Positions 1 through 64,000 of a DNA stretch of 64,000 bases are shown here, piece after piece. The DNA is taken from NCBI GenBank assembly GCA_003225055.1, contig QIAU01000149.1:1-64000 (forward strand), written 5' to 3'. A model generated the notes under the pieces. The model was given only the letters and a program-made list of their open reading frames with translations, searched no databases and was not told the origin of the DNA. The stretch comes from Acidobacteriota bacterium (lineage in GTDB: Bacteria > Acidobacteriota > Terriglobia > Terriglobales > Acidobacteriaceae). The translations under genes and the position numbers were made by a program. Numbering within the stretch: position 1 is the stretch's first letter; each line of letters opens with the position of its first letter.

Positions 1-584
1 GAAACAGGACTTGATATCACCCTCTAGCTAGAATCCACTGCGGATTGGGTTTGCACAGTGTATTAAAACACTGTTCAATCGCATCGGCGCAGGACCGCTG
101 CTGGCGAAACCCACGACCCATAAGAGTTGTTGTCAGCAGTGGTTTCCACAATGGGGTCGAGAGCCAGCAAATACAACGCTTGCATCGCTCTGTCTTTCAT
201 AGTGGGAATTCCGAGCGGGCGCATCGTTCTGCCGTCCGATTTCGGTATGTAAACACGTCGCAGAGGCTGAGGTTGATAGCCTCTACACTTGAGTGCATGA
301 ACGGCCTGTGTCTTCATTTCCGGTGTGTCCCAAATTTCTTTGTCCACACCGGGGGTTTTCTTGCCGTTGTTTTCCGTCACTCGTCGAACAGCAAGAACTT
401 TGCCGCTATACGAGTGGGTCAGCAACCGTTGCAAGGCTCGCACCTTGCCCCAATTGCCTTCCTTCGTCGCCTGCGCGATACGCACTTGGAGTCGACGAAC
501 GTTGCGGTGGATGGTTGGCCAGTCAACAGCGTACCATTCCGTCGCATCGCGTGAGACCGCACCAACAGCTTGCGCTGTCGTCAT
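1..584 (-). pseudogene. ltrA: Group II intron reverse transcriptase/maturase, frameshifted
   Basis: This is the N-terminal part of an intron-encoded reverse transcriptase. The chosen start (584, MTTAQAVGAVSRD) matches the usual beginning of the family; an in-frame start at 632 adds 16 residues. Recognisable blocks are RNVRRLQVRI, LLTHSYSGKVLAVRRVTEN, GKKTPGVDKE and RRVYIPKSDGRTMRPLGIP (RT motifs 0-1). After NNSYG the frame breaks. Removing 7 nt near 109-120 restores FRQQRSCADAIEQCF, and removing 4 nt at 23-32 restores WILEGDIKSCF. Two insertions of 7 and 4 nt therefore kill the gene. The catalytic YADD region is beyond the edge. Confidence 0.85.
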
Positions 585-1134
585 CTGCTTTGCCTCATGT
601 GCCGATTGGCCATGTTCTCTCGCGTGAAGCACCCCAGAGAAGTCTGCCCGCTTGCGCGTCCGGTGATGTTGTCGGTGTAACTGACGCAGCCGGTATCTGC
701 TCCATTACAGAACAGCATTCGCTTTTTCCCTGACCTGCTGTCCGCACCGTCATCGGTTCATCTTGCGATGTACTTTCCCTTTACAGGGGGCGGTACGGAT
801 TTACCCTGTTCCGCTGGAATGACACGATAGGTTAGGTCCACTTCGTACGCCGACAGTGCTGTTTACCCATGACGGCGGAGTCAGAAGCCGCCGTACTCAC
901 TGCAATAAGAGCCGCGCAGCATATTAGGCTCCCTCGACATCACGACGCTTACAAGTGTTTGAGTATTCTGACCCTACTATCAAGCCTGGGTCCTCTCCGC
1001 CTTATGCTGGCAGATACATCGTCTCCTCACGGTTCCGACGCCACTCTTGCGAGTGTGGGTACGTTGTCCGAGGGCTTCGAACGGTCCGTTGCCTCGCCGC
1101 TCCAACCTCGTAGGCTACGTGCGATGGGACGCAC
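585..1134 (-). ncRNA. Group II intron ribozyme, 5' domains
   Basis: This stretch lies between the intron 5' end (GTGCGTCC on the minus strand at 1134) and the maturase start. It has no supported protein on either strand. It should fold into domains I-III and part of IV, with the maturase inside domain IV. The call rests on position and the 5' consensus; secondary structure was not computed. The 5' exon would be the sequence just right of 1134. Confidence 0.55.
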
Positions 1135-1270
1135 GGTCTAATCAGTTCCTCCTTGTCAAACAATCAATTCCAGCAGCTTTACAGGTCGCAGTCTGACAAT
1201 GTCGGCGGTGTCAAGTACTTTTTTGCGCATACTACTGAGGGTGGAATACGGAACGGCTAGCTAGGGGCCT

Positions 1271-1690
1271 CTAGGGAATTCCGAGAACCTTGAAACCATG
1301 CGCTTGGGCGGCCGTTGCGAGCGCATGGTCGTGCGTGGCCACAACTAGTCGGGCATTCGAAGCCTCCCGCCACAGCAGGGCAGTGGCCAAATGAATGGCA
1401 TCTAGAATGCCGAGTTCAGTGGGTAACGGCTGGCTAGCACGATCGAGAACCATAGCATCCAGTTCAACCAGTTCGAAGGAATCGAGCAATTGTAAGATCG
1501 TGGCCCGCCTGCGGGCTACTTCGGGGTCAGCGAGCCGGGTCCTCAGCCGCAAGCGATCCAGGGTTCGCAGGCTCTCGATCTTGGCCAACACGCTACAGAC
1601 GCCACGCTCAATCTGACGCCATTCCTTCAGGGAATTCGCTTGTCCCAGTACGACGCGCAGCAAAACCGAACTATCGACATAGGCGATCAC
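1271..1690 (-). CDS. PIN-domain toxin (VapC family)
   Basis: A 139-residue PIN-domain protein, a normal length for VapC. PIN toxins are Mg-dependent ribonucleases that cleave tRNA or rRNA when the antitoxin is lost. Acidic active-site residues are visible at D6 (AYVDSSVLLR), at E39 (AKIESLRTL), in the LDAIHLATALL block near residue 96, and in the late VVATHDHALATAA motif. The start codon overlaps the antitoxin stop by 4 nt, so the two are probably translationally coupled. It stands between the group II intron and a second VapBC pair. The target RNA cannot be told from sequence. Confidence 0.88.
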   Translation of the reverse strand: MIAYVDSSVLLRVVLGQANSLKEWRQIERGVCSVLAKIESLRTLDRLRLRTRLADPEVARRRATILQLLDSFELVELDAMVLDRASQPLPTELGILDAIHLATALLWREASNARLVVATHDHALATAAQAHGFKVLGIP

Positions 1691-1944
1691 CGTTGGCCCT
1701 GCCGTTCCTCAAGCAAGAGTTCCAACACATCGATTGGCAGGTTCGCGGGCGGAGGAAGCGGCACACGATTCGGCGGAGGTGCGTCAGCGGCAGGCTTGCG
1801 CACGTGGAGACCCGCGCCGTGAACGGGGACAATTCTAGCAACCGGAGTCTCACGATCAAGAATGGTAACTGTGTCGCCACGACGAACGGCGCGCAGATAC
1901 TCGCTAAGTCGGGCTTTCAAGTCGGCAATGCCAGTTTGCTTCAT
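1687..1944 (-). CDS. Phd/YefM-type antitoxin partner of the PIN toxin
   Basis: An 85-residue antitoxin. The N-terminus (MKQTGIADLKARLSEYLRAV, then GDTVTILDRETPVARIVP) is a typical Phd/YefM DNA-binding domain. The proline-rich C-terminal half (PPPNRVPLPPPANLP, then LELLLEERQ) should wrap the toxin. I chose the ATG at 1944; an ATG two codons upstream (1950) is equally open, and a much longer frame to 2058 starts with sequence unlike the family. A near-perfect 11-bp inverted repeat covers both starts, which suggests autoregulation. No ribosome binding site is evident. Confidence 0.82.
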   Translation of the reverse strand: MKQTGIADLKARLSEYLRAVRRGDTVTILDRETPVARIVPVHGAGLHVRKPAADAPPPNRVPLPPPANLPIDVLELLLEERQGQR

Positions 1945-1979
1945 GACCATATGATAGTCACATATAGTCATCTGCGCAA
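1943..1979 (-). promoter_or_regulatory. Putative antitoxin operator and promoter
   Basis: On the plus strand, ATGACCATATG (1943-1953) and CATATAGTCAT (1961-1971) form an inverted repeat with one mismatch around a 7-nt spacer. It overlaps the antitoxin start. On the minus strand TTGCGC (1979-1974) and TATCAT (1956-1951) are 17 nt apart, a plausible -35/-10 pair inside the palindrome. Transcription would then begin about at the ATG at 1944, giving a leaderless mRNA. The repeat is seen directly; promoter and operator roles are inferred. Confidence 0.45.
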
Positions 1980-2059
1980 TAGCTAAGTCATTTGGATGTA
2001 GCTCCAGTGGATGGCGCGGCTGGTTCCAATAATCGGCCGCTACGGGGATGATAATCATG

Positions 2060-2131
2060 GAGACTTCAGGCGGTTAACCGGAGGGTTGTGGGTTTCGGGT
2101 TTCGCGTCCTACCTGAGGAGCCATTCTTTCA
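2060..2131 (+). pseudogene. tRNA-Asn-like 3' half, possible attachment site
   Basis: The end reads CCTACCTGAGGAGCCA, like the acceptor 3' strand, discriminator G and CCA of tRNA-Asn. Upstream, CGGTTAA flanked by TCAGG and CCGGA resembles a GTT-anticodon arm with one mismatch, and GTGGG can pair with CCTAC as a T stem. A 7-nt doubling (GGGTTTC twice) spoils the T loop, and no D arm or 5' acceptor strand is present. I read it as a tRNA remnant left by integration, not a working gene. The similarity is by eye. Confidence 0.35.
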
Positions 2132-2351
2132 CATGAATGGATACGCACTTCACTCAGGCAATCGCAACATCTTGTAGTCTGTGCTGCAAAATGTGCGAGG
2201 GATTGCGGGCGGCGGCCTACCTCATCTTCAAATACTTGCTCAGCCGATTCTTGAGTTCTGCAATGTTGACGCTGCGCATAGCCCTCGCCTTCATGGCTTA
2301 TCGCCATGATCGAGACGAATGGGAATGTCCTCGCCAGTCTTATTGCCATGC

Positions 2352-2367
2352 TCCCATAAATATGGGA
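2352..2367 (+). promoter_or_regulatory. Inverted repeat upstream of vapB, possible operator
   Basis: TCCCATA and TATGGGA form a perfect 7-bp inverted repeat separated by AA, ending 10 nt before the antitoxin GTG. Antitoxins of this ribbon-helix-helix type usually repress their own promoter through such palindromes. The repeat is seen; the role is inferred. Confidence 0.45.
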
Positions 2368-2377
2368 TCATGGAGGC

Positions 2378-2629
2378 GTGAAGACGACGTTGGAGATCCC
2401 TGACCCCATTTTTCGCCGCGCTAAGTCGGCAGCGGCCGAGCGCGGGATCCCCCTGCGGGAGTTTGTGACGGAAGCGGTGAAGGATAAGCTGGCCTCGGAG
2501 GCCACAACAGGCCAAAAGCCCTGGGTAAAGCACATGGGCAAATTGAAACATCTGCACAAAGAGACCGAGCGGATTAATCATCTGATCGAGGAAGATTTCG
2601 AGAAAATCGATGTGGAGATGTGGCGTTGA
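2378..2629 (+). CDS. vapB: VapB-type antitoxin (ribbon-helix-helix)
   Basis: An 83-residue protein beginning MKTTLEIPDPIFRRAKSAAA, the usual start of RHH VapB antitoxins, followed by RGIPLREFVTEAVKDKLAS. The first strand binds DNA as a dimer; the C-terminal half (HLHKETERINHLIEEDFEKI) is the likely toxin-binding part. It starts at GTG with a GGAGG unusually close in front. The toxin gene begins 10 nt before its stop, a normal antitoxin-toxin overlap. A palindrome lies just upstream. The family is clear; the cognate pairing is inferred from overlap. Confidence 0.85.
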   Translation: MKTTLEIPDPIFRRAKSAAAERGIPLREFVTEAVKDKLASEATTGQKPWVKHMGKLKHLHKETERINHLIEEDFEKIDVEMWR

Positions 2630-3003
2630 TCCTGGATACGAACGCCTTGTCGGCTGCCGCGGACCGGGAACCGACGGCGCTGAAAGTAGTCGCCGGCGCC
2701 GAGCGTTTGGCCGTTCCGGTAATTGTTTTGGGCGAGTATCGGCTGGGTATCGCGCAGTCCCGGCATCGAAAGGATTATGAGAACTGGCTTCGCGAGTGGA
2801 TTGCCGCGGTGAGAGTACTGGATGTCGACGAACGGACTACGCACCACTACGCTACTATCGGCCTCGAGCTGAAAGGAATGGGGAAACCGATTCCCACGAA
2901 TGATCTGTGGATTGCGGCTTTATGCCGCCAGCATTCTCTGTCTCTTCTAAGCAGAGACCGGCACTTCGACCTCGTCGCCGGTCTTCGGCGGATCGATTGG
3001 TGA
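2620..3003 (+). CDS. vapC: PIN-domain toxin (VapC family)
   Basis: A 127-residue PIN-domain ribonuclease. Active-site acids are visible in ILDTNALSAA (D6), VLGEYRLGIA (E39), PTNDLWIAA and SRDRHFDLV, the standard order for VapC. The GTG start overlaps the vapB stop codon by 10 nt, so expression is coupled. This is the second toxin-antitoxin pair within 1.8 kb, on the opposite strand and with a different antitoxin fold. It lies between two repeats that resemble tRNA 3' ends, so it may be cargo of an integrated element. Confidence 0.9.
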   Translation: MALILDTNALSAAADREPTALKVVAGAERLAVPVIVLGEYRLGIAQSRHRKDYENWLREWIAAVRVLDVDERTTHHYATIGLELKGMGKPIPTNDLWIAALCRQHSLSLLSRDRHFDLVAGLRRIDW

Positions 3004-3567
3004 TGATCGCTTCGGTAGGTCGCCCGCCATCCTGAGAAGCAGGTCCCGCTGTCGTCTTCTTAGCTCTGCTGCGGCAGGCGTTCGCGATTGCGACGGCATC
3101 GCCGGCGCACATCGTCTTGCTGCAGAAGTTGCAGGGACAGCTTCACGACAAAGGCGCGCTTGAAAGCGTGGCTCGATTAAAGCCGATTAGGGTCGCCCCT
3201 TGCCGCTGATTCAAGGGAAAATTTTTGGTTGTTCCTCAGCTCATCAAGCCCCATGTCGCTGACCGGCACCAAAGAGGCTGGGTTCTGCACCCCGCGCTTA
3301 CGGGTAAGTTCTTAGCTCTGGACCGATTCCCCTTTTGTCGGGAAACTCGGCTGGGAAGACGTATTGGTCACGCCGTCCTACGAGAGAGTTTCGGTAGGTG
3401 TTCGCTGATTTCTGCAGTCAGATGGCGTGAATCACTACTGCTTTTTGTTTACGTTTTGTTCCGTGTTTTCTCTGTTATGTTTTTGAGTATGAGCTCCTTA
3501 TCTGATTCGAGTCCTACCTCAAGGAGCCATTCTGTCGGTGGGTTAGCCCGTGCGGCTTGCGTGCGGT
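3004..3567 (+). other. No gene seen; contains right tRNA-Asn-like repeat
   Basis: Open frames here have no recognisable content. The stretch at 3440-3490 is T-rich. At 3505-3533 the sequence TTCGAGTCC, then TACCT, then AGGAGCCATTCTGTC repeats the 3' end seen at 2106-2131 with one 1-nt length difference and a few substitutions. No matching 5' tRNA half is present. Confidence 0.5.
3511..3536 (+). repeat. Direct repeat, candidate attachment site
   Basis: Matches 2106-2131 over GTCCTACCT..AGGAGCCATTCT.TC. Both copies look like the 3' end of tRNA-Asn, the usual core for tyrosine-recombinase integration. The pair brackets the second VapBC module, and the remnant of a tyrosine recombinase lies about 30 nt to the right of this copy. 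Attachment function is inferred. Confidence 0.4.
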
Positions 3568-3745
3568 TTACACTGAATCCGAGTCCCGAGACCTAACCTT
3601 CTCGCGCACCTGGTGGATCCTGCCATCCACCACCGCACCGTAGGCGTTCGTGGTGTTTCTGATGTCGCTGTGACGCATCACTTCTGCTGGACAGCAAAGG
3701 GCGTTCTCACCGCCTCCTCCGACCGCTCTGGAGGCCACCAACCCG
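3568..3745 (-). pseudogene. Tyrosine recombinase (phage-type integrase) C-terminal remnant
   Basis: Minus-strand translation gives PFAVQQK, a frame break, then MRHSDIRNTTNAYGAVVDG and RIHQVREKVRSRDSDSV before a stop at 3568. This matches the end of tyrosine recombinases (usually VQQKLMRHSDIRTTMNVYG), including the box around the catalytic tyrosine (NAYG). Nothing upstream resembles the rest of the enzyme, so only the last 55 or so codons survive with at least one frameshift. It probably served the element marked by the neighbouring tRNA-like repeats. Confidence 0.6.
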
Positions 3746-4014
3746 GTTGTCTTCCGTTGCCCTCGTCCCAGCCTGCCGGGCAGACAATAGGGCCAGCCAG
3801 CGGCTCACACCTGCCCCAGAGCCCACCCCCCGACAATAAATCCCGCAGCAATAGGCACTTACATGTCCAACTTGATCGAGGAAATCTCTGTGGAGATCAG
3901 GGCTGCTTGGGCATCGAAGGGGTGTTTTTTGGACAGTACGTAAAAAAAATTGGACATAGTAGGCTATCTTTTGGTTTCTTCTGGCATCAAAGGTTGATGT
4001 GTGGAGAGAGTTCT
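3746..4014 (+). other. No gene supported; minor repeats
   Basis: A short open frame at 3863-3943 (MSNLIEEISVEIRAAWASKG, 26 codons) has gene-like composition but no recognised family. TTGGACA occurs twice as a direct repeat around an A-rich stretch at about 3930-3956, like an element end, but no transposase is present. Confidence 0.3.
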
Positions 4015-4085
4015 TTAGGAAGTTTGCACACTCCGGTTAGGAGTGAGGACATTCCCCCCTTAGGAAGTTTGGATATTCCGCCCCA
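4015..4085 (+). repeat. Three imperfect 22-23 bp tandem repeats upstream of kinase pair
   Basis: Units start at 4015, 4037 and 4060. Units one and three both begin TTAGGAAGTTTG and contain an A-T-TCCG block; unit two begins TTAGGAGTGAGGA. They end about 5 nt before the assigned start of the first phosphotransferase gene, so they may be regulator-binding sites or leftovers of an element end. Spacing of about two helical turns would suit cooperative binding, which is inference. Confidence 0.4.
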
Positions 4086-4090
4086 TTAAT

Positions 4091-5614
4091 TTGAACCTCC
4101 GCCCCGTGAGGAGATCGGGTGTGAACATCGCCGACGTGGTGTCGGGACGCGTTCAGTTGAAGAGTCTCCAGCGGCTGTTGCTTTCCCCGCCGGCCCGCAG
4201 GGTATTAGCAGATCGTCTGAGAGCCCTTCTGCCGGAGGGGGCCTCATTGGGACCGCGTCATCTAAGGGAGGTGCGATTCAAGCCCGGGCGCCAGCTCACG
4301 GCCTATCGCGATGTTCGAGTGCGCGTCGGGGCTAGCGAGAGGTATCGGGTTCGCCCCATCGCCGTAACCTGGGAATCGAATGCTGACGCCGATCGGCACG
4401 AAGAGACGGTCGATCTGGCCCAGATGCAGGACGAGGCGGTGCGTCGCGGCGTAGCAGCACCCTTCCTGCAACTGATGTTGGATTTTCCCGAGGGGTGCAT
4501 GCAGATCCGGGTCTCGCCGCTGGATGCGCGATTCCCCCAGCTTGTTCGCTTGTCGGATCCGCAGCACGTGCGGGCGCTGCTCGCCGACGTCTTCGCGTCA
4601 GGTGATCGGGCAGCGGATCAGTCTCGAGTCAGCGAGTACACAGTTACCTTTATAAAATATCGGCCCGGTAAGCGGCACGTGCTGCGCTACGACCCGGTAG
4701 GTCCGGGAAAGGGGAAAGCCGTATTCGCCAAGCTTTACATCGGCGAAGAGGGAGGGCGCGCTTATCGCCGCGAAGACGGAGCGCGCGCCTTTCGCGTGGC
4801 GCGGGAGGTTGCAGACTGGCTGGCCGAGCGTGGCCAGGGTGTGAATTGCCTGCGCCCGCTAGCCTACGTGGCGGAGGATGCGGTTGTCCTTTACCCGCGA
4901 GTTGGCGGCGTGCCGCTGTCTGACTACGCGCGCCGCCCTCACCGCGACGTAGCACGGTGGCTGCAGCAGGCCGGGGCGGCGCTGTGCACCTTGCATCACC
5001 TGCCCGTCGAGTTCGCCGGCCGGCCCGAGCCCCATGATTTTGCGGCCGAGATTGGGGCGATCGCGCAGAAGAGCCTTTATATCCCCGTGCTGCTGCCGCA
5101 GGTGGGACCGGCGATTAAGGCGCTCTTCGACCGCGCGCGAGAATTGCACGAGCAACTGCCCCAGGAGGCGCCGACTTTCACCCACGGGGATATGAAGGCC
5201 GAACACATCTGGGTTGCCGCTGGCGGGATCACAGTGATGGATTTCGATAGCTCTCGCTTGGCCGACCCGGCACTGGATGTGGGATATTTCCTGGCCGATT
5301 GGCAGTTCCGGCAGGCCGCTTATGATCAGGCCGGCGTAGACGAGAGGTACAAGAGTTTCCTCGCCGGGTACGCCCCCGGTGCGCCGAAAGAGCGCTTGCT
5401 CCGCGCCCGTCTCTACGAGGCGGTCGAGTTGGTCAAATGTGCGGTGCGTCGCACGCAGCTCTTCGACCAGGACTGGGCGTCCCATGTGGTTGGGCTGGTT
5501 GGCCGCGCGCAGGTTCTGATGGACGATCTTCAACGTACCCTGGGCTTGCCTGCGCGGCCGCTCTCGCACCCCCGGAGCCTTAACCCGGGCTCCGCGGTGA
5601 AGAGCAGGTACTGA
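4091..5614 (+). CDS. Phosphotransferase-fold kinase (APH/choline kinase-like), copy 1
   Basis: A protein of up to 507 residues with an aminoglycoside/choline-kinase type phosphotransferase domain in its C-terminal half. The Brenner-type catalytic loop is FTHGDMKAEHIW with catalytic D367, and the metal-binding motif is VMDFDSSRLADPALDVG. The nucleotide-binding lobe seems to lie around KYRPGKRHVLRYDP and KAVFAKLYIG. The first 180 residues (LRALLPEG, FKPGRQLTAYRD, VRPIAVTW) are shared only with the next gene and I do not recognise them. The start is uncertain: TTG at 4091 is the longest, with GTG at 4121 or 4136 possible. The small-molecule substrate is unknown. The neighbour is a paralog 18 nt downstream, so they are likely one operon. 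Confidence 0.8.
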   Translation: MNLRPVRRSGVNIADVVSGRVQLKSLQRLLLSPPARRVLADRLRALLPEGASLGPRHLREVRFKPGRQLTAYRDVRVRVGASERYRVRPIAVTWESNADADRHEETVDLAQMQDEAVRRGVAAPFLQLMLDFPEGCMQIRVSPLDARFPQLVRLSDPQHVRALLADVFASGDRAADQSRVSEYTVTFIKYRPGKRHVLRYDPVGPGKGKAVFAKLYIGEEGGRAYRREDGARAFRVAREVADWLAERGQGVNCLRPLAYVAEDAVVLYPRVGGVPLSDYARRPHRDVARWLQQAGAALCTLHHLPVEFAGRPEPHDFAAEIGAIAQKSLYIPVLLPQVGPAIKALFDRARELHEQLPQEAPTFTHGDMKAEHIWVAAGGITVMDFDSSRLADPALDVGYFLADWQFRQAAYDQAGVDERYKSFLAGYAPGAPKERLLRARLYEAVELVKCAVRRTQLFDQDWASHVVGLVGRAQVLMDDLQRTLGLPARPLSHPRSLNPGSAVKSRY

Positions 5615-5632
5615 CGTTAAGCGAGCTGGACC

Positions 5633-7183
5633 ATGAGTCGAATGGCTTTCCCATCCTTTGGCTTGCTTGCCCAGAATCAGAACACTTCAGTCACCCCGCA
5701 ACTCGGATCCATAGGAATCTGGAACTTAAATCCACACTACGGGGAGGCACATCGTCGACGAAATCCTGTCGGGGACGTGCTAAGTGGGGAAGACATCCAG
5801 CGGATGCTGCTCTCCGCCGTGCCACGAAGGATGTTACGGGATCGGCTGCGAGCGCTGCTGTCCCCTGGGGCTGTGCTGGGGAGGTGTCCCCTAAGGGACG
5901 TGACCTTCAGGCCCGGACGCAAGCTTACGGCCTACTACGACGCGGTGGTCTACAGCGAGGGCAGCGCGGCCTATTCCGTTCGCCCCATCGCCGTAACCTG
6001 GGGATTGGCTACCAATCGAGATCGGTGCGGCGCGGAGGTCGATATTAACCACCTGCAGGCCGAGGCGGTGGGCCACGGTGTGGCGGCGCCATTTTCGCAA
6101 CTGATGGGGGATTTTCCTGAGTGGAACATGCAGGTCTGGGTCGCGCCGCTGGATGCGCGATTCACCCAGCTTGTCCGTGTCTCGGATCCGCGGCACGTGC
6201 CGGCTATGCTCGCGGACGCCTATGCGTCGGGTAATGCAGATCCGGATCGGTGTCGAATCAGCGAGTACACAGTTACATCTATCAGATATCGACCCGGTAA
6301 GCGGCACGTGCTGCGTTACGACCCTGCAGGCCCGGTAAAGGGAGAAGCCATATTCGCCAAGCTTTACACTGGCGAGAGCGGGGCGCAGGCCTTCCGCGTG
6401 GCAAATCGGACGGCAGATTGGCTCGCCGAGCAGGGACAGGGCGTGAATTCAATTCGGCCGCTTGCGTATGTGGCCAAAGACGCGGTTGTCCTTTACCCGC
6501 GCGTTTCCGGCGGCCCGCTGTCCGGCCACCTGGGGTGCCCCGGCGCCGGCATCGCTCGTTGCTTGGAGCGAACCGGGGCGGCTCTCCACACTTTGCACCG
6601 CCTGCCGGGAGCAGTTGCCGGCCCGCTCGAAGTTCGTGATTTTGTGACCGAGATTCAAGCGACCGAGCGGGCGAGTTCTCATATTCCCGCGCTGCTGCCG
6701 CAAGTGGGCGCAGCGGTCGAGGCGCTGCTCGACCGTGCGCGGGAATTGCACGAACGCCTGCCCCAGGAGCCGCCAACCATCACACACCGGGACTTCAAGT
6801 CCGAGCACGTGTGGGTTACTCCTGGCGGGCTGACGCTGATCGATTTCGACCGCTCTCGCTTGGCCGACCCGGCCCTCGACGTCGGGACGTTCCTGGCCGA
6901 CCTGCGATGGTGGCACGCGACCTATAACCTGACCGGACTGGTCCAGGCGCAGGAGCGTTTCCTCGCCGGATATCTCCCCGGCGCGCCCAAAGAGCGCTTG
7001 CTCCGCGCCCGTCTGTACGAGGTGATCAAGCTAGTCAAAATGACCGTCCTTCGCGTGCACCTGTTTGAGCACGACTGGGCTTCCCGAACCTCTCAGTTGG
7101 TTGGCCGTGCCCAGGTTGTGATGAACGATCTTCAACATACCCTCGGTTTGCCTGGGCGGCCGAGCTACGACCGCCCAGCCTGA
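5633..7183 (+). CDS. Phosphotransferase-fold kinase (APH/choline kinase-like), copy 2
   Basis: A 516-residue paralog of the preceding gene, collinear over nearly the whole length (for example YRPGKRHVLRYDP, LYPRV, SRLADPALDVG, PGAPKERLLRARLYE). The catalytic loop here is ITHRDFKSEHVWV, with HRD in place of HGD (D387), and the metal motif is LIDFDRSRLADP. It has an extra 35-residue N-terminal leader (MSRMAFPSFGLLAQNQ...) absent from copy 1. Compared with copy 1 it lacks about 5 residues after LYTGE, where copy 1 has GRAYR. It probably arose by tandem duplication followed by divergence, perhaps with different substrates. No cofactor or substrate gene lies beside it. Confidence 0.8.
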   Translation: MSRMAFPSFGLLAQNQNTSVTPQLGSIGIWNLNPHYGEAHRRRNPVGDVLSGEDIQRMLLSAVPRRMLRDRLRALLSPGAVLGRCPLRDVTFRPGRKLTAYYDAVVYSEGSAAYSVRPIAVTWGLATNRDRCGAEVDINHLQAEAVGHGVAAPFSQLMGDFPEWNMQVWVAPLDARFTQLVRVSDPRHVPAMLADAYASGNADPDRCRISEYTVTSIRYRPGKRHVLRYDPAGPVKGEAIFAKLYTGESGAQAFRVANRTADWLAEQGQGVNSIRPLAYVAKDAVVLYPRVSGGPLSGHLGCPGAGIARCLERTGAALHTLHRLPGAVAGPLEVRDFVTEIQATERASSHIPALLPQVGAAVEALLDRARELHERLPQEPPTITHRDFKSEHVWVTPGGLTLIDFDRSRLADPALDVGTFLADLRWWHATYNLTGLVQAQERFLAGYLPGAPKERLLRARLYEVIKLVKMTVLRVHLFEHDWASRTSQLVGRAQVVMNDLQHTLGLPGRPSYDRPA

Positions 7184-7270
7184 ATCCGGCTGCTCTTCCC
7201 GCTGCCAGGTGGCCCTGCGACAACGAGCATTCGCGGACGAGGCAGTCTAGCCCAACTTAACTTCCACTTG

Positions 7271-7498
7271 CTAGCCGCCGAAGTCGGTACCTGAGTCCTC
7301 GCGCATGTCCTCGGGGAGTTCGCGTTTCAGAAGGCGGCCCTTGTTGTCGATGATGCCCAACCTAACCTAAGGGCTTCCTGGTACTACGCCTCATAGATTT
7401 TGTCACCATCGGCCAGGACCTGAGCGGTTAGCGGGTCTATTTCCTCGTCGTTGTCGAGGTCAAATGGACTCGAGCGACAGTGGTTTCGTAGCTTTCAT
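7271..7498 (-). pseudogene. Small unknown protein, broken reading frame
   Basis: Minus-strand pieces join into one plausible protein of about 74 residues: MKATKPLSLES, then PFDLDNDEEIDPLTAQVLA, DGDKIYEA, YQEALRLG and GIIDNKGRLLKRELPEDMRE, ending DSGTDFGG. The pieces are separated by a frameshift near 7465, an amber codon after YEA, and another frameshift near 7360. I do not recognise the family. Acidic composition and the absence of other genes in this 425-bp gap suggest a former small acidic protein, perhaps an antitoxin or regulator. Confidence 0.4.
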
Positions 7499-7600
7499 CC
7501 TGTCTCGATTACGATATGTCTCGACCAACGGCCAGTTTGCATACTGGTACACCTGCTACAGGTGCGGTCTGCGAATTCCTGTTAGGCACTTAAGGGGCAC

Positions 7601-7625
7601 CCCGCGGTTTGACAACCGCCGCGGG
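7601..7625 (+). other. GC-rich inverted repeat before GH127 gene
   Basis: CCCGCGG and CCGCGGG form a perfect outer stem; an alternative inner stem is GCGGTT/AACCGC around TGAC. No T run follows, so it is unlikely to be a terminator. It lies 52 nt before the GH127 start and could be an operator or a 5' UTR hairpin. Confidence 0.35.
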
Positions 7626-7677
7626 ATGCGAGTACAAAGTAAACGTTTGCTTGCAACCCCCTCCGAGGAGGTTTGCC

Positions 7678-9540
7678 ATGGCTCCTCCGCTTAGCCGAAG
7701 AACCTTCCTGCAGCTCGGCACGGCAGCCGCGGCCGCCTCGTATGTCTCGCGCGCCCTACCTGCCTCAGCCGCCGCTGAGGAAGGCTCGGGCGCCATTAAT
7801 CCGCCCTTGTCGACGTTTCCATACTCTGATGTCCGCTTGCAAGATGGCCGGATGAAGCGGCAATTCGACGAGTTGCACGCCCGCTTTTTGAACCTGGACG
7901 ACGACCGTTTGCTGAAAGTCTTTCGCCAGATTGCCGGTCTGCCTGCTCCCGGGGAAGACATGGGCGGATGGTACGACCTCACCGGCTTCAGTTTGGCAAA
8001 AAACGATTTTCACGGCTTTATTGCCGGTCACAGCTTCGGACAGTATGTGTCCGGACTTGCCCGCGCCTACGCTGTGACGGGCTCGGAGCCTACGCGCGCC
8101 AAGATCAATCGCCTGGTCAAGGGCTATGCCCAGACGCTGGATCCCAAGGCCAAGTTCTTCGTTGACTACCGGCTCCCGGCATATACGTATGACAAGCTGT
8201 CGTGCGGGCTCATCGACGCACACGAGTTCGCCCACGACCCCATGGCTATGGACGTCCATGAGAAGCTGACTCGCGCGATCGTGGCCTATCTGCCAGAGAA
8301 GGCTCTCTCACGATTTGAACAGCGCGCTCGTCCGCACAAGGATACTTCTTATACCTGGGACGAAACCTACACCCTACCGGAAAATCTGTTTCTCGCCTAT
8401 CAGCGCAGCGGCAAGCCGTTCTACCGCGACATGGCCAAGCGCTACCTGGAAGACGAGACCTACTTCAACGCCCTCGCCGCAGGCAATAACGTTCTCCCCT
8501 TTGAGCACGCCTACAGCCATGTGAACGCCTTCAGTTCCGCGCTCGAGGCCTACATCACTCTGGGCAGCGAAAAGCACCTCGAGGCCGCGAAGAATGGCTT
8601 CGACATGCTGGTGAAAACCCAGAGCTTCGCCACCGGCGGCTGGGGTCCGAACGAAAGCTTTGGAGAGCCGGGTACTGGCTTCTTAGGCGACAGTCTTGAC
8701 CTGACCCACGCCAGTTTCGAGACCCCGTGCGGGGCATACGGGCATTTCAAAATCACGCGTTACCTGCTGCGGGTCACCAAGGACGCCAGATACGGAGACA
8801 GCATGGAGCGGGTACTGTACAACACCATTCTCGGCGCGTGGCCGGTCGAGGCTGACGGGACATCGTTCTACTACTCCGATTATGCCACCACCGGGCAAAA
8901 GGTTTGGTACAAGGACAAATGGCCCTGCTGTTCCGGAACATTCCCCCAGCTCGCCGCCGACTATCACATCAGCACATACCTGCGCTCGCCAGACGGCGTG
9001 TACGTCAATCTATTTACGCCTTCTTCGGTCGAGTGGAGCCAGGGTGGCGGACGCTACGGGTTAACCCAGCAGACAAAATATCCCCTGGAAAATGCGGTTG
9101 CCATAAACGTGTCGGCCGCAAGGCCTGCCGAGTTCACGGTTTATCTCCGCATTCCTGGCTGGACTCGACCGGGAACCGCAGTGTCGGTGAATGGGAGCCG
9201 GGTGTCAACTCCGGCAGAGCCCGGAAGGTTCGCTGCTGTTCGCCGTTCGTGGAAGGATGGAGACCTGATCGAGCTGGAGCTCCCAATGGGGCTGCGAGTA
9301 GAAAGCATCGACGTACAGCATCCTAATCTGGTGGCCTTGATGCGGGGTCCGCTGGTGCTGTTTGCGATTGCCGACTCGCAGCCCAGCTTCGAACCAGCGG
9401 AGCTGCTCCGAGCCAAGCCGGCCAACAATGAGCAGGGGGATTGGCTTGCTACAACCGTGGAAGGGCAGGCAATTGCCATGCGGCCGTTCATGAATATAGA
9501 TCACGAAAAGTACAGTACTTACGTTCGCCTGAAATCGTGA
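7678..9540 (+). CDS. GH127 family glycosidase (beta-L-arabinofuranosidase-like), secreted
   Basis: A 620-residue protein of the DUF1680/GH127 family, retaining enzymes that remove beta-L-arabinofuranose from plant glycans using a zinc-bound cysteine nucleophile. The start at 7678 follows a strong GAGGAGG site; the frame extends upstream but without one. The N-terminus MAPPLSRRTFLQLGTAAAAA is a twin-arginine signal, so it is exported folded. The family cysteine pair is at C417-C418 (WPCCSGTFPQLAADY), with a matching acidic/cysteine site at FETPCGAYGHF (E348, C351). Other family blocks are FHGFIAGHSFGQYVSGLARA and GGWGPNESF. Its stop overlaps the next gene start (GTGA), so the pair is co-translated. 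The exact substrate is not fixed by sequence. Confidence 0.85.
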   Translation: MAPPLSRRTFLQLGTAAAAASYVSRALPASAAAEEGSGAINPPLSTFPYSDVRLQDGRMKRQFDELHARFLNLDDDRLLKVFRQIAGLPAPGEDMGGWYDLTGFSLAKNDFHGFIAGHSFGQYVSGLARAYAVTGSEPTRAKINRLVKGYAQTLDPKAKFFVDYRLPAYTYDKLSCGLIDAHEFAHDPMAMDVHEKLTRAIVAYLPEKALSRFEQRARPHKDTSYTWDETYTLPENLFLAYQRSGKPFYRDMAKRYLEDETYFNALAAGNNVLPFEHAYSHVNAFSSALEAYITLGSEKHLEAAKNGFDMLVKTQSFATGGWGPNESFGEPGTGFLGDSLDLTHASFETPCGAYGHFKITRYLLRVTKDARYGDSMERVLYNTILGAWPVEADGTSFYYSDYATTGQKVWYKDKWPCCSGTFPQLAADYHISTYLRSPDGVYVNLFTPSSVEWSQGGGRYGLTQQTKYPLENAVAINVSAARPAEFTVYLRIPGWTRPGTAVSVNGSRVSTPAEPGRFAAVRRSWKDGDLIELELPMGLRVESIDVQHPNLVALMRGPLVLFAIADSQPSFEPAELLRAKPANNEQGDWLATTVEGQAIAMRPFMNIDHEKYSTYVRLKS

Positions 9541-10526
9541 AACGAACACTCGGAAATAGCGATCTTCAAATTACTCCGATCGGTATAGGCGCCTGGGCCA
9601 TCGGAGGCGGCGGCTGGTACGGCAGCATGGGACCGCAGAACGAGGCCGACTCCATCCCTGCCATTCACGCCGCATTGGACCACGGTGTGAACTGGATCGA
9701 CACCGCCGCCCTCTACGGTCTCGGCCATTCCGAGGAGATGGTCGCTCGCGCCCTTCAGGGCCGATCGCCCCGCCCCTACGTCTTCACGAAATGCGAGAGG
9801 GTTTGGGATTCGGCGCGCAAAGTCGGGGCTTCCCTCAAGGCAGGCTCAATTCGCCGTGAATGTGAAGCCAGTCTGCGGCGGCTTAAGACCGATGTCATCG
9901 ATCTTTACCAGATCCATTGGCCCGAGCCCGACGAGGATATAGAAGAAGGATGGTCGACGCTGGCCCGTCTGAAACAGGAAGGGAAGGTTGGTTACATCGG
10001 AGTGTCGAATTTCAATGTGCAGCAGATGAAGCGCGCAATGGCCATTGCGCCTATCACCTCGCTTCAGCCGCCATACTCAATCGTCACTCGGGAGATCGAG
10101 AACGAGATCCTCCCCTTTGCGCAGGAAAACGGTATCGGAGTCATTGTGTATTCCCCGATGTCCGCCGGTTTGCTGACCGGCGCCATGACTCGCGAGCGCG
10201 TCAAGAACTTCACGGCAGAGGACTGGCGAAGGAACCTGCCCAACTTCCAGGAACCGCTACTCTCGCGCAACCTGCAGATAGTCGAATTGTTGCGCGAGAT
10301 TGGCGCCCGCCACCGGCGCACACCGGGAGAGGTGGCCATCGCTTGGACCCTGGCGAATCCCACCGTGACAGGTGCCATCGTCGGCGTGCGCAGCCCCAAG
10401 CAAGTCGCGGGCATCATTGGCGCTCTTGAATTTCGGCTCGGGGCCAAAGAGATGGCGGAAATTGAGAGAGCGCTGCTCGCTGACAGCTTCGGCTCTGGGC
10501 GACTGGCGTCCAGACCTGCATCGTAG
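9537..10526 (+). CDS. Aldo/keto reductase
   Basis: A 329-residue NADPH-dependent TIM-barrel oxidoreductase. The start chosen is GTG 9537, which overlaps the GH127 stop and gives the family start VKRTLGNSDLQITPIGIGAW. The catalytic tetrad is visible: D and Y in WIDTAALYGLGHSEE, K in VFTKCERVW, H in YQIHWPEPDED. The cofactor end of the barrel shows the family GVSNFNVQQM and VGVRSPKQVAG blocks. Coupling to a GH127 enzyme suggests it reduces or oxidises a sugar released by that enzyme, which is inference. A decayed TPR gene follows on the other strand. Confidence 0.88.
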   Translation: MKRTLGNSDLQITPIGIGAWAIGGGGWYGSMGPQNEADSIPAIHAALDHGVNWIDTAALYGLGHSEEMVARALQGRSPRPYVFTKCERVWDSARKVGASLKAGSIRRECEASLRRLKTDVIDLYQIHWPEPDEDIEEGWSTLARLKQEGKVGYIGVSNFNVQQMKRAMAIAPITSLQPPYSIVTREIENEILPFAQENGIGVIVYSPMSAGLLTGAMTRERVKNFTAEDWRRNLPNFQEPLLSRNLQIVELLREIGARHRRTPGEVAIAWTLANPTVTGAIVGVRSPKQVAGIIGALEFRLGAKEMAEIERALLADSFGSGRLASRPAS

Positions 10527-10574
10527 TTGCGTTTCGATTCGCCCACGCTCGAACGCGACCAGGCCCTGAGCGGT

Positions 10575-11209
10575 GGCACTTCAAAGATTGCTTAGGATCC
10601 AGTTCGTGGGCGTGCTCAAAGTCGGCTTCTGCGCTTTGGCAGTCAGCCAGTTGGACGTAGAGAACGCCGCGGGCCAGGTAGAGCTCCGCCGCAGTCGGTT
10701 GCACGCGCATGCCATCGCTTATTACGTCAATGCCAACTTTGAACGACTGGTGTGCCCGGCACATGCTGGCAAACTCGAGCTACAGATTCACGTCCTTTGG
10801 ATCGAGCAGGATGGCCTGTCGCAAGGCGCTGACCGCGCGCGGAGTATCCCTCGCGTCCTCGTATGCGGTGGAAGCCAGCTCCAGGGTGCTCGCGTCTCGA
10901 TTTTAGCTTGGAGGAGCGGCTCCAGGGTCGCAGCTCGACGAGGCGATGCAAAAGCGGTATCGCTCTCCGATCACCCGCCTGATACTAGATCTGACTGGCA
11001 CCAGCCAGAGCCGCAATGTAGTCAGGGGCAATCCTCAGCACTTGCTGGAAGGCTTCCAGGGCATGCTTGTTATCACCCTTGGAAGCAAATGCCATACCCT
11101 GCAAAGACCAGAGCTGCGCATTCCTTGGTGTCTGCTGCAAGGCGGCACGGCAAAGCTCTATGGCCCGGTCGAAATCGTGGGCTCTCAGCGCCGAAGTGAT
11201 GGGTTCCAC
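10575..11209 (-). pseudogene. TPR-repeat protein, decayed
   Basis: Minus-strand pieces form one tetratricopeptide protein. It starts MEPITSALRAHDFDRAIELC, continues WSLQGMAFASKGDNKHALEA and FQQVLRIAPDYIAAL, then meets an amber codon at 10987-10985. The same frame goes on as YQAGDRRAIPLLHRLVELRP. A frameshift near 10900 leads to ASTLELASTAYEDARDTPRA and LRQAILLDPKDVNL, a second amber codon at 10782-10780, then LEFASMCRAHQSF and ELYLARGVLYVQLADCQSAE. Two stops and a frameshift make it a clear pseudogene. The role of the intact parent, probably a TPR interaction protein, is unknown. Confidence 0.75.
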
Positions 11210-11461
11210 TTCAACTTTGTGAGCCTGGGGTTTCTTCGGTGTACCATTGGGCCCATGAAAAAGGGAGCTGCGCCCGGTCCTCGCCGCTGCCCCGTCCCCG
11301 CTAACCGACCCTCTAGCCCAGGACGGCTGGACTTTCTTACAACGGCTGCGGAGGATGGTACATCGTCGCCATCGGTTTCACTTCCGGGAGCGCTGGTCGC
11401 GTATCCCGGGCGGATTCCGTGGGTTCGAGAACATCAGTGCTGACGTGAAGATCCGCCGCTC

Positions 11462-12316
11462 ATGAAAAATACTGCCATTCTTCTCGTCAGCTGTCCCGAC
11501 CGCAAAGGAATCGTCGCCAGCATTGCCAACTTCGTCTTCCAACACAACGGCAACATCCTGCACGCCGATGAGCATTTCGACGAAGAGTCCAGTCTGTTCC
11601 TGACCCGAGTCGAATTTGATTCCGCCGACTTCGAACCCAATCTAAGTAGCTTTGCCCAGCATTTTGCGCCCATTGCAGAAAAGTTTGAGATGACGTGGCG
11701 CCTGGCCCGCTCCGCCTACCGCCCCAAAATGGCAATTCTGGTTTCAAAGTACGATCACTGCCTGGCGGACTTGCTCTACCGGCAACACAGTGGAGAGCTA
11801 CGCTGCGAAATCCCGGTTATCATCTCCAACCATCCCGACAATAAACCGATCGCTGATTTTTATCGCATTCCATACGAGGTTATTCCCGTTCCCAAGGACA
11901 ACAAGCCAGCAGCCGAGCGGAAGATCCTCGCCCTATTCGAACGGCACAGTCCTGACTTTATCGTACTCGCGCGCTACATGCAGATCCTCTCCCATGAATT
12001 CATCAACCGGTACCCGCATCGCATCATCAACATTCACCACTCTTTTCTGCCCGCATTCGTGGGCGCTAAGCCGTATCACCAGGCATTTCAACGCGGCGTA
12101 AAGCTCATCGGAGCCACCAGCCATTACGTCACCGAAGTCCTCGATGACGGTCCCATCATTGAGCAGGACGTCGTGCGCATCTCTCACCGCGATGCACTCG
12201 ACGATCTTCTGCAGAAAGGCCGCGACCTGGAAAAAGTAGTCCTCTCCCGCGCCGTCCGCTGGCACATCGAGAACCGCGTCCTGCTTTACCAGAATAAGAC
12301 TGTGGTCTTCGACTAG
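11462..12316 (+). CDS. purU: Formyltetrahydrofolate deformylase
   Basis: A 284-residue PurU. It hydrolyses 10-formyl-tetrahydrofolate to formate and tetrahydrofolate, feeding formate to PurT-type purine synthesis and balancing one-carbon pools. An N-terminal ACT domain (LLVSCPDRKGIVASIANFVF) precedes the formyltransferase catalytic domain from about residue 85. Active-site blocks are ISNHPDN, NIHHSFLPAFVGAKPYHQAF and LDDGPIIEQDVVRISH, with the conserved N, H and D. Length is normal. It stands alone between two pseudogenes; no ribosome binding site stronger than a weak purine run is seen. Confidence 0.93.
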   Translation: MKNTAILLVSCPDRKGIVASIANFVFQHNGNILHADEHFDEESSLFLTRVEFDSADFEPNLSSFAQHFAPIAEKFEMTWRLARSAYRPKMAILVSKYDHCLADLLYRQHSGELRCEIPVIISNHPDNKPIADFYRIPYEVIPVPKDNKPAAERKILALFERHSPDFIVLARYMQILSHEFINRYPHRIINIHHSFLPAFVGAKPYHQAFQRGVKLIGATSHYVTEVLDDGPIIEQDVVRISHRDALDDLLQKGRDLEKVVLSRAVRWHIENRVLLYQNKTVVFD

Positions 12317-12592
12317 CATTCAGCGCTTCCTGCTTCCGGCCCAAACACTTGCTCGCGCTGCTGCCCGATTGCAGCAGCGTCCATGCTTGATCAGGTCGTA
12401 TTCGTAGGGAAACTGGGCGAAGCGGAAGAACGTCATCCTCGCAGCGAGCTTCGTCTATGGCGGATCGACGTCCTGGGTACGCGGTTGCGCCTTCCGCTCT
12501 AAAACGGCGAGGCGCGCCTACGATCCTACCTCGCGCCGTTGCCTTTCTCCGGATGGTCCGCAGGGTCGCGATCGGCCAAGACAATCTTCGAA
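12317..12592 (+). other. No gene seen
   Basis: The minus strand has a short open piece (FAQFPYEYDLIKHGRCCNRA near 12430-12320) of gene-like look but no recognised family. Nothing else is supported. Confidence 0.3.
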
Positions 12593-12790
12593 CTCCGACT
12601 GGCCCAGGGAATCCACCTCCGGCAGCGGCGTTTCTGAAGCCAAGCTGCGCTCAATGGATGTCACTATTCGTGCCGGAGAGTTTAAGAAGATCGGCAGTAT
12701 TCTGGTCGCCCGCCACGGCAGGCTGACTTTTCAGACTACTTCGACGGCGATGCCAATACGCTGCCTGATACGCGCTTCTTGAGCATAGTG
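12593..12790 (+). pseudogene. Serine hydrolase (beta-lactamase class C-like), N-terminal remnant
   Basis: The plus strand reads SGVSEAKLRSMDVTIRAG, EFKKIGSILVARHGRLTF, then after a one-step frameshift SDYFDGDANTLPDTR. This is the usual opening of secreted class C beta-lactamase-like serine hydrolases, just before the catalytic SxxK box (normally TRSATKS). The remnant stops before that box, where the next gene on the minus strand ends. About 60 codons survive, without catalytic residues. Confidence 0.55.
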
Positions 12791-12795
12791 AGGTG

Positions 12796-14709
12796 CTACG
12801 TGCCCGGCGCACCCACTGCGCGGAGGATCCGTTCAAACCGTGCCGAGCCGCGCAGCGGATCAAACGCCGGTTGCTGATGCAGCGAGAGCAGGCCCCCATT
12901 GCGCTCCCGCAACGCACTCTCAAGCAGTGCCAGCGCTTTGTCCTGCTCCCCGAGGGCCGTGTAGATCGCTGCCCGATCGAGCGATGATAGATGTTGCCGC
13001 TTGGAATCGGCTTCCAGGCGGCGCAATAGCTGCAAGCCCTTTTGTGTTTCGCCATTCTCGATGAGTGCCCGAGCCAGTTCTGGTTGACCTTCGGTCGTTT
13101 CACCTGCAAGGCTCACCGCTTTGCTGAACGCCCCAATCGCGTCGGCATACATCTTGCGTGATTCGTAAGCATAGCCCATGTGCACGTACACGCGGATGTA
13201 GTTTGGATCGAGCGCGATCGTCTTGTTGAACTGTGCCAGCGCCTGCTCGAAGTGTCCGCCCCGCAGATACGCCAATCCCAAATGTGAGTTCATGTGCGAC
13301 GAGAGCGGATCGGCCTCAAGCAGCCACACGGATTCAGCAATGGCCTGGTTGTGGCGCCCAGCCAAGGTGAGATAGTGCGAATGGGAATGATGCGCCTCTT
13401 CGTAGGTCGGCTTGAGCTCGAGCGCACGCTGGTATTCGCGTTCCGCGTCGGCCCACTTCCACTCCCGGTACAGCAACTCGTTCGCCAATGACACGTGCGC
13501 TTCCGCTAGGTCAGGATTGAGGCTGAGAGCGCGGGTGGCCGCATCTTTGGAAAGCGTGAAAGCCCTGGCCGGATCCAGGTCACCATCAGCCTGCTCGGCG
13601 TACGCGTCGGCCATCCCCGCGTATGCCAGAGCGAAATTTGGATCAAGTTGAAGGGCGCGCTGGAAATATTCGAGTGCCACAATAATGGTTGCTGCACTCT
13701 TTCTGTCGAGCAGGATGTGTCGGCCCTTTAAATACGCCGCGTATGCTTCCCAGTTAGTCTGCACCGGCTGCGACGGTGGACCTCGACGCTGCCCCACTCG
13801 CACATCAATACGCGATGCGATTGCCTGCGCTACATCGACCTCGAGTGCCATGACGTCTTCGAGATTACGGTCGAAGCTCTCCGACCAGATGTGTATCTGG
13901 TCGGCCACGCGAATGAGCTGGGCCGTGATGCGTACGCGCGACGCCGACTCTCGCACGCTCCCCTCCAGCACGTAATCGACACCCAGCTCTTTTCCAATCT
14001 GGTCGACGCCCTTGCCGCTGTTCTTGTACTTCACCGCCGAGGTGCGCGCGATCACTCCAAGCCGGTTCGGATCCATTGCCCCGAGCTGCGCAATCATCTC
14101 CTCGGTCATGCCATCGGCCAAAAACTCCTGGTTCAGATCGCCGGTCAGGTTCTGGAATGGCAGCACCGCGATGCGGACCTTCGGCGGCCTTCTGCTGTTT
14201 GTGGAAAACCGATAACCAACCACGACTGCGATGAGAAGTGCTGCGGCTGCGAGCGCCACCCATAACCGCTGACGCCACCCGTTGCGCGCCGGGCTGCTAC
14301 CCACATTCACGGGCGTCGTCATCGCTTCAGGCAATTCGCCGGGAACGAGTTCTGCTTCGGTCGCGCCTGCCGCGAGCCCCGTCTTTGCTATGAACCGGTA
14401 CCCACGCCTCGGCAGTGTGGCTATCATTCGCGGATGGTCCGCGTCGTCATTCAGTACCGCCCGGATCTGCTTGATGGCCTGATTGATTGCCAGGTCGAAA
14501 TCCACGAACGTGTCGCCCGGCCAAACATGCTCGCGCAGCTCTTGCCGTGTGACAAGTTCGCCCGGATGGGTCGCAAGGTAGGCGAGGATCTTGAACGGCT
14601 GCGGCTGCAGCTTCAGAGAGAAACTGCCCTTGCGAAGCTCCTCGGCGGCTTGATCCAGCTCGTAGCCTTCGAACCTGACGATGACCGGGGTTTTTGTGAC
14701 CGGACGCAT
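12796..14709 (-). CDS. CadC-like winged-helix regulator with TolB-like and TPR domains
   Basis: A 637-residue one-component regulator of a type abundant in Acidobacteriota. Residues 10-110 are an OmpR/ToxR-type winged helix (LKLQPQPFKILAYLATHPGE, VWPGDTFVDFDLAINQAIKQ, LPRRGYRFIA). A transmembrane helix follows at about 148-168 (WVALAAAALLIAVVVGYRF). Then comes a TolB-N-like domain (IAVLPFQNLTGDLNQEF, MTEEMIAQLG, YVLEGSVRESASRVRITAQL) and about eight TPRs to the C-terminus. The DNA-binding domain is thus cytoplasmic and the TPR part probably periplasmic. The target is unknown; the divergent rhodanese gene 154 nt away is a candidate. Confidence 0.88.
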   Translation of the reverse strand: MRPVTKTPVIVRFEGYELDQAAEELRKGSFSLKLQPQPFKILAYLATHPGELVTRQELREHVWPGDTFVDFDLAINQAIKQIRAVLNDDADHPRMIATLPRRGYRFIAKTGLAAGATEAELVPGELPEAMTTPVNVGSSPARNGWRQRLWVALAAAALLIAVVVGYRFSTNSRRPPKVRIAVLPFQNLTGDLNQEFLADGMTEEMIAQLGAMDPNRLGVIARTSAVKYKNSGKGVDQIGKELGVDYVLEGSVRESASRVRITAQLIRVADQIHIWSESFDRNLEDVMALEVDVAQAIASRIDVRVGQRRGPPSQPVQTNWEAYAAYLKGRHILLDRKSAATIIVALEYFQRALQLDPNFALAYAGMADAYAEQADGDLDPARAFTLSKDAATRALSLNPDLAEAHVSLANELLYREWKWADAEREYQRALELKPTYEEAHHSHSHYLTLAGRHNQAIAESVWLLEADPLSSHMNSHLGLAYLRGGHFEQALAQFNKTIALDPNYIRVYVHMGYAYESRKMYADAIGAFSKAVSLAGETTEGQPELARALIENGETQKGLQLLRRLEADSKRQHLSSLDRAAIYTALGEQDKALALLESALRERNGGLLSLHQQPAFDPLRGSARFERILRAVGAPGT

Positions 14710-14863
14710 GCGGGAAAACGGCCTCGGGTGCGGCCTGATTTTAACTCAAAAGGCTTTTCAATTCCGCAACTTACATCATCACATCCTAATCACCGGCAAA
14801 ACACCGGTTATACATTGCCATGCCGGGCGGTGACGAGCATCTTCGGTTTCTAAGGAGGAGAAT

Positions 14864-15697
14864 ATGTATCGCACACTGAACCGCTTGGCCCGCCCCGCCC
14901 TGATCTTTGCCATTGTGGCAAGTGCTACGTTCGCCATCTTGCTGCCCGTTCAGGCGCAGTGTCCGGCGACCCCAACTATCTTTCAGACCAGCCTTCTGGA
15001 AACGAACCAGCCCGGAACCGAGATCAGCACCGAGCGGCTTCAGCAGATCCTGGCCTCTGGCAGCATGCGGGTGTTCGACGTCCGTTTCCCGCTGGAATAC
15101 GCGATTTCGCATATCGCCGGCGCAATGAACATCCCCCCGGAGAACAACACCATCGTGACCCGCGAAGTAAGCCAGATCACCGCCCTCTATCCTGATCCTC
15201 ATGCCGAGTTCGTGCTCACCTGCAACGGGCCGTTCTGCGGCAAGAGCAAACGCGTCGCGGCCGCACTCGTCAGCGCCGGTTATGACAACTTCTATCGCTA
15301 TCAGCTGGGCTTGCCGGTGTGGCGTGCCCTCGGCAACACGGTCGAGACCGATCTCGATGGCTTCGCCTACATCTTCAATGGCGACCGCACCGCTGTCTTC
15401 GTCGATGCTCGCACGCCGGAGGTTTTCCGCGACGACACCGTCGCCTGCGCTGTCAACATTCAACCCGGCGAGGCCGCGGCTGCCAACGAGGATGGCCGCT
15501 TGCCACTGTGGGACAAAGGCGCGCGTGTGGTCGTGTTTGCCGATAACCCTCAGCTCGCCGCCAAGGTGGCAGGAGAAATCGCCAAGAAAGCGTATTGGAG
15601 CAGCAGCTACTTCAGCGGGACGTTGAGCGACCTCGAAAACAGTCAGCGGGTCCACATCCACAGCGAGCGTCGCTGCCACACCGGAGAACAAAACTAG
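14864..15697 (+). CDS. Secreted tandem rhodanese-domain protein
   Basis: A 277-residue exported protein with a Sec signal (FAIVASATFAILLPVQAQ, cleaved near residue 32) and a strong AAGGAGG site. Two rhodanese domains follow. The first (about 55-160) has VFDVRFPLEYAISHIAGAMN and an active loop LTCNGPFCGKSKR holding the catalytic cysteine. The second (about 165-255) has VFVDARTPEVFRDD, but the loop position reads VVFADNPQLAAKV with no cysteine, so it is likely inactive. It probably transfers sulfane sulfur in the periplasm; donor and acceptor are unknown. It is divergent from the CadC-like regulator. Confidence 0.8.
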   Translation: MYRTLNRLARPALIFAIVASATFAILLPVQAQCPATPTIFQTSLLETNQPGTEISTERLQQILASGSMRVFDVRFPLEYAISHIAGAMNIPPENNTIVTREVSQITALYPDPHAEFVLTCNGPFCGKSKRVAAALVSAGYDNFYRYQLGLPVWRALGNTVETDLDGFAYIFNGDRTAVFVDARTPEVFRDDTVACAVNIQPGEAAAANEDGRLPLWDKGARVVVFADNPQLAAKVAGEIAKKAYWSSSYFSGTLSDLENSQRVHIHSERRCHTGEQN

Positions 15698-15699
15698 GA

Positions 15700-16470
15700 G
15701 GGTAAGCTGCCGGCCGATGTTGCGACATGGTGCTATACCTCGCTGTCTCTCTGAAAACATTAATTGCTGCCCAGCGCAACTCTGCCGTTGCGGAATCCGC
15801 GCTTGATTCCTGAGATCGGTGGCCTGTTTGCGGATCGCTTCTGAATCCAATGCGTCCACGGGAATCTGCCATGGCGCACAAACCACCACCTGACGCGCTG
15901 GCAGTATCTTCGTCTTCGATCATGCGCCGTACAATCGATTGGCTCACGTTGAGGCGTTCCGCGGCCACCTGAAGAGTTACTTCGCTGGGCTGATCATTCT
16001 GCGCCAGGGCTGGCAGGTGGTAATAGCAACGAGCCGAGTGAACTCGACTCGCGTTCCACGTGTTGCCTACTCCTGTGCGCAGCCTGAGCCGGTTCAGCGT
16101 GCCTGCGATCTGCTGGTCACCAAACTTCCCAGCCATTTGTCGAATGACCTCGATCGCCTTGGGATCCGTGCACCGCCGGCTCCTACCGGTCTCACTTTTC
16201 TTCACGCGCACTTCAGAATGACGCCCGCCGGCCCAGTGAATCAGCAGAACAACTTCTCGGCTTTTTTCCTCCACCTCGGCAATGATCTCGCGGATCAGAA
16301 TCCGCACGATCCGCTGCTTCAGTCGCATGTCCGTAGCAGGCGAGTTCCAAATCGCCGGCAGATCTTGCGCCAAACTCAACAGAATTTGCGGATTCGGCAC
16401 CGCTGCAGATTCACCCGGGTCGTCAAACTCGTGCAATTTGTTTTCCAGCAAGGAAAATCTATGGGCATCA
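15700..16470 (-). pseudogene. Large serine recombinase, C-terminal remnant
   Basis: Minus-strand translation gives the C-terminal region typical of large serine recombinases: LLSLAQDLPAIWNSPATDMR, LKQRIVRILIREIIAEVEEK, LLIHWAGGRHSEVRVKK, IRQMAGKFGDQQIAGTLNRL and QVAAERLNVSQSIVRRMIED. A frameshift near 15907 moves the rest to another frame (ILPARQVVVCAPWQIPVDAL, SEAIRKQATDLR). The catalytic N-terminal resolvase domain and zinc-ribbon part are gone; upstream frames are unrelated T-rich sequence. It is a dead mobile-element fragment abutting the rhodanese gene. Confidence 0.75.
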
Positions 16471-17066
16471 GCTCTCCTCGGGCGAAATTGGGAAGAGCAC
16501 GTAGTTAAAAACTTACGCGACCCGCAGTCGTAGATGACGCTTTTTGGGGTGAGCTGACGTTTTTTCGTTTTTTCTCGTTTTTTCTTGACAATCCTATCGG
16601 TATTTGTCACTGTGGCCGAAACTCGTATGGCAAAAGTGGTGTTTTTCACCCCTCCCCTCTTACTGAGCGTCGGCTCAAGCAAAGTTCGATAATACCGCCC
16701 CCCCCGAAAACTCGAAGCCGTCTGAGAAGACGGACACCCGCAATAACATGGGTCCGGCGATGACGCCTTACTAATAACTATGTCATCCGCTGAATGCTTA
16801 GACGAGCAGAGGAGACTGTGCAACAAAGCCAGCCGAATACGCTAGCAACCATGCTGGGCTCGGAGAGAAATCGGCTGCGGTCGCTTGAGGCCTGATGTAA
16901 CCGGTGAAGTCGGTCGAGTCGGCGAGATGATTCGAATCGCCGCCACCGGATTGGGTCAGCATAATCATTGGAATCCCAGTCGACGGAGTGTTGTCGGAGA
17001 TCTGAGCAGGTGACTTGTATCTAGGGGCTGTGGGAGCCACTATCCCGAGCGTGACAGGGAAGCATC
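16471..17066 (+). other. No gene seen; T-tract repeat and promoter-like box
   Basis: CGTTTTTT occurs three times at 16558-16583, followed at once by TTGACA (16585-16590). This could be a curved or UP-element-like region with a -35 box, but no good -10 follows at 16-18 nt. A minus-strand open frame at 16798-17040 has no recognisable domain. Confidence 0.3.
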
Positions 17067-17726
17067 ATGCAAGCGTCGGAACCAAATCCGCAGAAGTCCC
17101 GGTCAGCCGGCGACAGCGGTGGACTTCGAGCCTGGCCACCGGTAGTGGGCTTTCTTGTGGCTGATGCTTCTATGAAGCCGCTCTTTGCCAACAATGAGGC
17201 GATTGCAATATTGACCTATCCGGGACCGACGTCTCAGAGCCTCGCGGACGTATTCCACAAAAAGGTCCGCCCCGGTCTTTTTAGCACTCAGGGCTCTCAC
17301 GCAAACCGGAACCGGGCTTACCCCATCATAAAATTGAGGTCCGGACGCCGGACCTATTTCTGCCGGGCGTTTCTTCTGAACAGCAATGGCAAAGGTTCGA
17401 GCGACACTGCGACCCTGGTTGTGCTGGAGCGAGGGATGTCCGGACCTCTTGCCCTGTCCCAGGTCTCCGAGCAATTCCACCTTACCCATCGCGAGCAGCA
17501 AGCAGTAGCACTGTTGCTGCAGGGGTTGAGCAACAAGGAAGTGGCAGAGAATATGGGAATCAGTGCAAATACGGTCAAGGCCTTTCTGCGTATCGCTACC
17601 ATCAAAATGGGGGTTTCCAGCCGGTCGGGAATCGTGACCAAGATCCTGGGTCTGCTTTTGTCCTCCAGCAACTCGGAGCTAACTGGTCACGGGGATAATG
17701 GAAGGTCGTATGAGCCCCCATTGTGA
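17067..17726 (+). CDS. LuxR-type regulator with N-terminal PAS-like region
   Basis: A 219-residue protein. The C-terminal domain (about 145-205) is a LuxR/NarL helix-turn-helix: LTHREQQAVALLLQGLSNKE, VAENMGISANTVKAFLRIA. The N-terminal half (PPVVGFLVADASMKPLFANN) looks like a PAS-like sensor that in this group follows phrases such as 'residual view of self/inner state'; no receiver-domain aspartate is present, so it is not a response regulator. The ligand is unknown. It is 355 nt upstream of the kinase-BNR gene in the same direction and may control it. Confidence 0.8.
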   Translation: MQASEPNPQKSRSAGDSGGLRAWPPVVGFLVADASMKPLFANNEAIAILTYPGPTSQSLADVFHKKVRPGLFSTQGSHANRNRAYPIIKLRSGRRTYFCRAFLLNSNGKGSSDTATLVVLERGMSGPLALSQVSEQFHLTHREQQAVALLLQGLSNKEVAENMGISANTVKAFLRIATIKMGVSSRSGIVTKILGLLLSSSNSELTGHGDNGRSYEPPL

Positions 17727-18081
17727 CGGACGAAGATCAGATAGACAACCCTCAGCTTTATGCACGTTTCGCTATCGCTGCCAAGGAGGGGTTGACGGCT
17801 CAGTTTTGAGACCTGCACGCGTCACATCATTTTCAGTCCGGCAACGTAGAATCCATTCCGGCAAGGGAGAAGCCCGCTAGCCGACGCATGCGTAGGCGAG
17901 TTACACCGGCTGACGCTCCCCCTCAGCAATGTCGCCCAGTCCTCTGCCGATGGCCCCAGTGCAATTTTAGAAGTCTTGAAGCACCTTGATGTGATGAGCT
18001 CTCATACCGCTGATACCGCTATGGGTTCGTTGACGGAAGTCCAAAGCCCAGCCTAGCATTGGGCGGGAAAGGAATCCCCCT
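17727..18081 (+). other. No gene seen
   Basis: Spacer between the LuxR-type regulator and the kinase-BNR gene. No domain, strong repeat or RNA gene is visible. A GGGAAAGGAA ribosome-binding stretch lies at 18064-18073, just before the kinase start. Confidence 0.35.
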
Positions 18082-20193
18082 ATGATAGGCCAAGTTCTCG
18101 GCCATTGCCGCGTCTTATCGAAGATCGGGGAAGGGGGAATGGGAGTTGTCTATCGTGCTTACGACGAAGTGTTGCACCGCGAAGTGGCCCTGAAAGTTGT
18201 TAACAAGGATTTGGGTCTGGATCCATCAGCAAGCCAGAATCTGCTCCATGAAGCGCGTGCCTCTTCTTCTCTGGCTCATCCCAACATCTGTACGATCCAT
18301 GAAGTTGGGGAGACTGGCGGCGAGCTTTATATCGTGATGGAACTGGTCGAGGGAAAGTCTCTGCACGTCATGAGCGGAGAGGGGGGATTGCCGCCAGAGT
18401 CAGTCCTACGGTATGGCGTTCAGATCGCGAGTGCCCTCGCGCGAGCCCATGACCGGGGTATTATTCATCGGGATCTAAAGACGGCGAATATTGTCGTCAC
18501 TGCTGACGGCCTGGTCAAAGTTCTCGACTTCGGTCTAGCCAAACAGGTAGGAAGCGGGATTCTCGAAGGTCCTACCCGATCCTTTGCAACCGTACAGGAC
18601 GCTTCGAGCGTAAGTGGCACTTTGCCCTACATGGCGCCTGAAATCCTGCGTGGAGAGGCGGCCGACGGCCGTAGTGATCTTTGGGCGCTAGGAGTCGTGC
18701 TCTATGAACTCGCCTCCGGGCGCTTGCCATTTGAGGGGCGCACTGGCTTTGAGATCAGCTCGATCATCATGCGCGAACCCCCAAAGCCACTCGGGCCTCC
18801 GGTGCCGCCTGGCTTATGGGCGACTATCCAACGTTGCTTGGCCAAAGAACCGATGCAGCGTTATCAACGCGCGAGTGAAGTTCAGGCGGCTCTGGAGGCG
18901 GTTCAGTCGGGCGCAATCGTTGCAGCTGATTCCGGTACCGATCGAAGCGCCGGTGCACCCAGGACTACCGTCTTGCACAGTGTGCGACATGCCCATGTCA
19001 GGAAGGGAGACTTTCTTTTGCTGGTCGGAACGACCAAAGGAGCGTTCATCCTTCGCTCGAATGCTCAGCGCAGCCGCTGGGAGGTCGGTGGTCCCTACTT
19101 CCACGGGCACACGGTTTACGCGCTGGCCTATGATGGGCGTGGAAGCCGGCACCGCATCTGGGCTTCGACGCAGAGTTATTGGGGCACCCTCCTGCGGTCC
19201 AGCGAAGATTTCGGGAAGAGCTGGACGAATCCGCAGCAGGCCAGCATTCGGTTTCCCCCTGACACCGGTGTTTCCTTGAAGAACATCTGGCAGATAACAC
19301 TCGGTCGGCCCGAGGAACCCGACGTCCTCTATTGCGGCGTGGAACCGGCGGCGCTGTTCGAAAGCCGCGACGCGGGCGAGACATGGTCGCTAGTGCGTGG
19401 TCTGTTCGATCATCCGCATCGTCCCCGCTGGATGCCAGGTAATGGAGGCCTGTCGCTGCATAGCATTGTGCTCGACCCGGCTGACAACCAGCGCATGTAC
19501 GTGGCAATTTCCGCCGGTGGCGTCTACCGCACCGACGATGCGGGGCGCACATGGACAGCGCAAAACCGCGGCATCCGCGCTATGTTCATGCCCGATAAGT
19601 ATCCCGAATTCGGGCAGTGCGTACACAAGATCGCACTGCATCCTGATCGTCCAGGACGCCTTTTCCTGCAAAATCATTGGGGACTCTATCGCTCTGACAA
19701 CTGCGCTGAAACCTGGACGGACATTGCTAATGGCGTGCCGTCGGATTTCGGTTTTGCCGTTGTCATACACCCCAAAAATCCCGACTGGGTGTATGTCGTT
19801 CCAGTCGAGTCCGATGAGTTTCGGTGCGCGTGCGAAGGCCGACTGCGGGTTTATCGAACTCGCAACGCTGGGGCCTCGTGGGAGCCCCTCATGCGTGGCT
19901 TGCCACAAAAACGCGCTTACGAAACTGTCTTGCGTGATGCAATGTCCGCAGATTCATTCGATCCGGTCGGAATTTACTTAGGGACGCGGAGCGGACAACT
20001 CTTTGGCTCGCGCGACGAAGGAAGAACATGGCAAAAGATACTCGAAGGGTTGCCATCGGTGGTCTGCGTACGGTGTGCGCTCGTCGAGGACGCCTTTGGC
20101 GAATCAAAGGCATCGCCCAGAGAATCGCACAGGACTTCATCCCCAGCGAAATCGGCAACGACGCCCAAGTCGCAGCAAACGAAAAAGAGCTAA
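18082..20193 (+). CDS. Ser/Thr protein kinase fused to BNR/sortilin-like repeat domain
   Basis: A 703-residue fusion. Residues 8-275 are a complete Hanks-type kinase: glycine loop KIGEGGMGVVYRAYDE, K38 in VALKVV, catalytic IIHRDLKTANI (D131), DFGLA (D149), APE motif YMAPEILRGEA. From about 310 on is a beta-propeller of Asp-box (BNR/exo-sialidase/VPS10-like) repeats: SSEDFGKSWTNPQQ, ESRDAGETWSLVRG, RTDDAGRTWTAQNRG, RSDNCAETWTDI, RTRNAGASWEPL, GSRDEGRTWQKI. No transmembrane helix or signal peptide is evident, so both parts are probably cytoplasmic. A MoaD/ThiS-like gene starts 2 nt after its stop. BNR proteins are often paired with such a small partner; the kinase attached to the BNR part is the unusual feature. 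Confidence 0.85.
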   Translation: MIGQVLGHCRVLSKIGEGGMGVVYRAYDEVLHREVALKVVNKDLGLDPSASQNLLHEARASSSLAHPNICTIHEVGETGGELYIVMELVEGKSLHVMSGEGGLPPESVLRYGVQIASALARAHDRGIIHRDLKTANIVVTADGLVKVLDFGLAKQVGSGILEGPTRSFATVQDASSVSGTLPYMAPEILRGEAADGRSDLWALGVVLYELASGRLPFEGRTGFEISSIIMREPPKPLGPPVPPGLWATIQRCLAKEPMQRYQRASEVQAALEAVQSGAIVAADSGTDRSAGAPRTTVLHSVRHAHVRKGDFLLLVGTTKGAFILRSNAQRSRWEVGGPYFHGHTVYALAYDGRGSRHRIWASTQSYWGTLLRSSEDFGKSWTNPQQASIRFPPDTGVSLKNIWQITLGRPEEPDVLYCGVEPAALFESRDAGETWSLVRGLFDHPHRPRWMPGNGGLSLHSIVLDPADNQRMYVAISAGGVYRTDDAGRTWTAQNRGIRAMFMPDKYPEFGQCVHKIALHPDRPGRLFLQNHWGLYRSDNCAETWTDIANGVPSDFGFAVVIHPKNPDWVYVVPVESDEFRCACEGRLRVYRTRNAGASWEPLMRGLPQKRAYETVLRDAMSADSFDPVGIYLGTRSGQLFGSRDEGRTWQKILEGLPSVVCVRCALVEDAFGESKASPRESHRTSSPAKSATTPKSQQTKKS

Positions 20194-20195
20194 TT

Positions 20196-20477
20196 GTGTC
20201 GGTGACCTTTCACATTCCAGGTGCCTTGCGCGAATTTACTGCCGGGCGCAGCACGGTTGAGATCGAACAGTTAGCGGGGACTCTGGCCGACGCCTTGTCC
20301 GGTCTATGGACACTTTATCCTGGGGTTCGAGATCGCATCGTGACGGAGCAAGGACAAGTTCGGCAACATATCAACATCTTCATTGGTGCAGAGAACGTCA
20401 GATATACGGGCGGACTCGCCAGTCCCGTCTCGAACGGATCTGAGATCTCCATCGTCCCTGCTGTCAGTGGCGGCTGA
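20196..20477 (+). CDS. MoaD/ThiS-family ubiquitin-fold protein ending in GG
   Basis: A 93-residue beta-grasp protein. GTG 20196 is chosen because it gives the family start (VSVTFHIPGALREFTAGRST) and lies 2 nt after the kinase-BNR stop; longer in-frame starts would overlap that gene by up to 166 nt. Family blocks are VEIEQLAGTLADALSGLW, INIFIGAENVRYTGGLASPV and ISIVPAVSGG, with the C-terminal Gly-Gly used for adenylation, thiocarboxylation or conjugation. No MoaE, ThiF/MoeB-like E1 or JAMM protease lies nearby, so a molybdopterin or thiamin role is not indicated. It probably works with the adjacent BNR protein. Function is unknown. Confidence 0.85.
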   Translation: MSVTFHIPGALREFTAGRSTVEIEQLAGTLADALSGLWTLYPGVRDRIVTEQGQVRQHINIFIGAENVRYTGGLASPVSNGSEISIVPAVSGG

Positions 20478-20639
20478 CAGAGTTCCGATACTTTGCAATC
20501 ATTGGGAACCGGCGGGGGTTCGCGAGGATGACCAGCGGCTCCGACAACTCGTTGCACAAAAGCCAGCGTTCCCGCTAGGTGTCGACCGACTACCCTTACC
20601 GCACGTGCTGGCGTGGCGTACCTGGGCTGTAGTTGGCTG

Positions 20640-20665
20640 ATCCCCACTCTAGTCAGAGTGGGGAT
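20640..20665 (+). terminator. Probable terminator hairpin after MoaD-like gene
   Basis: ATCCCCACTCT and AGAGTGGGGAT form a perfect 11-bp stem with the loop AGTC, followed by TT and G-rich sequence. The T run is very short, so termination may be weak, but the stem is by far the strongest in this gap and ends the kinase-MoaD transcript. Confidence 0.55.
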
Positions 20666-21112
20666 TTGGGGGCCTCCGGGTTGCTTGTGGCAGACAAGAA
20701 GGCCCAAACCATTCGTTATGATCTGGGCCTAAATCTCTCCGATTTTATCCTCCCCAATAGCCCTCCCCCCAAGGGCTACGTGGCAGGACACGTGCATTGT
20801 ACACCTGAATTCTGGCTCTGGGCGGGCGTTTTGGAAAGATGACACGGGGAGAAGCTACTGACTACTGCTAACTAATGGTGCGGCCCTGGCTGTCCGCATC
20901 CCGGACCGCCAGGCGCTCATATCCGACGCCACTGGCTTTTGGAGCTGGGCATGTCTGGCAGCAGGTTGTCTATATAATAATGAAGGTGGTCTAGATCATT
21001 TGACCCGAAGTTTTGCAGGGGGGAACTACTTCTTGTCTGCCGACCGATGCGTAGAAGGCGGATAACTCCAAGCACGAGTGCAGACCGATGCGAAGAGGAA
21101 AACACGTGCCGT
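20666..21112 (+). other. No gene seen
   Basis: Spacer between convergent genes. GGCCCA (20701) and TGGGCC (20724) can pair. Nothing else is supported. Confidence 0.3.
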
Positions 21113-21782
21113 TTAGAAGACTTCGCTTTTGTAGATGTTCGTGATTTTCTGCGGGCTGTAGTGGATCCCGGAGAAAACGACTTCCCCTCCCTCGCCCGCC
21201 GGAGATTGTGATTCGAACCCAACTCTCGGCTTTAATCTTTCTCCCATGTTGAAGACTCTCAACACCTGCCAGTTCTTCCCGTCAGACGACGAATAGAAAA
21301 CGTACGCGGAACCGCTCTTGGCAATCTGCAGATGGACCGTGTTCCCGGAGATCGGTATGGAGTTGCAATCGTCCGATAGCCCCCGCGTGACCACGGTTAC
21401 CATGGTTGGCTGTCCGGCTGGTGAAAGTTCGAACGAGAGCTTCGCCCAATGATGGTCGTCCGCCCAGACCACGAGAGCTCCCGCGTCCCATTTCGCTTTG
21501 AATCCGACTTTCACCCTTGCGCTGAGGACATAGTCATCTGCCGGCCCAAACAGGAGCATGGGCGCTGTGTTGTGAACTGTGCCATCAAATGGATCAACGA
21601 ACCAATCGGTCTGCTTCCGAACGAATCGTGAGTTCGCCATGTTGGACGTGCCAGCTGAGAGGAGCGTTTCGCCAGGCGAGATCACCGGGCACACCATGGA
21701 CAGCAGGCTGCTGCGCGACCGCTGCTCCTGGAAGGGTAAGGACCAGAACCAGGCTGCACACTCCTGCCTGAAAGCGATTCAC
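21113..21782 (-). pseudogene. DUF1349 (concanavalin-like) secreted protein, one frameshift
   Basis: The first part starts at GTG 21782 after an AGGAGG site and has a signal peptide (SLVLVLTLPGAAVAQQ), followed by VPGDLAWRNAPLSWHVQHGE and LTIRSEA. The frame then shifts near 21630. The second part reads QTDWFVDPFDGTVHNTAPML, WDAGALVVWADDHHWAKLSF and VFYSSSDGKNWQVLRVF, and ends at 21113. Together they make one DUF1349 protein of about 220 residues, a lectin-like jelly roll often found on glycan-active proteins. A net single-base change breaks it, so it could be a fresh pseudogene or a sequence error. Confidence 0.75.
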
Positions 21783-22058
21783 GCGTAGCCTCCTGGCTGC
21801 CGATCTGTCCCGCTTATCAGCAGGAAACGACCTGGCTGGATAGCACCAAAATCTCCCCCGATTCCAGACGGCTCTGGCAAAATGAAGCTCCCGACACACA
21901 CGATCTGTTGTGGGCGGATGACGGGAGGCGGCCGCAACCTGCACACTACCCACGTTGAACAGACTATCAGTGTTCAGATGCAAGGTCCGCGGCGATATAA
22001 CTTCGCGGCAACGAGATCGGTTCCAAGCAGGTTCGTGGACGAGCGATGGACACGGAAT

Positions 22059-25016
22059 TTAGTTCACTGGCCCCAGATACCGGTCCAGCCAGTTCAGTGT
22101 TTCCTTGATCAGTTCGTTGCGTGGGATGTTGTGACCGGTTTCGTAGAGCAGGTGTTTCTTCTGGTCTTTCCTCGAACCCAGCAGCCGATAGAAAGGCTCC
22201 TGAGTGGATTCCACGGGGAAAAAGAAATCGTAGTGTCCATTCAGCATCAAGACCGGCTGCTTAACTCTTGAAATGAAGTTGATGGTATCGGCTTCAGGAA
22301 GCGATCGATGGAAGTCGAGTCCACCCAGCGCGAGGATACAAACCTTAATGCGTGGTTCGACGGCGGGCACAATGGCTCCCATTTCCGCGCCCCAACTGTA
22401 GCCGTAGTAGGCCAGCTTACTCCGATCCAGTTCAGGACGCGTCTCAGCGTAGTCGATGGCCCGCGAAGCGTCCTTCACCCACATGACGACGTGATCTCGC
22501 CAGTCGCTGGTTATGCTCGCTACATCTGTTTCCATGCCGTCGCCTCGTTCATAAGTGCTCTTGTAAACGGGGTACAGCACGGCGCGGCCGCTCCTGAGAA
22601 CGGCGTCCAGAGCCGATGTCGCGTAGAGCGAGAACTTCCGTAGCAGGAGTGCATTCGATCCGGGGAAGAAGAGGACCGTCTGGAATGGCGGCTTGACTTT
22701 CTTTGGAAGGAATAAGTAGGCGATGGCCCGCTCGTTTCCGTAAGCCGCCGTGTAAGTGATCTTCTCGGCTTTCCAATCCTCTTCGTCCTGGCCAAAAGGC
22801 TCAACCGATGCGTTCAGGGGTGTCCTGTCATAGGAATAAACGCCGCGGTAGGCCTGGAACAGTTGGTCGGAGGCCGGTTTCTCCTTAGTTAAATCGCGCC
22901 GGGGCGAGGGCATCGGATCGGTCGCGACTTGGGGCAGCGATTCAGGTTCAATATACTTCACACAACGGAACCCAATATTCGATGCACGGAGAAAGGGCGA
23001 CTGCGCGTCCGGGTCGATGAACATATAGTTGGGTTCGTCCCAGGCTCCACCGAGGACGTAGCGCTTGCCGGACTCTGCTTCGGTCCAGATCCACTCCTTC
23101 ACGTTGCCCGCCATATCGTAGTTTCCCCACGGGCTCATGTCCGGCTCACTGCCGACCGGCAGAATACCCGGGCCGCCGAAGTTGCTTGCCGGCACGATGA
23201 ACGCTGCGGAAAACGGTCCTGCAGCCCGGTTCCAGTGATAGATCGTGGGCAAATTCTTGCCCGCAAACTCCGCATAAGCCGCCGCTTCGTACCAGCTAAT
23301 CCCAGTAACAGGGAAGCCGTCTTGTCCCTTGGGATATTCGCCCTGGATCCACTCTTTCGGTCCGGGCCGCCCGGCACTATCTCGGAATAGCGCCATTGCC
23401 TCTTCCCACGAGAGACGCTTTCCGTCTCGCAGGAAATCGACTTTCCAATACTGGCGTTTTTGATATCCACCCTGGTCCAGAAAGGCCTTGAACTGGCGGT
23501 TCGTCACCTCATATTGATCGATCCAATAATCTTTGAGGGCCAACTCCGGCATTCCTTCATAGCCCGGAATAAATAGTGTTTTGAAGTATTTTGCCGGCGA
23601 GACCCTCACCATTCCCGGAGGAATGGTTGCCACCTCGTCGAGCGTAACGCTTCCCTCTACGGGATCGCCGGGAGGCACCGAATACCGTGGAATCAAGGCG
23701 AGTGTCGTCCGCAAAGCGGTACCGAAACCCGGTTTCTCGAACTTCCAGACGAACATCCCGCGGGGCTGGCGGATATTCCTCAGCGGAGTTCTCCCGACGA
23801 ATTCCCAGGGCGCATTGACGTTACCGTAATCCTGGCGGTAGACGTCTACGCCGGGCGGCGTTGTCTCGAGCGAAAGCTGGTAGGAAATTGCTGGCCACAG
23901 CTTGGCCAGCGCGGTATCGCCAGAAATCGATTTCTCAGCTTTCACAGCGAGCGCGTAAGCGGCGCCAAATTTCCCCTGGTCCGACAGTTTCGACATCTCC
24001 GGCAAGGCCACCTCTCGCGCCCAGCGAGCGTCACGGTAGCGCTTTACCTGCCAGGCCGCTCCTGTGCCAAGAACAATAACCGTCAGCAGGAGCGGAACCA
24101 GCACTCGCGGGCGGTGTACCTCTCTGACAATCCTTGCAGGGCTTAATATCGAGCCCGACTCGGGGAACAAAAGGTCGCGACAGCTCTTGAGTTCCTGTGC
24201 GAGTTCGGCGCCACCGGCGTAACGCGCAGCGGGGTCTTTTTTCAGGCAGCGGGTAACGATGCGGCGTACTTCCGGCGGGACCTCTCGTTTGACTTCCTGC
24301 AAAGGCTTCGGATCGTCCCGCATGACGGCCGAGAGCAACGCGGCGCTGGATTGGCCCTCGAAAGATCTCCGAGCAGTCAACATTTCATAGAGCACCGAAC
24401 CGAATGAAAAGACATCGCTGCGCGCGTCGATCGGCTTTCCTTCCGCCTGCTCCGGCGACATGTAGGCCACTGTGCCCACGATCATCCCTGGCGTCGTTGC
24501 CATGGTGGCATCTTCGCCGCTCATCGCAGACGCCGGGGGAGCAAGTTTGGCGAGCCCAAAGTCCAGCACTTTGACCAGTCCGTTTTCGTCCACCATGATG
24601 TTCGCGGGCTTCAGGTCGCGGTGTACGATGCCTGCGGCGTGTGCGCGCGCGAGAGCATCGGCGATCTGTGCGGCGTACCTGATCGCTTGATCCGTTGCCA
24701 TACCACCCGGAGGAATCAATTTGTCCAGCGTTTGCCCGCCGACGTACTCCATAACCATGAAGTCAACGCCATCCTCGGAACCGATGTCATGAACCACGCA
24801 GATGTTGGGATGTTGCAGCCCCGAGATGGATTTAGCTTCTTGCTCGAAGCGGGTATGCAGATCTGAGTTCGAGGACAGAGGTGCGGGCAGAACTTTAATC
24901 GCGACCGTACGTTGTAGCCTTGTGTCTCGGGCGCGATACACTTCGCCCATGCCGCCAGCCCCGAGGAGCGACTGGATCTCGTACGGCCCGAACCTTGTGC
25001 CAGGGACGAGTGCCAT
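22059..25016 (-). CDS. Ser/Thr kinase fused to SUMF1-like and alpha/beta-hydrolase domains
   Basis: A 985-residue multidomain protein. Residues 10-275 are an intact Hanks kinase (LLGAGGMGEVYRARD, K41, IVHRDLKPANIMV with D134, DFGLA). A transmembrane helix follows near 305-325 (VLVPLLLTVIVLGTGAAWQV), then a PEGA-like stretch (VDVYRQDYGNVN). About residues 475-700 are a formylglycine-generating/SUMF1 fold (DYWIDQYEVTNRQFKAFLDQ, WYEAAAYAEFAGKNLPT, NYDMAGNVKEWIW, NIGFRCVKY). The C-terminus is an alpha/beta hydrolase with nucleophile elbow YYGYSWGAEMG and late acid and His blocks (NGHYDFFFPVE, ETGHNIP). The kinase faces the cytoplasm and the rest the periplasm. This fusion recurs in Acidobacteriota; its substrates are not known. 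Confidence 0.9.
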   Translation of the reverse strand: MALVPGTRFGPYEIQSLLGAGGMGEVYRARDTRLQRTVAIKVLPAPLSSNSDLHTRFEQEAKSISGLQHPNICVVHDIGSEDGVDFMVMEYVGGQTLDKLIPPGGMATDQAIRYAAQIADALARAHAAGIVHRDLKPANIMVDENGLVKVLDFGLAKLAPPASAMSGEDATMATTPGMIVGTVAYMSPEQAEGKPIDARSDVFSFGSVLYEMLTARRSFEGQSSAALLSAVMRDDPKPLQEVKREVPPEVRRIVTRCLKKDPAARYAGGAELAQELKSCRDLLFPESGSILSPARIVREVHRPRVLVPLLLTVIVLGTGAAWQVKRYRDARWAREVALPEMSKLSDQGKFGAAYALAVKAEKSISGDTALAKLWPAISYQLSLETTPPGVDVYRQDYGNVNAPWEFVGRTPLRNIRQPRGMFVWKFEKPGFGTALRTTLALIPRYSVPPGDPVEGSVTLDEVATIPPGMVRVSPAKYFKTLFIPGYEGMPELALKDYWIDQYEVTNRQFKAFLDQGGYQKRQYWKVDFLRDGKRLSWEEAMALFRDSAGRPGPKEWIQGEYPKGQDGFPVTGISWYEAAAYAEFAGKNLPTIYHWNRAAGPFSAAFIVPASNFGGPGILPVGSEPDMSPWGNYDMAGNVKEWIWTEAESGKRYVLGGAWDEPNYMFIDPDAQSPFLRASNIGFRCVKYIEPESLPQVATDPMPSPRRDLTKEKPASDQLFQAYRGVYSYDRTPLNASVEPFGQDEEDWKAEKITYTAAYGNERAIAYLFLPKKVKPPFQTVLFFPGSNALLLRKFSLYATSALDAVLRSGRAVLYPVYKSTYERGDGMETDVASITSDWRDHVVMWVKDASRAIDYAETRPELDRSKLAYYGYSWGAEMGAIVPAVEPRIKVCILALGGLDFHRSLPEADTINFISRVKQPVLMLNGHYDFFFPVESTQEPFYRLLGSRKDQKKHLLYETGHNIPRNELIKETLNWLDRYLGPVN

Positions 25017-25713
25017 AGACCTTGGCGATTATACCCTCGGATTACGATTGTTCTTGAGATCGTACAGCGCGAGACCGGTTCAGAGCACGACTTCAGGCAG
25101 CGCAACAGGTGGTTCGGAGTCTCTCGATGAATTCCAGGCACAGGTTCAAGCCAGTGGGGCCGGGATGGTGTTGGATCTGAGGAGTCGATTTAGATGGGGT
25201 CCGCTGCCTGCGCGCCGGTGAAGACGAGGGCATCAAGCTCCGGAAATATCCGATTTTCAACAGGGGAGTGGATGGCACGCGAGGGGAACTGAGGGGGGCG
25301 GGGCCGGCAGGCCCTGATGATGTGGCGCGAACAGGAGCGAGCAAGTGTAAAGATGATCGACATTATCTGGGAGACTGAAGATGGCGCGCTCGACGCTCCG
25401 GGTCCCGCACCAGCCGACGTTCTCCGCCAAAGAATGCTTTCGGCTACCTCGAAAGGGGTATTTCTTGCCCGCCCTTCCGTGGTAGCAAAAAAAAACCGCT
25501 TTTCGTGATGCGTTTCTCTCTGCCATATGGCACAGTATCACGCAAGGTTTACCGAGCGCGGGGTAAACCGCAGAGCCTCAGCACTCCATCGTAGCTTCGA
25601 TTGCGCCGGATAGGCCGCCGATACTTTCTCTGCCGACCAGAGCGCTGTGCGGACCTGCTTCTGGTGATCGCAAGCGACCAAACTGAAGCAGTTGATCTGA
25701 AAGGAGACGCATC
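25017..25713 (+). other. No gene seen; small palindromes
   Basis: GGTTTACC (25546-25553) and GGTAAACC (25562-25569) form a perfect 8-bp inverted repeat with an 8-nt loop, and GCCATATGGC (25522-25531) is a 10-bp palindrome. Both lie upstream of the membrane-protein gene at 25714 and could be operator sites. No protein is supported. Confidence 0.35.
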
Positions 25714-26214
25714 ATGATTTTGGGCATGAGCACCGCGACCTACACCTTCCTGCACGTGCTAATCAGTCTGGCCGGGATCGGCTCGGGATTGGTCGTAATG
25801 TTCGGGCTTCTTAATGGGAAACGGCTGGACCGCTGGACCGCGGTCTTCCTAACGACCGCGGCATTGACCAGCATGACCGGATTTGGTTTCCCATTCGATC
25901 ATCTTCTGCCGTCCCACATTGTCGGGATCTTATCGCTCCTGATACTGGCACTCGCGATTCCGGCGCGCTACGTGTTTCATCTCGCCGGCGCCTGGCGTTG
26001 GATCTATGTAGTCGGCTCTGCCGTTGCTCTGTACTTCAACGTCTTGGTTTTGATCGTGCAGGCGTTTCAGAAGGTTCCGGCCCTGAAAACACTGGCTCCG
26101 ACGCAGAAAGAGCCGCCTTTCGTAGTTGCCCAGCTCGTGGCCTTGCTGGTTTTCGCCACGCTCACCGTTTTCGCAACCGTTAGATTTCACCCCGAGCGAG
26201 TTCGTACGGCTTGA
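25714..26214 (+). CDS. Four-helix membrane protein, unknown function
   Basis: A 166-residue integral membrane protein with an AAGGAG site 8 nt before the ATG. Four to five hydrophobic helices are visible: FLHVLISLAGIGSGLVVMF, a middle helix after PFDHLLPSHIVG (ILSLLILALAIPARYVF), WIYVVGSAVALYFNVLVLIV and LVALLVFATLTVFATV. I do not recognise a named family or catalytic residues; histidines in LHV and FDHLLPSH could bind metal or heme, which is speculation. It is 65 nt upstream of a haloperoxidase-like hydrolase in the same direction and may share its transcript. Confidence 0.75.
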   Translation: MILGMSTATYTFLHVLISLAGIGSGLVVMFGLLNGKRLDRWTAVFLTTAALTSMTGFGFPFDHLLPSHIVGILSLLILALAIPARYVFHLAGAWRWIYVVGSAVALYFNVLVLIVQAFQKVPALKTLAPTQKEPPFVVAQLVALLVFATLTVFATVRFHPERVRTA

Positions 26215-26279
26215 TCGGGAGACTTTGCTGGCAAGGCATTTTAAAACTCAGAATCGTTTAAGCTAAGGAGAAAAAGTTC

Positions 26280-27119
26280 ATGCCCACCATTACCACCAAA
26301 GACGGCACCCAGATTTACTACAAGGATTGGGGCAGGGGACAGCCCATAGTCTTCAGCCACGGCTGGCCGCTCAGCGGGGACGCCTGGGAGGACCAGATGA
26401 TATTTCTGGCTGACCGCGGCTATCGCTCCATCGCCCATGACCGACGGGGACACGGCCGGTCAAGCCAGCCTTGGGAAGGCAACGACATGAACACCTATGC
26501 CGACGATCTGGCGACCCTAGTTGAGAAGCTCGATCTGAAGAATGCGATCCATGTCGGCCATTCCACCGGTGGAGGTGAGGTCGCCCGCTATATCGCTCGT
26601 CACGGCACGAAACGCGTTGCCAAAGCCGTCCTCATAGGGGCGGTCCCGCCACTGATGCTGAAGACGGCGGCCAATCCTGGCGGCTTACCCATGGAAGCAT
26701 TCGACCAAATTCGGGCAGGAGTCCTCGCGGACCGCTCGCAATTCTTCAAGGACCTGAGCGCGCCGTTTTACGGCGCCAACCGGGCTGGCGCCAAAGTCTC
26801 ACAAGGACTGCGGGACTCGTTCTGGTTGCAGTCGATGCTGTGCGGACACAAAGCGGCCTACGATTGCATCAAGGCATTCTCGGAAACCGATTTCACCGAG
26901 GATCTCAAGAAGTTCGATGTTCCAACTCTCATCCTTCACGGCGACGACGACCAAATCGTCCCGATCGGCGCGTCGGCCATGCTGTCATCGAAGCTGGTCA
27001 AAGGGGCGACGCTGAAGGTCTACCCAGGTGCGCCGCACGGCATGTGTTCGACTCTGAAAGATCAGGTCAACGCAGAGTTGTTTGCGTTTCTCGGACGAAG
27101 CCAGGAGGCGGCGGCATAG
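26280..27119 (+). CDS. Alpha/beta hydrolase, non-heme haloperoxidase-like
   Basis: A 279-residue alpha/beta hydrolase of the cofactor-free chloroperoxidase/esterase group. The start follows an AAGGAG site. Visible features are the oxyanion region [18 protein letters not shown], the strand/loop [12 protein letters not shown], the nucleophile elbow [13 protein letters not shown] (Ser about 95), the acid in [10 protein letters not shown] and the histidine in YPGAPHGMC. These enzymes hydrolyse esters or lactones and form peracids in vitro; the natural substrate is unknown. Length is normal. No signal peptide, so it is cytoplasmic. Confidence 0.9.
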
Positions 27120-27141
27120 CAGGTTGCTTCTCGACGGCCAA

Positions 27142-27186
27142 GGATCGAGGGATCAACGATCGACGGGTAAAGGATCGACGGATAGA
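27142..27186 (+). repeat. Three 15-bp tandem units
   Basis: Units start GATCGAGGG (27143), GATCGACGGG (27158) and GATCGACGGA (27173), a regular 15-nt period just after the hydrolase stop. No function is apparent. Confidence 0.45.
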
Positions 27187-28093
27187 AGAGCGGGTGTTTG
27201 TTGACAACCCACCACCAAGAAGCTGAGCAGTGTTTTGTGAGGGCGCTGGAGGAATCCCCTCGAAACCCAGACTGGTTTCGGGGAATGGGTTCGGTCCTGG
27301 ACCCGGCGCAGTGTGATCAAGACCGCAATTCGCGGCGTCTTCCCAGATCCTGCGGGGACCAGGAAACGTCCGATCCGTGGTGGGAGGAACCAAGTGAAAC
27401 AGGGGCAGGTGCCACAATCGATGCCATAACCCAACTTGCCCCGGTGGATCGGTTCGTGTTTGTGATGTAGGTTCGGGAAGGTTATTCCACCAAAGAGTGC
27501 TCTCTCTGGCCGGATTGTGCTATGGAGACTGTCATCCAGGCGAGAACGCACGCCCGGGATGAACTCCGGTTGCTTCACCGAGTTGTTTCCAGCGAAGTGG
27601 TCGGAGCTTCCAACTGCCTGAGAGCGACAGCGTGACTCTGGATTTGAAGATAGAGGTAGTGCTCACGGCAGCCGCCAGGGGAAGAACGGGTCTCCCATTT
27701 GGTTTGAGAGTTCCGAATTTCTAAGCCGCCCTGTTCGAGTTGGAGGCTTCGCTGTGGCCACTGCTCGCATCGCGCCTGCGCACCCGCTCGGCTGAAAACC
27801 GAGTGGCCGAAGTAGGGAACTGGCGCTCCGGCGATCCCTCTGGCGTTGGCTCATGCTTTGGCCGTCACCCACAACTCGAACTCGTGAAAGGGAGGAAGAA
27901 TCGAGCCCGGTTATGGGAGCGGTGCGGACATCGGCCCAATTCGCCCGAGGTAAATTCCTGCCCCTTTCGAGTCGTTCCCGAGATCTGCTGCATCCATTGT
28001 AGGAATAACCGATCTGGGAATAATCGACAAGCGACAGATCTCGCAGCTTCGCCAGCGTCAGGAAAGTCCGTTTGGTGATCGGAGGTGATTGCA
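27187..28093 (+). other. No gene seen upstream of the efflux operon
   Basis: About 900 bp with only short, low-quality open frames on both strands. No regulator gene of the TetR or MarR type, often found next to RND pumps, could be recognised. The GGAGGTGA ribosome binding site of the adaptor gene is at 28081-28088. Confidence 0.4.
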
Positions 28094-29248
28094 ATGTCAC
28101 TCATAGCGTCGGCACACCATAACGCCATTAAGCTACTGCTCCTTGGCGGTTTTCTCCTGTTTCTCGCTGGCTGCGGCGGCAGCAAAGCGGCGCCAGCTCC
28201 TCCCCTGCCGGTCGTAGAAGTGGCCACCGTGGTGCAGCAAGACACGCCGATTTACAGCGAATGGGTGGCAATTCTGGACGGATACGTGAACGCGCAGATC
28301 CAGCCTCACGTTGCCGGATACATCATCGAACAAAACTACAAAGAAGGATCGGTGGTGAGAAAGGGCGATGTCCTCTTTGAGATCGATCCTCGTCCGTTCA
28401 AGGCCGCTCTCGACCAAGCCAAGGCCCAGCTCGCACAGGCCGAGGCACAGCTTGGCAAAGCCAGTCTCGATGTCGAGCGAGACACGCCGTTAGCCGAAGC
28501 GCGCGCCATCGCCCGAAGCCAACTCGATACCGAGATCCAGGCGAAGCTCGGCACGCAGGCTTTGGTCGAGGCCGCGAACGCGAATGTCGAGCAGGCTCAA
28601 CTCAATCTAGAGTGGACCAAAGTAACGTCCCTCGTCAGCGGGATTGCGGGCATGGCGCAAGTGCAGATCGGAAACCTTGTCGGACCGAATTCAGTCCTCA
28701 CTTCGGTATCGCAAGTCGACCCGATCAAAGCCTATTTCACGGTGAGTGAGCAGCAGTTCACGGATTTCCACCGCAGATTTCCTACCCAGGCGAGCGTCGA
28801 GGAACAGCGCCGGCACATGCCTCTCGAACTGCTGCTGGCCGACGGCAGCGTCTATGAGCGGCCTGGCACGATCTACTTTGCCGACCGCGAGGTAAACCCG
28901 GCTACCGGGGCCATACGGATTGCGGGCGTCTTTCCGAATCCCAGCAATCTCCTTCGTCCGGGCGGTTACGGGCGCGTCCGCGCATCGGCGAAGACGCAGA
29001 ATGGCGCCTTGCTGGTTCCGCAGAGAGCCGTGATTGAGCTGCAGGGAAGTCGGCAAGTCGCCGTCGTGGGCAGCGACGACAAGATCAGCATCCGCCCGGT
29101 CACGGTGGGAGAACGAATCGGCAACTTGTGGATCGTCACCGAAGGGCTGAAGGCCGGTGAACGCGTCGTGGTCGAGGGCCTGATGAAGGTTCGAGACGGC
29201 ACGCCTGTGAAAGTGGTCTCCGTCGCCTTTGCCAAGGCAGGAGGCTAG
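28094..29248 (+). CDS. RND efflux periplasmic adaptor (membrane fusion protein)
   Basis: A 384-residue AcrA/MexA-like adaptor. The ATG at 28094 is set by a strong GGAGGTGA site. A lipoprotein signal (LLLLGGFLLFLAGCGGSK) anchors it in the inner membrane. Then follow the barrel-sandwich half-motif (VNAQIQPHVAGYIIEQNYKE, VRKGDVLFEIDPRPFKAALD), an alpha hairpin coiled coil rich in Ala, Gln and Leu (about 95-160), and the beta-barrel and membrane-proximal domains (PATGAIRIAGVFPNPSNLLR, GLKAGERVVVEGLMKVRDGT). It links the pump to the outer-membrane channel; both genes follow directly. Substrate range cannot be told. Confidence 0.92.
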   Translation: MSLIASAHHNAIKLLLLGGFLLFLAGCGGSKAAPAPPLPVVEVATVVQQDTPIYSEWVAILDGYVNAQIQPHVAGYIIEQNYKEGSVVRKGDVLFEIDPRPFKAALDQAKAQLAQAEAQLGKASLDVERDTPLAEARAIARSQLDTEIQAKLGTQALVEAANANVEQAQLNLEWTKVTSLVSGIAGMAQVQIGNLVGPNSVLTSVSQVDPIKAYFTVSEQQFTDFHRRFPTQASVEEQRRHMPLELLLADGSVYERPGTIYFADREVNPATGAIRIAGVFPNPSNLLRPGGYGRVRASAKTQNGALLVPQRAVIELQGSRQVAVVGSDDKISIRPVTVGERIGNLWIVTEGLKAGERVVVEGLMKVRDGTPVKVVSVAFAKAGG

Positions 29249-29252
29249 CGCG

Positions 29253-32200
29253 ATGTCAAAGTTCTTCATCAACCGCCCCATCGTAGCCATCGTGATCTCG
29301 ATGCTGACGGTACTCGTCGGCGCCATCACGATCGCCAGCCTTCCCATCTCGCAGTTCCCGGCAATCGCTCCCCCAGAAGTGCAGGTGCAGACGACCTATG
29401 TCGGCGCCGATGCACAAACAGTGGAAGAGTCCGTCGCCACCCCGATCGAGCAGCAGATGAGCGGCGTGGACAACATGAACTACATGTACTCGGTGAACTC
29501 GTCGACCGGCGAGGTGAGGCTGATCGTCGATTACGACGTAAGAACCGATACTAATACGGACCTGATCCTCACCCAGATTCGGGAGACGCAAGCCGCCTCG
29601 CAGCTTCCGGCCGACGTCACGAACTTTGGGGTGACGGTGCAAAAGACAGTCACTGCGCCGTTGATGTTGATCAGTCTCTATTCGCCCAGCGGTATCTATG
29701 ACTCGAAGTTCCTGGCGAACTACGCGTACATCAACCTGTACGATCAATTGAGCCGTGTTCCCGGAATTGGCAGCGTTCAGGTGTTTGGGGCCGGCAGGTA
29801 TGCGATGCGATTGTGGGTCAAGCCGGACCAACTGGCCAGGCTCGCGATCACCGTGCCCGAGATCGTGGCAGCGATCCAGGCGCAGAATACGGTGAATCCA
29901 GCCGGTCAGATCGGCGGCGAGCCGGCACCCCAAGGTCAGGAATTCACCTACTCGGTCCGGGCACAGGGTCGACTGACTACGCCCGAGGAGTTCGAACAGA
30001 TCGTTGTCCGCGCCGCGCCCGATGGTGGGATCGTACGGATCAAGGACGTCGCCCGCGTGGAGATGGGGGCGCAGGACTACACGGTCATCAGCCAATTGAA
30101 TGGCAAACCGAGTGCGATCATCGCGGTGTACCAATTGCCGGGTTCGAATGCCGTGCAGGCGGCAGACGGGGTCAAAAAACTTCTCGCTGAGCAAAGGCAG
30201 AGACTTCCTCAAGGCGTCAATTACACCATCGCGCTCGACACGACGCGCGCAGTGACAGAAGGGATTAAGGAGATCGTCCAGACCTTGTTGATCGCCATTG
30301 TCCTGGTGATCATCGTGGTGTACATCTTCCTGCAGGGATGGCGCGCAACGCTCATCCCGCTCCTGGCTGTACCAGTTTCGCTGGTGGGGACCTTCGTCCT
30401 TTTTCCTCTGTTTGGCTTTTCCATCAACACTCTTTCGCTGTTCGGTCTCGTGCTGGCCATAGGACTGGTTGTAGACGATGCCATTGTGGTGGTGGAGGCG
30501 GTTGAGCATCACATCGAAGAGGGTATGTTGCCGAAAGATGCGACATTCAAGGCAATGGAGGAGATCTCGGGGCCGGTGGTGGGCATCGCTCTGGTGCTTT
30601 CCGCGGTCTTCGTCCCTACAGCATTCATCCCGGGAATCACCGGGCGCCTTTATCAGCAGTTCGCCGTGACGATCGCCATCTCCGTCATTCTTTCTGCCTT
30701 CAATGCTCTGACATTAAGCCCTGCTCTCTCGGCGCTGCTGCTGCGGCCGCGTGAGAACCGTGGCGGTCTGCTGCGTAAATTTTTTGATTGGTTCAACCGG
30801 CTCTTCACGCGGGCGACCGATAACTATGTACGAATCGCCGGCGCGCTCATCCGCAAGAGCGCTATAGCCTTCGTGTTGCTTGTTGCGTGCGGAGTCTTTG
30901 CGGGCTTCTTCGCCGCCAAGCTGCCCTCGAGCTTTCTTCCGGACGAGGACCAAGGCTACATGTACATGAACCTCCAGCTGCCTAGCGCCTCATCGCTGCA
31001 AAGGACCGAGGCCACCGCACGTGAGATCGAGGAAGTACTCGCCAGCACCCCCGGTATCGAATCGACGGTCAGTGTTGCCGGATTCAGCCTGCTGAGTCTT
31101 ACCCGGTCGAGTTACAGCGCCTTCTTCTTCGTTACCTTGAAGGAATGGAAGGACCGCCAGAAAAGGGAGGAGCAGTATCAGTTTATCCGGCAGAGTGTGA
31201 ACCAGAAACTTGCCGGTCTTCGGCAGGGTATTGCGTTTTCGTTCTCTCCTCCGGCGATTCCTGGCGTGGGAACTTCCGGGGGCGTTACCTTCGTTCTCGA
31301 GGACCGCTCAGGAAAGGACGTGGGATTTCTTGCCGACCATGTGAACAGGTTCCTTGCGGCAGCCCGCAAGCGTCCGGAACTCGCCTCTGTCAATACCACC
31401 TTCCTCCCCAGAGTGCCGCAGCAATTCATCACTGTTGACCGGGACAAAGTACTCAAGCAGGGCGTTGACATCAAGGACGTTTATCGGACGATCCAGGCGT
31501 TCATGGGAGGATCGTTCATCAACTATTTCAACCGTTTCGGCCGCCAGTGGCAGGTGTATGTCGAAGCTGAAGGCGCCTATCGCGGCCGCGCGGAAAACGT
31601 CGGACAGTTCTACGTCAGGAATCGTACAGGAGATATGGTTCCTCTGTCGGCGCTGACAAGGTTCGAATCGCGTTCCGGTCCTGAATTCACAATGCGCTAT
31701 AACCTCTACCGGGCGGCGCAGATCTTTGCGGGTGCCGCGCCCGGCTACAGCTCAGCGCAGGCTATGGCAGCGCTGGAAGATGTGTTCGCGCAGAGCATGC
31801 CCCCGGAAATGGGTTTTGACTACATGGGCATGTCGTTCCAAGAGAAGAAGGCCCAGGAAGGCGTACCTCCGTCAATGATCTTTGGGTTTTCACTCCTGGT
31901 GGTGTTTCTCATCCTCGCGGCACTCTACGAGAGTTGGTCATTGCCATTCAGCGTTCTGTTGAGCACCCCGGTTGCTGTCTTCGGCGCCTTTACCGTTCTT
32001 TGGCTACGTCGCGTCCTGCTCGGTTTCTTCTTGCCTCCCTACATGGTCCAGATCGAGAACGATGTGTACTCACAGATCGGGCTCGTGATGCTGATCGGAC
32101 TGGCAGCAAAAAACGCTATTCTGATCGTTGAGTTCGCAAAAGAGGCCAACGAGAAAGGGCAGCCTCTCAGAGAGGCAGCGCTTGCGGCGGCAAGATTGCG

Positions 32201-32453
32201 GTTGCGGCCCATCCTGATGACCTCCTTCGCGTTTGTGCTCGGGTGCGTGCCGCTTTGGACCGCAAGCGGAGCTGGATCGGTCGCGCGGCAGATCATGGGT
32301 ACGACGGTGATCGGAGGAATGTTGGCAGCTACCTTGATCGCCGTGTTCATTATTCCCGTGCTGTTCGTGGTTGTAGAAAAACTTTCGCAGAGGAAACCAG
32401 CCATGACGGTTGCGCCTGCGGTATCCCCCCTACCGGCGCGGGGAGATGATTGA
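29253..32453 (+). CDS. RND multidrug efflux pump, HAE1 family (AcrB/MexB-like)
   Basis: A 1066-residue proton-driven pump. The ATG at 29253 follows GCAGGAGG and the adaptor stop by 4 nt. The N-terminus MSKFFINRPIVAIVISMLTV is classic for HAE1 pumps. Family blocks are PISQFPAIAPPEVQVQTTY, the twelve helices in two sets (about 340-540 and 870-1040), and in helix 4 the proton-relay acids GLVVDDAIVVVEAVEHH (D-D), with the lysine of helix 10 in GLAAKNAILIVEFAKE. It acts as a trimer in the inner membrane with its neighbours. Length is normal and intact. Confidence 0.94.
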   Translation: MSKFFINRPIVAIVISMLTVLVGAITIASLPISQFPAIAPPEVQVQTTYVGADAQTVEESVATPIEQQMSGVDNMNYMYSVNSSTGEVRLIVDYDVRTDTNTDLILTQIRETQAASQLPADVTNFGVTVQKTVTAPLMLISLYSPSGIYDSKFLANYAYINLYDQLSRVPGIGSVQVFGAGRYAMRLWVKPDQLARLAITVPEIVAAIQAQNTVNPAGQIGGEPAPQGQEFTYSVRAQGRLTTPEEFEQIVVRAAPDGGIVRIKDVARVEMGAQDYTVISQLNGKPSAIIAVYQLPGSNAVQAADGVKKLLAEQRQRLPQGVNYTIALDTTRAVTEGIKEIVQTLLIAIVLVIIVVYIFLQGWRATLIPLLAVPVSLVGTFVLFPLFGFSINTLSLFGLVLAIGLVVDDAIVVVEAVEHHIEEGMLPKDATFKAMEEISGPVVGIALVLSAVFVPTAFIPGITGRLYQQFAVTIAISVILSAFNALTLSPALSALLLRPRENRGGLLRKFFDWFNRLFTRATDNYVRIAGALIRKSAIAFVLLVACGVFAGFFAAKLPSSFLPDEDQGYMYMNLQLPSASSLQRTEATAREIEEVLASTPGIESTVSVAGFSLLSLTRSSYSAFFFVTLKEWKDRQKREEQYQFIRQSVNQKLAGLRQGIAFSFSPPAIPGVGTSGGVTFVLEDRSGKDVGFLADHVNRFLAAARKRPELASVNTTFLPRVPQQFITVDRDKVLKQGVDIKDVYRTIQAFMGGSFINYFNRFGRQWQVYVEAEGAYRGRAENVGQFYVRNRTGDMVPLSALTRFESRSGPEFTMRYNLYRAAQIFAGAAPGYSSAQAMAALEDVFAQSMPPEMGFDYMGMSFQEKKAQEGVPPSMIFGFSLLVVFLILAALYESWSLPFSVLLSTPVAVFGAFTVLWLRRVLLGFFLPPYMVQIENDVYSQIGLVMLIGLAAKNAILIVEFAKEANEKGQPLREAALAAARLRLRPILMTSFAFVLGCVPLWTASGAGSVARQIMGTTVIGGMLAATLIAVFIIPVLFVVVEKLSQRKPAMTVAPAVSPLPARGDD

Positions 32454-32454
32454 A

Positions 32455-33855
32455 ATGAACGCAAGAAAAGCCACATTCGGCGTTGTTTTTTTCGCCCTTT
32501 TGTCCGTGGGGTGTGCGGTAGGGCCCAATTACAAGAAGCCAGCGGTGCCCGTGCCTCCCGAATACAGGGGTCTATCACCGGACCAGGCGGGCAAGAGCGA
32601 AGTGGCTTCGTTCGGCGATCAGAAATGGTGGGATGCATTCCAGGACGAGACTTTGAGCGACCTCATCCGGACGGCTCTGAAGCAGAACTATGATGTGGGG
32701 ATCGCAGCAGCCAGGATCCTTGAGGCGCGGGCGGCGCTCGGCATTTCGCGAGCAGACCAGCTGCCATCGGTCGCGGCAGGCGCATCCGCAACCAATGAAC
32801 GCTTCCCCCGGACCGTCGCGGCTCCCAGTGTCGAGACCAGCGCGAACCAGATAAGTCTGGCGCTCGCATGGGAGCTGGATTTTTGGGGAAAATTCCGGCG
32901 AGCGACAGAGTCTGCCCGGGCCAATCTGCTCTCGCAGGAATGGGCGCAGCGTCAAGTCATCAGTTCGCTGGTGGGCGATGTTGCCAGCACCTATTTTCAG
33001 TTGCGCGAATTGGACCTCGAACTAGAGATCTCACGCCAGACGCTTGCCTCTCGCAAGGACTCGTTGCGACTGACCGAGCTCCTGGCTAATGGTGGTGCCA
33101 CCTCCATGCTCGATGTGCGACAGGCCGAGCAGTTGGTGTATACCGCGGCGGCCTCCATCCCGGACCTTGAGCGGCGGATCGAGCAGCAGGAGAACTTCAT
33201 CAGCATTCTTCTCGGCAAGAATCCTCAAGCTATCGCTCGCGGAAGGAAGCTCGTCGATCAGCCCCATGCGCTGGAAGTTCCCGCGGGACTTGCGTCATCT
33301 CTGCTGGAGCGTCGCCCCGACATCCGCCAAGCGGAGCAGCAATTGATCGCTGCTAAGGCCCAGATCGGTGTCGCCAAAGCCGGCTACTTTCCCCAGATCT
33401 CATTGACCGCCTCCGGCGGATATCAGAGCTCCGCCCTGACTGGCCTGTTCGCGGGCCCGGCAGGGCTTTGGACATTTGGCGGCAGCGCGGTCCAGCCGGT
33501 GTTTGAAGGTGGCAGAATCCGGAATCGGGTGCGGTTCGCCCGGGCCCGCGCTGAAGAAGCCACGTTGCTCTACCAGCGTACCGTGCAGCAGGCGTTTCGA
33601 GATGTTTCCGATGCGCTGGTTGGATACCGCAAGAGCCAGGAGTTCCGTATCCAGCAAGAACAGCTGACACATGCGGCCGAAGAAGCGACCAAATTGTCGA
33701 ATATGAGGTACAAGGGCGGCGCGACGAGTTACCTGGAGGTACTCGACAGCGACACCAGATATTTCGCGGCTCAGCTCAATCTGGCACAGGCGGAGTTGAA
33801 CGAACTGCGAGCATTCGTGGGACTTTACAGTGCCCTGGGTGGCGGATGGGAATGA
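32455..33855 (+). CDS. RND outer-membrane channel lipoprotein (OprM/NodT family)
   Basis: A 466-residue TolC-like channel. I chose ATG 32455, giving a lipoprotein signal (FFALLSVGCAVGPNYKKPAV), with GGGGAG 9 nt before; an ATG at 32446 is in frame and overlaps the pump stop. Two repeats of outer membrane efflux domain follow (SLALAWELDFWGKFRRATES in the first; TASGGYQSSALTGLFAGPAG, FEGGRIRNRVRFARARAEEA and YKGGATSYLEVLDSDTRYFA in the second). It forms a trimeric barrel and periplasmic tunnel, completing the efflux operon. Confidence 0.92.
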   Translation: MNARKATFGVVFFALLSVGCAVGPNYKKPAVPVPPEYRGLSPDQAGKSEVASFGDQKWWDAFQDETLSDLIRTALKQNYDVGIAAARILEARAALGISRADQLPSVAAGASATNERFPRTVAAPSVETSANQISLALAWELDFWGKFRRATESARANLLSQEWAQRQVISSLVGDVASTYFQLRELDLELEISRQTLASRKDSLRLTELLANGGATSMLDVRQAEQLVYTAAASIPDLERRIEQQENFISILLGKNPQAIARGRKLVDQPHALEVPAGLASSLLERRPDIRQAEQQLIAAKAQIGVAKAGYFPQISLTASGGYQSSALTGLFAGPAGLWTFGGSAVQPVFEGGRIRNRVRFARARAEEATLLYQRTVQQAFRDVSDALVGYRKSQEFRIQQEQLTHAAEEATKLSNMRYKGGATSYLEVLDSDTRYFAAQLNLAQAELNELRAFVGLYSALGGGWE

Positions 33856-34016
33856 GCTCTCCAGCCCGATCGGGTTAATGAGGGTTGGGCATCGGGAGCT
33901 GCTCGGGCAGCAAGATGTGCCCGGATCTGGTATGCGTACCCCTCTTTCTTGACCGAACGCGTCGAAACAAAACGAAGGGTACGTACGCATCAGAAAAACT
34001 GACTGCGGAGTTGGCA

Positions 34017-35015
34017 ATGCTGATTGCAGGCGACATCGGCGGTACAAAAACCGACCTGGCGATCTACTCGATCGAATCCGGACCGCACGCGCCACTGGCT
34101 CAGACTGAAGTTCATAGTCGGGACTATCCCAGCCTGCAGGCCATGGTCGCCGAGTTTCTCGCTCAGGTGAAGGTGTCCGTGGACGCGGCCTCTTTTGACG
34201 TCGCTGGGCCAGTCATCGATGGGCATGTGAAAACGACGAACTTGCCCTGGGTAATGGATGAAAGCTCGCTTGCCAAGGACTTGAATCTCAAGTCTGTCCA
34301 TCTCATGAACGACCTGGAGGCGGTCGCACGGGCAGTGCCCGTCTTGCGGATGCTCGACCTGCTTACGCTCAACGAAGGGGAACCGGTCCTGAACGGCCCG
34401 ATCGCGATCATCGCGCCGGGGACGGGTTTGGGCGAATCATTTCTCACCTGGAATGGCTCCAAGTACCTGGCACACAGCTCTGAGGGTGGCCACTCGGATT
34501 TCGCCCCGGCGGACGTGCGGCAAATTCATCTGCTTGAATACCTGCTGCCCCGTTTCGGTCACGTCGGGGTCGAACGGGTCTGTTCCGGAATCGGCGTCCC
34601 CAATATTTATGACTATCTTCAGCACGAAGAGGGACTACCGGAAACGCCCGAATTTGCTCAATTGATCGCCTCCGCCAACGATCCCACGAAAGCAATCGTA
34701 GATGCCGCCTTGCACCCGGACCATCCAAGCGAATTGTGCCGGGCCACCATTGACATGTTGGTTTCGATTCTTGCTAGCGAAGCGGGCAATCTCGCGCTGA
34801 AGGTTTTCGCGACCGGCGGAATCTACCTGGCCGGCGGTATCTCCCTGCACCTGTTGGATGCGCTCGAGAAGCCGGCCTTCCTGCAGGCGTTTACCAAAAA
34901 GGGCCGCTTCCAGGACCTGATGGGGCGCATTCCCATTCACGTCATCACCACACGCGCGGCGTTGCTTGGAGCTGCGATTTATGGGCTGGAGAGCCTGAAA
35001 GATCACAAGGAGTAG
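34017..35015 (+). CDS. glk: Glucokinase
   Basis: A 332-residue glucokinase of the bacterial Glk family. It phosphorylates glucose to glucose-6-phosphate with ATP. ATG 34017 is preceded by GGAG at 6 nt; the longer frame upstream is unlike the family. Motifs: phosphate loop AGDIGGTKTDLAIYS, sugar-binding NLPWVMD and NDLEAVA, APGTGLGESFL, EGGHSDFAP, and the C-terminal GGIYLAGGISLHLL. It begins the sugar-to-acetate group: histidine phosphatase starts 3 nt after its stop, followed by zwf and pgl remnants, GH15, xfp and ackA. Confidence 0.92.
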   Translation: MLIAGDIGGTKTDLAIYSIESGPHAPLAQTEVHSRDYPSLQAMVAEFLAQVKVSVDAASFDVAGPVIDGHVKTTNLPWVMDESSLAKDLNLKSVHLMNDLEAVARAVPVLRMLDLLTLNEGEPVLNGPIAIIAPGTGLGESFLTWNGSKYLAHSSEGGHSDFAPADVRQIHLLEYLLPRFGHVGVERVCSGIGVPNIYDYLQHEEGLPETPEFAQLIASANDPTKAIVDAALHPDHPSELCRATIDMLVSILASEAGNLALKVFATGGIYLAGGISLHLLDALEKPAFLQAFTKKGRFQDLMGRIPIHVITTRAALLGAAIYGLESLKDHKE

Positions 35016-35018
35016 GAA

Positions 35019-35654
35019 ATGAGCGCAACGTTTCCCATCATTTACCTGGCCAGACACGGCGAAACGGCTTGGACAATTACCGGCCAGCACACCGGCCTCA
35101 CCGACCTGCCGCTTACCGAGCGCGGAGAGTCGAATGCGCGCAAGCTGGGTGAGCGGCTGAACGGGGCGACATTTGCAAAAGTATTCACCAGTCCTTTGCG
35201 GCGGGCTATGCGGACGTGCGAACTGGCCGGCTTCGGACCGGTCGCTGAGACCGACGTTGACTTGGTCGAATGGGATTATGGCGAATACGAGGGTCGCCGC
35301 ACGGTTGACATCCTTCGAGAACGTCCGGACTGGCAGCTGTTCCGCGACGGCTGCCCGGGGGGTGAATCGCCAGAACAAGTCGCTACGCGGGCGGACCGGG
35401 TGGTGCAGCGAGTACGCAGGGTCACCGGGGACGTTCTGCTTTTCTCAAGCGCCCACTTTCTTAGAGTATTGGCCGCGCGTTGGATTGGGCTGGAAGCAAT
35501 TTTTGGCCGATCGTTCATGCTAAGCACGGCCAGCCTGAGCGCCTTGAGCTATGAAAGCAAGGCCGATCAACCCGCGATCCAACTTTGGAACGATACTGGT
35601 CATGTACTAGCGTCAAAGGAGCAGCAAGCCTGCTCCGAGCACGTGACCGCATAG
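35019..35654 (+). CDS. Histidine phosphatase (phosphoglycerate mutase-like)
   Basis: A 211-residue branch-1 histidine phosphatase. The RHG box is LARHGETAWT with the phospho-acceptor His, followed by GLTDLPLTERGESNARKLGE, FTSPLRRAMRTCE, the acid region EWDYGEYEGR and the second catalytic His in LFSSAHFLRVLAARW. Such proteins dephosphorylate sugars or small phosphates, or act as phosphoglycerate mutase; sequence does not separate these. Position 3 nt after glk suggests a sugar-phosphate role in the same pathway. AAGGAG overlaps the glk stop. Confidence 0.88.
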   Translation: MSATFPIIYLARHGETAWTITGQHTGLTDLPLTERGESNARKLGERLNGATFAKVFTSPLRRAMRTCELAGFGPVAETDVDLVEWDYGEYEGRRTVDILRERPDWQLFRDGCPGGESPEQVATRADRVVQRVRRVTGDVLLFSSAHFLRVLAARWIGLEAIFGRSFMLSTASLSALSYESKADQPAIQLWNDTGHVLASKEQQACSEHVTA

Positions 35655-35662
35655 CAAAAGCG

Positions 35663-36048
35663 CGGCGCAGCCCGGCCTGACGCCACACTTCGCCTCAGTC
35701 CCGAGGTAACGATCGCCATGGGGATGATGTCGCTGTCTCCGGGCGAAGGAGTCTCGCTTCAAACCGGTGAAATGGTGGCCAGCCGCTATCGGCGCGCCGA
35801 TGAGATGGACGCTTACGAACGTGGCCCTGAGAGCGGCGATGACAGGAGAGAGCACGCTGTGCCCGGGAGGATTACGTGGAAGAAGCGTGGCGCAGCGTGG
35901 CTCCTGGGTTGAAAAAGAACACGCCGATCTATCCCTACGCGCCCGATACCTCGGGTCCTGAGGAAGTCGAGCGCGTGACCCCGCCCGGGGCTGGCAAAAG
36001 CCCAGCGTGGGCCAGGAACCGTTTGCGGTCGCAAGCCAGGCCGCGTAA
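35663..36048 (+). pseudogene. zwf: Glucose-6-phosphate dehydrogenase, C-terminal remnant
   Basis: Joined frames give the end of a G6PDH: LRLSPEVTIAMGMMSLSPGE, GEMVASRYRRADEMDAYER, ALRAAMTGEST, then DYVEEAWRSVAPGLKK, NTPIYPYAPDTSGPEEVERV, TPPG, and WQKPSVGQEPFAVASQAA to a stop at 36046. Family proteins read DTWGP where this has DTSGP. At least three frameshifts separate the pieces, and everything before about the last 125 codons is missing, including the NADP and substrate sites. It is collinear with the operon, so it was a working member that decayed by deletion and drift. Confidence 0.8.
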
Positions 36049-36138
36049 GCAGGAATTGGGTCCGCTCTCGACAAAGGTCGGGTTTTCGCCGGACGGAACG
36101 GCTTGGGAGGTGACAAGTCAGGATGGGGGAAGCGTACG

Positions 36139-36321
36139 ATGAAAATTAAAGGGCCGATGCTGATCGCCCGAGAAGGCGCTGCGCTCGCGGCTGAGGAGGC
36201 CAGGGCTGCGGTCCCAGGTCGCAGTTCCATCGTTATGGCCGTCAGCGGCGGGCCGCACCTCGTGGCTTAGCCTTCGTGCTCTAGCACGGGAAGAGGCGCC
36301 TTGGAACACTGTTCAGGGAGC
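36139..36321 (+). pseudogene. pgl: 6-phosphogluconolactonase, N-terminal remnant
   Basis: Starts at ATG 36139 with a GGGGGAAG site still in place. It reads MKIKGPMLIAREGAALAAEE, ARAAVPGRSSIVMAVSGG, the typical Pgl opening with the SGG phosphate site. In frame it stops at 36270. A shift near 36252 continues the family sequence as GRTSWLSLRALAREEAPWNT, then VQ, where similarity ends just before the GH15 gene. About 60 of the usual 230-270 codons remain. It follows the zwf remnant in pathway order. Confidence 0.7.
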
Positions 36322-36357
36322 CATGGGAAAAGAGTCACAACGGAAAGGCAAATCTAC

Positions 36358-38801
36358 ATGAGCGACAGGTTGGAAGGATCTGCTCCGGGTTGGCCCGGAA
36401 TCCCGCCGCGTTGGACTTCGAGCGCCAAGAGCGGAGTGGGTACCTCTTTGGCGCCGCAGAGCCGTGTCTGGTTCACACTGAGCCACGGCATTTTGAATGA
36501 GATTTACTTCCCGCGAGTGGACCAAGCCTGCACACGTGATCAGGAATTCCTTATTACCGATGGGAAGCAGTTCTTTTCTGAAGAGAAGAGGGATTGCAGC
36601 TTCCAAATCCGTCCTTGGGAGCCTGGAATTCCGCTGTACTGCCTGACGAATACATCTGTCGAGGGGCGCTACCAAATCCAGAAAGAAGTGCTCACTGACC
36701 CTTATCGCAATGTTGTTTTGCAAAAAGTTCGGTTCCTGCCTTTGCAAGGTCAGCTCGAGGACTATCACCTCTATTCTCTTCTTGCTCCGCATTTGGCCAA
36801 CTATGGCTATGGCAACACCGCGTGGAGCGGGGAATATAAAGGTTCCCCCATGCTGTTCGCCGAACGAGCCGGCACCTGCCTGGCGGCGGCGTGCTCGGTT
36901 CCCTGGCGGAAGATGTCGGTTGGATTTGTTGGTGTTTCCGACGGATGGCAGGACCTCTCGCAACACTATGAAATGCAGTGGGAATACGCTCGGGCGGAGA
37001 ACGGAAATGTTGCCTTGACCGGTGAGATTGATCTGGCAGCTTGTGGCGGGGAGTTCGTGCTGGCGATTGGGTTTGGCTCAGACCCCTACGAGGCTGGGCA
37101 GTTGACTGTCTCCGCCCTTCTGGAAAAATACGAACTGGTGCGCGAACACTATGTCGCCTCTTGGAAGAACTGGCATGGCACGCTCTTCCCCCTCGATGCT
37201 GAAAAACGGGAACACGATTTGTACAGGGCCAGCGCGACGGTTTTGCGTGCGCACGAATCAAAGGATTTTTTAGGTGCCGCCATCGCCAGCCTTTCCGTCC
37301 CCTGGGGTTTTAATAAGGGGGATGACGATCTGGGTGGGTACCACTTGGTGTGGCCACGCGACTTGGTCGAGGTCGCCGGCGGATTTGTCGCCGCAGGGGC
37401 AATCATTGATGCACTGCGCGTGCTCCGGTATCTGGAGGCGACACAGGAAGCAGAAGGTAACTGGGCACAGAACCTTTGGCTGAATGGCCAGCCCTATTGG
37501 CATGGCGTCCAAATGGATGAGACTGCTCTTCCTATCCTGCTGCTCGACCTGCTGCGGCGTAAAGCCCCCGGGAAAATGGAAGCAATGGACCGCTGGTGGC
37601 CCATGGTCGGCAAGGCCGCCGGCTATCTCGTACGTAACGGTCCGGTAACCCAGCAGGATCGATGGGAGGAGGACGCGGGATATTCCCCCTTTACGCTGGC
37701 CACAGAGATTGCCGCATTGCTCGCCGCCGCAGACGTCGCTGAGCTGGCAGGCAAGGCCGATACAGCCCAGTTTCTCCGGGAAACCGCGGATAGCTGGAAC
37801 GACAACATCGAGCGCTGGTGCTATGCCGAGGACAGCGATTTGGCCCGCAAACTCGGCGTGGGCGGCTATTACGTGCGGATCGCACCACCGGAGACAGGAT
37901 CTGCCGCCGAGCCGGTGCAGGGGTCAGTTCTCATCAAGAATCGAATCGCCTCGCAGAGTATCGAGTCAGCTGTGGACCTTGTCAGCCCGGATTCGCTCGC
38001 CCTGGTGCGCTTTGGCTTACGCGCGCCTGACAGGGCCCTTGCTGGTATCGCTACAACGGCGATGGTTATGGCGAGCATGAGGACGGGTCGCCCTTCGATG
38101 GGACAGGCATCGGCCGGCCTTGGCCATTGCTTACCGGCGAGCGGGCACACTACGAGCTAGCGGCCGGCAACCGGGAATCAGCCGAGTCCTTGCTTGCCGC
38201 CCTAGAACATTTCACAAACGGCAGCCGCTTGATCCCGGAGCAGGTCTGGGACTCAACCGATCTCCCTGACCGAGAACTGTTTCGAGGGGAGGTCTCCGGA
38301 TCCGCTTGTCCGCTGGTCTGGGCCCACGCCGAATACATCAAACTACGCCGCTCGCTCCTGGAAGGTGAAATCTTTGACCGGCCACCTCAGCCAGTCGAAC
38401 GGTATCGGGTCCTGAAGCAGATCGCGACCCACGTTGACTGGCGTTTCAACAATAAAATCTCTTCCATGTCTGAAGGTAAGATCCTGAGGCTAACCCTGCT
38501 CACGCCCGCCTTGGTGCACTGGAGTTTTGATGCCTGGCGGACTTCTCGTGATACGAGTACCCGAGATACTGGACTTGGTGCGTACATTGTGGACCTCCCG
38601 ACCAAGGAGCTACCCGCCGGCGCCCGCGTTTGCTTTACCTTTCACTGGCGCGAAGAGAACAAGTGGGAAGGCACGGATTTCCAGGTTATGGTAGAGCCGG
38701 CAGGATTGCGAGCACAGGAAGTCCTCGCGGTTGACCTTATGTCGGCTCAGTTGGGGTCAGCTAATGACCAGCCGCTCGAAACTCCAAACTCGAACCGTTA
38801 A
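36358..38801 (+). pseudogene. GH15 glucoamylase-like enzyme, frameshift with internal deletion
   Basis: Two overlapping frames form one GH15 protein of about 800 residues. The first runs from ATG 36358 (SAPGWPGIPPRWTSSAKSGV, WFTLSHGILNEIYFPRVDQA, YHLVWPRDLVEVAGGFVAAG, DRWEEDAGYSPFTLATEIAA with the general-acid Glu) to about 38031 (RFGLRAPD). The second starts at 38034 (GPCWYRYNGDGYGEHEDGSP, FDGTGIGRPWPLLTGERAHY with the general-base Glu) and ends at 38801. Family members have about 20 more residues at the junction, so a deletion of roughly 60 nt plus a shift split it. The intact enzyme would release glucose from alpha-glucans for glk. Neither half has both catalytic acids. Confidence 0.85.
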
Positions 38802-38822
38802 TAAACACTGAGAGGTATCTTT

Positions 38823-41225
38823 ATGAGTGCCGTTGCATCCGCAGATCCCGTCAAGCTCTCTGTCACCAAGCAGCCACTTTCACCGGAAGAATTGCGCAAA
38901 ATGAACGCCTATTGGCGCGCCGCCAATTATCTTTCTGTTGGGCAAATCTATCTGTTAGCCAACCCGCTGCTGCGTGAACCTCTGAAACTCGAGCACGTGA
39001 AGCCTCGGTTGCTTGGCCACTGGGGTACAACGCCCGGGCTGAACTTTATCTACGTGCACTTCAACCGTCTGATCCGGAAGTACGATCTCAACGTGATTTA
39101 CATTTGCGGTCCGGGGCACGGCGGCCCCGGCATGGTGGCGAACACCTATCTTGAAGGCACCTACACGGAGCTTTATTCCAGCATTCAACAGAGCGAGGAA
39201 GGCCTGAGAAGGCTGTTCAAGCAATTCTCCTTTCCTGGAGGCATTCCTAGCCACGACGCACCTGAGACACCCGGCTCGATCCATGAAGGGGGAGAACTGG
39301 GTTACGCCTTGGTGCATGCCTACGGAGCGGTCTTTGACAATCCCGATCTCATAGCTTGCTGCGTGGTGGGCGACGGGGAGGCCGAAACGGGACCGCTGGC
39401 CGCCAGTTGGCATTCCAATAAATTTCTCAATCCGGTACGTGACGGAGCGGTGCTGCCCATTCTGCACCTGAATGGCTACAAGATCGCAAACCCGACTATC
39501 CTTGGCCGCCTCGGCGACGAAGAGCTAACGCAGCTGTTCACCGGCTACGGATACAAGCCTTACTTTGTGGAAGGGGACGACCCGCAACCGATGCATCAGC
39601 TCATGGCGGCCACGCTCGACGCGGCAATCGAAGAAATTCACGCCATCCAGCATGAAGCCCGCAGTAAAGGATCGTCCGCGGTTCCAGTCTGGCCCATGAT
39701 CGTCCTGCGTACTCCGAAAGGTTGGACCGGACCGAAAGTTGTGGACGGCAAGCCCGTCGAGGGCACCTGGCGCGCGCATCAGGTGCCGGTAGCCGATCTG
39801 GATAGCAAGCCGGGGCACTTGGCGATTCTGGAAGATTGGCTGAAGAGTTATCGCCCGCGGGAGTTGTTCGATGATGAGGGCAAGCTAATTGACGAACTTT
39901 CCGAACTCGCTCCCAAGGGTGAGCGCCGCATGGGTGCGAACCCGCATGCCAACGGCGGGCTGCTCCTGAAAGACCTGCTGATGCCGCAATTCCGCGCATA
40001 CGCGGTTTCGGTTCCCCAGCCTGGCAAGCAGACGGCAGAATCCACCAAAGTTCTGGGTGCTTTCCTGCGCGATGTGATGAAGCAGAATCTGGAGCACGCC
40101 AACTTCCGGGTATTCGGCCCGGATGAAACCGCCTCTAACCGCCTCGATGCCGTGTATCAGGCCACAGACAAGGTGTGGATGGAGCCGATTCTCGCGGTGG
40201 ACGAGCACCTGTCACCAGACGGGCGTGTCATGGAGGTCTTGAGCGAGCACATGTGTCAGGGCTGGCTGGAGGGTTATTTGCTCACCGGCCGTCATGGGTT
40301 CTTCTCCTGTTACGAAGGCTTTGTCCACATCGTGGATTCGATGTTCAATCAGCATGCCAAGTGGCTCAAGACCACGCGTGGGATTCCATGGCGGCGTCCG
40401 CTCGCTTCGCTGAATTACCTTCTGACTTCGCATGTCTGGCGCCAGGATCACAACGGCTTCACCCACCAGGACCCCGGCTTCATCGATTTCGTGATGAACA
40501 AGAAGGCGGATATTATTCGCGTGTATTTGCCGCCTGATGCCAACACCTTGCTTTCCGTGGCGGATCACTGTTTGCGCAGCCGCCACTATGTGAACGTGAT
40601 TGTGGCCGGTAAGCAACCGGAGCTGCAATGGCTCGATATGGACGCCGCCATCGCCCACTGTACCACCGGCATAGGCATCTGGTCATGGGCCAGTAACGAT
40701 CAGTGGACCGAACCAGATGTGGTGATGGCGTGCGCAGGTGATATCCCGACCCTTGAAACCTTGGCCGCAGTAGATCTGCTGCGGCAGCACTTCCCCGATC
40801 TGAAAATTCGAGTCGTTAACGTCGTGGACCTGATGACCCTGCAGCCGCAGAGTGAACATCCGCATGGCCTTTCGGATCGCGAATTTGATTCCATCTTCAC
40901 TACCGATAAACCGGTGATTTTCGCCTATCACGGCTATCCGTGGCTCATTCATCGGCTGTGCTACCGCCGCCATGGTCACGACCATTTCCACGTGCGCGGC
41001 TATAAAGAAGAGGGTACGACCACCACGCCTTTTGACATGACCGTCATCAATGACCTGGATCGCTTTCACCTCGCCGGTGATGTCGTGGACCGGGTGCCGA
41101 AATTGCAGGGCACCAGCGCCCACTTCCGGCAGCTTCTCAGAAACAAGCTAGTGGAGCACAAGCAATACACGCGCGAACACGGCGACGATATGCCGGACGT
41201 CAAGAACTGGACATGGCCGTACTGA
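38823..41225 (+). CDS. xfp: Phosphoketolase (xylulose-5-P / fructose-6-P)
   Basis: An 800-residue thiamin-diphosphate enzyme, full family length. It cleaves xylulose-5-phosphate or fructose-6-phosphate with phosphate to acetyl phosphate plus a shorter sugar phosphate. Signature blocks are [80 protein letters not shown] (TPP-Mg site) and [16 protein letters not shown]. The C-terminal half has [17 protein letters not shown]. The start follows GAGAGG. Acetate kinase begins 3 nt after its stop. It is the intact core of an otherwise decaying operon, which implies it is still under selection with precursor from elsewhere. Confidence 0.95.
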
Positions 41226-41228
41226 CCC

Positions 41229-42467
41229 ATGAAGGTCCTCGTGCTCAATTCCGGCTCCAGTAGTCAGAAAAGCTCGCTATACGAGATTGGCGAGACGGTT
41301 GCTGACGATCCGCCCGCGTTTCTCTGGGAAGGCAAGATCGAGTGGCACGGCGATATCGCAGAGGCCGAGGTAAAGAATTCGCGCGGGACTGTGCAACGCA
41401 GTAGTGTCCAAGTTTTGTCACGCGCCGAAGCGGTTGAGCATTTACTCAGCACCTTGTGGCAGGATAAGACACGCGCTGTTGCTTCGGCAGCTGAAATTGA
41501 TGTCGTCGGACACCGCGTAGTGCACGGCGGGCCGAACTACGACGCACCTGTCCTGGTTACTCCCGAGGTGAAAGCGGAAATTGCCAAGGCTGCCCATTTC
41601 GCTCCCCTCCACAATCGCGCTGAACTTGACGGCATGGAGCTCGTTGAAAAGCTGTTAGGCCCCGTTCCCCAGGTGGCGGTGTTCGACACCGCATTTCATC
41701 GCAAAATGCCGCAGGCGGCAACCGTTTATCCGGGTCCGTATCGATGGTTCGAAAGCGGCATTCATCGCTACGGGTTCCACGGTGTCAGTCATCAATATTG
41801 CGCGGCGCGTGCCGCGCAGCTTCTGCGCCGAGATCTCGACTCGCTCAAAGTAGTTACTTGCCATCTCGGGAACGGCTGCTCGCTGGCCGCAATTCACGAG
41901 AGCCACAGCATTGATACCACCATGGGGTTCACTCCCCTCGAAGGCTTGATGATGGGTACCCGCTCCGGTTCAATTGACCCGGGAATTCTCACCTACTTGA
42001 TACGCCAGGGTCATCTCCGGCCCCAGGAGATGGACGATGTTCTGAACCAAGAATCAGGCCTGCTGGGGATTTCGGGTATTTCCGGAGATATGCGCGAGAT
42101 TCTGGCGTCCATGAAGCAAGGCCATGCACGAGCAAAGCTGGCATTTGACATTTACGTGCACCGTCTGCGGGCCGCGATCGGTGCCATGGTAGCTGGGCTA
42201 GGAGGCATGGATGCGCTGGTATTCACCGCCGGGGTGGGAGAAAACTCGGCCGAGGTGCGCGACGCGGTTTGTCAAAAGCTGGATTTTCTTGGCCTCAAAC
42301 TCAATGCGACAGCCAATGTGCAGCGCGCTCCTGATGCAGACATTGCAGCGTCGGATTCCGCGGTTCGGGTTCTGACCATCCGCGCGCAGGAAGAATGGGC
42401 GATTGCCAGAGAATGTTGGCACCTCATGCGCAGGTCTCTTAGATGGACTCCGAGGATTCCAGCCTAA
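41229..42467 (+). CDS. ackA: Acetate kinase
   Basis: A 412-residue acetate kinase that converts acetyl phosphate and ADP to acetate and ATP. It shows the ASKHA-fold motifs: VLNSGSSSQKSSLYE at the N-terminus, GHRVVHGGPNYD, FDTAFHRKMPQAATVYPGPY, YGFHGVSHQYCAARAA, VTCHLGNGCSLAAI, GLMMGTRSGSIDPGILTYL and FTAGVGENSAEVRDAV. The ATG is 3 nt after the xfp stop, so the two are translated together and the acetyl phosphate made by Xfp is used at once for ATP. Length is normal. Confidence 0.94.
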   Translation: MKVLVLNSGSSSQKSSLYEIGETVADDPPAFLWEGKIEWHGDIAEAEVKNSRGTVQRSSVQVLSRAEAVEHLLSTLWQDKTRAVASAAEIDVVGHRVVHGGPNYDAPVLVTPEVKAEIAKAAHFAPLHNRAELDGMELVEKLLGPVPQVAVFDTAFHRKMPQAATVYPGPYRWFESGIHRYGFHGVSHQYCAARAAQLLRRDLDSLKVVTCHLGNGCSLAAIHESHSIDTTMGFTPLEGLMMGTRSGSIDPGILTYLIRQGHLRPQEMDDVLNQESGLLGISGISGDMREILASMKQGHARAKLAFDIYVHRLRAAIGAMVAGLGGMDALVFTAGVGENSAEVRDAVCQKLDFLGLKLNATANVQRAPDADIAASDSAVRVLTIRAQEEWAIARECWHLMRRSLRWTPRIPA

Positions 42468-42783
42468 CGGGCCGGAAGGGATCGATAAAGAATCAATCGT
42501 TCGAAAGCCGGCAGTGAGCCGGACAGCATTTTCTCTCAAAAAGTCGCGCTGCCATCAAAAATACCTTGGAGGAGAAGCGACGGATAAACTGGCGGTCACC
42601 TATGGATGTTAGCGCCGGATTGGAAGTGAGGGTAATGTTAGAAATCGAGAAATCATCCTATGCATCGCTTAGATCCAATGTATTTCTTCTGGGGAGACCT
42701 CTCCGCTCGGATTGGTCGGCGAGTACCCCACCCTGCACGAGGCCGCGTCAGCAAATGGTCTGTCACGAAAAAGGAGAAGCCTA
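42468..42783 (+). other. No gene seen; leader of dps
   Basis: Spacer between ackA and dps. No domain or terminator hairpin with a T run is visible. A Shine-Dalgarno stretch AGGAGAAG lies at 42772-42779. Confidence 0.35.
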
Positions 42784-43410
42784 ATGGTAAGAAAGCAGAT
42801 TGTTTCCAACACCACCGAGAACATCAGCGCCCAACCCCGTCTTCATCAACGTGCCCGCGAAATCCAGTCCTATGGAACGGTCAGCCACATGCTACCGCTC
42901 GAACTCGAAGAACCCGTGCGACTGGAGATGACGGAACAGTTGAACCAACTGCTTGCGGACACAATGACGCTTCGCGATCTATACAAAAAGTCTCATTGGC
43001 AGGTTGCTGGCCCGACCTTTTATCAGTTGCATCTGCTCTATGACAAGCATCATGACGAGCAGGTTGAGCTGGTTGACTCGATTGCCGAACGGATTCAACT
43101 GCTTGGCGGAGTCAGCCTGGCCATGGCCGCCGATGTGGCTGAGACTACCGAAATCGAGCGGCCCCCTCGTGGCCGGGAAGAGGTCCCGGTTCAGTTATCG
43201 CGATTGCTCGACGCTCACCAAATCATCATTCGCCAAGTCCGAACTCTGGCACGCCGTGCTTCCGAACTTGGCGATGATGGCACGAATGACCTGATTGTGA
43301 GTGAGGTGCTCCGCACCAATGAGCTTCAGGCCTGGTTCCTGAGCGAACACCTGGTCAACGTTCCTTTGGTCGAAGCGAAAGAGCCGTCGATAACTACTGG
43401 CGCAGCGTAA
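42784..43410 (+). CDS. dps: Dps-family DNA protection / ferritin-like protein
   Basis: A 208-residue Dps, longer than the 160-180 usual because of a 50-residue N-terminal tail (MVRKQIVSNTTENISAQPRL...). The ATG follows AGGAGAAG. The ferroxidase motif is intact: KKSHWQVAGPTFYQLHLLYD, then KHHDEQVELVDSIAERIQLL with the conserved H, D, H and E residues. It forms a 12-mer that oxidises and stores iron and shields DNA under starvation or peroxide. The long tail may bind DNA, though it has few lysines. An iron-export-like ABC system lies just downstream. Confidence 0.9.
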   Translation: MVRKQIVSNTTENISAQPRLHQRAREIQSYGTVSHMLPLELEEPVRLEMTEQLNQLLADTMTLRDLYKKSHWQVAGPTFYQLHLLYDKHHDEQVELVDSIAERIQLLGGVSLAMAADVAETTEIERPPRGREEVPVQLSRLLDAHQIIIRQVRTLARRASELGDDGTNDLIVSEVLRTNELQAWFLSEHLVNVPLVEAKEPSITTGAA

Positions 43411-44057
43411 AAAATGCGCCGCTGAAGTCAGGCGCTACATTATAGTGCCCGGAGGTTAGCGATCGCGGCAGAGCGTTGGCCCAGTCTGCCGCTGGGCTCG
43501 TGGAATGACACCTACCCCCCTGCTCCACATGTGGACCCAGAGGGTGGGACAGAGTTCGCCTGCCCTGAACCCACTGGCGGGGCCTTGTAGGTGACGGCCC
43601 GGGCATGACCACATCACGAATCGGTATGGCGTTCTTTGCTCGATTCGTGCCCGGGCCCTTAGCAGCCGGAGCACCTTTGAAATTGGGATCGCGATGGGAG
43701 GTGCGCACTGGGGAGTCGATGGCTTGAAGTAAGCAGACTCAAAGCTTGGCCATCGAAGGCGGACGGGAATGGTTTCCTTGCCAAACAGCGGGCTACTTCA
43801 ACGAGGGAGATCTCGACCAGCGCAGCGGCATGGACTGTTACGAGAGGGACGCAGGACTGACGCCGATGGAAGCCCGCGTACAATGCTCGGCAGTGAACCT
43901 CGGGTAGGTTCCAGCGCCTTTCGCGCCGCAGACATCAAATAGATCCTCTCGTTTCTCGGCGTCCGAGAAAGCGAAGCAGTTCTTGGTCTGAGAAGGGAAA
44001 CGTTCTCGGGGATCGATAGTGATCTACAGGGCGGGGGACGATGATAATGTGTTCGGA
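43411..44057 (+). other. No gene seen; contains a large hairpin
   Basis: About 650 bp between dps and the ABC transporter genes. Open frames on both strands lack recognisable domains. The main structure is the two-part hairpin at 43596-43657, described separately; CCACATGTGG near 43524-43533 is a 10-bp palindrome. Confidence 0.35.
43596..43657 (+). other. Two-part hairpin with asymmetric bulge
   Basis: An inner perfect stem pairs CACGAATCG (43615-43623) with CGATTCGTG (43641-43649) around a 17-nt loop. An outer stem pairs GGCCCGGG (43596-43603) with CCCGGGCC (43650-43657), leaving an 11-nt one-sided bulge. No T run follows on either strand close by. It could be a weak terminator, an RNA control element or a transposon end. 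Confidence 0.4.
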
Positions 44058-44768
44058 ATGACTCCTCCGGAGAGCTCTCGACGCAGCTCATTAAACCCAA
44101 TCATCTTGGAGGCGGAACGCCTCAGCCGGGCGGTCAGTGGCATCGCGATTGTTCACGAGATTTCGGTACAGGTTCACGCGGGCGAGGTACTCGCCATCGT
44201 TGGGCCCAGCGGGTCTGGCAAAAGCTCGTTTCTTCGATTGCTGAATCGTCTGGACGAACCCACAAGTGGAACAGTCGTTCTTGAGGGAATCGATTATCGC
44301 CAGATCCCGCCTCGCGAGTTACGCCGCAAAATAGGAATGGTCACGCAACGGCCGTTCCTTTTTCCAGGGACGGTTGCGGCAAATTTGCGCTTCGGCCCTC
44401 TCGAGCGCAGTGAAACCTTATCCGACAACGCCATTGAACTGCTTCTGAGACAAGTTGGACTGCCCGGGTATACACCGCGTGGCGTGGCCAACCTTTCGGG
44501 CGGAGAAGCGCAACGCGTTTGCCTGGCTCGCGCTTTGGCCAACTCGCCTGTGGTCTTGCTGATGGATGAGCCGACGTCCGCCCTCGACGATGAATCGAAA
44601 CTCGGAGTGGAGTCGCTGATTCAAGGAATCATCAAAGGCAGCCGCTTGACATGCATTATCGTGACCCATGACATGGCCCAGGCGGCGCGAATGGCGAACC
44701 GGGTCATGATTCTCGAAGCTGGCCATGCCGTCAGGATTGGCTCGGTTGAAGAGGTGCTGCATGCTTAA
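44058..44768 (+). CDS. fetA: ABC transporter ATPase, FetA-like
   Basis: A 236-residue ATP-binding subunit. Motifs in order: Walker A VGPSGSGKSSFLRLLNRLD, Q-loop VTQRPFLFPGTV, signature LSGGEAQRVCLARAL, Walker B VVLLMDEPTSALDD and switch IVTHDMAQAARMA. I chose ATG 44058 (MTPPESSRRS); the frame is open to 44019. It pairs with a FetB-like permease that starts 8 nt before its stop. FetAB (YbbL/YbbM) exports iron and raises peroxide resistance in enterobacteria. The nearby dps supports an iron role; the exact substrate here is inferred. Confidence 0.82.
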   Translation: MTPPESSRRSSLNPIILEAERLSRAVSGIAIVHEISVQVHAGEVLAIVGPSGSGKSSFLRLLNRLDEPTSGTVVLEGIDYRQIPPRELRRKIGMVTQRPFLFPGTVAANLRFGPLERSETLSDNAIELLLRQVGLPGYTPRGVANLSGGEAQRVCLARALANSPVVLLMDEPTSALDDESKLGVESLIQGIIKGSRLTCIIVTHDMAQAARMANRVMILEAGHAVRIGSVEEVLHA

Positions 44769-45549
44769 GCATGTTTTCAGTGGGCAATTACAGTTGGGCC
44801 TGGCCCAGGCGGCGGCCGCCGCAATGGCCGCTCTTGTGGTGGTGCTGCTGGCGCGCAAGCGGCAAATCCATCTGGAGCGCGAAACCCTGGTGGCGCTGCT
44901 GCGCGGGATGGTGCAGATCGTCGCCCTAGGTTCGGTTTTGGTGTTGTTGCTTCGCGGTCCGCGGTGGACGAGCTTTTTCTTGCTTGCGGCCATGGTTTTC
45001 GCCGCCGGGGCTACGTCCAGGCGGCGCGCCAAAGGGATTCCCGGTGCGTTCCAAGTATCGACCTGTTCGATCGCATGCGGTGCCGGGTCGGTGATTGTGT
45101 TAATGACGTGGTTAGGCGTGCTTGATACCGATGTTACGTCGCTCATTCCTGTGGGCAGCATGCTGATCGCAAATGCGATGAATACCAACGGATTGGCACT
45201 GAACCGCTTTCGTGCGGACGTGTTGGCGCATGTGGGAGAGATCGAAACTGCTTTGGCCCTCGGAGCCGGGCCCAATCAGAGTGTCGCCTCTTATGTACAA
45301 GCTTCTTTCGAAGCCAGCCTTATTCCAGCGATCGATTCGCTTCGCTCCTTGGGCATTGTGTGGATTCCCGGGCTGATGGCCGGCATGCTGTTGTCGGGCG
45401 CGAGACCGGTTTACGCAGCCATTTACCAGTTTGTGGTGCTGGCCATGATTTTTGCCGCCTCAGGACTGACTGCGCTCGTCAGCACTCTGCTGATCCGAAG
45501 CCGCGCCTTCACGGCAGCCGAGCAGCTGCTCCTGAGACCCAGCCTGTAG
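44761..45549 (+). CDS. fetB: ABC transporter permease, FetB-like (UPF0014)
   Basis: A 262-residue permease of the UPF0014/FetB family with about seven helices (AAAAAMAALVVVLLARKR, WTSFFLLAAMVFAAGATSRR, SVIVLMTWLGVLD, ATG-rich C-terminal helices AIYQFVVLAMIFAASG). Family blocks are LIPVGSMLIANAMNTNGLAL, RFRADVLAHVGEIETALALG (the cytoplasmic coupling region), ASFEASLIPAIDSLRSLG and IPGLMAGMLLSGARPVYAAI. It overlaps the ATPase gene by 8 nt. Together they probably export iron or another metal. Length is typical. Confidence 0.88.
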   Translation: MLKHVFSGQLQLGLAQAAAAAMAALVVVLLARKRQIHLERETLVALLRGMVQIVALGSVLVLLLRGPRWTSFFLLAAMVFAAGATSRRRAKGIPGAFQVSTCSIACGAGSVIVLMTWLGVLDTDVTSLIPVGSMLIANAMNTNGLALNRFRADVLAHVGEIETALALGAGPNQSVASYVQASFEASLIPAIDSLRSLGIVWIPGLMAGMLLSGARPVYAAIYQFVVLAMIFAASGLTALVSTLLIRSRAFTAAEQLLLRPSL

Positions 45550-45599
45550 TTGACCGCAGATGGAAGAGTTCGGAGTCTCAAGTCGACAGGAGAAGAAAA

Positions 45600-46367
45600 A
45601 TGAATAACATCACTCACGCGGACCCGAGAATTGGCGGCCGAAATTTTGGCGACTTTTTCGTACAGCGGGATGCCATGGTTCTCCTGCTAACCTGGGCTGC
45701 CGGCGGGGTTGATGCGATCAGCTATTTGGGCCTGGGTCATGTTTTCACAGCCAACATGACAGGGAATGCCGTGCTCTTGGGCTTGGCTGTCGGCCAAGGG
45801 CAAGGGTTGGCGGCTTTACGGTCGATCATCGCCTTAGCAGGGTTTGTGCTCGGCGTGTCGATGGGAGCAATGCTGATGGGCCAACGGCCGTCCCCAGGAG
45901 AGTGGTCCAGAGCCGCCAGCAGAGCCGTCGCACTGGAATGGATCATACTTGCGTTATTTACCCTTACGTGGCACCTAGCCGGCAGGGCGCGAGCCGGAGA
46001 ACCGCTATATCCCTTGATTGCGTTATCGGCTGTAGCCATGGGTATTCAGAGCGCTGCGATACGGCATCTTAGGGTGCCAGGAATTGCCACGACTTACATC
46101 ACCGGAACGCTGACGAGCATGGTCTCCGGATTTGTTGGATGGCTGCAGGCAAAAATCGTTCCGTCTTCAACCGACAATTTCACACAACCAAGGACCCCGT
46201 CTGCAGAACAGAAGCATGGACCACGGCTTCAGGCTGCCGTGCTCGGTATCTATATCCTTGCTGCAGTCGCCAGCGGTTTTCTACAAGCGAGAGGGTCAAG
46301 GCTGGTGGCGTTATCACCTCCTGTTGCGCTGACACTGGTATTAGCAAACACGTTTTTTCGTCGGTAG
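45600..46367 (+). CDS. DUF1275 (YoaK-like) membrane protein
   Basis: A 255-residue integral membrane protein of the DUF1275 family. The ATG at 45600 follows CAGGAGAAG; a longer frame upstream is only shadow of fetB. Family features: MVLLLTWAAGGVDAISYLGL, GHVFTANMTGNAVLLGLAVG, the TTYITGTLTSMVSGFV repeat of the NMTGN-type motif, and six to seven helices ending ALTLVLANTFFRR. The family has no settled function. It is 50 nt after fetB in the same direction, so it may be the third gene of that operon. Confidence 0.88.
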   Translation: MNNITHADPRIGGRNFGDFFVQRDAMVLLLTWAAGGVDAISYLGLGHVFTANMTGNAVLLGLAVGQGQGLAALRSIIALAGFVLGVSMGAMLMGQRPSPGEWSRAASRAVALEWIILALFTLTWHLAGRARAGEPLYPLIALSAVAMGIQSAAIRHLRVPGIATTYITGTLTSMVSGFVGWLQAKIVPSSTDNFTQPRTPSAEQKHGPRLQAAVLGIYILAAVASGFLQARGSRLVALSPPVALTLVLANTFFRR

Positions 46368-47248
46368 CTGCCGTGTGCGATCGATGAAATCGCCGCGGCT
46401 AGCAATACCCCGAAGGCCAGCGCCGGTTTCACCCATCATTCACCTGCGTCGGCTATTGAAGCTGCCTCCGTGCACCGGATACATCGACGCGGAGGTACCG
46501 GGAGGGACTACGCTGCTACGTCAGCGGGCTTTTGACTATTACCGAGACCTCGAAGCCCATGCGCGAGAGGCCGCTCAGCAGCAAGGCGCAAGCCCTGACG
46601 GCCGAACTGGTTGAGGGGGATGAGGTGCAGGCGATCATGCAACGCGTAGAGAAAACCCAAAGCGACCTGCTATATAGTACTCGGCCTACACAGGCATTCC
46701 CTGCTGTTTAGCCGGCTGTGGAATCATACTGCCCACGATTTTTCGCAGCAGGTGATCAGCATCCTGGGAGTTCATTGAGCGGTGTGAAGATCGGCATTTG
46801 CCTGTGGCTGGCTTCGGACACTATCAGATGGCCAACGATGACGATGCGGTCGAAACGTGATATATCAAGACCAGCAGACTGCCCAACAGCTTTGCAAAAG
46901 TCTCCATCGGTCCCTTCCTTTGACTCTTGCGTCGAGAACAAGATCATCGGACAGAGCCGATGGAGATCAAAATTTCAAATATGTTTGGGTTTTAGTTGTG
47001 CCGACACCTCCTGAACAGCATCGAAAAACTTCGAATACTCAGTTAGGCGCACTGCCGAGAACAGGCGGGGATCGTCATCCTTTACGCCGCGTGCAGGCCA
47101 TTCTGCAAGCGTCGCTCGACCTCGGAGACCGCCGCGATCGCAAGTTGAGGAAATCTTGCAAACGGTTGATTTCAGAGCCGGACGGATTTATGGCGAGAGA
47201 CAACTCCCGGACATGTCTAGTTGAATTGATCTCACCTGGTGAACAGGG
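46368..47248 (+). other. No gene supported
   Basis: About 880 bp with scattered short frames. A 79-codon plus-strand frame at 46375-46614 and a 63-codon minus-strand frame at 46756-46947 have no recognised domain. CTCCATCGG near 46960 and CCGATGGAG-like sequence near 46900 could pair weakly. It may be decayed coding sequence. Confidence 0.35.
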
Positions 47249-48337
47249 ATGCCTAAGCAAAAGCTCAACGTAGCCATGATCGGCGCCGGTTTTATCGCCA
47301 AGGCGCACTCGAATGCATTTCAACAGGTCGGTCGCTTTTTCCCGACGCCTTTCGAATTCGGCCTGAGAGTAATCTGCGCGCGCAATCAGGCAAAGCTGGA
47401 GGTCATGGCTTCGCATTGGGGATGGCAGGAAGTCAGCACGGACTGGCGGGAGATTGTCAGCCGAAAGGACGTTCAAGTTGTTGACATCGCCGTGCCCAAC
47501 GCTCTTCACGGTCCGATCGCCCTCGCCGCCGCCGCAGCCGGAAAAATACTCCTGTGCGAGAAGCCTTTAGCCGTGTCGCTGGAAGAGGCCGAGAACATGG
47601 CTAAGGCGGCGCATCACGTGCCCAACCTGGTCTGGTTTAATTACCGGCGGGTACCTGCCGTCGCATTTGCCAAGAAGTTGATCGAGGAAGGGCGTCTGGG
47701 CGAAGCCTTTCATTACCGTGCTCTGTACCTTAACCAATCAGGAAATGATCCCGCGAAAGCTTCAGGATGGCGCTACCAGCGCGCCCAGGCCGGGTCAGGC
47801 GCCACCGGAGATTTGCTCGCCCACTCGATCGATACGGCCCTCTACCTCAACGGGCCGATTACCCAGCTCTTCGCGATGACTCGCACATTTTTTCCGAATC
47901 GCGATGTGGACGATGCCGTGGTGCTGATGTGCCGCTTCGCCAATGGCAGCATGGGAACGTTTGAGGCCACCCGTTACGGGATTGGGTGTCGCAATCGCAA
48001 TGCATTCGAGATGAATGGATCGAAGGGTATGGTGCGTTTCAACCTTGAAGACATGAACTGGTTAGAGTTCTTCGACGCTAGCGAGGCACCCCGCTTCGAG
48101 GGCAGCCGAAAAATCATGGTAACCGGGCCCGATCATCCTTATTGGGAGAATTTCTGGAAGCCAGGCCACATCATTGGCTACGAGCATACCTTTATCGCCA
48201 CTCTGGGAGACTTCCTCGCGAGCCTGGAACGGAAGCAGCCATTTCACCCCAATTTCGACGATGCTGTGGCGGTGCAACGAGTGCTGGATGCGGTTGAACG
48301 TTCGGCGACAGCCCGGAATTGGGTGTCGTTGGTCTGA
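47249..48337 (+). CDS. Gfo/Idh/MocA-family sugar oxidoreductase
   Basis: A 362-residue NAD(P)-dependent dehydrogenase. The Rossmann start is LNVAMIGAGFIAKAHSNAF. The conserved EKP motif is ILLCEKPLAVSLEEAENMA with the catalytic lysine, and the active-site histidine lies in GDLLAHSIDTALYLNGPI. The C-terminal sheet domain contains TFEATRYGIGCRNRNAFEMN. Family members oxidise or epimerise sugars or inositols. No signal peptide, so it is cytoplasmic. It lies beside the TonB receptor region and may process an imported sugar, which is inference. Confidence 0.88.
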   Translation: MPKQKLNVAMIGAGFIAKAHSNAFQQVGRFFPTPFEFGLRVICARNQAKLEVMASHWGWQEVSTDWREIVSRKDVQVVDIAVPNALHGPIALAAAAAGKILLCEKPLAVSLEEAENMAKAAHHVPNLVWFNYRRVPAVAFAKKLIEEGRLGEAFHYRALYLNQSGNDPAKASGWRYQRAQAGSGATGDLLAHSIDTALYLNGPITQLFAMTRTFFPNRDVDDAVVLMCRFANGSMGTFEATRYGIGCRNRNAFEMNGSKGMVRFNLEDMNWLEFFDASEAPRFEGSRKIMVTGPDHPYWENFWKPGHIIGYEHTFIATLGDFLASLERKQPFHPNFDDAVAVQRVLDAVERSATARNWVSLV

Positions 48338-48594
48338 GATGCTCTAAGTCCCCCGTGCTCACTGAGGACGCTTAGGTCGAATCCGCCATATATCTGCCCG
48401 GCGGCAAGCACACTGCCGTCCAGCTCTTGATTTCGCGAATGCCCTTCTTCTCACGTTGGGCTTTTGCTTTGCAAGACGCCCAAGTAGCACTTTTGCTCAC
48501 CGTTATTGCCCAGCAGTCAGATCAGCAAGAGCTAAGGAAACTTCAAGAAATTCCGAACCAGGCAAAGCCTGGCCCGGAGGACCGATGCACGCGG
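48338..48594 (+). other. Convergent spacer
   Basis: Spacer between the oxidoreductase and the TonB receptor, which converge. No terminator with a clear T run and no gene is visible. Confidence 0.3.
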
Positions 48595-51500
48595 CTAGAA
48601 TGCGAACTTCAAACCAAACTGAATGAGTCTAGGGTCATTGATTGTATTGGTCACGACTCCAAAGTTGGCGTTGTTCGCGCTGCAGCAAGTCCCGTTAGGC
48701 GGCCCGAACTGAGGCCGGTTGAATAGATTGAAGAACTCGGTGCGGAATTCAAGGTTCAGCCTTTCGTCCGGACCGAAGCTGGTTTTCTTGAACAGCGCAA
48801 AATCCCAGTTGTTGATGCCTTCCTGGCGCAAGCTAGAATCGACGCGCGCCTCGTTGCCGAATCCCCAGTCGGGAGGTGGGGTAAAACACGCGGCGTTGAA
48901 CCATCCACCCAGTTTCGACGTGGCATCCGCGGACACTGACGTGTGACAGCCAGGTACAACATTGGGTCTGAGAGTCCCGATTCCGAGACCAAGACCGGAA
49001 AGGGCGGTCCCTTTACCGTAGCTGATCTTCACCGGGAAGCCGCGCTGGAATGTCGTAACCCCATCAATTCCCCAGCCAGAAACCAGCTTACCGGTAGCTC
49101 CGGTGGCACTTCCCAGGAACCTCTTTCCCCGGCCAAAGGGAAGGTCAAGTACATAGCTGATAGCCAGGCGCTGCGAGACGTCTTGCGATGAGACAGAGCG
49201 CTCACCCTTCAGATTATTCCAATCCTGGATGCTGCCCACGCCGCCACTCGTTCCACCTTCCAGCCAGGATGTAAGTGTATCTGTGTTGGATAGAAGTTTG
49301 GCGTTAGTGTAGGCAACGAGCATGGTGCCACCACCGGAGAACCGTCTCGTCACTGTCGCCTGCAGCGAATTGTAGTTACTGCTGCAACAGCCGAAGCCGT
49401 TAAACTGTAACCCCGAATACTGGGGGAAGGGCCGGTCAAGCTGCCCCTGGATGAGCTTTCCCGGCTGCAAATTGCCAGGAAGATTCACGCTAAAGGGATA
49501 CGTTGTCACCGGCTGCGCGATCGTCACTGGCTGACCTGCAGCCGCTTGCGCAGCCGCCTGAGCGATGAAATGGTCGGGTATCTGGTTGACGTTGGTATTA
49601 AATTGCTCGAGATGGACTCCATGCGAGCCAGCATAGGCAACATCGGCAAAGAAACCGCCCGGCAGTTCGCGCTGTATGCCGATGTTCCACTGTTCGACGT
49701 ATCCATATTGCTGGCGCGTATACGCCGTGGCTGACAGAGGCTGCTGCGCAATGCCATAAAGCGAGACGTTGGGTTGCGGGTTGCGGCCGGGCACAGGAAC
49801 CAACGTTGTACCGAATGGACCCGGCGTAGCACAGGTGAAGTTAGTAAACCCGGGTGCCGATAACGTGCAGTTGCTGGCGTTCGTGTCCGTGGGACTCGCA
49901 GGACCCAACCGGCTGGAAGGAGTCAATCCTTGGTCAACACTGGCGAAGAAAGGCGAGGTAGCACTGCTAACCGGATCGATGTATGGGTTGGTCCCGAACG
50001 AGACGTAGTTGGGAATAAAAAAGATTCCATATCCACCGCGAATTACCGTCTTCCGATCGAAGCTGTAAGCGAAGCCAAGTCTTGGCATGAACTCCTTCTT
50101 CGAAAGCGACAGGTTGTTCCTGCTGTCATTTACACCAGTCTTGACCAGGAACAGATCGCCGGGGCATGGACTGCCCGCGGCACCGCTGCAACCCGTCACA
50201 GAGGAGTTAGTGACGCTTGGGTTGAAATACGTCATGCGATCAAAACGCTCCGACCACGGACCTTGCAGTTCATATCGCAGACCGAGGTTAAGCGTGAGCT
50301 TACTGGTAGCGTGCCAGTTGTCGCCGAAGTACAACGCGCGATAAGTCTGCTTCCCAGAAACTGGCCCGGAAATGACCAAAGAACCAGTGGTCTGATTACC
50401 GAACGCCGCACCAGTCCCAAGCCCATATCCCAGCAAGAAGTCAGCGAAATCAAGTCCACCCGTGGCCCCTTTTGCATTTCTGGCAAGGCTCTGTGTCCAG
50501 GATCCATTGAATGAAATGAGCCCCCCTCCGGTATTGGTTTGAAGGTAATTGTCATAGCCCATCTCAAGCTGGCCACCCCAAACATAGGTGTGGCGGCCAC
50601 GTATCATCGTGATCTGGGGCGACAAATTCCATTGTGTGTTGTGGTCATCAATGGAACTCTGTCCCTGGCTGCAAGTGATGTTGGTGTCGCTAATTCCGAA
50701 ACAGGGCGTGAGCGGAGTGCGCTCGCTCTTGGGCACCGGTGCATTGTAGGCTGCCGGCCAACCCTCTTGGGTCATGTCAAACCCAGCGTTGATCGGTAGG
50801 CGCAGATAATGGAACCGGCTGGCGCTGATATTGATATCAGCTATGGTCCTTGAGCTGATCGCGTAGTTGTAGCCGATGGCAACGCTTTTGCTGCGAGTGT
50901 TTTCCTGGCAGCGGTCCTTGCAAAGACCGGTGCCGAAGGGATCCTGCGCCAGGCTCAACAATTTCCAGTAAGTAAAGCGACCAAATATACGTTGCCTGCT
51001 GTTGATGTTTTGGTCCGCCCGAGCCACATATTCGTCGATGTCCCCGCCGGTGCTGGCGGCCTTAACGAAATTGTTAACCAATCCGCCGTTCGTTGGAGAC
51101 GGAATGTACTTCAACAAGAACTGAGATGTAACATTGATCCGATTCGTAGAGATGATATTGCCTGAAAATGGTGTGCGTGGACATGTAGTGTTGGCTGTGG
51201 CTGGGCAACTAGGATCGACCGTGAGCGGATCATAGATGATAGGAAGGCCGGCTTGGGAGAAATCGCCTCCCCGCTCTGCGAGAGTCGGAACTGTGGTGGT
51301 AAACACTGTACCCGTCCGCAAACGGAAGCCTTCATAGCTACCAAAGACGAAAGTCCTGTCTTTGATCACTGGCCCGCCGATCGTGGCCCCAAATTGATTC
51401 TGGGTGAAGGCCGGAGGCTCGTTCTTTTGGCCGAGCTGTATCTCTTGTCTCTTATTAAAAAACTGGTTGGCGTTGAAAAGCTTATTCCGGAGATACTCAT

Positions 51501-52278
51501 AAGCTGAGCCGTGCCACTCGTTGGTCCCGGATTTCGTGACCAAATTGATGACACCGCCCGAGAACTTGCCCCATTCCGGTCCAAGATTGTTGTATTGGAC
51601 CTTAAACTCCGATATCGAATCTTGCGTCGGGACCACCAGCGGCAAGTTGATGTAGCCAATGTTGAGTGGCTGGCCATCCAGATATTCCGCACCTTGGTTG
51701 GCGAAAGATCCTCCGATCTGATAATTGGCGAAGTCAAACGGGTTCTTGCCAACGACCGTGCCGGTAGTATTTCCTTGCGGAATCACCGATGGAGCCACGG
51801 CCGTAAGGTTGTAAATATTCCGTCCATTCAAGGGCAACTCGTTGGCCTTGCGCTGCTCGACGACTTGGCCTAGGGACGACGTTTCTGTCTGTAGAAGTGG
51901 GGTTTCGGCGGTTACCGTGACGGTTTCGTTTGCTTGACCGACCTGCAGAGCTGTGTCGATTTTCGTCGTCTGCTGCACCTCGACCACGACAGGCTCGCGA
52001 GTGACGCGCTTGAAACCTTGCTTCTCGACGTCGATCCGGTAGCTTCCCGGAATCAAGTTCACAAAGGTGTACAGCCCATCGCTGCCCGTCGATTGTGTGC
52101 GTTTTTCCATCGTGCCCAGATTGGTCAGCGTAACCTGAGCATCCGGTATGGCGGCGCCGGAGGGATCCGTTACGGAGCCGGCAATCGCACCATATGTGCT
52201 CTGCCCTCGCGCCGAGGCAATCGCGAAGAAGACGACGGATAGAGAAAGAATTAGAGTAAGGAGTCTAGAAGACGACAT
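48595..52278 (-). CDS. Oar-like TonB-dependent receptor with carboxypeptidase-regulatory domain
   Basis: A 1227-residue outer-membrane receptor of the large type common in Acidobacteriota. A Sec signal (LLTLILSLSVVFFAIASARG) is followed by a carboxypeptidase-regulatory/CNA-B-like domain (residues 28-115: YGAIAGSVTDPSGAAIPDAQ, YTFVNLIPGSYRIDVEKQGF), a plug (ETSSLGQVVEQRKANELPLN, GRNIYNLTAVAPSV) and a 22-strand-type barrel ending INDPRLIQFGLKFAF with the terminal aromatic. Such receptors are thought to take up glycan fragments or siderophores using TonB. It is divergent from the CRTAC1/TPR pair across 450 nt, so they may share control. The cargo is unknown. Confidence 0.92.
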   Translation of the reverse strand: MSSSRLLTLILSLSVVFFAIASARGQSTYGAIAGSVTDPSGAAIPDAQVTLTNLGTMEKRTQSTGSDGLYTFVNLIPGSYRIDVEKQGFKRVTREPVVVEVQQTTKIDTALQVGQANETVTVTAETPLLQTETSSLGQVVEQRKANELPLNGRNIYNLTAVAPSVIPQGNTTGTVVGKNPFDFANYQIGGSFANQGAEYLDGQPLNIGYINLPLVVPTQDSISEFKVQYNNLGPEWGKFSGGVINLVTKSGTNEWHGSAYEYLRNKLFNANQFFNKRQEIQLGQKNEPPAFTQNQFGATIGGPVIKDRTFVFGSYEGFRLRTGTVFTTTVPTLAERGGDFSQAGLPIIYDPLTVDPSCPATANTTCPRTPFSGNIISTNRINVTSQFLLKYIPSPTNGGLVNNFVKAASTGGDIDEYVARADQNINSRQRIFGRFTYWKLLSLAQDPFGTGLCKDRCQENTRSKSVAIGYNYAISSRTIADINISASRFHYLRLPINAGFDMTQEGWPAAYNAPVPKSERTPLTPCFGISDTNITCSQGQSSIDDHNTQWNLSPQITMIRGRHTYVWGGQLEMGYDNYLQTNTGGGLISFNGSWTQSLARNAKGATGGLDFADFLLGYGLGTGAAFGNQTTGSLVISGPVSGKQTYRALYFGDNWHATSKLTLNLGLRYELQGPWSERFDRMTYFNPSVTNSSVTGCSGAAGSPCPGDLFLVKTGVNDSRNNLSLSKKEFMPRLGFAYSFDRKTVIRGGYGIFFIPNYVSFGTNPYIDPVSSATSPFFASVDQGLTPSSRLGPASPTDTNASNCTLSAPGFTNFTCATPGPFGTTLVPVPGRNPQPNVSLYGIAQQPLSATAYTRQQYGYVEQWNIGIQRELPGGFFADVAYAGSHGVHLEQFNTNVNQIPDHFIAQAAAQAAAGQPVTIAQPVTTYPFSVNLPGNLQPGKLIQGQLDRPFPQYSGLQFNGFGCCSSNYNSLQATVTRRFSGGGTMLVAYTNAKLLSNTDTLTSWLEGGTSGGVGSIQDWNNLKGERSVSSQDVSQRLAISYVLDLPFGRGKRFLGSATGATGKLVSGWGIDGVTTFQRGFPVKISYGKGTALSGLGLGIGTLRPNVVPGCHTSVSADATSKLGGWFNAACFTPPPDWGFGNEARVDSSLRQEGINNWDFALFKKTSFGPDERLNLEFRTEFFNLFNRPQFGPPNGTCCSANNANFGVVTNTINDPRLIQFGLKFAF

Positions 52279-52731
52279 ATAAGCACCCCCACACGCGGTT
52301 CATTGGCGTTCAGCAGTTGCGCCCATCATCGAGAAAGCAGTGAAACGTTCGTGACCGCCCCACTGCCTGCCACAAATCAACCCCACACGAAATTCGCGGC
52401 CTAACTTGCGGACGTGGATTAGAAGTGGCGATGTTTTTTCCATACCGTGACAAGATTGTCAAGCATTAATTTGGAAGCGGCGCTATTGATGGGTGCAAAA
52501 ATGATCGAGACGTTGGCATTGTGATTCGTCTGCGCGAAACCGACGCGGCGGCCTTAAGACCCTACGCTATTACATATTCTGGCTTACGGCTTTCTGTATA
52601 CATCTACACCTTTTCACATTTTTTGCGGCTTGCCGAATGGGCACTTCTTGAATGAAGGAACATGCAATCTCCGCGACTCAGCGGTATCCTGATGGCGTTC
52701 TGTTGCCCTCGTTGCAGTATTGGACTGAAGC
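52279..52731 (-). promoter_or_regulatory. Divergent intergenic region, promoters expected
   Basis: 450 bp between divergent genes with no coding signal. On the minus strand TTGACA occurs near 52457, a possible -35 for the receptor, but the -10 is poor at standard spacing. AT-rich blocks lie at 52430-52480 and 52565-52625. No repeat that would mark an operator stands out. Confidence 0.35.
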
Positions 52732-54351
52732 GTGTTGAAGAACCTGCTGTACGTGGTAATGTTTTCGGCTCTTGCGGCCCCGCTATTTGAGGTGAAGCTG
52801 CCGCGTGGAATAGATTTCACGCTGCGAAATTCGCCCACGTCCCAGAAGTATCTGATCGAGACCATGCCCGGGGGAGTCGCCCTGCTCGACTACAACAACG
52901 ACGGGCTACTCGACATTTTTCTGGTGAATGGCGGCCAGCTGAGCGATCCGATGAAGACGCCCGAGAACTTCGAGCGGCACGATCCACGCTACTGGAACCG
53001 GCTCTACCGGCAAAACCGCGACGGTAGCTTCACTGACGTAACCGAGGAGGCTGGCTTGGCGAAAGCCGGCGACGGCAACTACGGCATGGGAGTCGCGGTC
53101 GGCGACTACGATAATGATGGCTATCCCGACCTCTACGTCACCAGCTATGGAAAGAACATTCTTTACCATAACAACGGGAATGGCAGCTTTACTGACGTGA
53201 CCGCGAAGGCGGGTGTCGGTGGAGGAGGCTGGTCGGTTTCGGCGGGTTTCTTTGATTATGACAACGACGGCAAGCTGGATCTGTTTGTCACCCGCTACAT
53301 GGAATGGGATACGAAACACAGCAAGAGCTGCGGCGGCGAGTGGCATACCTACTGTCCGCCGGAAGAGTTCCCGGCTACAACCAACATTCTTTATCGCAAC
53401 CGCGGCGACGGCACATTCGAGGATGTCAGCCAACGCTCCGGGATCGCGTCGAAAAAAGGAAGAGCTTTGGGGGTGGCGTTCGCGGATTGCGACGACGATG
53501 GTTTCACCGACATCTACGTGGCTAACGACGGAATGCAGCAGTTTCTCTTTCACAACAACGGTGACGGTACGTTCACCGAGCGCGCTCTCGAAATGGGGTC
53601 AGGCCTCTCTCCGGACGGCAGGAGGTTGTCGGGCATGGGCGTTGTTTTTCAGGATTACGACAACGATGGCCGGCCCGACGTGATTGTCACTGAATTGCCG
53701 CGAGAGATTTACGGCCTTTATCACAACGACGGCAACGGATCCTTTAGTTACCGCAGTCTCGAAACCGGGCTGGGCGTGCTGTCGAGTGGAAGTTCAGGCT
53801 GGGGCGTCGGCCTGGAAGATTTTGACAATGATGGTTGGAAGGACTTGTTCGTTGCCCAAGGCCACGTTCTTGACAACGTAGAGAAAATCGACTCCTCACT
53901 CCATTATTGGGAGCTGCCGACGACGGCCATCAATCACAATGGCCGTTTCGAACGCACGGATTCCGGAAGCCCTTCCGCTGCAGCCGGGCGTGGAGCAGCG
54001 TTTGGCGACTTGAACAATGATGGCTGGCAAGACGCAGTGATGACCGTGCTCGGCGGTCCTCCGCAGATCTTTCTCAATCGCGGCGGGAAACAGCACTGGC
54101 TAGTCATTTCCCTGCGTGGTACGCGCAGCAACCGCGACGGCCTTGGGGCCCGAGTTCGGGTCAATGGGCAGACTCGATTTGCGACCACTGCCGGAAGTTA
54201 TCTCTCCGCAAGTGATAAGCGCCTGCATTTTGGGCTCGGGGCAGCGGAAACGGCCAAGGTAGAAATCGCCTGGCCCTCGGGCACGCGCCAGATTCTCAAC
54301 GACGTTCACGCCGACCAGTTTCTCGAAGTGCGCGAACCGGAGAAGCCGTGA
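52732..54351 (+). CDS. CRTAC1-like FG-GAP/VCBS repeat protein with ASPIC/UnbV domain
   Basis: A 539-residue exported protein. GTG 52732 gives a short signal (LKNLLYVVMFSALAAPLFEV). Seven FG-GAP/VCBS calcium-binding loops are visible: DYNNDGLLDIF, DYDNDGYPDLY, DYDNDGKLDLF, DCDDDGFTDIY, DYDNDGRPDVI, DFDNDGWKDLF and DLNNDGWQDAV, making a beta-propeller. The C-terminal ASPIC/UnbV domain is around RSNRDGLGARVRVNGQTRFA and LHFGLGAAETAKVEIAWPSG. It is translationally coupled to a TPR gene (4-nt overlap). Such pairs accompany Oar-like receptors in Acidobacteriota and Planctomycetota; the biochemical role is unknown. Confidence 0.9.
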   Translation: MLKNLLYVVMFSALAAPLFEVKLPRGIDFTLRNSPTSQKYLIETMPGGVALLDYNNDGLLDIFLVNGGQLSDPMKTPENFERHDPRYWNRLYRQNRDGSFTDVTEEAGLAKAGDGNYGMGVAVGDYDNDGYPDLYVTSYGKNILYHNNGNGSFTDVTAKAGVGGGGWSVSAGFFDYDNDGKLDLFVTRYMEWDTKHSKSCGGEWHTYCPPEEFPATTNILYRNRGDGTFEDVSQRSGIASKKGRALGVAFADCDDDGFTDIYVANDGMQQFLFHNNGDGTFTERALEMGSGLSPDGRRLSGMGVVFQDYDNDGRPDVIVTELPREIYGLYHNDGNGSFSYRSLETGLGVLSSGSSGWGVGLEDFDNDGWKDLFVAQGHVLDNVEKIDSSLHYWELPTTAINHNGRFERTDSGSPSAAAGRGAAFGDLNNDGWQDAVMTVLGGPPQIFLNRGGKQHWLVISLRGTRSNRDGLGARVRVNGQTRFATTAGSYLSASDKRLHFGLGAAETAKVEIAWPSGTRQILNDVHADQFLEVREPEKP

Positions 54352-55418
54352 TTCATATTTTCTTATTGCTCTGGCTGGCCTGGCAGACCGTTTCTCCGGA
54401 GGCGCTCCACCATCTGCAGGCCGGGATCGAGTCGGACAAACAGCGCCATTATGATGCGGCGATCGCCGAGTTCAAAAAACTGACCGAGCTCGAACCGACC
54501 TTAACGGCAGGGTTCATCAATCTCGGCGCCGCGTACATGGAAAAGCAGGATTACGCCTCCGCTACGCCGCCGCTGACGCGTGCCGTCGAACTGAGTCCTG
54601 ACCAGGCCGAGGCGCATCAACTGCTGGGTTACGCATTGCTCGCACAGGGTTACGCAGGGGAGGCAATTCCACACCTGCAGCGGGCGCACGAAGAAGGCGC
54701 CTTGGGCGTTGCCCAGATCGAAACCGGGCAATTACAGGACGCAGTCGTTAATTTACAGGCCGCGCTGGCCAAGCGGCCCAACGACCCTGATCTCCTGTAC
54801 TACCTTGGCCGGGCCAGCGGCCTGCTGTCGAAACAGTCCATCGATATGCTGCAGGCTGCCTATCCTGACTCTGCCCGCGCCCACCAGGCGATGGCAGAAA
54901 ACTATTTTGTTCTGCGGCAAATGCCACAGGCGGAAAAGGAATTCCATGCCGCCTTGCAATTACGGCCCGACACGCCGCATCTCCATCTCGAACTCGGCCT
55001 CGTCTATGCCGGAGCTTCGCAATGGGAGAAAGCCGAAGAGGAATTCCGTGCTGAGGCGAAATTGCAACCCGGCAGCGCGGAGGCTGCCTACCGGTTGGGC
55101 AATACGCTGCTGCAGGAGGGTAAAGTGCGTGAGGCGCGGGCAGAATTGCAGCGCGCCGACGGTTTGAAACCAGAAATGCCGGAGACTCTCTATGCGCTAG
55201 CGAAGGCGGCGTCCCTGGAAGGCGATTGGTCCGCCGCTGAGAAGGGGTGGGTTAAAGTGATCGGGCTCGAGAAGGCGAGCGATTTAGCCGCACAGGCGCA
55301 TTTTGCCCTGGCCAATCTCTACCGTAAGCAAGGAAAGACGGCAGAGGCGGAACGGGAAATGCAGGAATTCCAGAAACTGCAGAACACCGCAACCAATGCC
55401 GAGGGCTCGAACAAGTAG
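54348..55418 (+). CDS. TPR-repeat protein paired with CRTAC1-like protein
   Basis: A 356-residue protein built of about eight tetratricopeptide repeats after a short hydrophobic start (IHIFLLLWLAWQTVSPEAL). Typical units are YDAAIAEFKKLTELEPTLTA, YASATPPLTRAVELSPDQAE, QAEKEFHAALQLRPDTPHLH and WEKAEEEFRAEAKLQPGSAE. The GTG start overlaps the CRTAC1 stop by 4 nt. It is probably periplasmic or membrane-tethered and a scaffold for the CRTAC1 protein. No catalytic domain is present. Confidence 0.88.
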   Translation: MIHIFLLLWLAWQTVSPEALHHLQAGIESDKQRHYDAAIAEFKKLTELEPTLTAGFINLGAAYMEKQDYASATPPLTRAVELSPDQAEAHQLLGYALLAQGYAGEAIPHLQRAHEEGALGVAQIETGQLQDAVVNLQAALAKRPNDPDLLYYLGRASGLLSKQSIDMLQAAYPDSARAHQAMAENYFVLRQMPQAEKEFHAALQLRPDTPHLHLELGLVYAGASQWEKAEEEFRAEAKLQPGSAEAAYRLGNTLLQEGKVREARAELQRADGLKPEMPETLYALAKAASLEGDWSAAEKGWVKVIGLEKASDLAAQAHFALANLYRKQGKTAEAEREMQEFQKLQNTATNAEGSNK

Positions 55419-55813
55419 TCGCCAAAACAACTCAGGAAGTAGTCGGAATGCTCTTAGGCGAGAGGGGATGGGCATCCGGGCAGGCCGACCGCGCAAATCG
55501 AAGACAATGTCCTTTGCGCATGCTGACGGAGGCTGTCTGCATGAGTTTTCTGTGAACCTGGAACGCAGAACGAGGTATTCTGCGGTAGTTTACGGCTGGC
55601 GACTGGTGCAGGCGACAGCTGTCGTAAAGATGAGGCTGGACAACATTTCGGGGGACTCCGTGTATCGGCTCACATTCCCGCCTCATCCGGGAATGCCCAC
55701 TACGTATCGCGGATTTTGAGACGAATGCTTCAAAGCAGAGGACTGGAGACTGATCACCCGTGCTCCAAAGATCAAATTGATTGAAAGAACACGGACACTC
55801 ATTCAGACTCAAT
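55419..55813 (+). other. No gene supported
   Basis: A plus-strand frame at 55487-55719 (MSFAHADGGCLHEFSVNLER..., ending TYRGF) looks gene-like in composition but matches nothing I know. The rest is empty. Confidence 0.3.
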
Positions 55814-56029
55814 GATCCCGCAGAAAGAAAATTGCTCGCCGCGGCTGCGCCCGGCAACTCCGATCTGCACTGAAAATTGAGGTTGGTGAATGGAAACACG
55901 GGCGCGACAAATATCTGGGTGACATCTGTACCTCTTGAACACTATGACAAAACGCCTAGGCCGCCGGATCCTGTTGATGATATCAAGCCGCACCAAATCG
56001 TAAGCCTCAGAGTGGAAGCACAGCCGTGA
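55814..56029 (+). pseudogene. Unassigned protein remnant with one internal stop
   Basis: One frame reads DPAERKLLAAAAPGNSDLH, a TGA at 55871, then KLRLVNGNTGATNIWVTSVP, LEHYDKTPRPPDPVDDIKPH and QIVSLRVEAQP to a stop at 56027. Changing the TGA to TGG restores a continuous, well-composed sequence. I do not recognise the family. It lies directly before a PQQ dehydrogenase remnant and may be the end of a former neighbour. Confidence 0.4.
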
Positions 56030-56053
56030 AAGCCCGAACCCTAGTCTCAGGAA

Positions 56054-56424
56054 GGCACGACCTATTACGCAACGGCAGGGAAGCGGATTCGAAACGGGCC
56101 TTCGCAAAAGATCCTCCGTGCGTTCAAGCTGGACACCAATTCGCTGGCATGGAAATATCCTCAGACCAGGCCGGGCCGCTCAACGGGGGAACGATGAGGA
56201 CCGCGGGCGGCTTGGTGCTCTTCGGTGATGACGTCCAGTCGTTTGAAGCGGCGGATGCGAAGGATCCTAAGCCGCTGCGGCACTTCAACCCGGGCCAGGA
56301 CGTGAGCCCATCGCCAATGAATGACGCAATTTACGGGAAGCCGGACGTTGCGATTGCCGCGGGCAGCGACATTTTCAGTTTTGCATTACCCCTAACTTTC
56401 GACAACTCGAATCAGGAGGAATAA
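56054..56424 (+). pseudogene. PQQ-dependent alcohol dehydrogenase-type protein, C-terminal remnant
   Basis: Joined frames read GTTYYATAGKRIRNGPSQKI, LRAFKLDTNSLAWKYPQTRP, GRST, then after a one-base shift near 56190 GGTMRTAGGLVLFGDDVQSF, EAADAKDPKPLRHFNPGQDV, SPSPMNDAIYGKPDVAIAAG and SDIFSFALPL. This is the last propeller blade of quinoprotein (PQQ) dehydrogenases. The catalytic Asp and PQQ-binding blades are gone. Its TAA overlaps the ATG of the RidA gene (TAATG), so the two once formed an operon. Confidence 0.75.
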
Positions 56425-56924
56425 TGAATTCCGGATCATTCACTCGCAGGATGTTCACGGGCGGGCTGACGGCAATGCTTTCCTCCGTTGGTCTAAGCGG
56501 GGCAGCACTGGTCGGCCGCGCTCAAGCCCAGACAGACGATGGCGTCCGCAAACTCGACAGTGATGGCAAGCCGGCTGACGGAAAGCAGATGATTACACCC
56601 ATCGTGCTTCACAACGGCCTGATTTATGTTGCCGGACAAGGCGCCCATGATCCCGGTCCCGCCGAGCAATATGACATCGGGAAACACACCAAAATGGTGA
56701 TGGACAATGTGAAGAAGCTGGTCGAAAACGGGGGCGGCACCATGGACACGATTCTTCAGCTCACAGTGTTTCTGGCGGATATCAAACACTACGAGGGCAT
56801 GAACCAGGTCTTCAAAACCTATTTCCCACACGGCGGGCCTGCGCGCACTACTGTTGCAGTTGCCGCGCTCCCAGGGAATTCGCTGGTGGAGATCAACTGC
56901 GTTGCCGCAGCGCGGAGGAAGTAG
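56424..56924 (+). CDS. RidA/YjgF-family protein with Tat signal
   Basis: A 166-residue protein with an N-terminal twin-arginine-like signal (SFTRRMFTGGLTAMLSSVGL, then AQAQ) and a RidA domain: PIVLHNGLIYVAGQGAHDPG, NVKKLVENGGGTMDTILQLT, VFLADIKHYEGMNQVFKTYF, GGPARTTVAVAALPGNSLVE with the conserved arginine, INCVAA. A CAGGAGG site precedes the ATG. Cytoplasmic RidA hydrolyses enamine/imine intermediates; export by Tat is the odd feature and suggests a periplasmic role linked to the lost PQQ dehydrogenase in front of it. Confidence 0.85.
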   Translation: MNSGSFTRRMFTGGLTAMLSSVGLSGAALVGRAQAQTDDGVRKLDSDGKPADGKQMITPIVLHNGLIYVAGQGAHDPGPAEQYDIGKHTKMVMDNVKKLVENGGGTMDTILQLTVFLADIKHYEGMNQVFKTYFPHGGPARTTVAVAALPGNSLVEINCVAAARRK

Positions 56925-57126
56925 AGAAAAAGAAGCTGACTATGCGCCTGCGCCGGAATCGCCGGGGTTTGCAGGGGGCCGTGGGTGTAATTGCGGGGGC
57001 TTTCCTAGCGCTGGGCAGGGCAACTTTAAAGGAATTGTCGATGCCGCCAGGCAGCTGGTCGAAATCGTAGATTCGGCGCGTGGTTCGATGAAGCGAGCGT
57101 CAGGCACTTGTTGAGTGCCGAGAGTC

Positions 57127-58953
57127 ATGCATAAACAAACTGGGGCTGACGCGGGCAGGCGTACAAGTCGCTCGAGTCTGATGGGCTTATTCCTCCTCGG
57201 CTTGATGGCTTGCGAGCTCAGAGGATTAGCTCAAACGATCCGAATCGATGTGACACCCAGCCACCTTGTAAACACTTTCAGTCCACCTTACGCACTGGGA
57301 ACCACTGTGGATCGCATTCCCAGCAATGCGACGGACATGTTCTTCGCGCCCGACCAGGTGAAGCAGATTCTCGAGGCTGGATGGGGAGTGGTGAGTTACC
57401 GCCAGAACACCGAGCTGTTTGTGCAGGCCTGGCACTGGAATCCAAAAGGAGCGTGGAGCGATCCGTTGGGCAAGGGGTATTTTAGGGGCGATGCCACTCC
57501 CGCGGAACTGATCCGCCACTCTTATGGTTATTCGCTCCAACACCGCGGCTTCACACGAAACGGCGGCACCGAGTTTGACGGCTATTCCCGTTTAGATGAT
57601 GGGGATGTCAACACCTATTGGAAGAGCAATCCGTATCTCACAAAAGCGTTCACCCGGGAGGACGAGTCACGTCACCCGCAGTGGGTGGTGATTGACTTGG
57701 GGAAGATGCAGGAGGTCAACGCTGTTCGCATTGCCTGGGCCGAACCGTACGCCCGAAGTTATGAGGTCCAGTATTGGGCGGGCAAGGGCGATGCCATGGA
57801 CGAGCCCGCGAATGGAGATTGGAAGAGATTCGTTTCCGGTCTCATCACAAACGCCCACGGCGGTACGGTCACCCTGCCGTTACAACCATCGCCAGAGAAC
57901 ACGAAATTCGTGCGCCTTTGGATGACCGAATCGTCCGATAGCTGCGACACGCATGGATCCAGCGATCGGCGAAACTGCGTCGGATACGCGATCAAAGAAG
58001 TATACGTCGGAACAGTAGATCAGCATGGAGCGTTCAAAGACTTGCTCCACCACTCTCCGGACCAAAATCAGTCGCTCACGTATTGCTCATCGGTCGATCC
58101 CTGGCATGAGCCCTCGGACCTATATGTAGCTCCCGATCGGATGGAATCGGGAGACCAGCTCGGCTTAGACCTGCTGTTCACCAGCGGCATCACGCGCGGG
58201 CTGCCTGCCATCGTTCCGGTAGCCATGTTGTACGGCACGCCCGAGGATTCGGTCGCACAAATGGCCTACCTGAAAAAGCGTGGCTATCCCGTTTCTTACA
58301 TCGAGATGGGCGAAGAGCCGGATGGCCAATACATGCTTCCGGAGGATTATGGAGCGCTCTACCTGCAATGGGCGACCGCACTGCACCGGGTCGATCGAGA
58401 ATACAAGTTAGGCGGACCTGCATTTCAGGGCGTAACGGAAGATATCAAGGCTTGGCCTGATGCGCGAGGAAAGACCTCATGGTTCGGACGTTTTCTTGAG
58501 TATTTGAAAATGCATGGACGGTTGGCAGACCTCGCATTCATGTCCTTTGAGCACTATCCATACGATGGTTGTGACACGCCTTGGGAAAACCTGTACCAAG
58601 AACCAGGACTGATTACTCACATCATGCAGGTCTGGCGCGACGATGGACTACCGTCAAACGTGCCGATGTTCGATACCGAAACCAACGCTCACGGCGGTGA
58701 AGCTTCGGTAGACATCTTCGGAGCATTGTGGCTGGCGGACTCGTTTGCGGGCTTTCTCACGGCTGGAGGGAAGTCTACCCACTATTATCATGCACTACCG
58801 TATTCTCCGCCGCACCCGGCATGTCCGAACAGCTGGGGTGCTTATCACATGTTCATGGTGGATGGTGATTACCGAATCCGGCAGCGCACATCGCAATTTT
58901 TTGCCGCTCATTTTGCCGCCAGCGTCACTGAACGTGTTCCGGGGGCGGATTGA
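57127..58953 (+). CDS. Discoidin-domain glycosidase-like protein, C-terminally shortened
   Basis: A 608-residue secreted protein (signal SLMGLFLLGLMACELRGLAQ). Residues 120-300 hold a discoidin/F5-8-type carbohydrate-binding domain (DDGDVNTYWKSNPYLTKAF, HPQWVVIDLGKMQEVNAVRI, FVRLWMTESSDSCD). A GH-A-like barrel follows, with likely acid/base SYIEMGEEPDGQY and nucleophile PMFDTETNAHGG. It is a paralog of the protein at 60048 but lacks its last 120 or so residues. After TSQFFAA a different frame continues with LPPASLNVFRGRI, matching the paralog end LPKASITVLRGKL, so an internal deletion with a shift removed the C-terminal beta domain. The barrel is intact. GTG 57115 is an alternative start. Confidence 0.78.
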   Translation: MHKQTGADAGRRTSRSSLMGLFLLGLMACELRGLAQTIRIDVTPSHLVNTFSPPYALGTTVDRIPSNATDMFFAPDQVKQILEAGWGVVSYRQNTELFVQAWHWNPKGAWSDPLGKGYFRGDATPAELIRHSYGYSLQHRGFTRNGGTEFDGYSRLDDGDVNTYWKSNPYLTKAFTREDESRHPQWVVIDLGKMQEVNAVRIAWAEPYARSYEVQYWAGKGDAMDEPANGDWKRFVSGLITNAHGGTVTLPLQPSPENTKFVRLWMTESSDSCDTHGSSDRRNCVGYAIKEVYVGTVDQHGAFKDLLHHSPDQNQSLTYCSSVDPWHEPSDLYVAPDRMESGDQLGLDLLFTSGITRGLPAIVPVAMLYGTPEDSVAQMAYLKKRGYPVSYIEMGEEPDGQYMLPEDYGALYLQWATALHRVDREYKLGGPAFQGVTEDIKAWPDARGKTSWFGRFLEYLKMHGRLADLAFMSFEHYPYDGCDTPWENLYQEPGLITHIMQVWRDDGLPSNVPMFDTETNAHGGEASVDIFGALWLADSFAGFLTAGGKSTHYYHALPYSPPHPACPNSWGAYHMFMVDGDYRIRQRTSQFFAAHFAASVTERVPGAD

Positions 58954-59045
58954 GGCAAAGTCACATACGGATTCCGAGCGAAACAAAGAGCTGGGCCTAT
59001 CGCAAATCTTGACCCGGGCCCGACTTGCCAAGAGGAGAACTGCTC

Positions 59046-60011
59046 ATGAAAGTGAAGCAGACGTTGGTGCAGACCATTGCAGCAGTTTACGTTTCGCTGC
59101 TGCTGACTTCTTGGGCTGCTGCGCAGGCGAGCCGCCAAGTTTCGATCACTATTGATGACCTACCTGCCGCCGCTTCGAATTTTATCTCCGCAGCGGACAT
59201 AACCCGGATGACCTCGAAACTCCTCACCACGCTTCGTGACCAGAAGGTGCCGGCCGTAGGATTCGTGAACGAAAAAAAGGTGTACAAGCTCGGAGAAGTG
59301 GATGAGCGGATCAAAGCTCTCGAGATGTGGCTCGATTATGGCTTTGAACTTGGCAACCACACCTACAGCCACGCTTCGCTCAATCGGGTGGGGTTAAAAG
59401 CCTGGGAAGACGAAGTGGTCCAAGGCGAACCGATCATTCAACTGTTGTTGGCACAACATAACATGAAACTCAGATATTTTCGGCATCCCTACTTGGATAC
59501 CGGACGAGATCTGCTAACGCGTCGTGAAGCGGAAGCATTCTTGGTTGAGCGCGGGTATCGGATCGCTCCTGTAACCTTGGACGCCTGGGACTGGATGTAT
59601 GCACCTGTCTATGACGACGCCAAGAAGCGACAAAATGCAGCCCTCGAGCAGGAACTCGTAAAAAGTTACCTCTCCTACAGTGACGCCGTCTTTGCGTACT
59701 CGGAGCAGCTTTCGGTGAAAACCATCGGATACGAGCCCAAGCAAATCCTTCTGCTACACGGGAATCAACTCGAGGCCGACCACGTTGGAGAGCTACTCGA
59801 TGTAATGCGCCGACGAGGGTATCGCTTTATAACCCTGGAAGATGCGCTCAGTGATCCGGCGTACAGTCTGTCCGACACCTACGTGGGAGAGGAAGGGAGG
59901 GGCTGGCTCGACCACTGGGCCATCTCGCAAGGCAAGCCTCCCCAAGGTGGGCCTGTATTTCCCCAATGGGTCATGGATCGGGCGCAAAAGTTACGGCGGC
60001 CGCAACCCTAG
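59046..60011 (+). CDS. Polysaccharide deacetylase (CE4), secreted
   Basis: A 321-residue NodB-type deacetylase. The ATG follows AGAGGAG. A Sec signal (AAVYVSLLLTSWAAAQ) leads to the catalytic domain: SITIDDLPAAA with the Asp-Asp motif, FELGNHTYSHASLNRVG with the HxxxH metal site, RYFRHPYLDTGRD, TLDAWDWMY and ILLLHGNQLEADHVGEL with the last His. It removes acetyl groups from a polysaccharide in the periplasm or outside. It sits between two discoidin glycosidases, suggesting that the three act on one acetylated glycan, which is inference. Confidence 0.88.
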   Translation: MKVKQTLVQTIAAVYVSLLLTSWAAAQASRQVSITIDDLPAAASNFISAADITRMTSKLLTTLRDQKVPAVGFVNEKKVYKLGEVDERIKALEMWLDYGFELGNHTYSHASLNRVGLKAWEDEVVQGEPIIQLLLAQHNMKLRYFRHPYLDTGRDLLTRREAEAFLVERGYRIAPVTLDAWDWMYAPVYDDAKKRQNAALEQELVKSYLSYSDAVFAYSEQLSVKTIGYEPKQILLLHGNQLEADHVGELLDVMRRRGYRFITLEDALSDPAYSLSDTYVGEEGRGWLDHWAISQGKPPQGGPVFPQWVMDRAQKLRRPQP

Positions 60012-60047
60012 ATCTTCCACAAATTTGTCCTTCTGGGAGAGAGAAAT

Positions 60048-62270
60048 ATGAAGGGAAAGAGGGTCTTGCTTACGGTCGTTGTCACCAACACACTTGGGGT
60101 ACGTGGCAGCAAGCTGTTCGATTGTGCTGTGGTTGGGTGCCTCATGTCATTCTCCATTGCGACGGGAACCGCTGCTGCTCAAGGATCGGGAGCGGCAGCG
60201 ATGCCAATTGGCACGGTCCGGGTGGACATCCGAGAAGGACGTTCCATCAACTCCTTCGATCCTGACAGCGCCGTGGGAAGCTCGGTCGACGTCCTTTCCC
60301 GTAGGGACATCGATAAGGTTTACACGCCCCATATTTTGCAGGAGGCGCTGTCCGCGGGCTGGGGTCCAATCACATACCGCAACAACACCGAACTGCGCAT
60401 GGCGGCTTGGCACTGGACGGAGAATGGCACCTGGAGCGATCCGGCCCATCGCAGCGGTTATTTCACCGGCAGCACAGAACTGAAGGAGCCAACCCGTTAC
60501 ATTCTCGCGTATGCTCTGCCCCATCGTGGTTTCGCCACCAGCGGAGACCGGCCCGTACCCGGCCCCAACCTCACCTATTGGAAGAGCAATCCCTATCTGA
60601 CCAGCAGGTTCACTGGCGAAAGTGATGCCTTACATCCGCAGTGGGTGGTCATAGACCTGCAGAGTGAGAAGCTGGTTAACGCGGTGCGTATCGTCTGGGC
60701 CAGTCCCTATGCCACCAACTACCAGGTGGAGTACTGGACAGGGACTCGCGCGCTGGATTTCGACCTCGGTCCACAAGGTGAATGGCATGTCTTCCCGTCG
60801 GGTACTTTGACTGATGCGAAGGGCGGCATCGTGGCGCTCAAACTGACCGACCGCCCAATATCCACGCGTTACTTGCGCGTCTTGATGTCGGAATCTTCGA
60901 ATACCTGCGACGAACATGGATCGTCGGACATCCGAAACTGCGTCGGTTATGCAATCCAGCAGATTGCAGCAGGAATCGTTGTCAACGGTACATTCGCTCC
61001 GGCGGCGCGCAATCCCGCGGACCCACTGACCACCTATTGCGTCTCCTCCATCGATCCGTGGCATTCAGCGGAAGATGTCCGCGATGGCGGCGACTACCAG
61101 CACACAGGATTCGATCTTTTTTTCACCAGCGGAATCACGAACAATCTGCCGGCAATGATTCCGGTCACGATGCTTTATGGCACGCCCGACGACGCGGCCG
61201 CACAGATCGCCTACCTCGAAAAACGCGGCTACCGAATCGGCTCGATCGAGATGGGAGAAGAACCCGATGGGAAGCACGCCACCCCGGAAGACTACGGCGC
61301 ACTCTATCTCCAATGGGCCACCGCGATTCACAACCTGGATCCCAAGCTCAAGCTCGGTGGCCCCGTATTTGAAGGAGTCAATGAAGATATCCGACTGTGG
61401 CCGGACACGCAGGGCCGGACCTCGTGGATGGGCCGTTTCGTCGACTACCTCAAATCCCACGGTCGACTCTCTGACCTCGCCTTCGTGTCCTTCGAGCACT
61501 ATCCTTTTGAGCCCTGTGAAATCGCTTGGAAATCCCTTTATAGCGAACCACGACTGATGAAACACATCCTTCAGGTCTGGCGCAATGATGGAGTTCCGAG
61601 GAACGTCCCGCTCATGGTGACTGAGAATCATCTCGCCGCCCAACTGACCGGACCGATGACCACGATTTTTGCCGCGCTCTGGCTTGCGGATAATGTTGGT
61701 TCGTTTTTTGAGGGCGGAGGCGCTGCCTTTTATCACTCTCCCATCCAGCCACAGGGCATACGCAACACCTGCCTAGGGTGGGCGTCATGGTCGAACTTTG
61801 TTTCAGACGAGAGCTACGGCATCAGAGGATACACATCGCCCTATTTTGCCGCTCGCATGATCAATTTCGAGTGGTTACAACATCGCTCGGGAGTACACTA
61901 TTTGTTCCCATCCTCGACGGACGTACGGGACGATGAGGGTAATATTCTGGTGACCTCGTACGCCGTACACCGCCCGGATGGAAACTGGTCGCTGCTGTTG
62001 GTGAATCGTGATGAGTCGCATGCCCACAGCATGCGAGTGATACTGGAGGATTCGAGAGCCAAACGAACGACCTCGTTCTCAGGGCCGGTTGCTTTTGCGA
62101 CTTTCGGCAGCGAGCAGTATGTGTGGATTAACGACGGGCTGAACAGCCATGCCGATCCTGACGGCCCGATCTATTCAACCGTTGTCGAAGCAAGCCCTGG
62201 AAGCGTCTACACACTTCCAAAAGCCTCGATCACGGTATTGCGCGGAAAGCTCACGGGAAAAGTGGAGTGA
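60048..62270 (+). CDS. Discoidin-domain glycosidase-like protein, full length
   Basis: A 740-residue secreted protein, paralog of the one at 57127. A signal region (MSFSIATGTAAAQGSGAA) is followed by a linker motif NSFDPDSAVGSSVDVLSR, a discoidin carbohydrate-binding domain at about 160-310 (YWKSNPYLTSRFTGESDALH, WVVIDLQSEKLVNAVRIVW), a GH-A-type barrel (IGSIEMGEEPDGKHATPEDY with likely acid/base Glu; PLMVTENHLAAQL with likely nucleophile Glu; LAFVSFEHYPF) and a C-terminal beta-sandwich (YAVHRPDGNWSLLLVNRDES, PKASITVLRGKLTG). The GH family number is not clear to me. It starts 37 nt after the deacetylase, in the same operon. Confidence 0.85.
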   Translation: MKGKRVLLTVVVTNTLGVRGSKLFDCAVVGCLMSFSIATGTAAAQGSGAAAMPIGTVRVDIREGRSINSFDPDSAVGSSVDVLSRRDIDKVYTPHILQEALSAGWGPITYRNNTELRMAAWHWTENGTWSDPAHRSGYFTGSTELKEPTRYILAYALPHRGFATSGDRPVPGPNLTYWKSNPYLTSRFTGESDALHPQWVVIDLQSEKLVNAVRIVWASPYATNYQVEYWTGTRALDFDLGPQGEWHVFPSGTLTDAKGGIVALKLTDRPISTRYLRVLMSESSNTCDEHGSSDIRNCVGYAIQQIAAGIVVNGTFAPAARNPADPLTTYCVSSIDPWHSAEDVRDGGDYQHTGFDLFFTSGITNNLPAMIPVTMLYGTPDDAAAQIAYLEKRGYRIGSIEMGEEPDGKHATPEDYGALYLQWATAIHNLDPKLKLGGPVFEGVNEDIRLWPDTQGRTSWMGRFVDYLKSHGRLSDLAFVSFEHYPFEPCEIAWKSLYSEPRLMKHILQVWRNDGVPRNVPLMVTENHLAAQLTGPMTTIFAALWLADNVGSFFEGGGAAFYHSPIQPQGIRNTCLGWASWSNFVSDESYGIRGYTSPYFAARMINFEWLQHRSGVHYLFPSSTDVRDDEGNILVTSYAVHRPDGNWSLLLVNRDESHAHSMRVILEDSRAKRTTSFSGPVAFATFGSEQYVWINDGLNSHADPDGPIYSTVVEASPGSVYTLPKASITVLRGKLTGKVE

Positions 62271-62773
62271 GCGCAACTTCGCTCGTGTCGAATCATGCGG
62301 AAAGCTAAGGATCCTGATGCCGCCTTCGTTACAGCCATGCATGGGTGATCAATGCCAGTATCAGGAACTGTGCTAACGTGAGAAGCTGCTTATCGTGCCA
62401 GAGGTAGAATCGAAAAATTGCGGGGCGGCTTTGCGGTCCTGGCGGAATTCCCGTCACACAGCCTCGATTCTGGGATCGTCCCTCCGCTACGGACGGCAGA
62501 GCGGAACATCCGCGAGAACCCGAAGAATTCTGTTGCCGCCCCGCTGCCCACCGTGCCAGCTAACATTTCGTGTTAGATGGGTCGGGTTATTTTGTCCCGC
62601 GTTGACCGTTGAGGACAGCAGCACCACCACCAAGGTCAGCAGAAGTCCAGCAAGATGGTCATATTATGTTTCATTCGAGTCCGCCTCCTGCTAACCTGAG
62701 GCGCAAGGGAGCCGTTTTTCGGTCCAGGGTTCTGCTAAAAGTTCGCGTTCGGTTGCGTTGGATTGTTTTGTGG
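62271..62773 (+). other. No gene seen
   Basis: About 500 bp between convergent genes. Short frames here show no domain. No hairpin with a T run was found. Confidence 0.35.
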
Positions 62774-63181
62774 TTAACTATTCGGAAACGGAGATGGTCG
62801 ATTGGCAACCTTGGTAGTACAAACCGCGGCGCGGGCTTTGTCGACTACTACGGACATGGGCTCGGACTTTGAGACCAGCGCGAAAGCACCTGCGGACTGG
62901 ACTTCCTTCTCTATGAACTTATTAATGAACGCGCTGAACATGATTATCGGTACCGTAGGCCTCAGCCGCTTCAAAACGCGCGCCGCTTCTAGGCCGTTCA
63001 TCACCGGCATTGAGATGTCCAGAACAATCAAATCAGGCTGCAACTGCTGAGCCTTTTCAATCGCCTCTCGTCCGTTCTCGGCCTCACCGCATATTTCAAA
63101 GTCCGCTTCAGATGCGAATAACCGGCACAGCCCCTGACGGATAACGGTGTTGTCGTCGACTACTAACACTGATCTGGCCAT
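62774..63181 (-). CDS. Single-domain response regulator (REC)
   Basis: A 135-residue CheY-like receiver. ATG 63181 is chosen because the domain starts right there (MARSVLVVDDNTVIRQGL); an upstream extension to 63319 is unlike the family. Conserved residues: the DD pair at 9-10, phospho-acceptor D54 in DLIVLDISMPVMNGLEAARV, Ser in IIMFSAF, and the lysine in VSKSEP. There is no output domain. It probably belongs to a phosphorelay or works with the broken REC-GGDEF gene upstream on the same strand. Confidence 0.88.
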   Translation of the reverse strand: MARSVLVVDDNTVIRQGLCRLFASEADFEICGEAENGREAIEKAQQLQPDLIVLDISMPVMNGLEAARVLKRLRPTVPIIMFSAFINKFIEKEVQSAGAFALVSKSEPMSVVVDKARAAVCTTKVANRPSPFPNS

Positions 63182-63450
63182 CTTAGCGGGCCTCCCGGTT
63201 CCAGGCCGACCCGGACAAACGGAGCTGCACGACGCAAAGTCGAACCTTTGATGCAGGAAGGCGTGGATATTGTTTTCTGGAAGAAAGGAAAAAAATGCGT
63301 GAAGGCGCACCCATTGCAAGTTGATGATTTCAGCCGTTCAAACGCCACAAAATAGCGGAAGGGATGCTCCTCTCAAACGCGATGGCGAAGGTCGATCGCC
63401 GGCGGGGGTCCTTTTTTAGCTCGCTCCAGGTCAGAGATGAAAACCCCACC

Positions 63451-64000
63451 CTACCTGGTGTCGCAGTCAAAGTGTTGTAGATGGGCCGGCCCGGTCCACC
63501 TGGCGGTCTCGTTAGCTCTCGCAACTGCCGCGTCCAGCTCGCATCGAGGCGAAACTAACGAGAATTCTTCTCCTCCATAGCGTCCAAGGCCATCGTAAAT
63601 TCGCAAATTCGAGCGAACTCGCGTTGCCACTTCTTTCAAGGCCGCATCTCCCGCCAGCTGTCCGAGCAAATCGTTGACTTGCTTGGAGGCGGCGAGTTCG
63701 AACCAAACGACAGAGACAGGGGTTCTCTCTCGTCGCCCCCGGGCCAATTCTCGTTCCCAGCACGCAACGATCTTGGAACGATTCAGCATGCTGGTCAGCG
63801 ATCATGGCCTGCCGCGAATCGCGGGCAATCTTTGATGGCTACTAGCTCTTCCTGCAGTTCAATGATCCTCTTACCAGCCAGCAGACGAACTCTCACCTCT
63901 GCCCAATCGGAGGGCCTGGGCAGAAAATCATCCGCGCCAGCCTGCATCGCCGTGAACAGATCCTTGCGGGCCGGGAGTGCTGTCAAGGGCGGCTGCAGGG
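63451..64000 (-). pseudogene. REC-GGDEF response regulator, frameshifted and partial
   Basis: Runs in from the right edge. The first piece is the end of a receiver domain and linker (LTALPARKDLFTAMQAGADD, FLPRPSDWAEVRVRLLAGKR, IIELQEELVAIK). A one-base loss near 63806 shifts the frame; the next piece is a diguanylate cyclase: SLTSMLNRSKIVACWERELA, DLLGQLAGDAALKEVATRVR, then RIYD (I-site) and RYGGEEFSLVSP (active site). It stops at 63451 before the family's last 40 residues, probably through a second lesion. As an intact gene it would make cyclic di-GMP on phosphorylation. Confidence 0.7.

Follow-up and report, generated by a model that had tools for sequence, protein, structure and literature searches.

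What role could be shared by a fusion of a protein kinase with an Asp-box β-propeller and a small sulfur-carrier-like protein encoded immediately behind it? The question is raised by two adjacent genes at positions 18082 to 20477 (+ strand) of the window, i.e., the whole 64-kb stretch of DNA that was analysed, which comes from a soil bacterium of the Acidobacteriota with a genome of 7.4 Mb (98.7% complete).

The first gene (18082 to 20193, + strand) starts with ATG, encodes 703 amino acids, and ends with TAA at 20191 to 20193. Residues 11 to 262 (18112 to 18867) match the Pfam family PF00069 at 173.5 bits, and the motif patterns GEGGMGVVY (P-loop), VALK, HRDLKTAN, DFG, and APE are all present, a full catalytic set by which this domain is, as read from its motifs, a Hanks-type Ser/Thr kinase. 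The Asp-box (BNR) β-propeller was located by profile match at residues ~309 to 665 (19006 to 20076). The Asp-box region scores 34.6 bits against BNR and 52.8 bits against Sortilin-Vps10 in Pfam, and it contains six Asp-box turns, i.e., four strict and two degenerate ones. A complete Hanks kinase joined to six or more Asp-box repeats had been described in an earlier note on this DNA, and the description agrees with these matches, the count being exactly six. The family profile of the propeller aligns along almost its entire length with 3b7f, a solved protein of Ralstonia eutropha JMP134 (375 bits), and this match together with the Asp-box turns indicates that the window propeller is a member of the same Asp-box family. 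Unlike the window protein, 3b7f is a 394-residue chain that lacks the kinase part, and its title, "putative glycosyl hydrolase with bnr repeats," gives a putative function only. It is also the top structural match of the propeller-MoaD model made for the kinase-fused relative L015 (37% identity), which merely repeats the sequence match. The propeller is followed by a Ser/Lys/Arg-rich C-terminal tail (20077 to 20190) with a little-conserved sequence. Basic tails were also found on the four unfused propellers inspected, two of which are sisters of the kinase-fused clade; thus, the tail was not created by the fusion. No membrane helix was indicated in the window protein by hydropathy (19-residue maximum, 1.3).

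The second gene (20196 to 20477, + strand) encodes 93 amino acids and begins with GTG 2 nt past the stop codon of the fusion gene; this GTG aligns with the ATG starts of the partners in L015 and L018. The protein ends in VSGG, the Gly-Gly codons being read from the sequence at 20469 to 20474 and the stop codon running to 20477, as the earlier note had it. The protein scores 34.3 bits against ThiS (PF02597; cut-off, 22.5), and this profile match and the C-terminal GG indicate that it is of the MoaD/ThiS fold. The best NCBIfam model is that of the archaeal SAMP1 (NF041918), with 59.8 bits, 0.2 bits below the curated cut-off of 60; the three other partners or fusions scanned with this model scored 16.9 to 40.9. 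The window protein, for which conjugation would be a putative activity, differs from SAMP1 in having a propeller as its partner. Among solved structures, the small protein is most closely related to CysO (3dwg; 71.4 bits) and the ThiS/MoaD family protein of 4n6e (66.8 bits). Both are GG-ended carriers, each of which binds a dedicated enzyme, CysM and BexX, respectively; in contrast to the window protein, neither has a propeller as its partner.

The pairing was followed by searching the propeller profile in 396 genomes of the phylum. Matches were found in 141 genomes at 148 places, from which 144 distinct loci were taken. In 133 of the 144, the propeller gene has a MoaD-like gene on the same strand at a distance of no more than 1.5 kb; among the other 11 loci, one has its MoaD gene 1.7 kb off and three are truncated at a contig edge. 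In another collection, all seven further kinase-fused loci, from MAGs named Acidobacteria, have an adjacent MoaD-like gene, with a MoaD identity of 66 to 85%. In a sample of 13 plasmid loci out of 59 matching records, the pair is present in eight (Nonomuraea, Arthrobacter, two Burkholderia, Paraburkholderia, Cupriavidus, Mitsuaria, and Pseudomonas), and the propeller lacks an adjacent MoaD gene in five (one Streptomyces and four alphaproteobacteria). One of the unfused pairs, L030, is from Cupriavidus metallidurans CH34. Iteration of the MoaD profile used the very loci counted here; the first, noniterated profile had already matched in most of the loci then examined. The gene order varies by clade, with approximately two switches between propeller-MoaD and MoaD-propeller on the tree, while adjacency is kept. 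In two loci, L144 and L148, MoaD and the propeller are encoded in a single open reading frame; the junction contains no ATG, GTG, or TTG in L144 and one TTG in L148, and these two fusions group together weakly (support, 0.24). The earlier note had mentioned small MoaD/ThiS proteins paired with BNR proteins in other bacteria, had proposed a genome survey of such neighbours with and without the kinase, and had named a lack of joint conservation as what would speak against a system; the survey found the pair conserved in both settings. The propeller and the MoaD-like protein look like one working unit because they are encoded side by side in many bacteria. A correlation between propeller and MoaD distances (r = 0.91) was dropped as evidence for interaction, as it is expected of any neighbouring genes.

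The GG end was inspected in 148 partners, two of which are the single-frame fusions, where GG is internal. GG forms the very end of 125 of the 146 unfused partners and precedes an extension of 1 to 355 residues in 19; of the remaining two, one ends in PALA, and the end of the other is lost at a contig end. GG is therefore kept in 146 of the 147 partners with a visible end, a count that includes both internal cases and L037, in which MoaD is split across two frames. The partner without GG is encoded in a Nonomuraea plasmid record (L024, approximately 5072 to 5386). The longest extension was observed in L039 (genome G137), where the MoaD frame continues for 355 residues beyond GG; by its motif, this extension looks like the start of a translational GTPase.

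The kinase fusion is rare. Its nine loci form one clade (support, 1.0) that sits beside the unfused loci L053 and L048 on the propeller tree. All kinase motif patterns are present in five of the nine (the window, L015, L016, L018, and L021); no APE pattern was recognized in L019 and no HRD pattern in L037, and in L017 and L020 the kinase is split across two frames, which may reflect assembly errors or decay. The dN/dS ratio was calculated for ten pairs among five loci (the window, L015, L016, L018, and L019), whose synonymous distances are high, and was 0.06 to 0.11 for the kinase, 0.05 to 0.09 for the propeller, and 0.07 to 0.18 for MoaD, whereas that of the C-terminal tail was 0.27 to 0.86 in the seven computable pairs. 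The kinase, propeller, and MoaD are thus all under purifying selection in these five loci, as the earlier note had suspected from an apparent intactness of the unit among pseudogenes.

A possible source of activation is suggested by the neighbours of related pairs. A ThiF gene is present in all 70 genomes checked, with two to three per genome, and an E1 enzyme with ThiF and rhodanese domains is encoded within 200 nt of the pair as an immediate neighbour in five loci. In L115 it follows MoaD and in L137 it precedes the propeller, in each case on the same strand, and in L107, L122, and L176 it is divergent; in L176 the contig ends within the propeller, and MoaD is not visible. Chance would give approximately 0.1 to 0.3 such neighbours, a rough figure that assumes the above ThiF counts and typical gene numbers. 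The five propellers are 74 to 84% identical to each other, and the four visible MoaD tails end in AGG; therefore, the link to E1 holds for one subtype only, and the five loci are not independent lineages. E1 enzymes with a rhodanese domain are of the type that makes the thiocarboxylates of sulfur carriers, and the neighbours point to sulfur-carrier chemistry. The flanks were searched by phmmer over approximately 1.5 kb per side for L036 (the window locus) to L065 and up to approximately 3 to 4 kb for most others. Beyond the five E1 genes, no relative of the E1, JAMM, or MoaD-MoaE proteins was found in the searched flanks of any locus; there was no E1 in those of the nine kinase-fused loci, some of which are short. 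Likewise, phmmer with the genome's own copies found no E1, JAMM, or MoaD-MoaE relative elsewhere in the 64-kb window. The statement of the earlier note that no E1 or JAMM gene lies close is thus correct for the window, but five relatives have an E1-rhodanese gene directly adjacent. An unfused propeller-MoaD pair is also encoded elsewhere in the host genome, at C256 (L066, 3788 to 5259); it belongs to the AGG subtype, and its propeller is 44% identical to that of the window.

The reading that we favor, with a probability of roughly 0.4, is that the small protein is a sulfur-carrier or ubiquitin-like protein with the propeller as its dedicated receiver and that the kinase was added in one lineage. 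The pair itself is established by sequence comparison: the genes remain together, share a single reading frame in two genomes, and keep GG. A MoeZ/Uba4-type E1 with ThiF and rhodanese domains, such as that encoded at C23 of the host genome, would adenylate the GG tail and convert it to a thiocarboxylate; this step is probable, since GG is conserved and E1-rhodanese genes are neighbours of some pairs. The charged tail would then dock on the propeller, which would be an enzyme accepting the sulfur or else a binding protein passing it on. ThiG, MoaE, CysM, and BexX act as receivers for their carriers, and, because the pairing is constant and natural fusions exist, we give docking by analogy an even chance. 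In the kinase-fused lineage, the kinase may sense the occupancy of the propeller and report the sulfur state of the carrier by phosphorylation, probably in the cytoplasm, a tentative step that is drawn only from the fusion and from the selection on it. The whole would constitute a new type of signalling, in which the charge state of an E1-charged carrier on a propeller is converted to phosphorylation by the joined kinase, and in this full form we consider it doubtful. A model of the propeller and MoaD of L015 joined in one chain was poor (pLDDT, 62.5; pTM, 0.59), so the predicted docking finds no support there. Several observations also stand against the favored reading: the searched flanks of the nine kinase-fused loci contain no E1 gene, the internal GG of the two fusions cannot be activated without cleavage, the copy of the E1-adjacent subtype in the host genome shares only 44% identity with the window propeller, 5 of the 13 plasmid loci and 11 of the 144 phylum loci lack an adjacent MoaD, one partner has lost GG, and 2 of the 9 kinase fusions are split between frames, while two more lack one motif pattern.

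The strongest alternative, although a rather unlikely one, is that the small protein is a protein modifier like SAMP or Urm1, for which the propeller would be the main target or a target-picking adaptor and the kinase a regulated or modified client. Besides the near-threshold SAMP1 score, four entries among the nine listed solved relatives bear the name of SAMP1 or of a homolog of it, the residues after GG in 19 of the 148 partners resemble those of modifier precursors, and, in addition to the ubiquitous ThiF, a JAMM protein is encoded in 27 of the 30 propeller-bearing genomes checked (25 over the cut-off). However, JAMM is absent from the searched flanks, among the five genomes that have an E1 neighbour it was unmatched in three and matched only below the cut-off in a fourth, and the rhodanese domains of the E1 neighbours fit sulfur transfer. 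Moreover, in neighbour clustering, every gene family beside the pair was confined to at most 5 of 53 propeller groups. The two activities may coexist in one protein, as Urm1 is reported to perform both sulfur transfer and conjugation (PMC8561144). The window was also compared with conjugation operons in the strict sense. Operons of the Bil/CBASS type have E1, E2, and JAB genes together; the window, which has no E1 or JAMM relative and, by Pfam, no E2 among six neighbouring open reading frames, does not appear to be one. A defence system was rejected, as PADLOC had no match to the small protein, and all of the 25 listed among 34 models for P0001 match the kinase part; so was a phage origin, for which searching viral contigs with the propeller yielded 24 pattern matches but no confirmed one.

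It is unlikely that the partnership is noncatalytic, with the MoaD-like protein serving as a structural subunit or chaperone and its GG fitting a pocket without activation. Such a role would suit the internal GG of L144 and L148 and the partner that lacks GG, and Ycf48, a propeller more distant in fold, has been solved with a D1 peptide according to PDB titles; but the retention of GG, exactly terminal in 125 and followed by an extension in 19 of the 146 unfused partners, and the E1-rhodanese genes directly adjacent in five loci argue against it.

A reading of the propeller as an exo-alpha-sialidase with an incidental MoaD gene is very improbable. Relatives are so annotated in plasmid records, GH74 glycosidases are the next nearest in sequence and fold, and three Arg columns are conserved at >90% in 164 propellers. 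Sialidases (GH33) have an Arg triad but also need a conserved Tyr and Glu, and neither residue is among the columns conserved at >90%; the propeller apparently lacks the GH33 catalytic pair, which disfavours this reading, as do the absence of a membrane helix by hydropathy, the fusion to a kinase, and the retention with MoaD. The conserved residues of the propeller include H152, H207, Q222, H224, and R310 in the numbering of this comparison.

The host genome has five ThiS-family genes above the cut-off, namely, the window gene and those at C7, C276, C23, and C24. The C7 copy is ThiS-like and the C24 copy adjoins a threonine-synthase-like gene (both judged by eye), the C276 copy is fused to MoaE (236 amino acids; L001, 1237 to 1947), and the C23 copy adjoins the ThiF-rhodanese gene and a JAMM gene. 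That the window gene is an ordinary molybdenum-cofactor moaD beside a BNR gene by chance is hardly credible, since, despite its MoaD fold and GG tail and the presence of MoaE in the host and in 67 of 69 propeller-bearing genomes checked (of 141), the host MoaE has its own fused MoaD, the pair is kept in 133 of 144 loci, and MoaE is absent from two pair-bearing genomes, G066 and G005, that are 99 and 100% complete. The genomic evidence thus indicates that the regular moaD function of this genome lies with another gene than that of the small protein, and it bears out the view that cofactor synthesis is not the obvious role, one that the earlier note would have given up for a moaD used with a distant moaE. 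At C24, the MoaD-like protein is encoded directly 3' of the threonine-synthase-like gene (L013, 7055 to 8595), and in L141 a relative of that gene and a second MoaD gene lie beside a propeller-MoaD pair.

Other genes of the window were compared with the flanks of the related loci. The LuxR-type gene upstream of the fusion gene (17067 to 17726, + strand; GerE match in Pfam), which had been noted as a PAS/LuxR-type regulator, is real, but its membership in the unit was rejected, as no relative was found in any other locus searched. A rhodanese-domain protein is encoded further upstream (14864 to 15697, + strand; PF00581, 65.3 bits), and its nearness may be due to chance because no relative lies in the searched flanks of the other loci. 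Other Hanks kinase fusions of the phylum also combine an N-terminal kinase with another domain; one is encoded in the window at 22059 to 25016 (- strand) and joins Pkinase with sulfatase-modifying-factor-like and hydrolase-like domains. The fusion studied here differs from these in that the joined domain comes from a pair linked to a ubiquitin-like protein and in that no membrane helix is seen.

No description of the propeller-MoaD pair was found among the matches listed in the open literature, with few subscription papers covered. Iyer et al. (2006; PMC1779556) described MoaD-E1-rhodanese-JAB operons, i.e., ubiquitin-like proteins with ThiF-rhodanese proteins outside cofactor operons, and an operon of this type occurs separately in the host genome at C23. 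The words BNR, propeller, and sialidase do not occur in the main text of that paper, and PMC1949818 mentions a propeller once, in a list of domain abbreviations. PMC3495685 proved a false lead as a source on the pair.

The pair has been hidden behind annotations like "exo-alpha-sialidase" and "MoaD/ThiS family protein." Each known partner of a MoaD/ThiS-like carrier has revealed a pathway, i.e., those of thiamine, molybdopterin, cysteine, and thiosugars. The propeller would be a new carrier partner, present in 141 of the 396 acidobacterial genomes searched and also in Burkholderia, Cupriavidus, Pseudomonas, and two actinobacteria. If the favored reading is true, the unfused pair would represent a widespread, undescribed sulfur-transfer or ubiquitin-like system with a propeller as the receiver, and the kinase fusion would offer a measurable output by which sensing of the state of the tail becomes directly testable.
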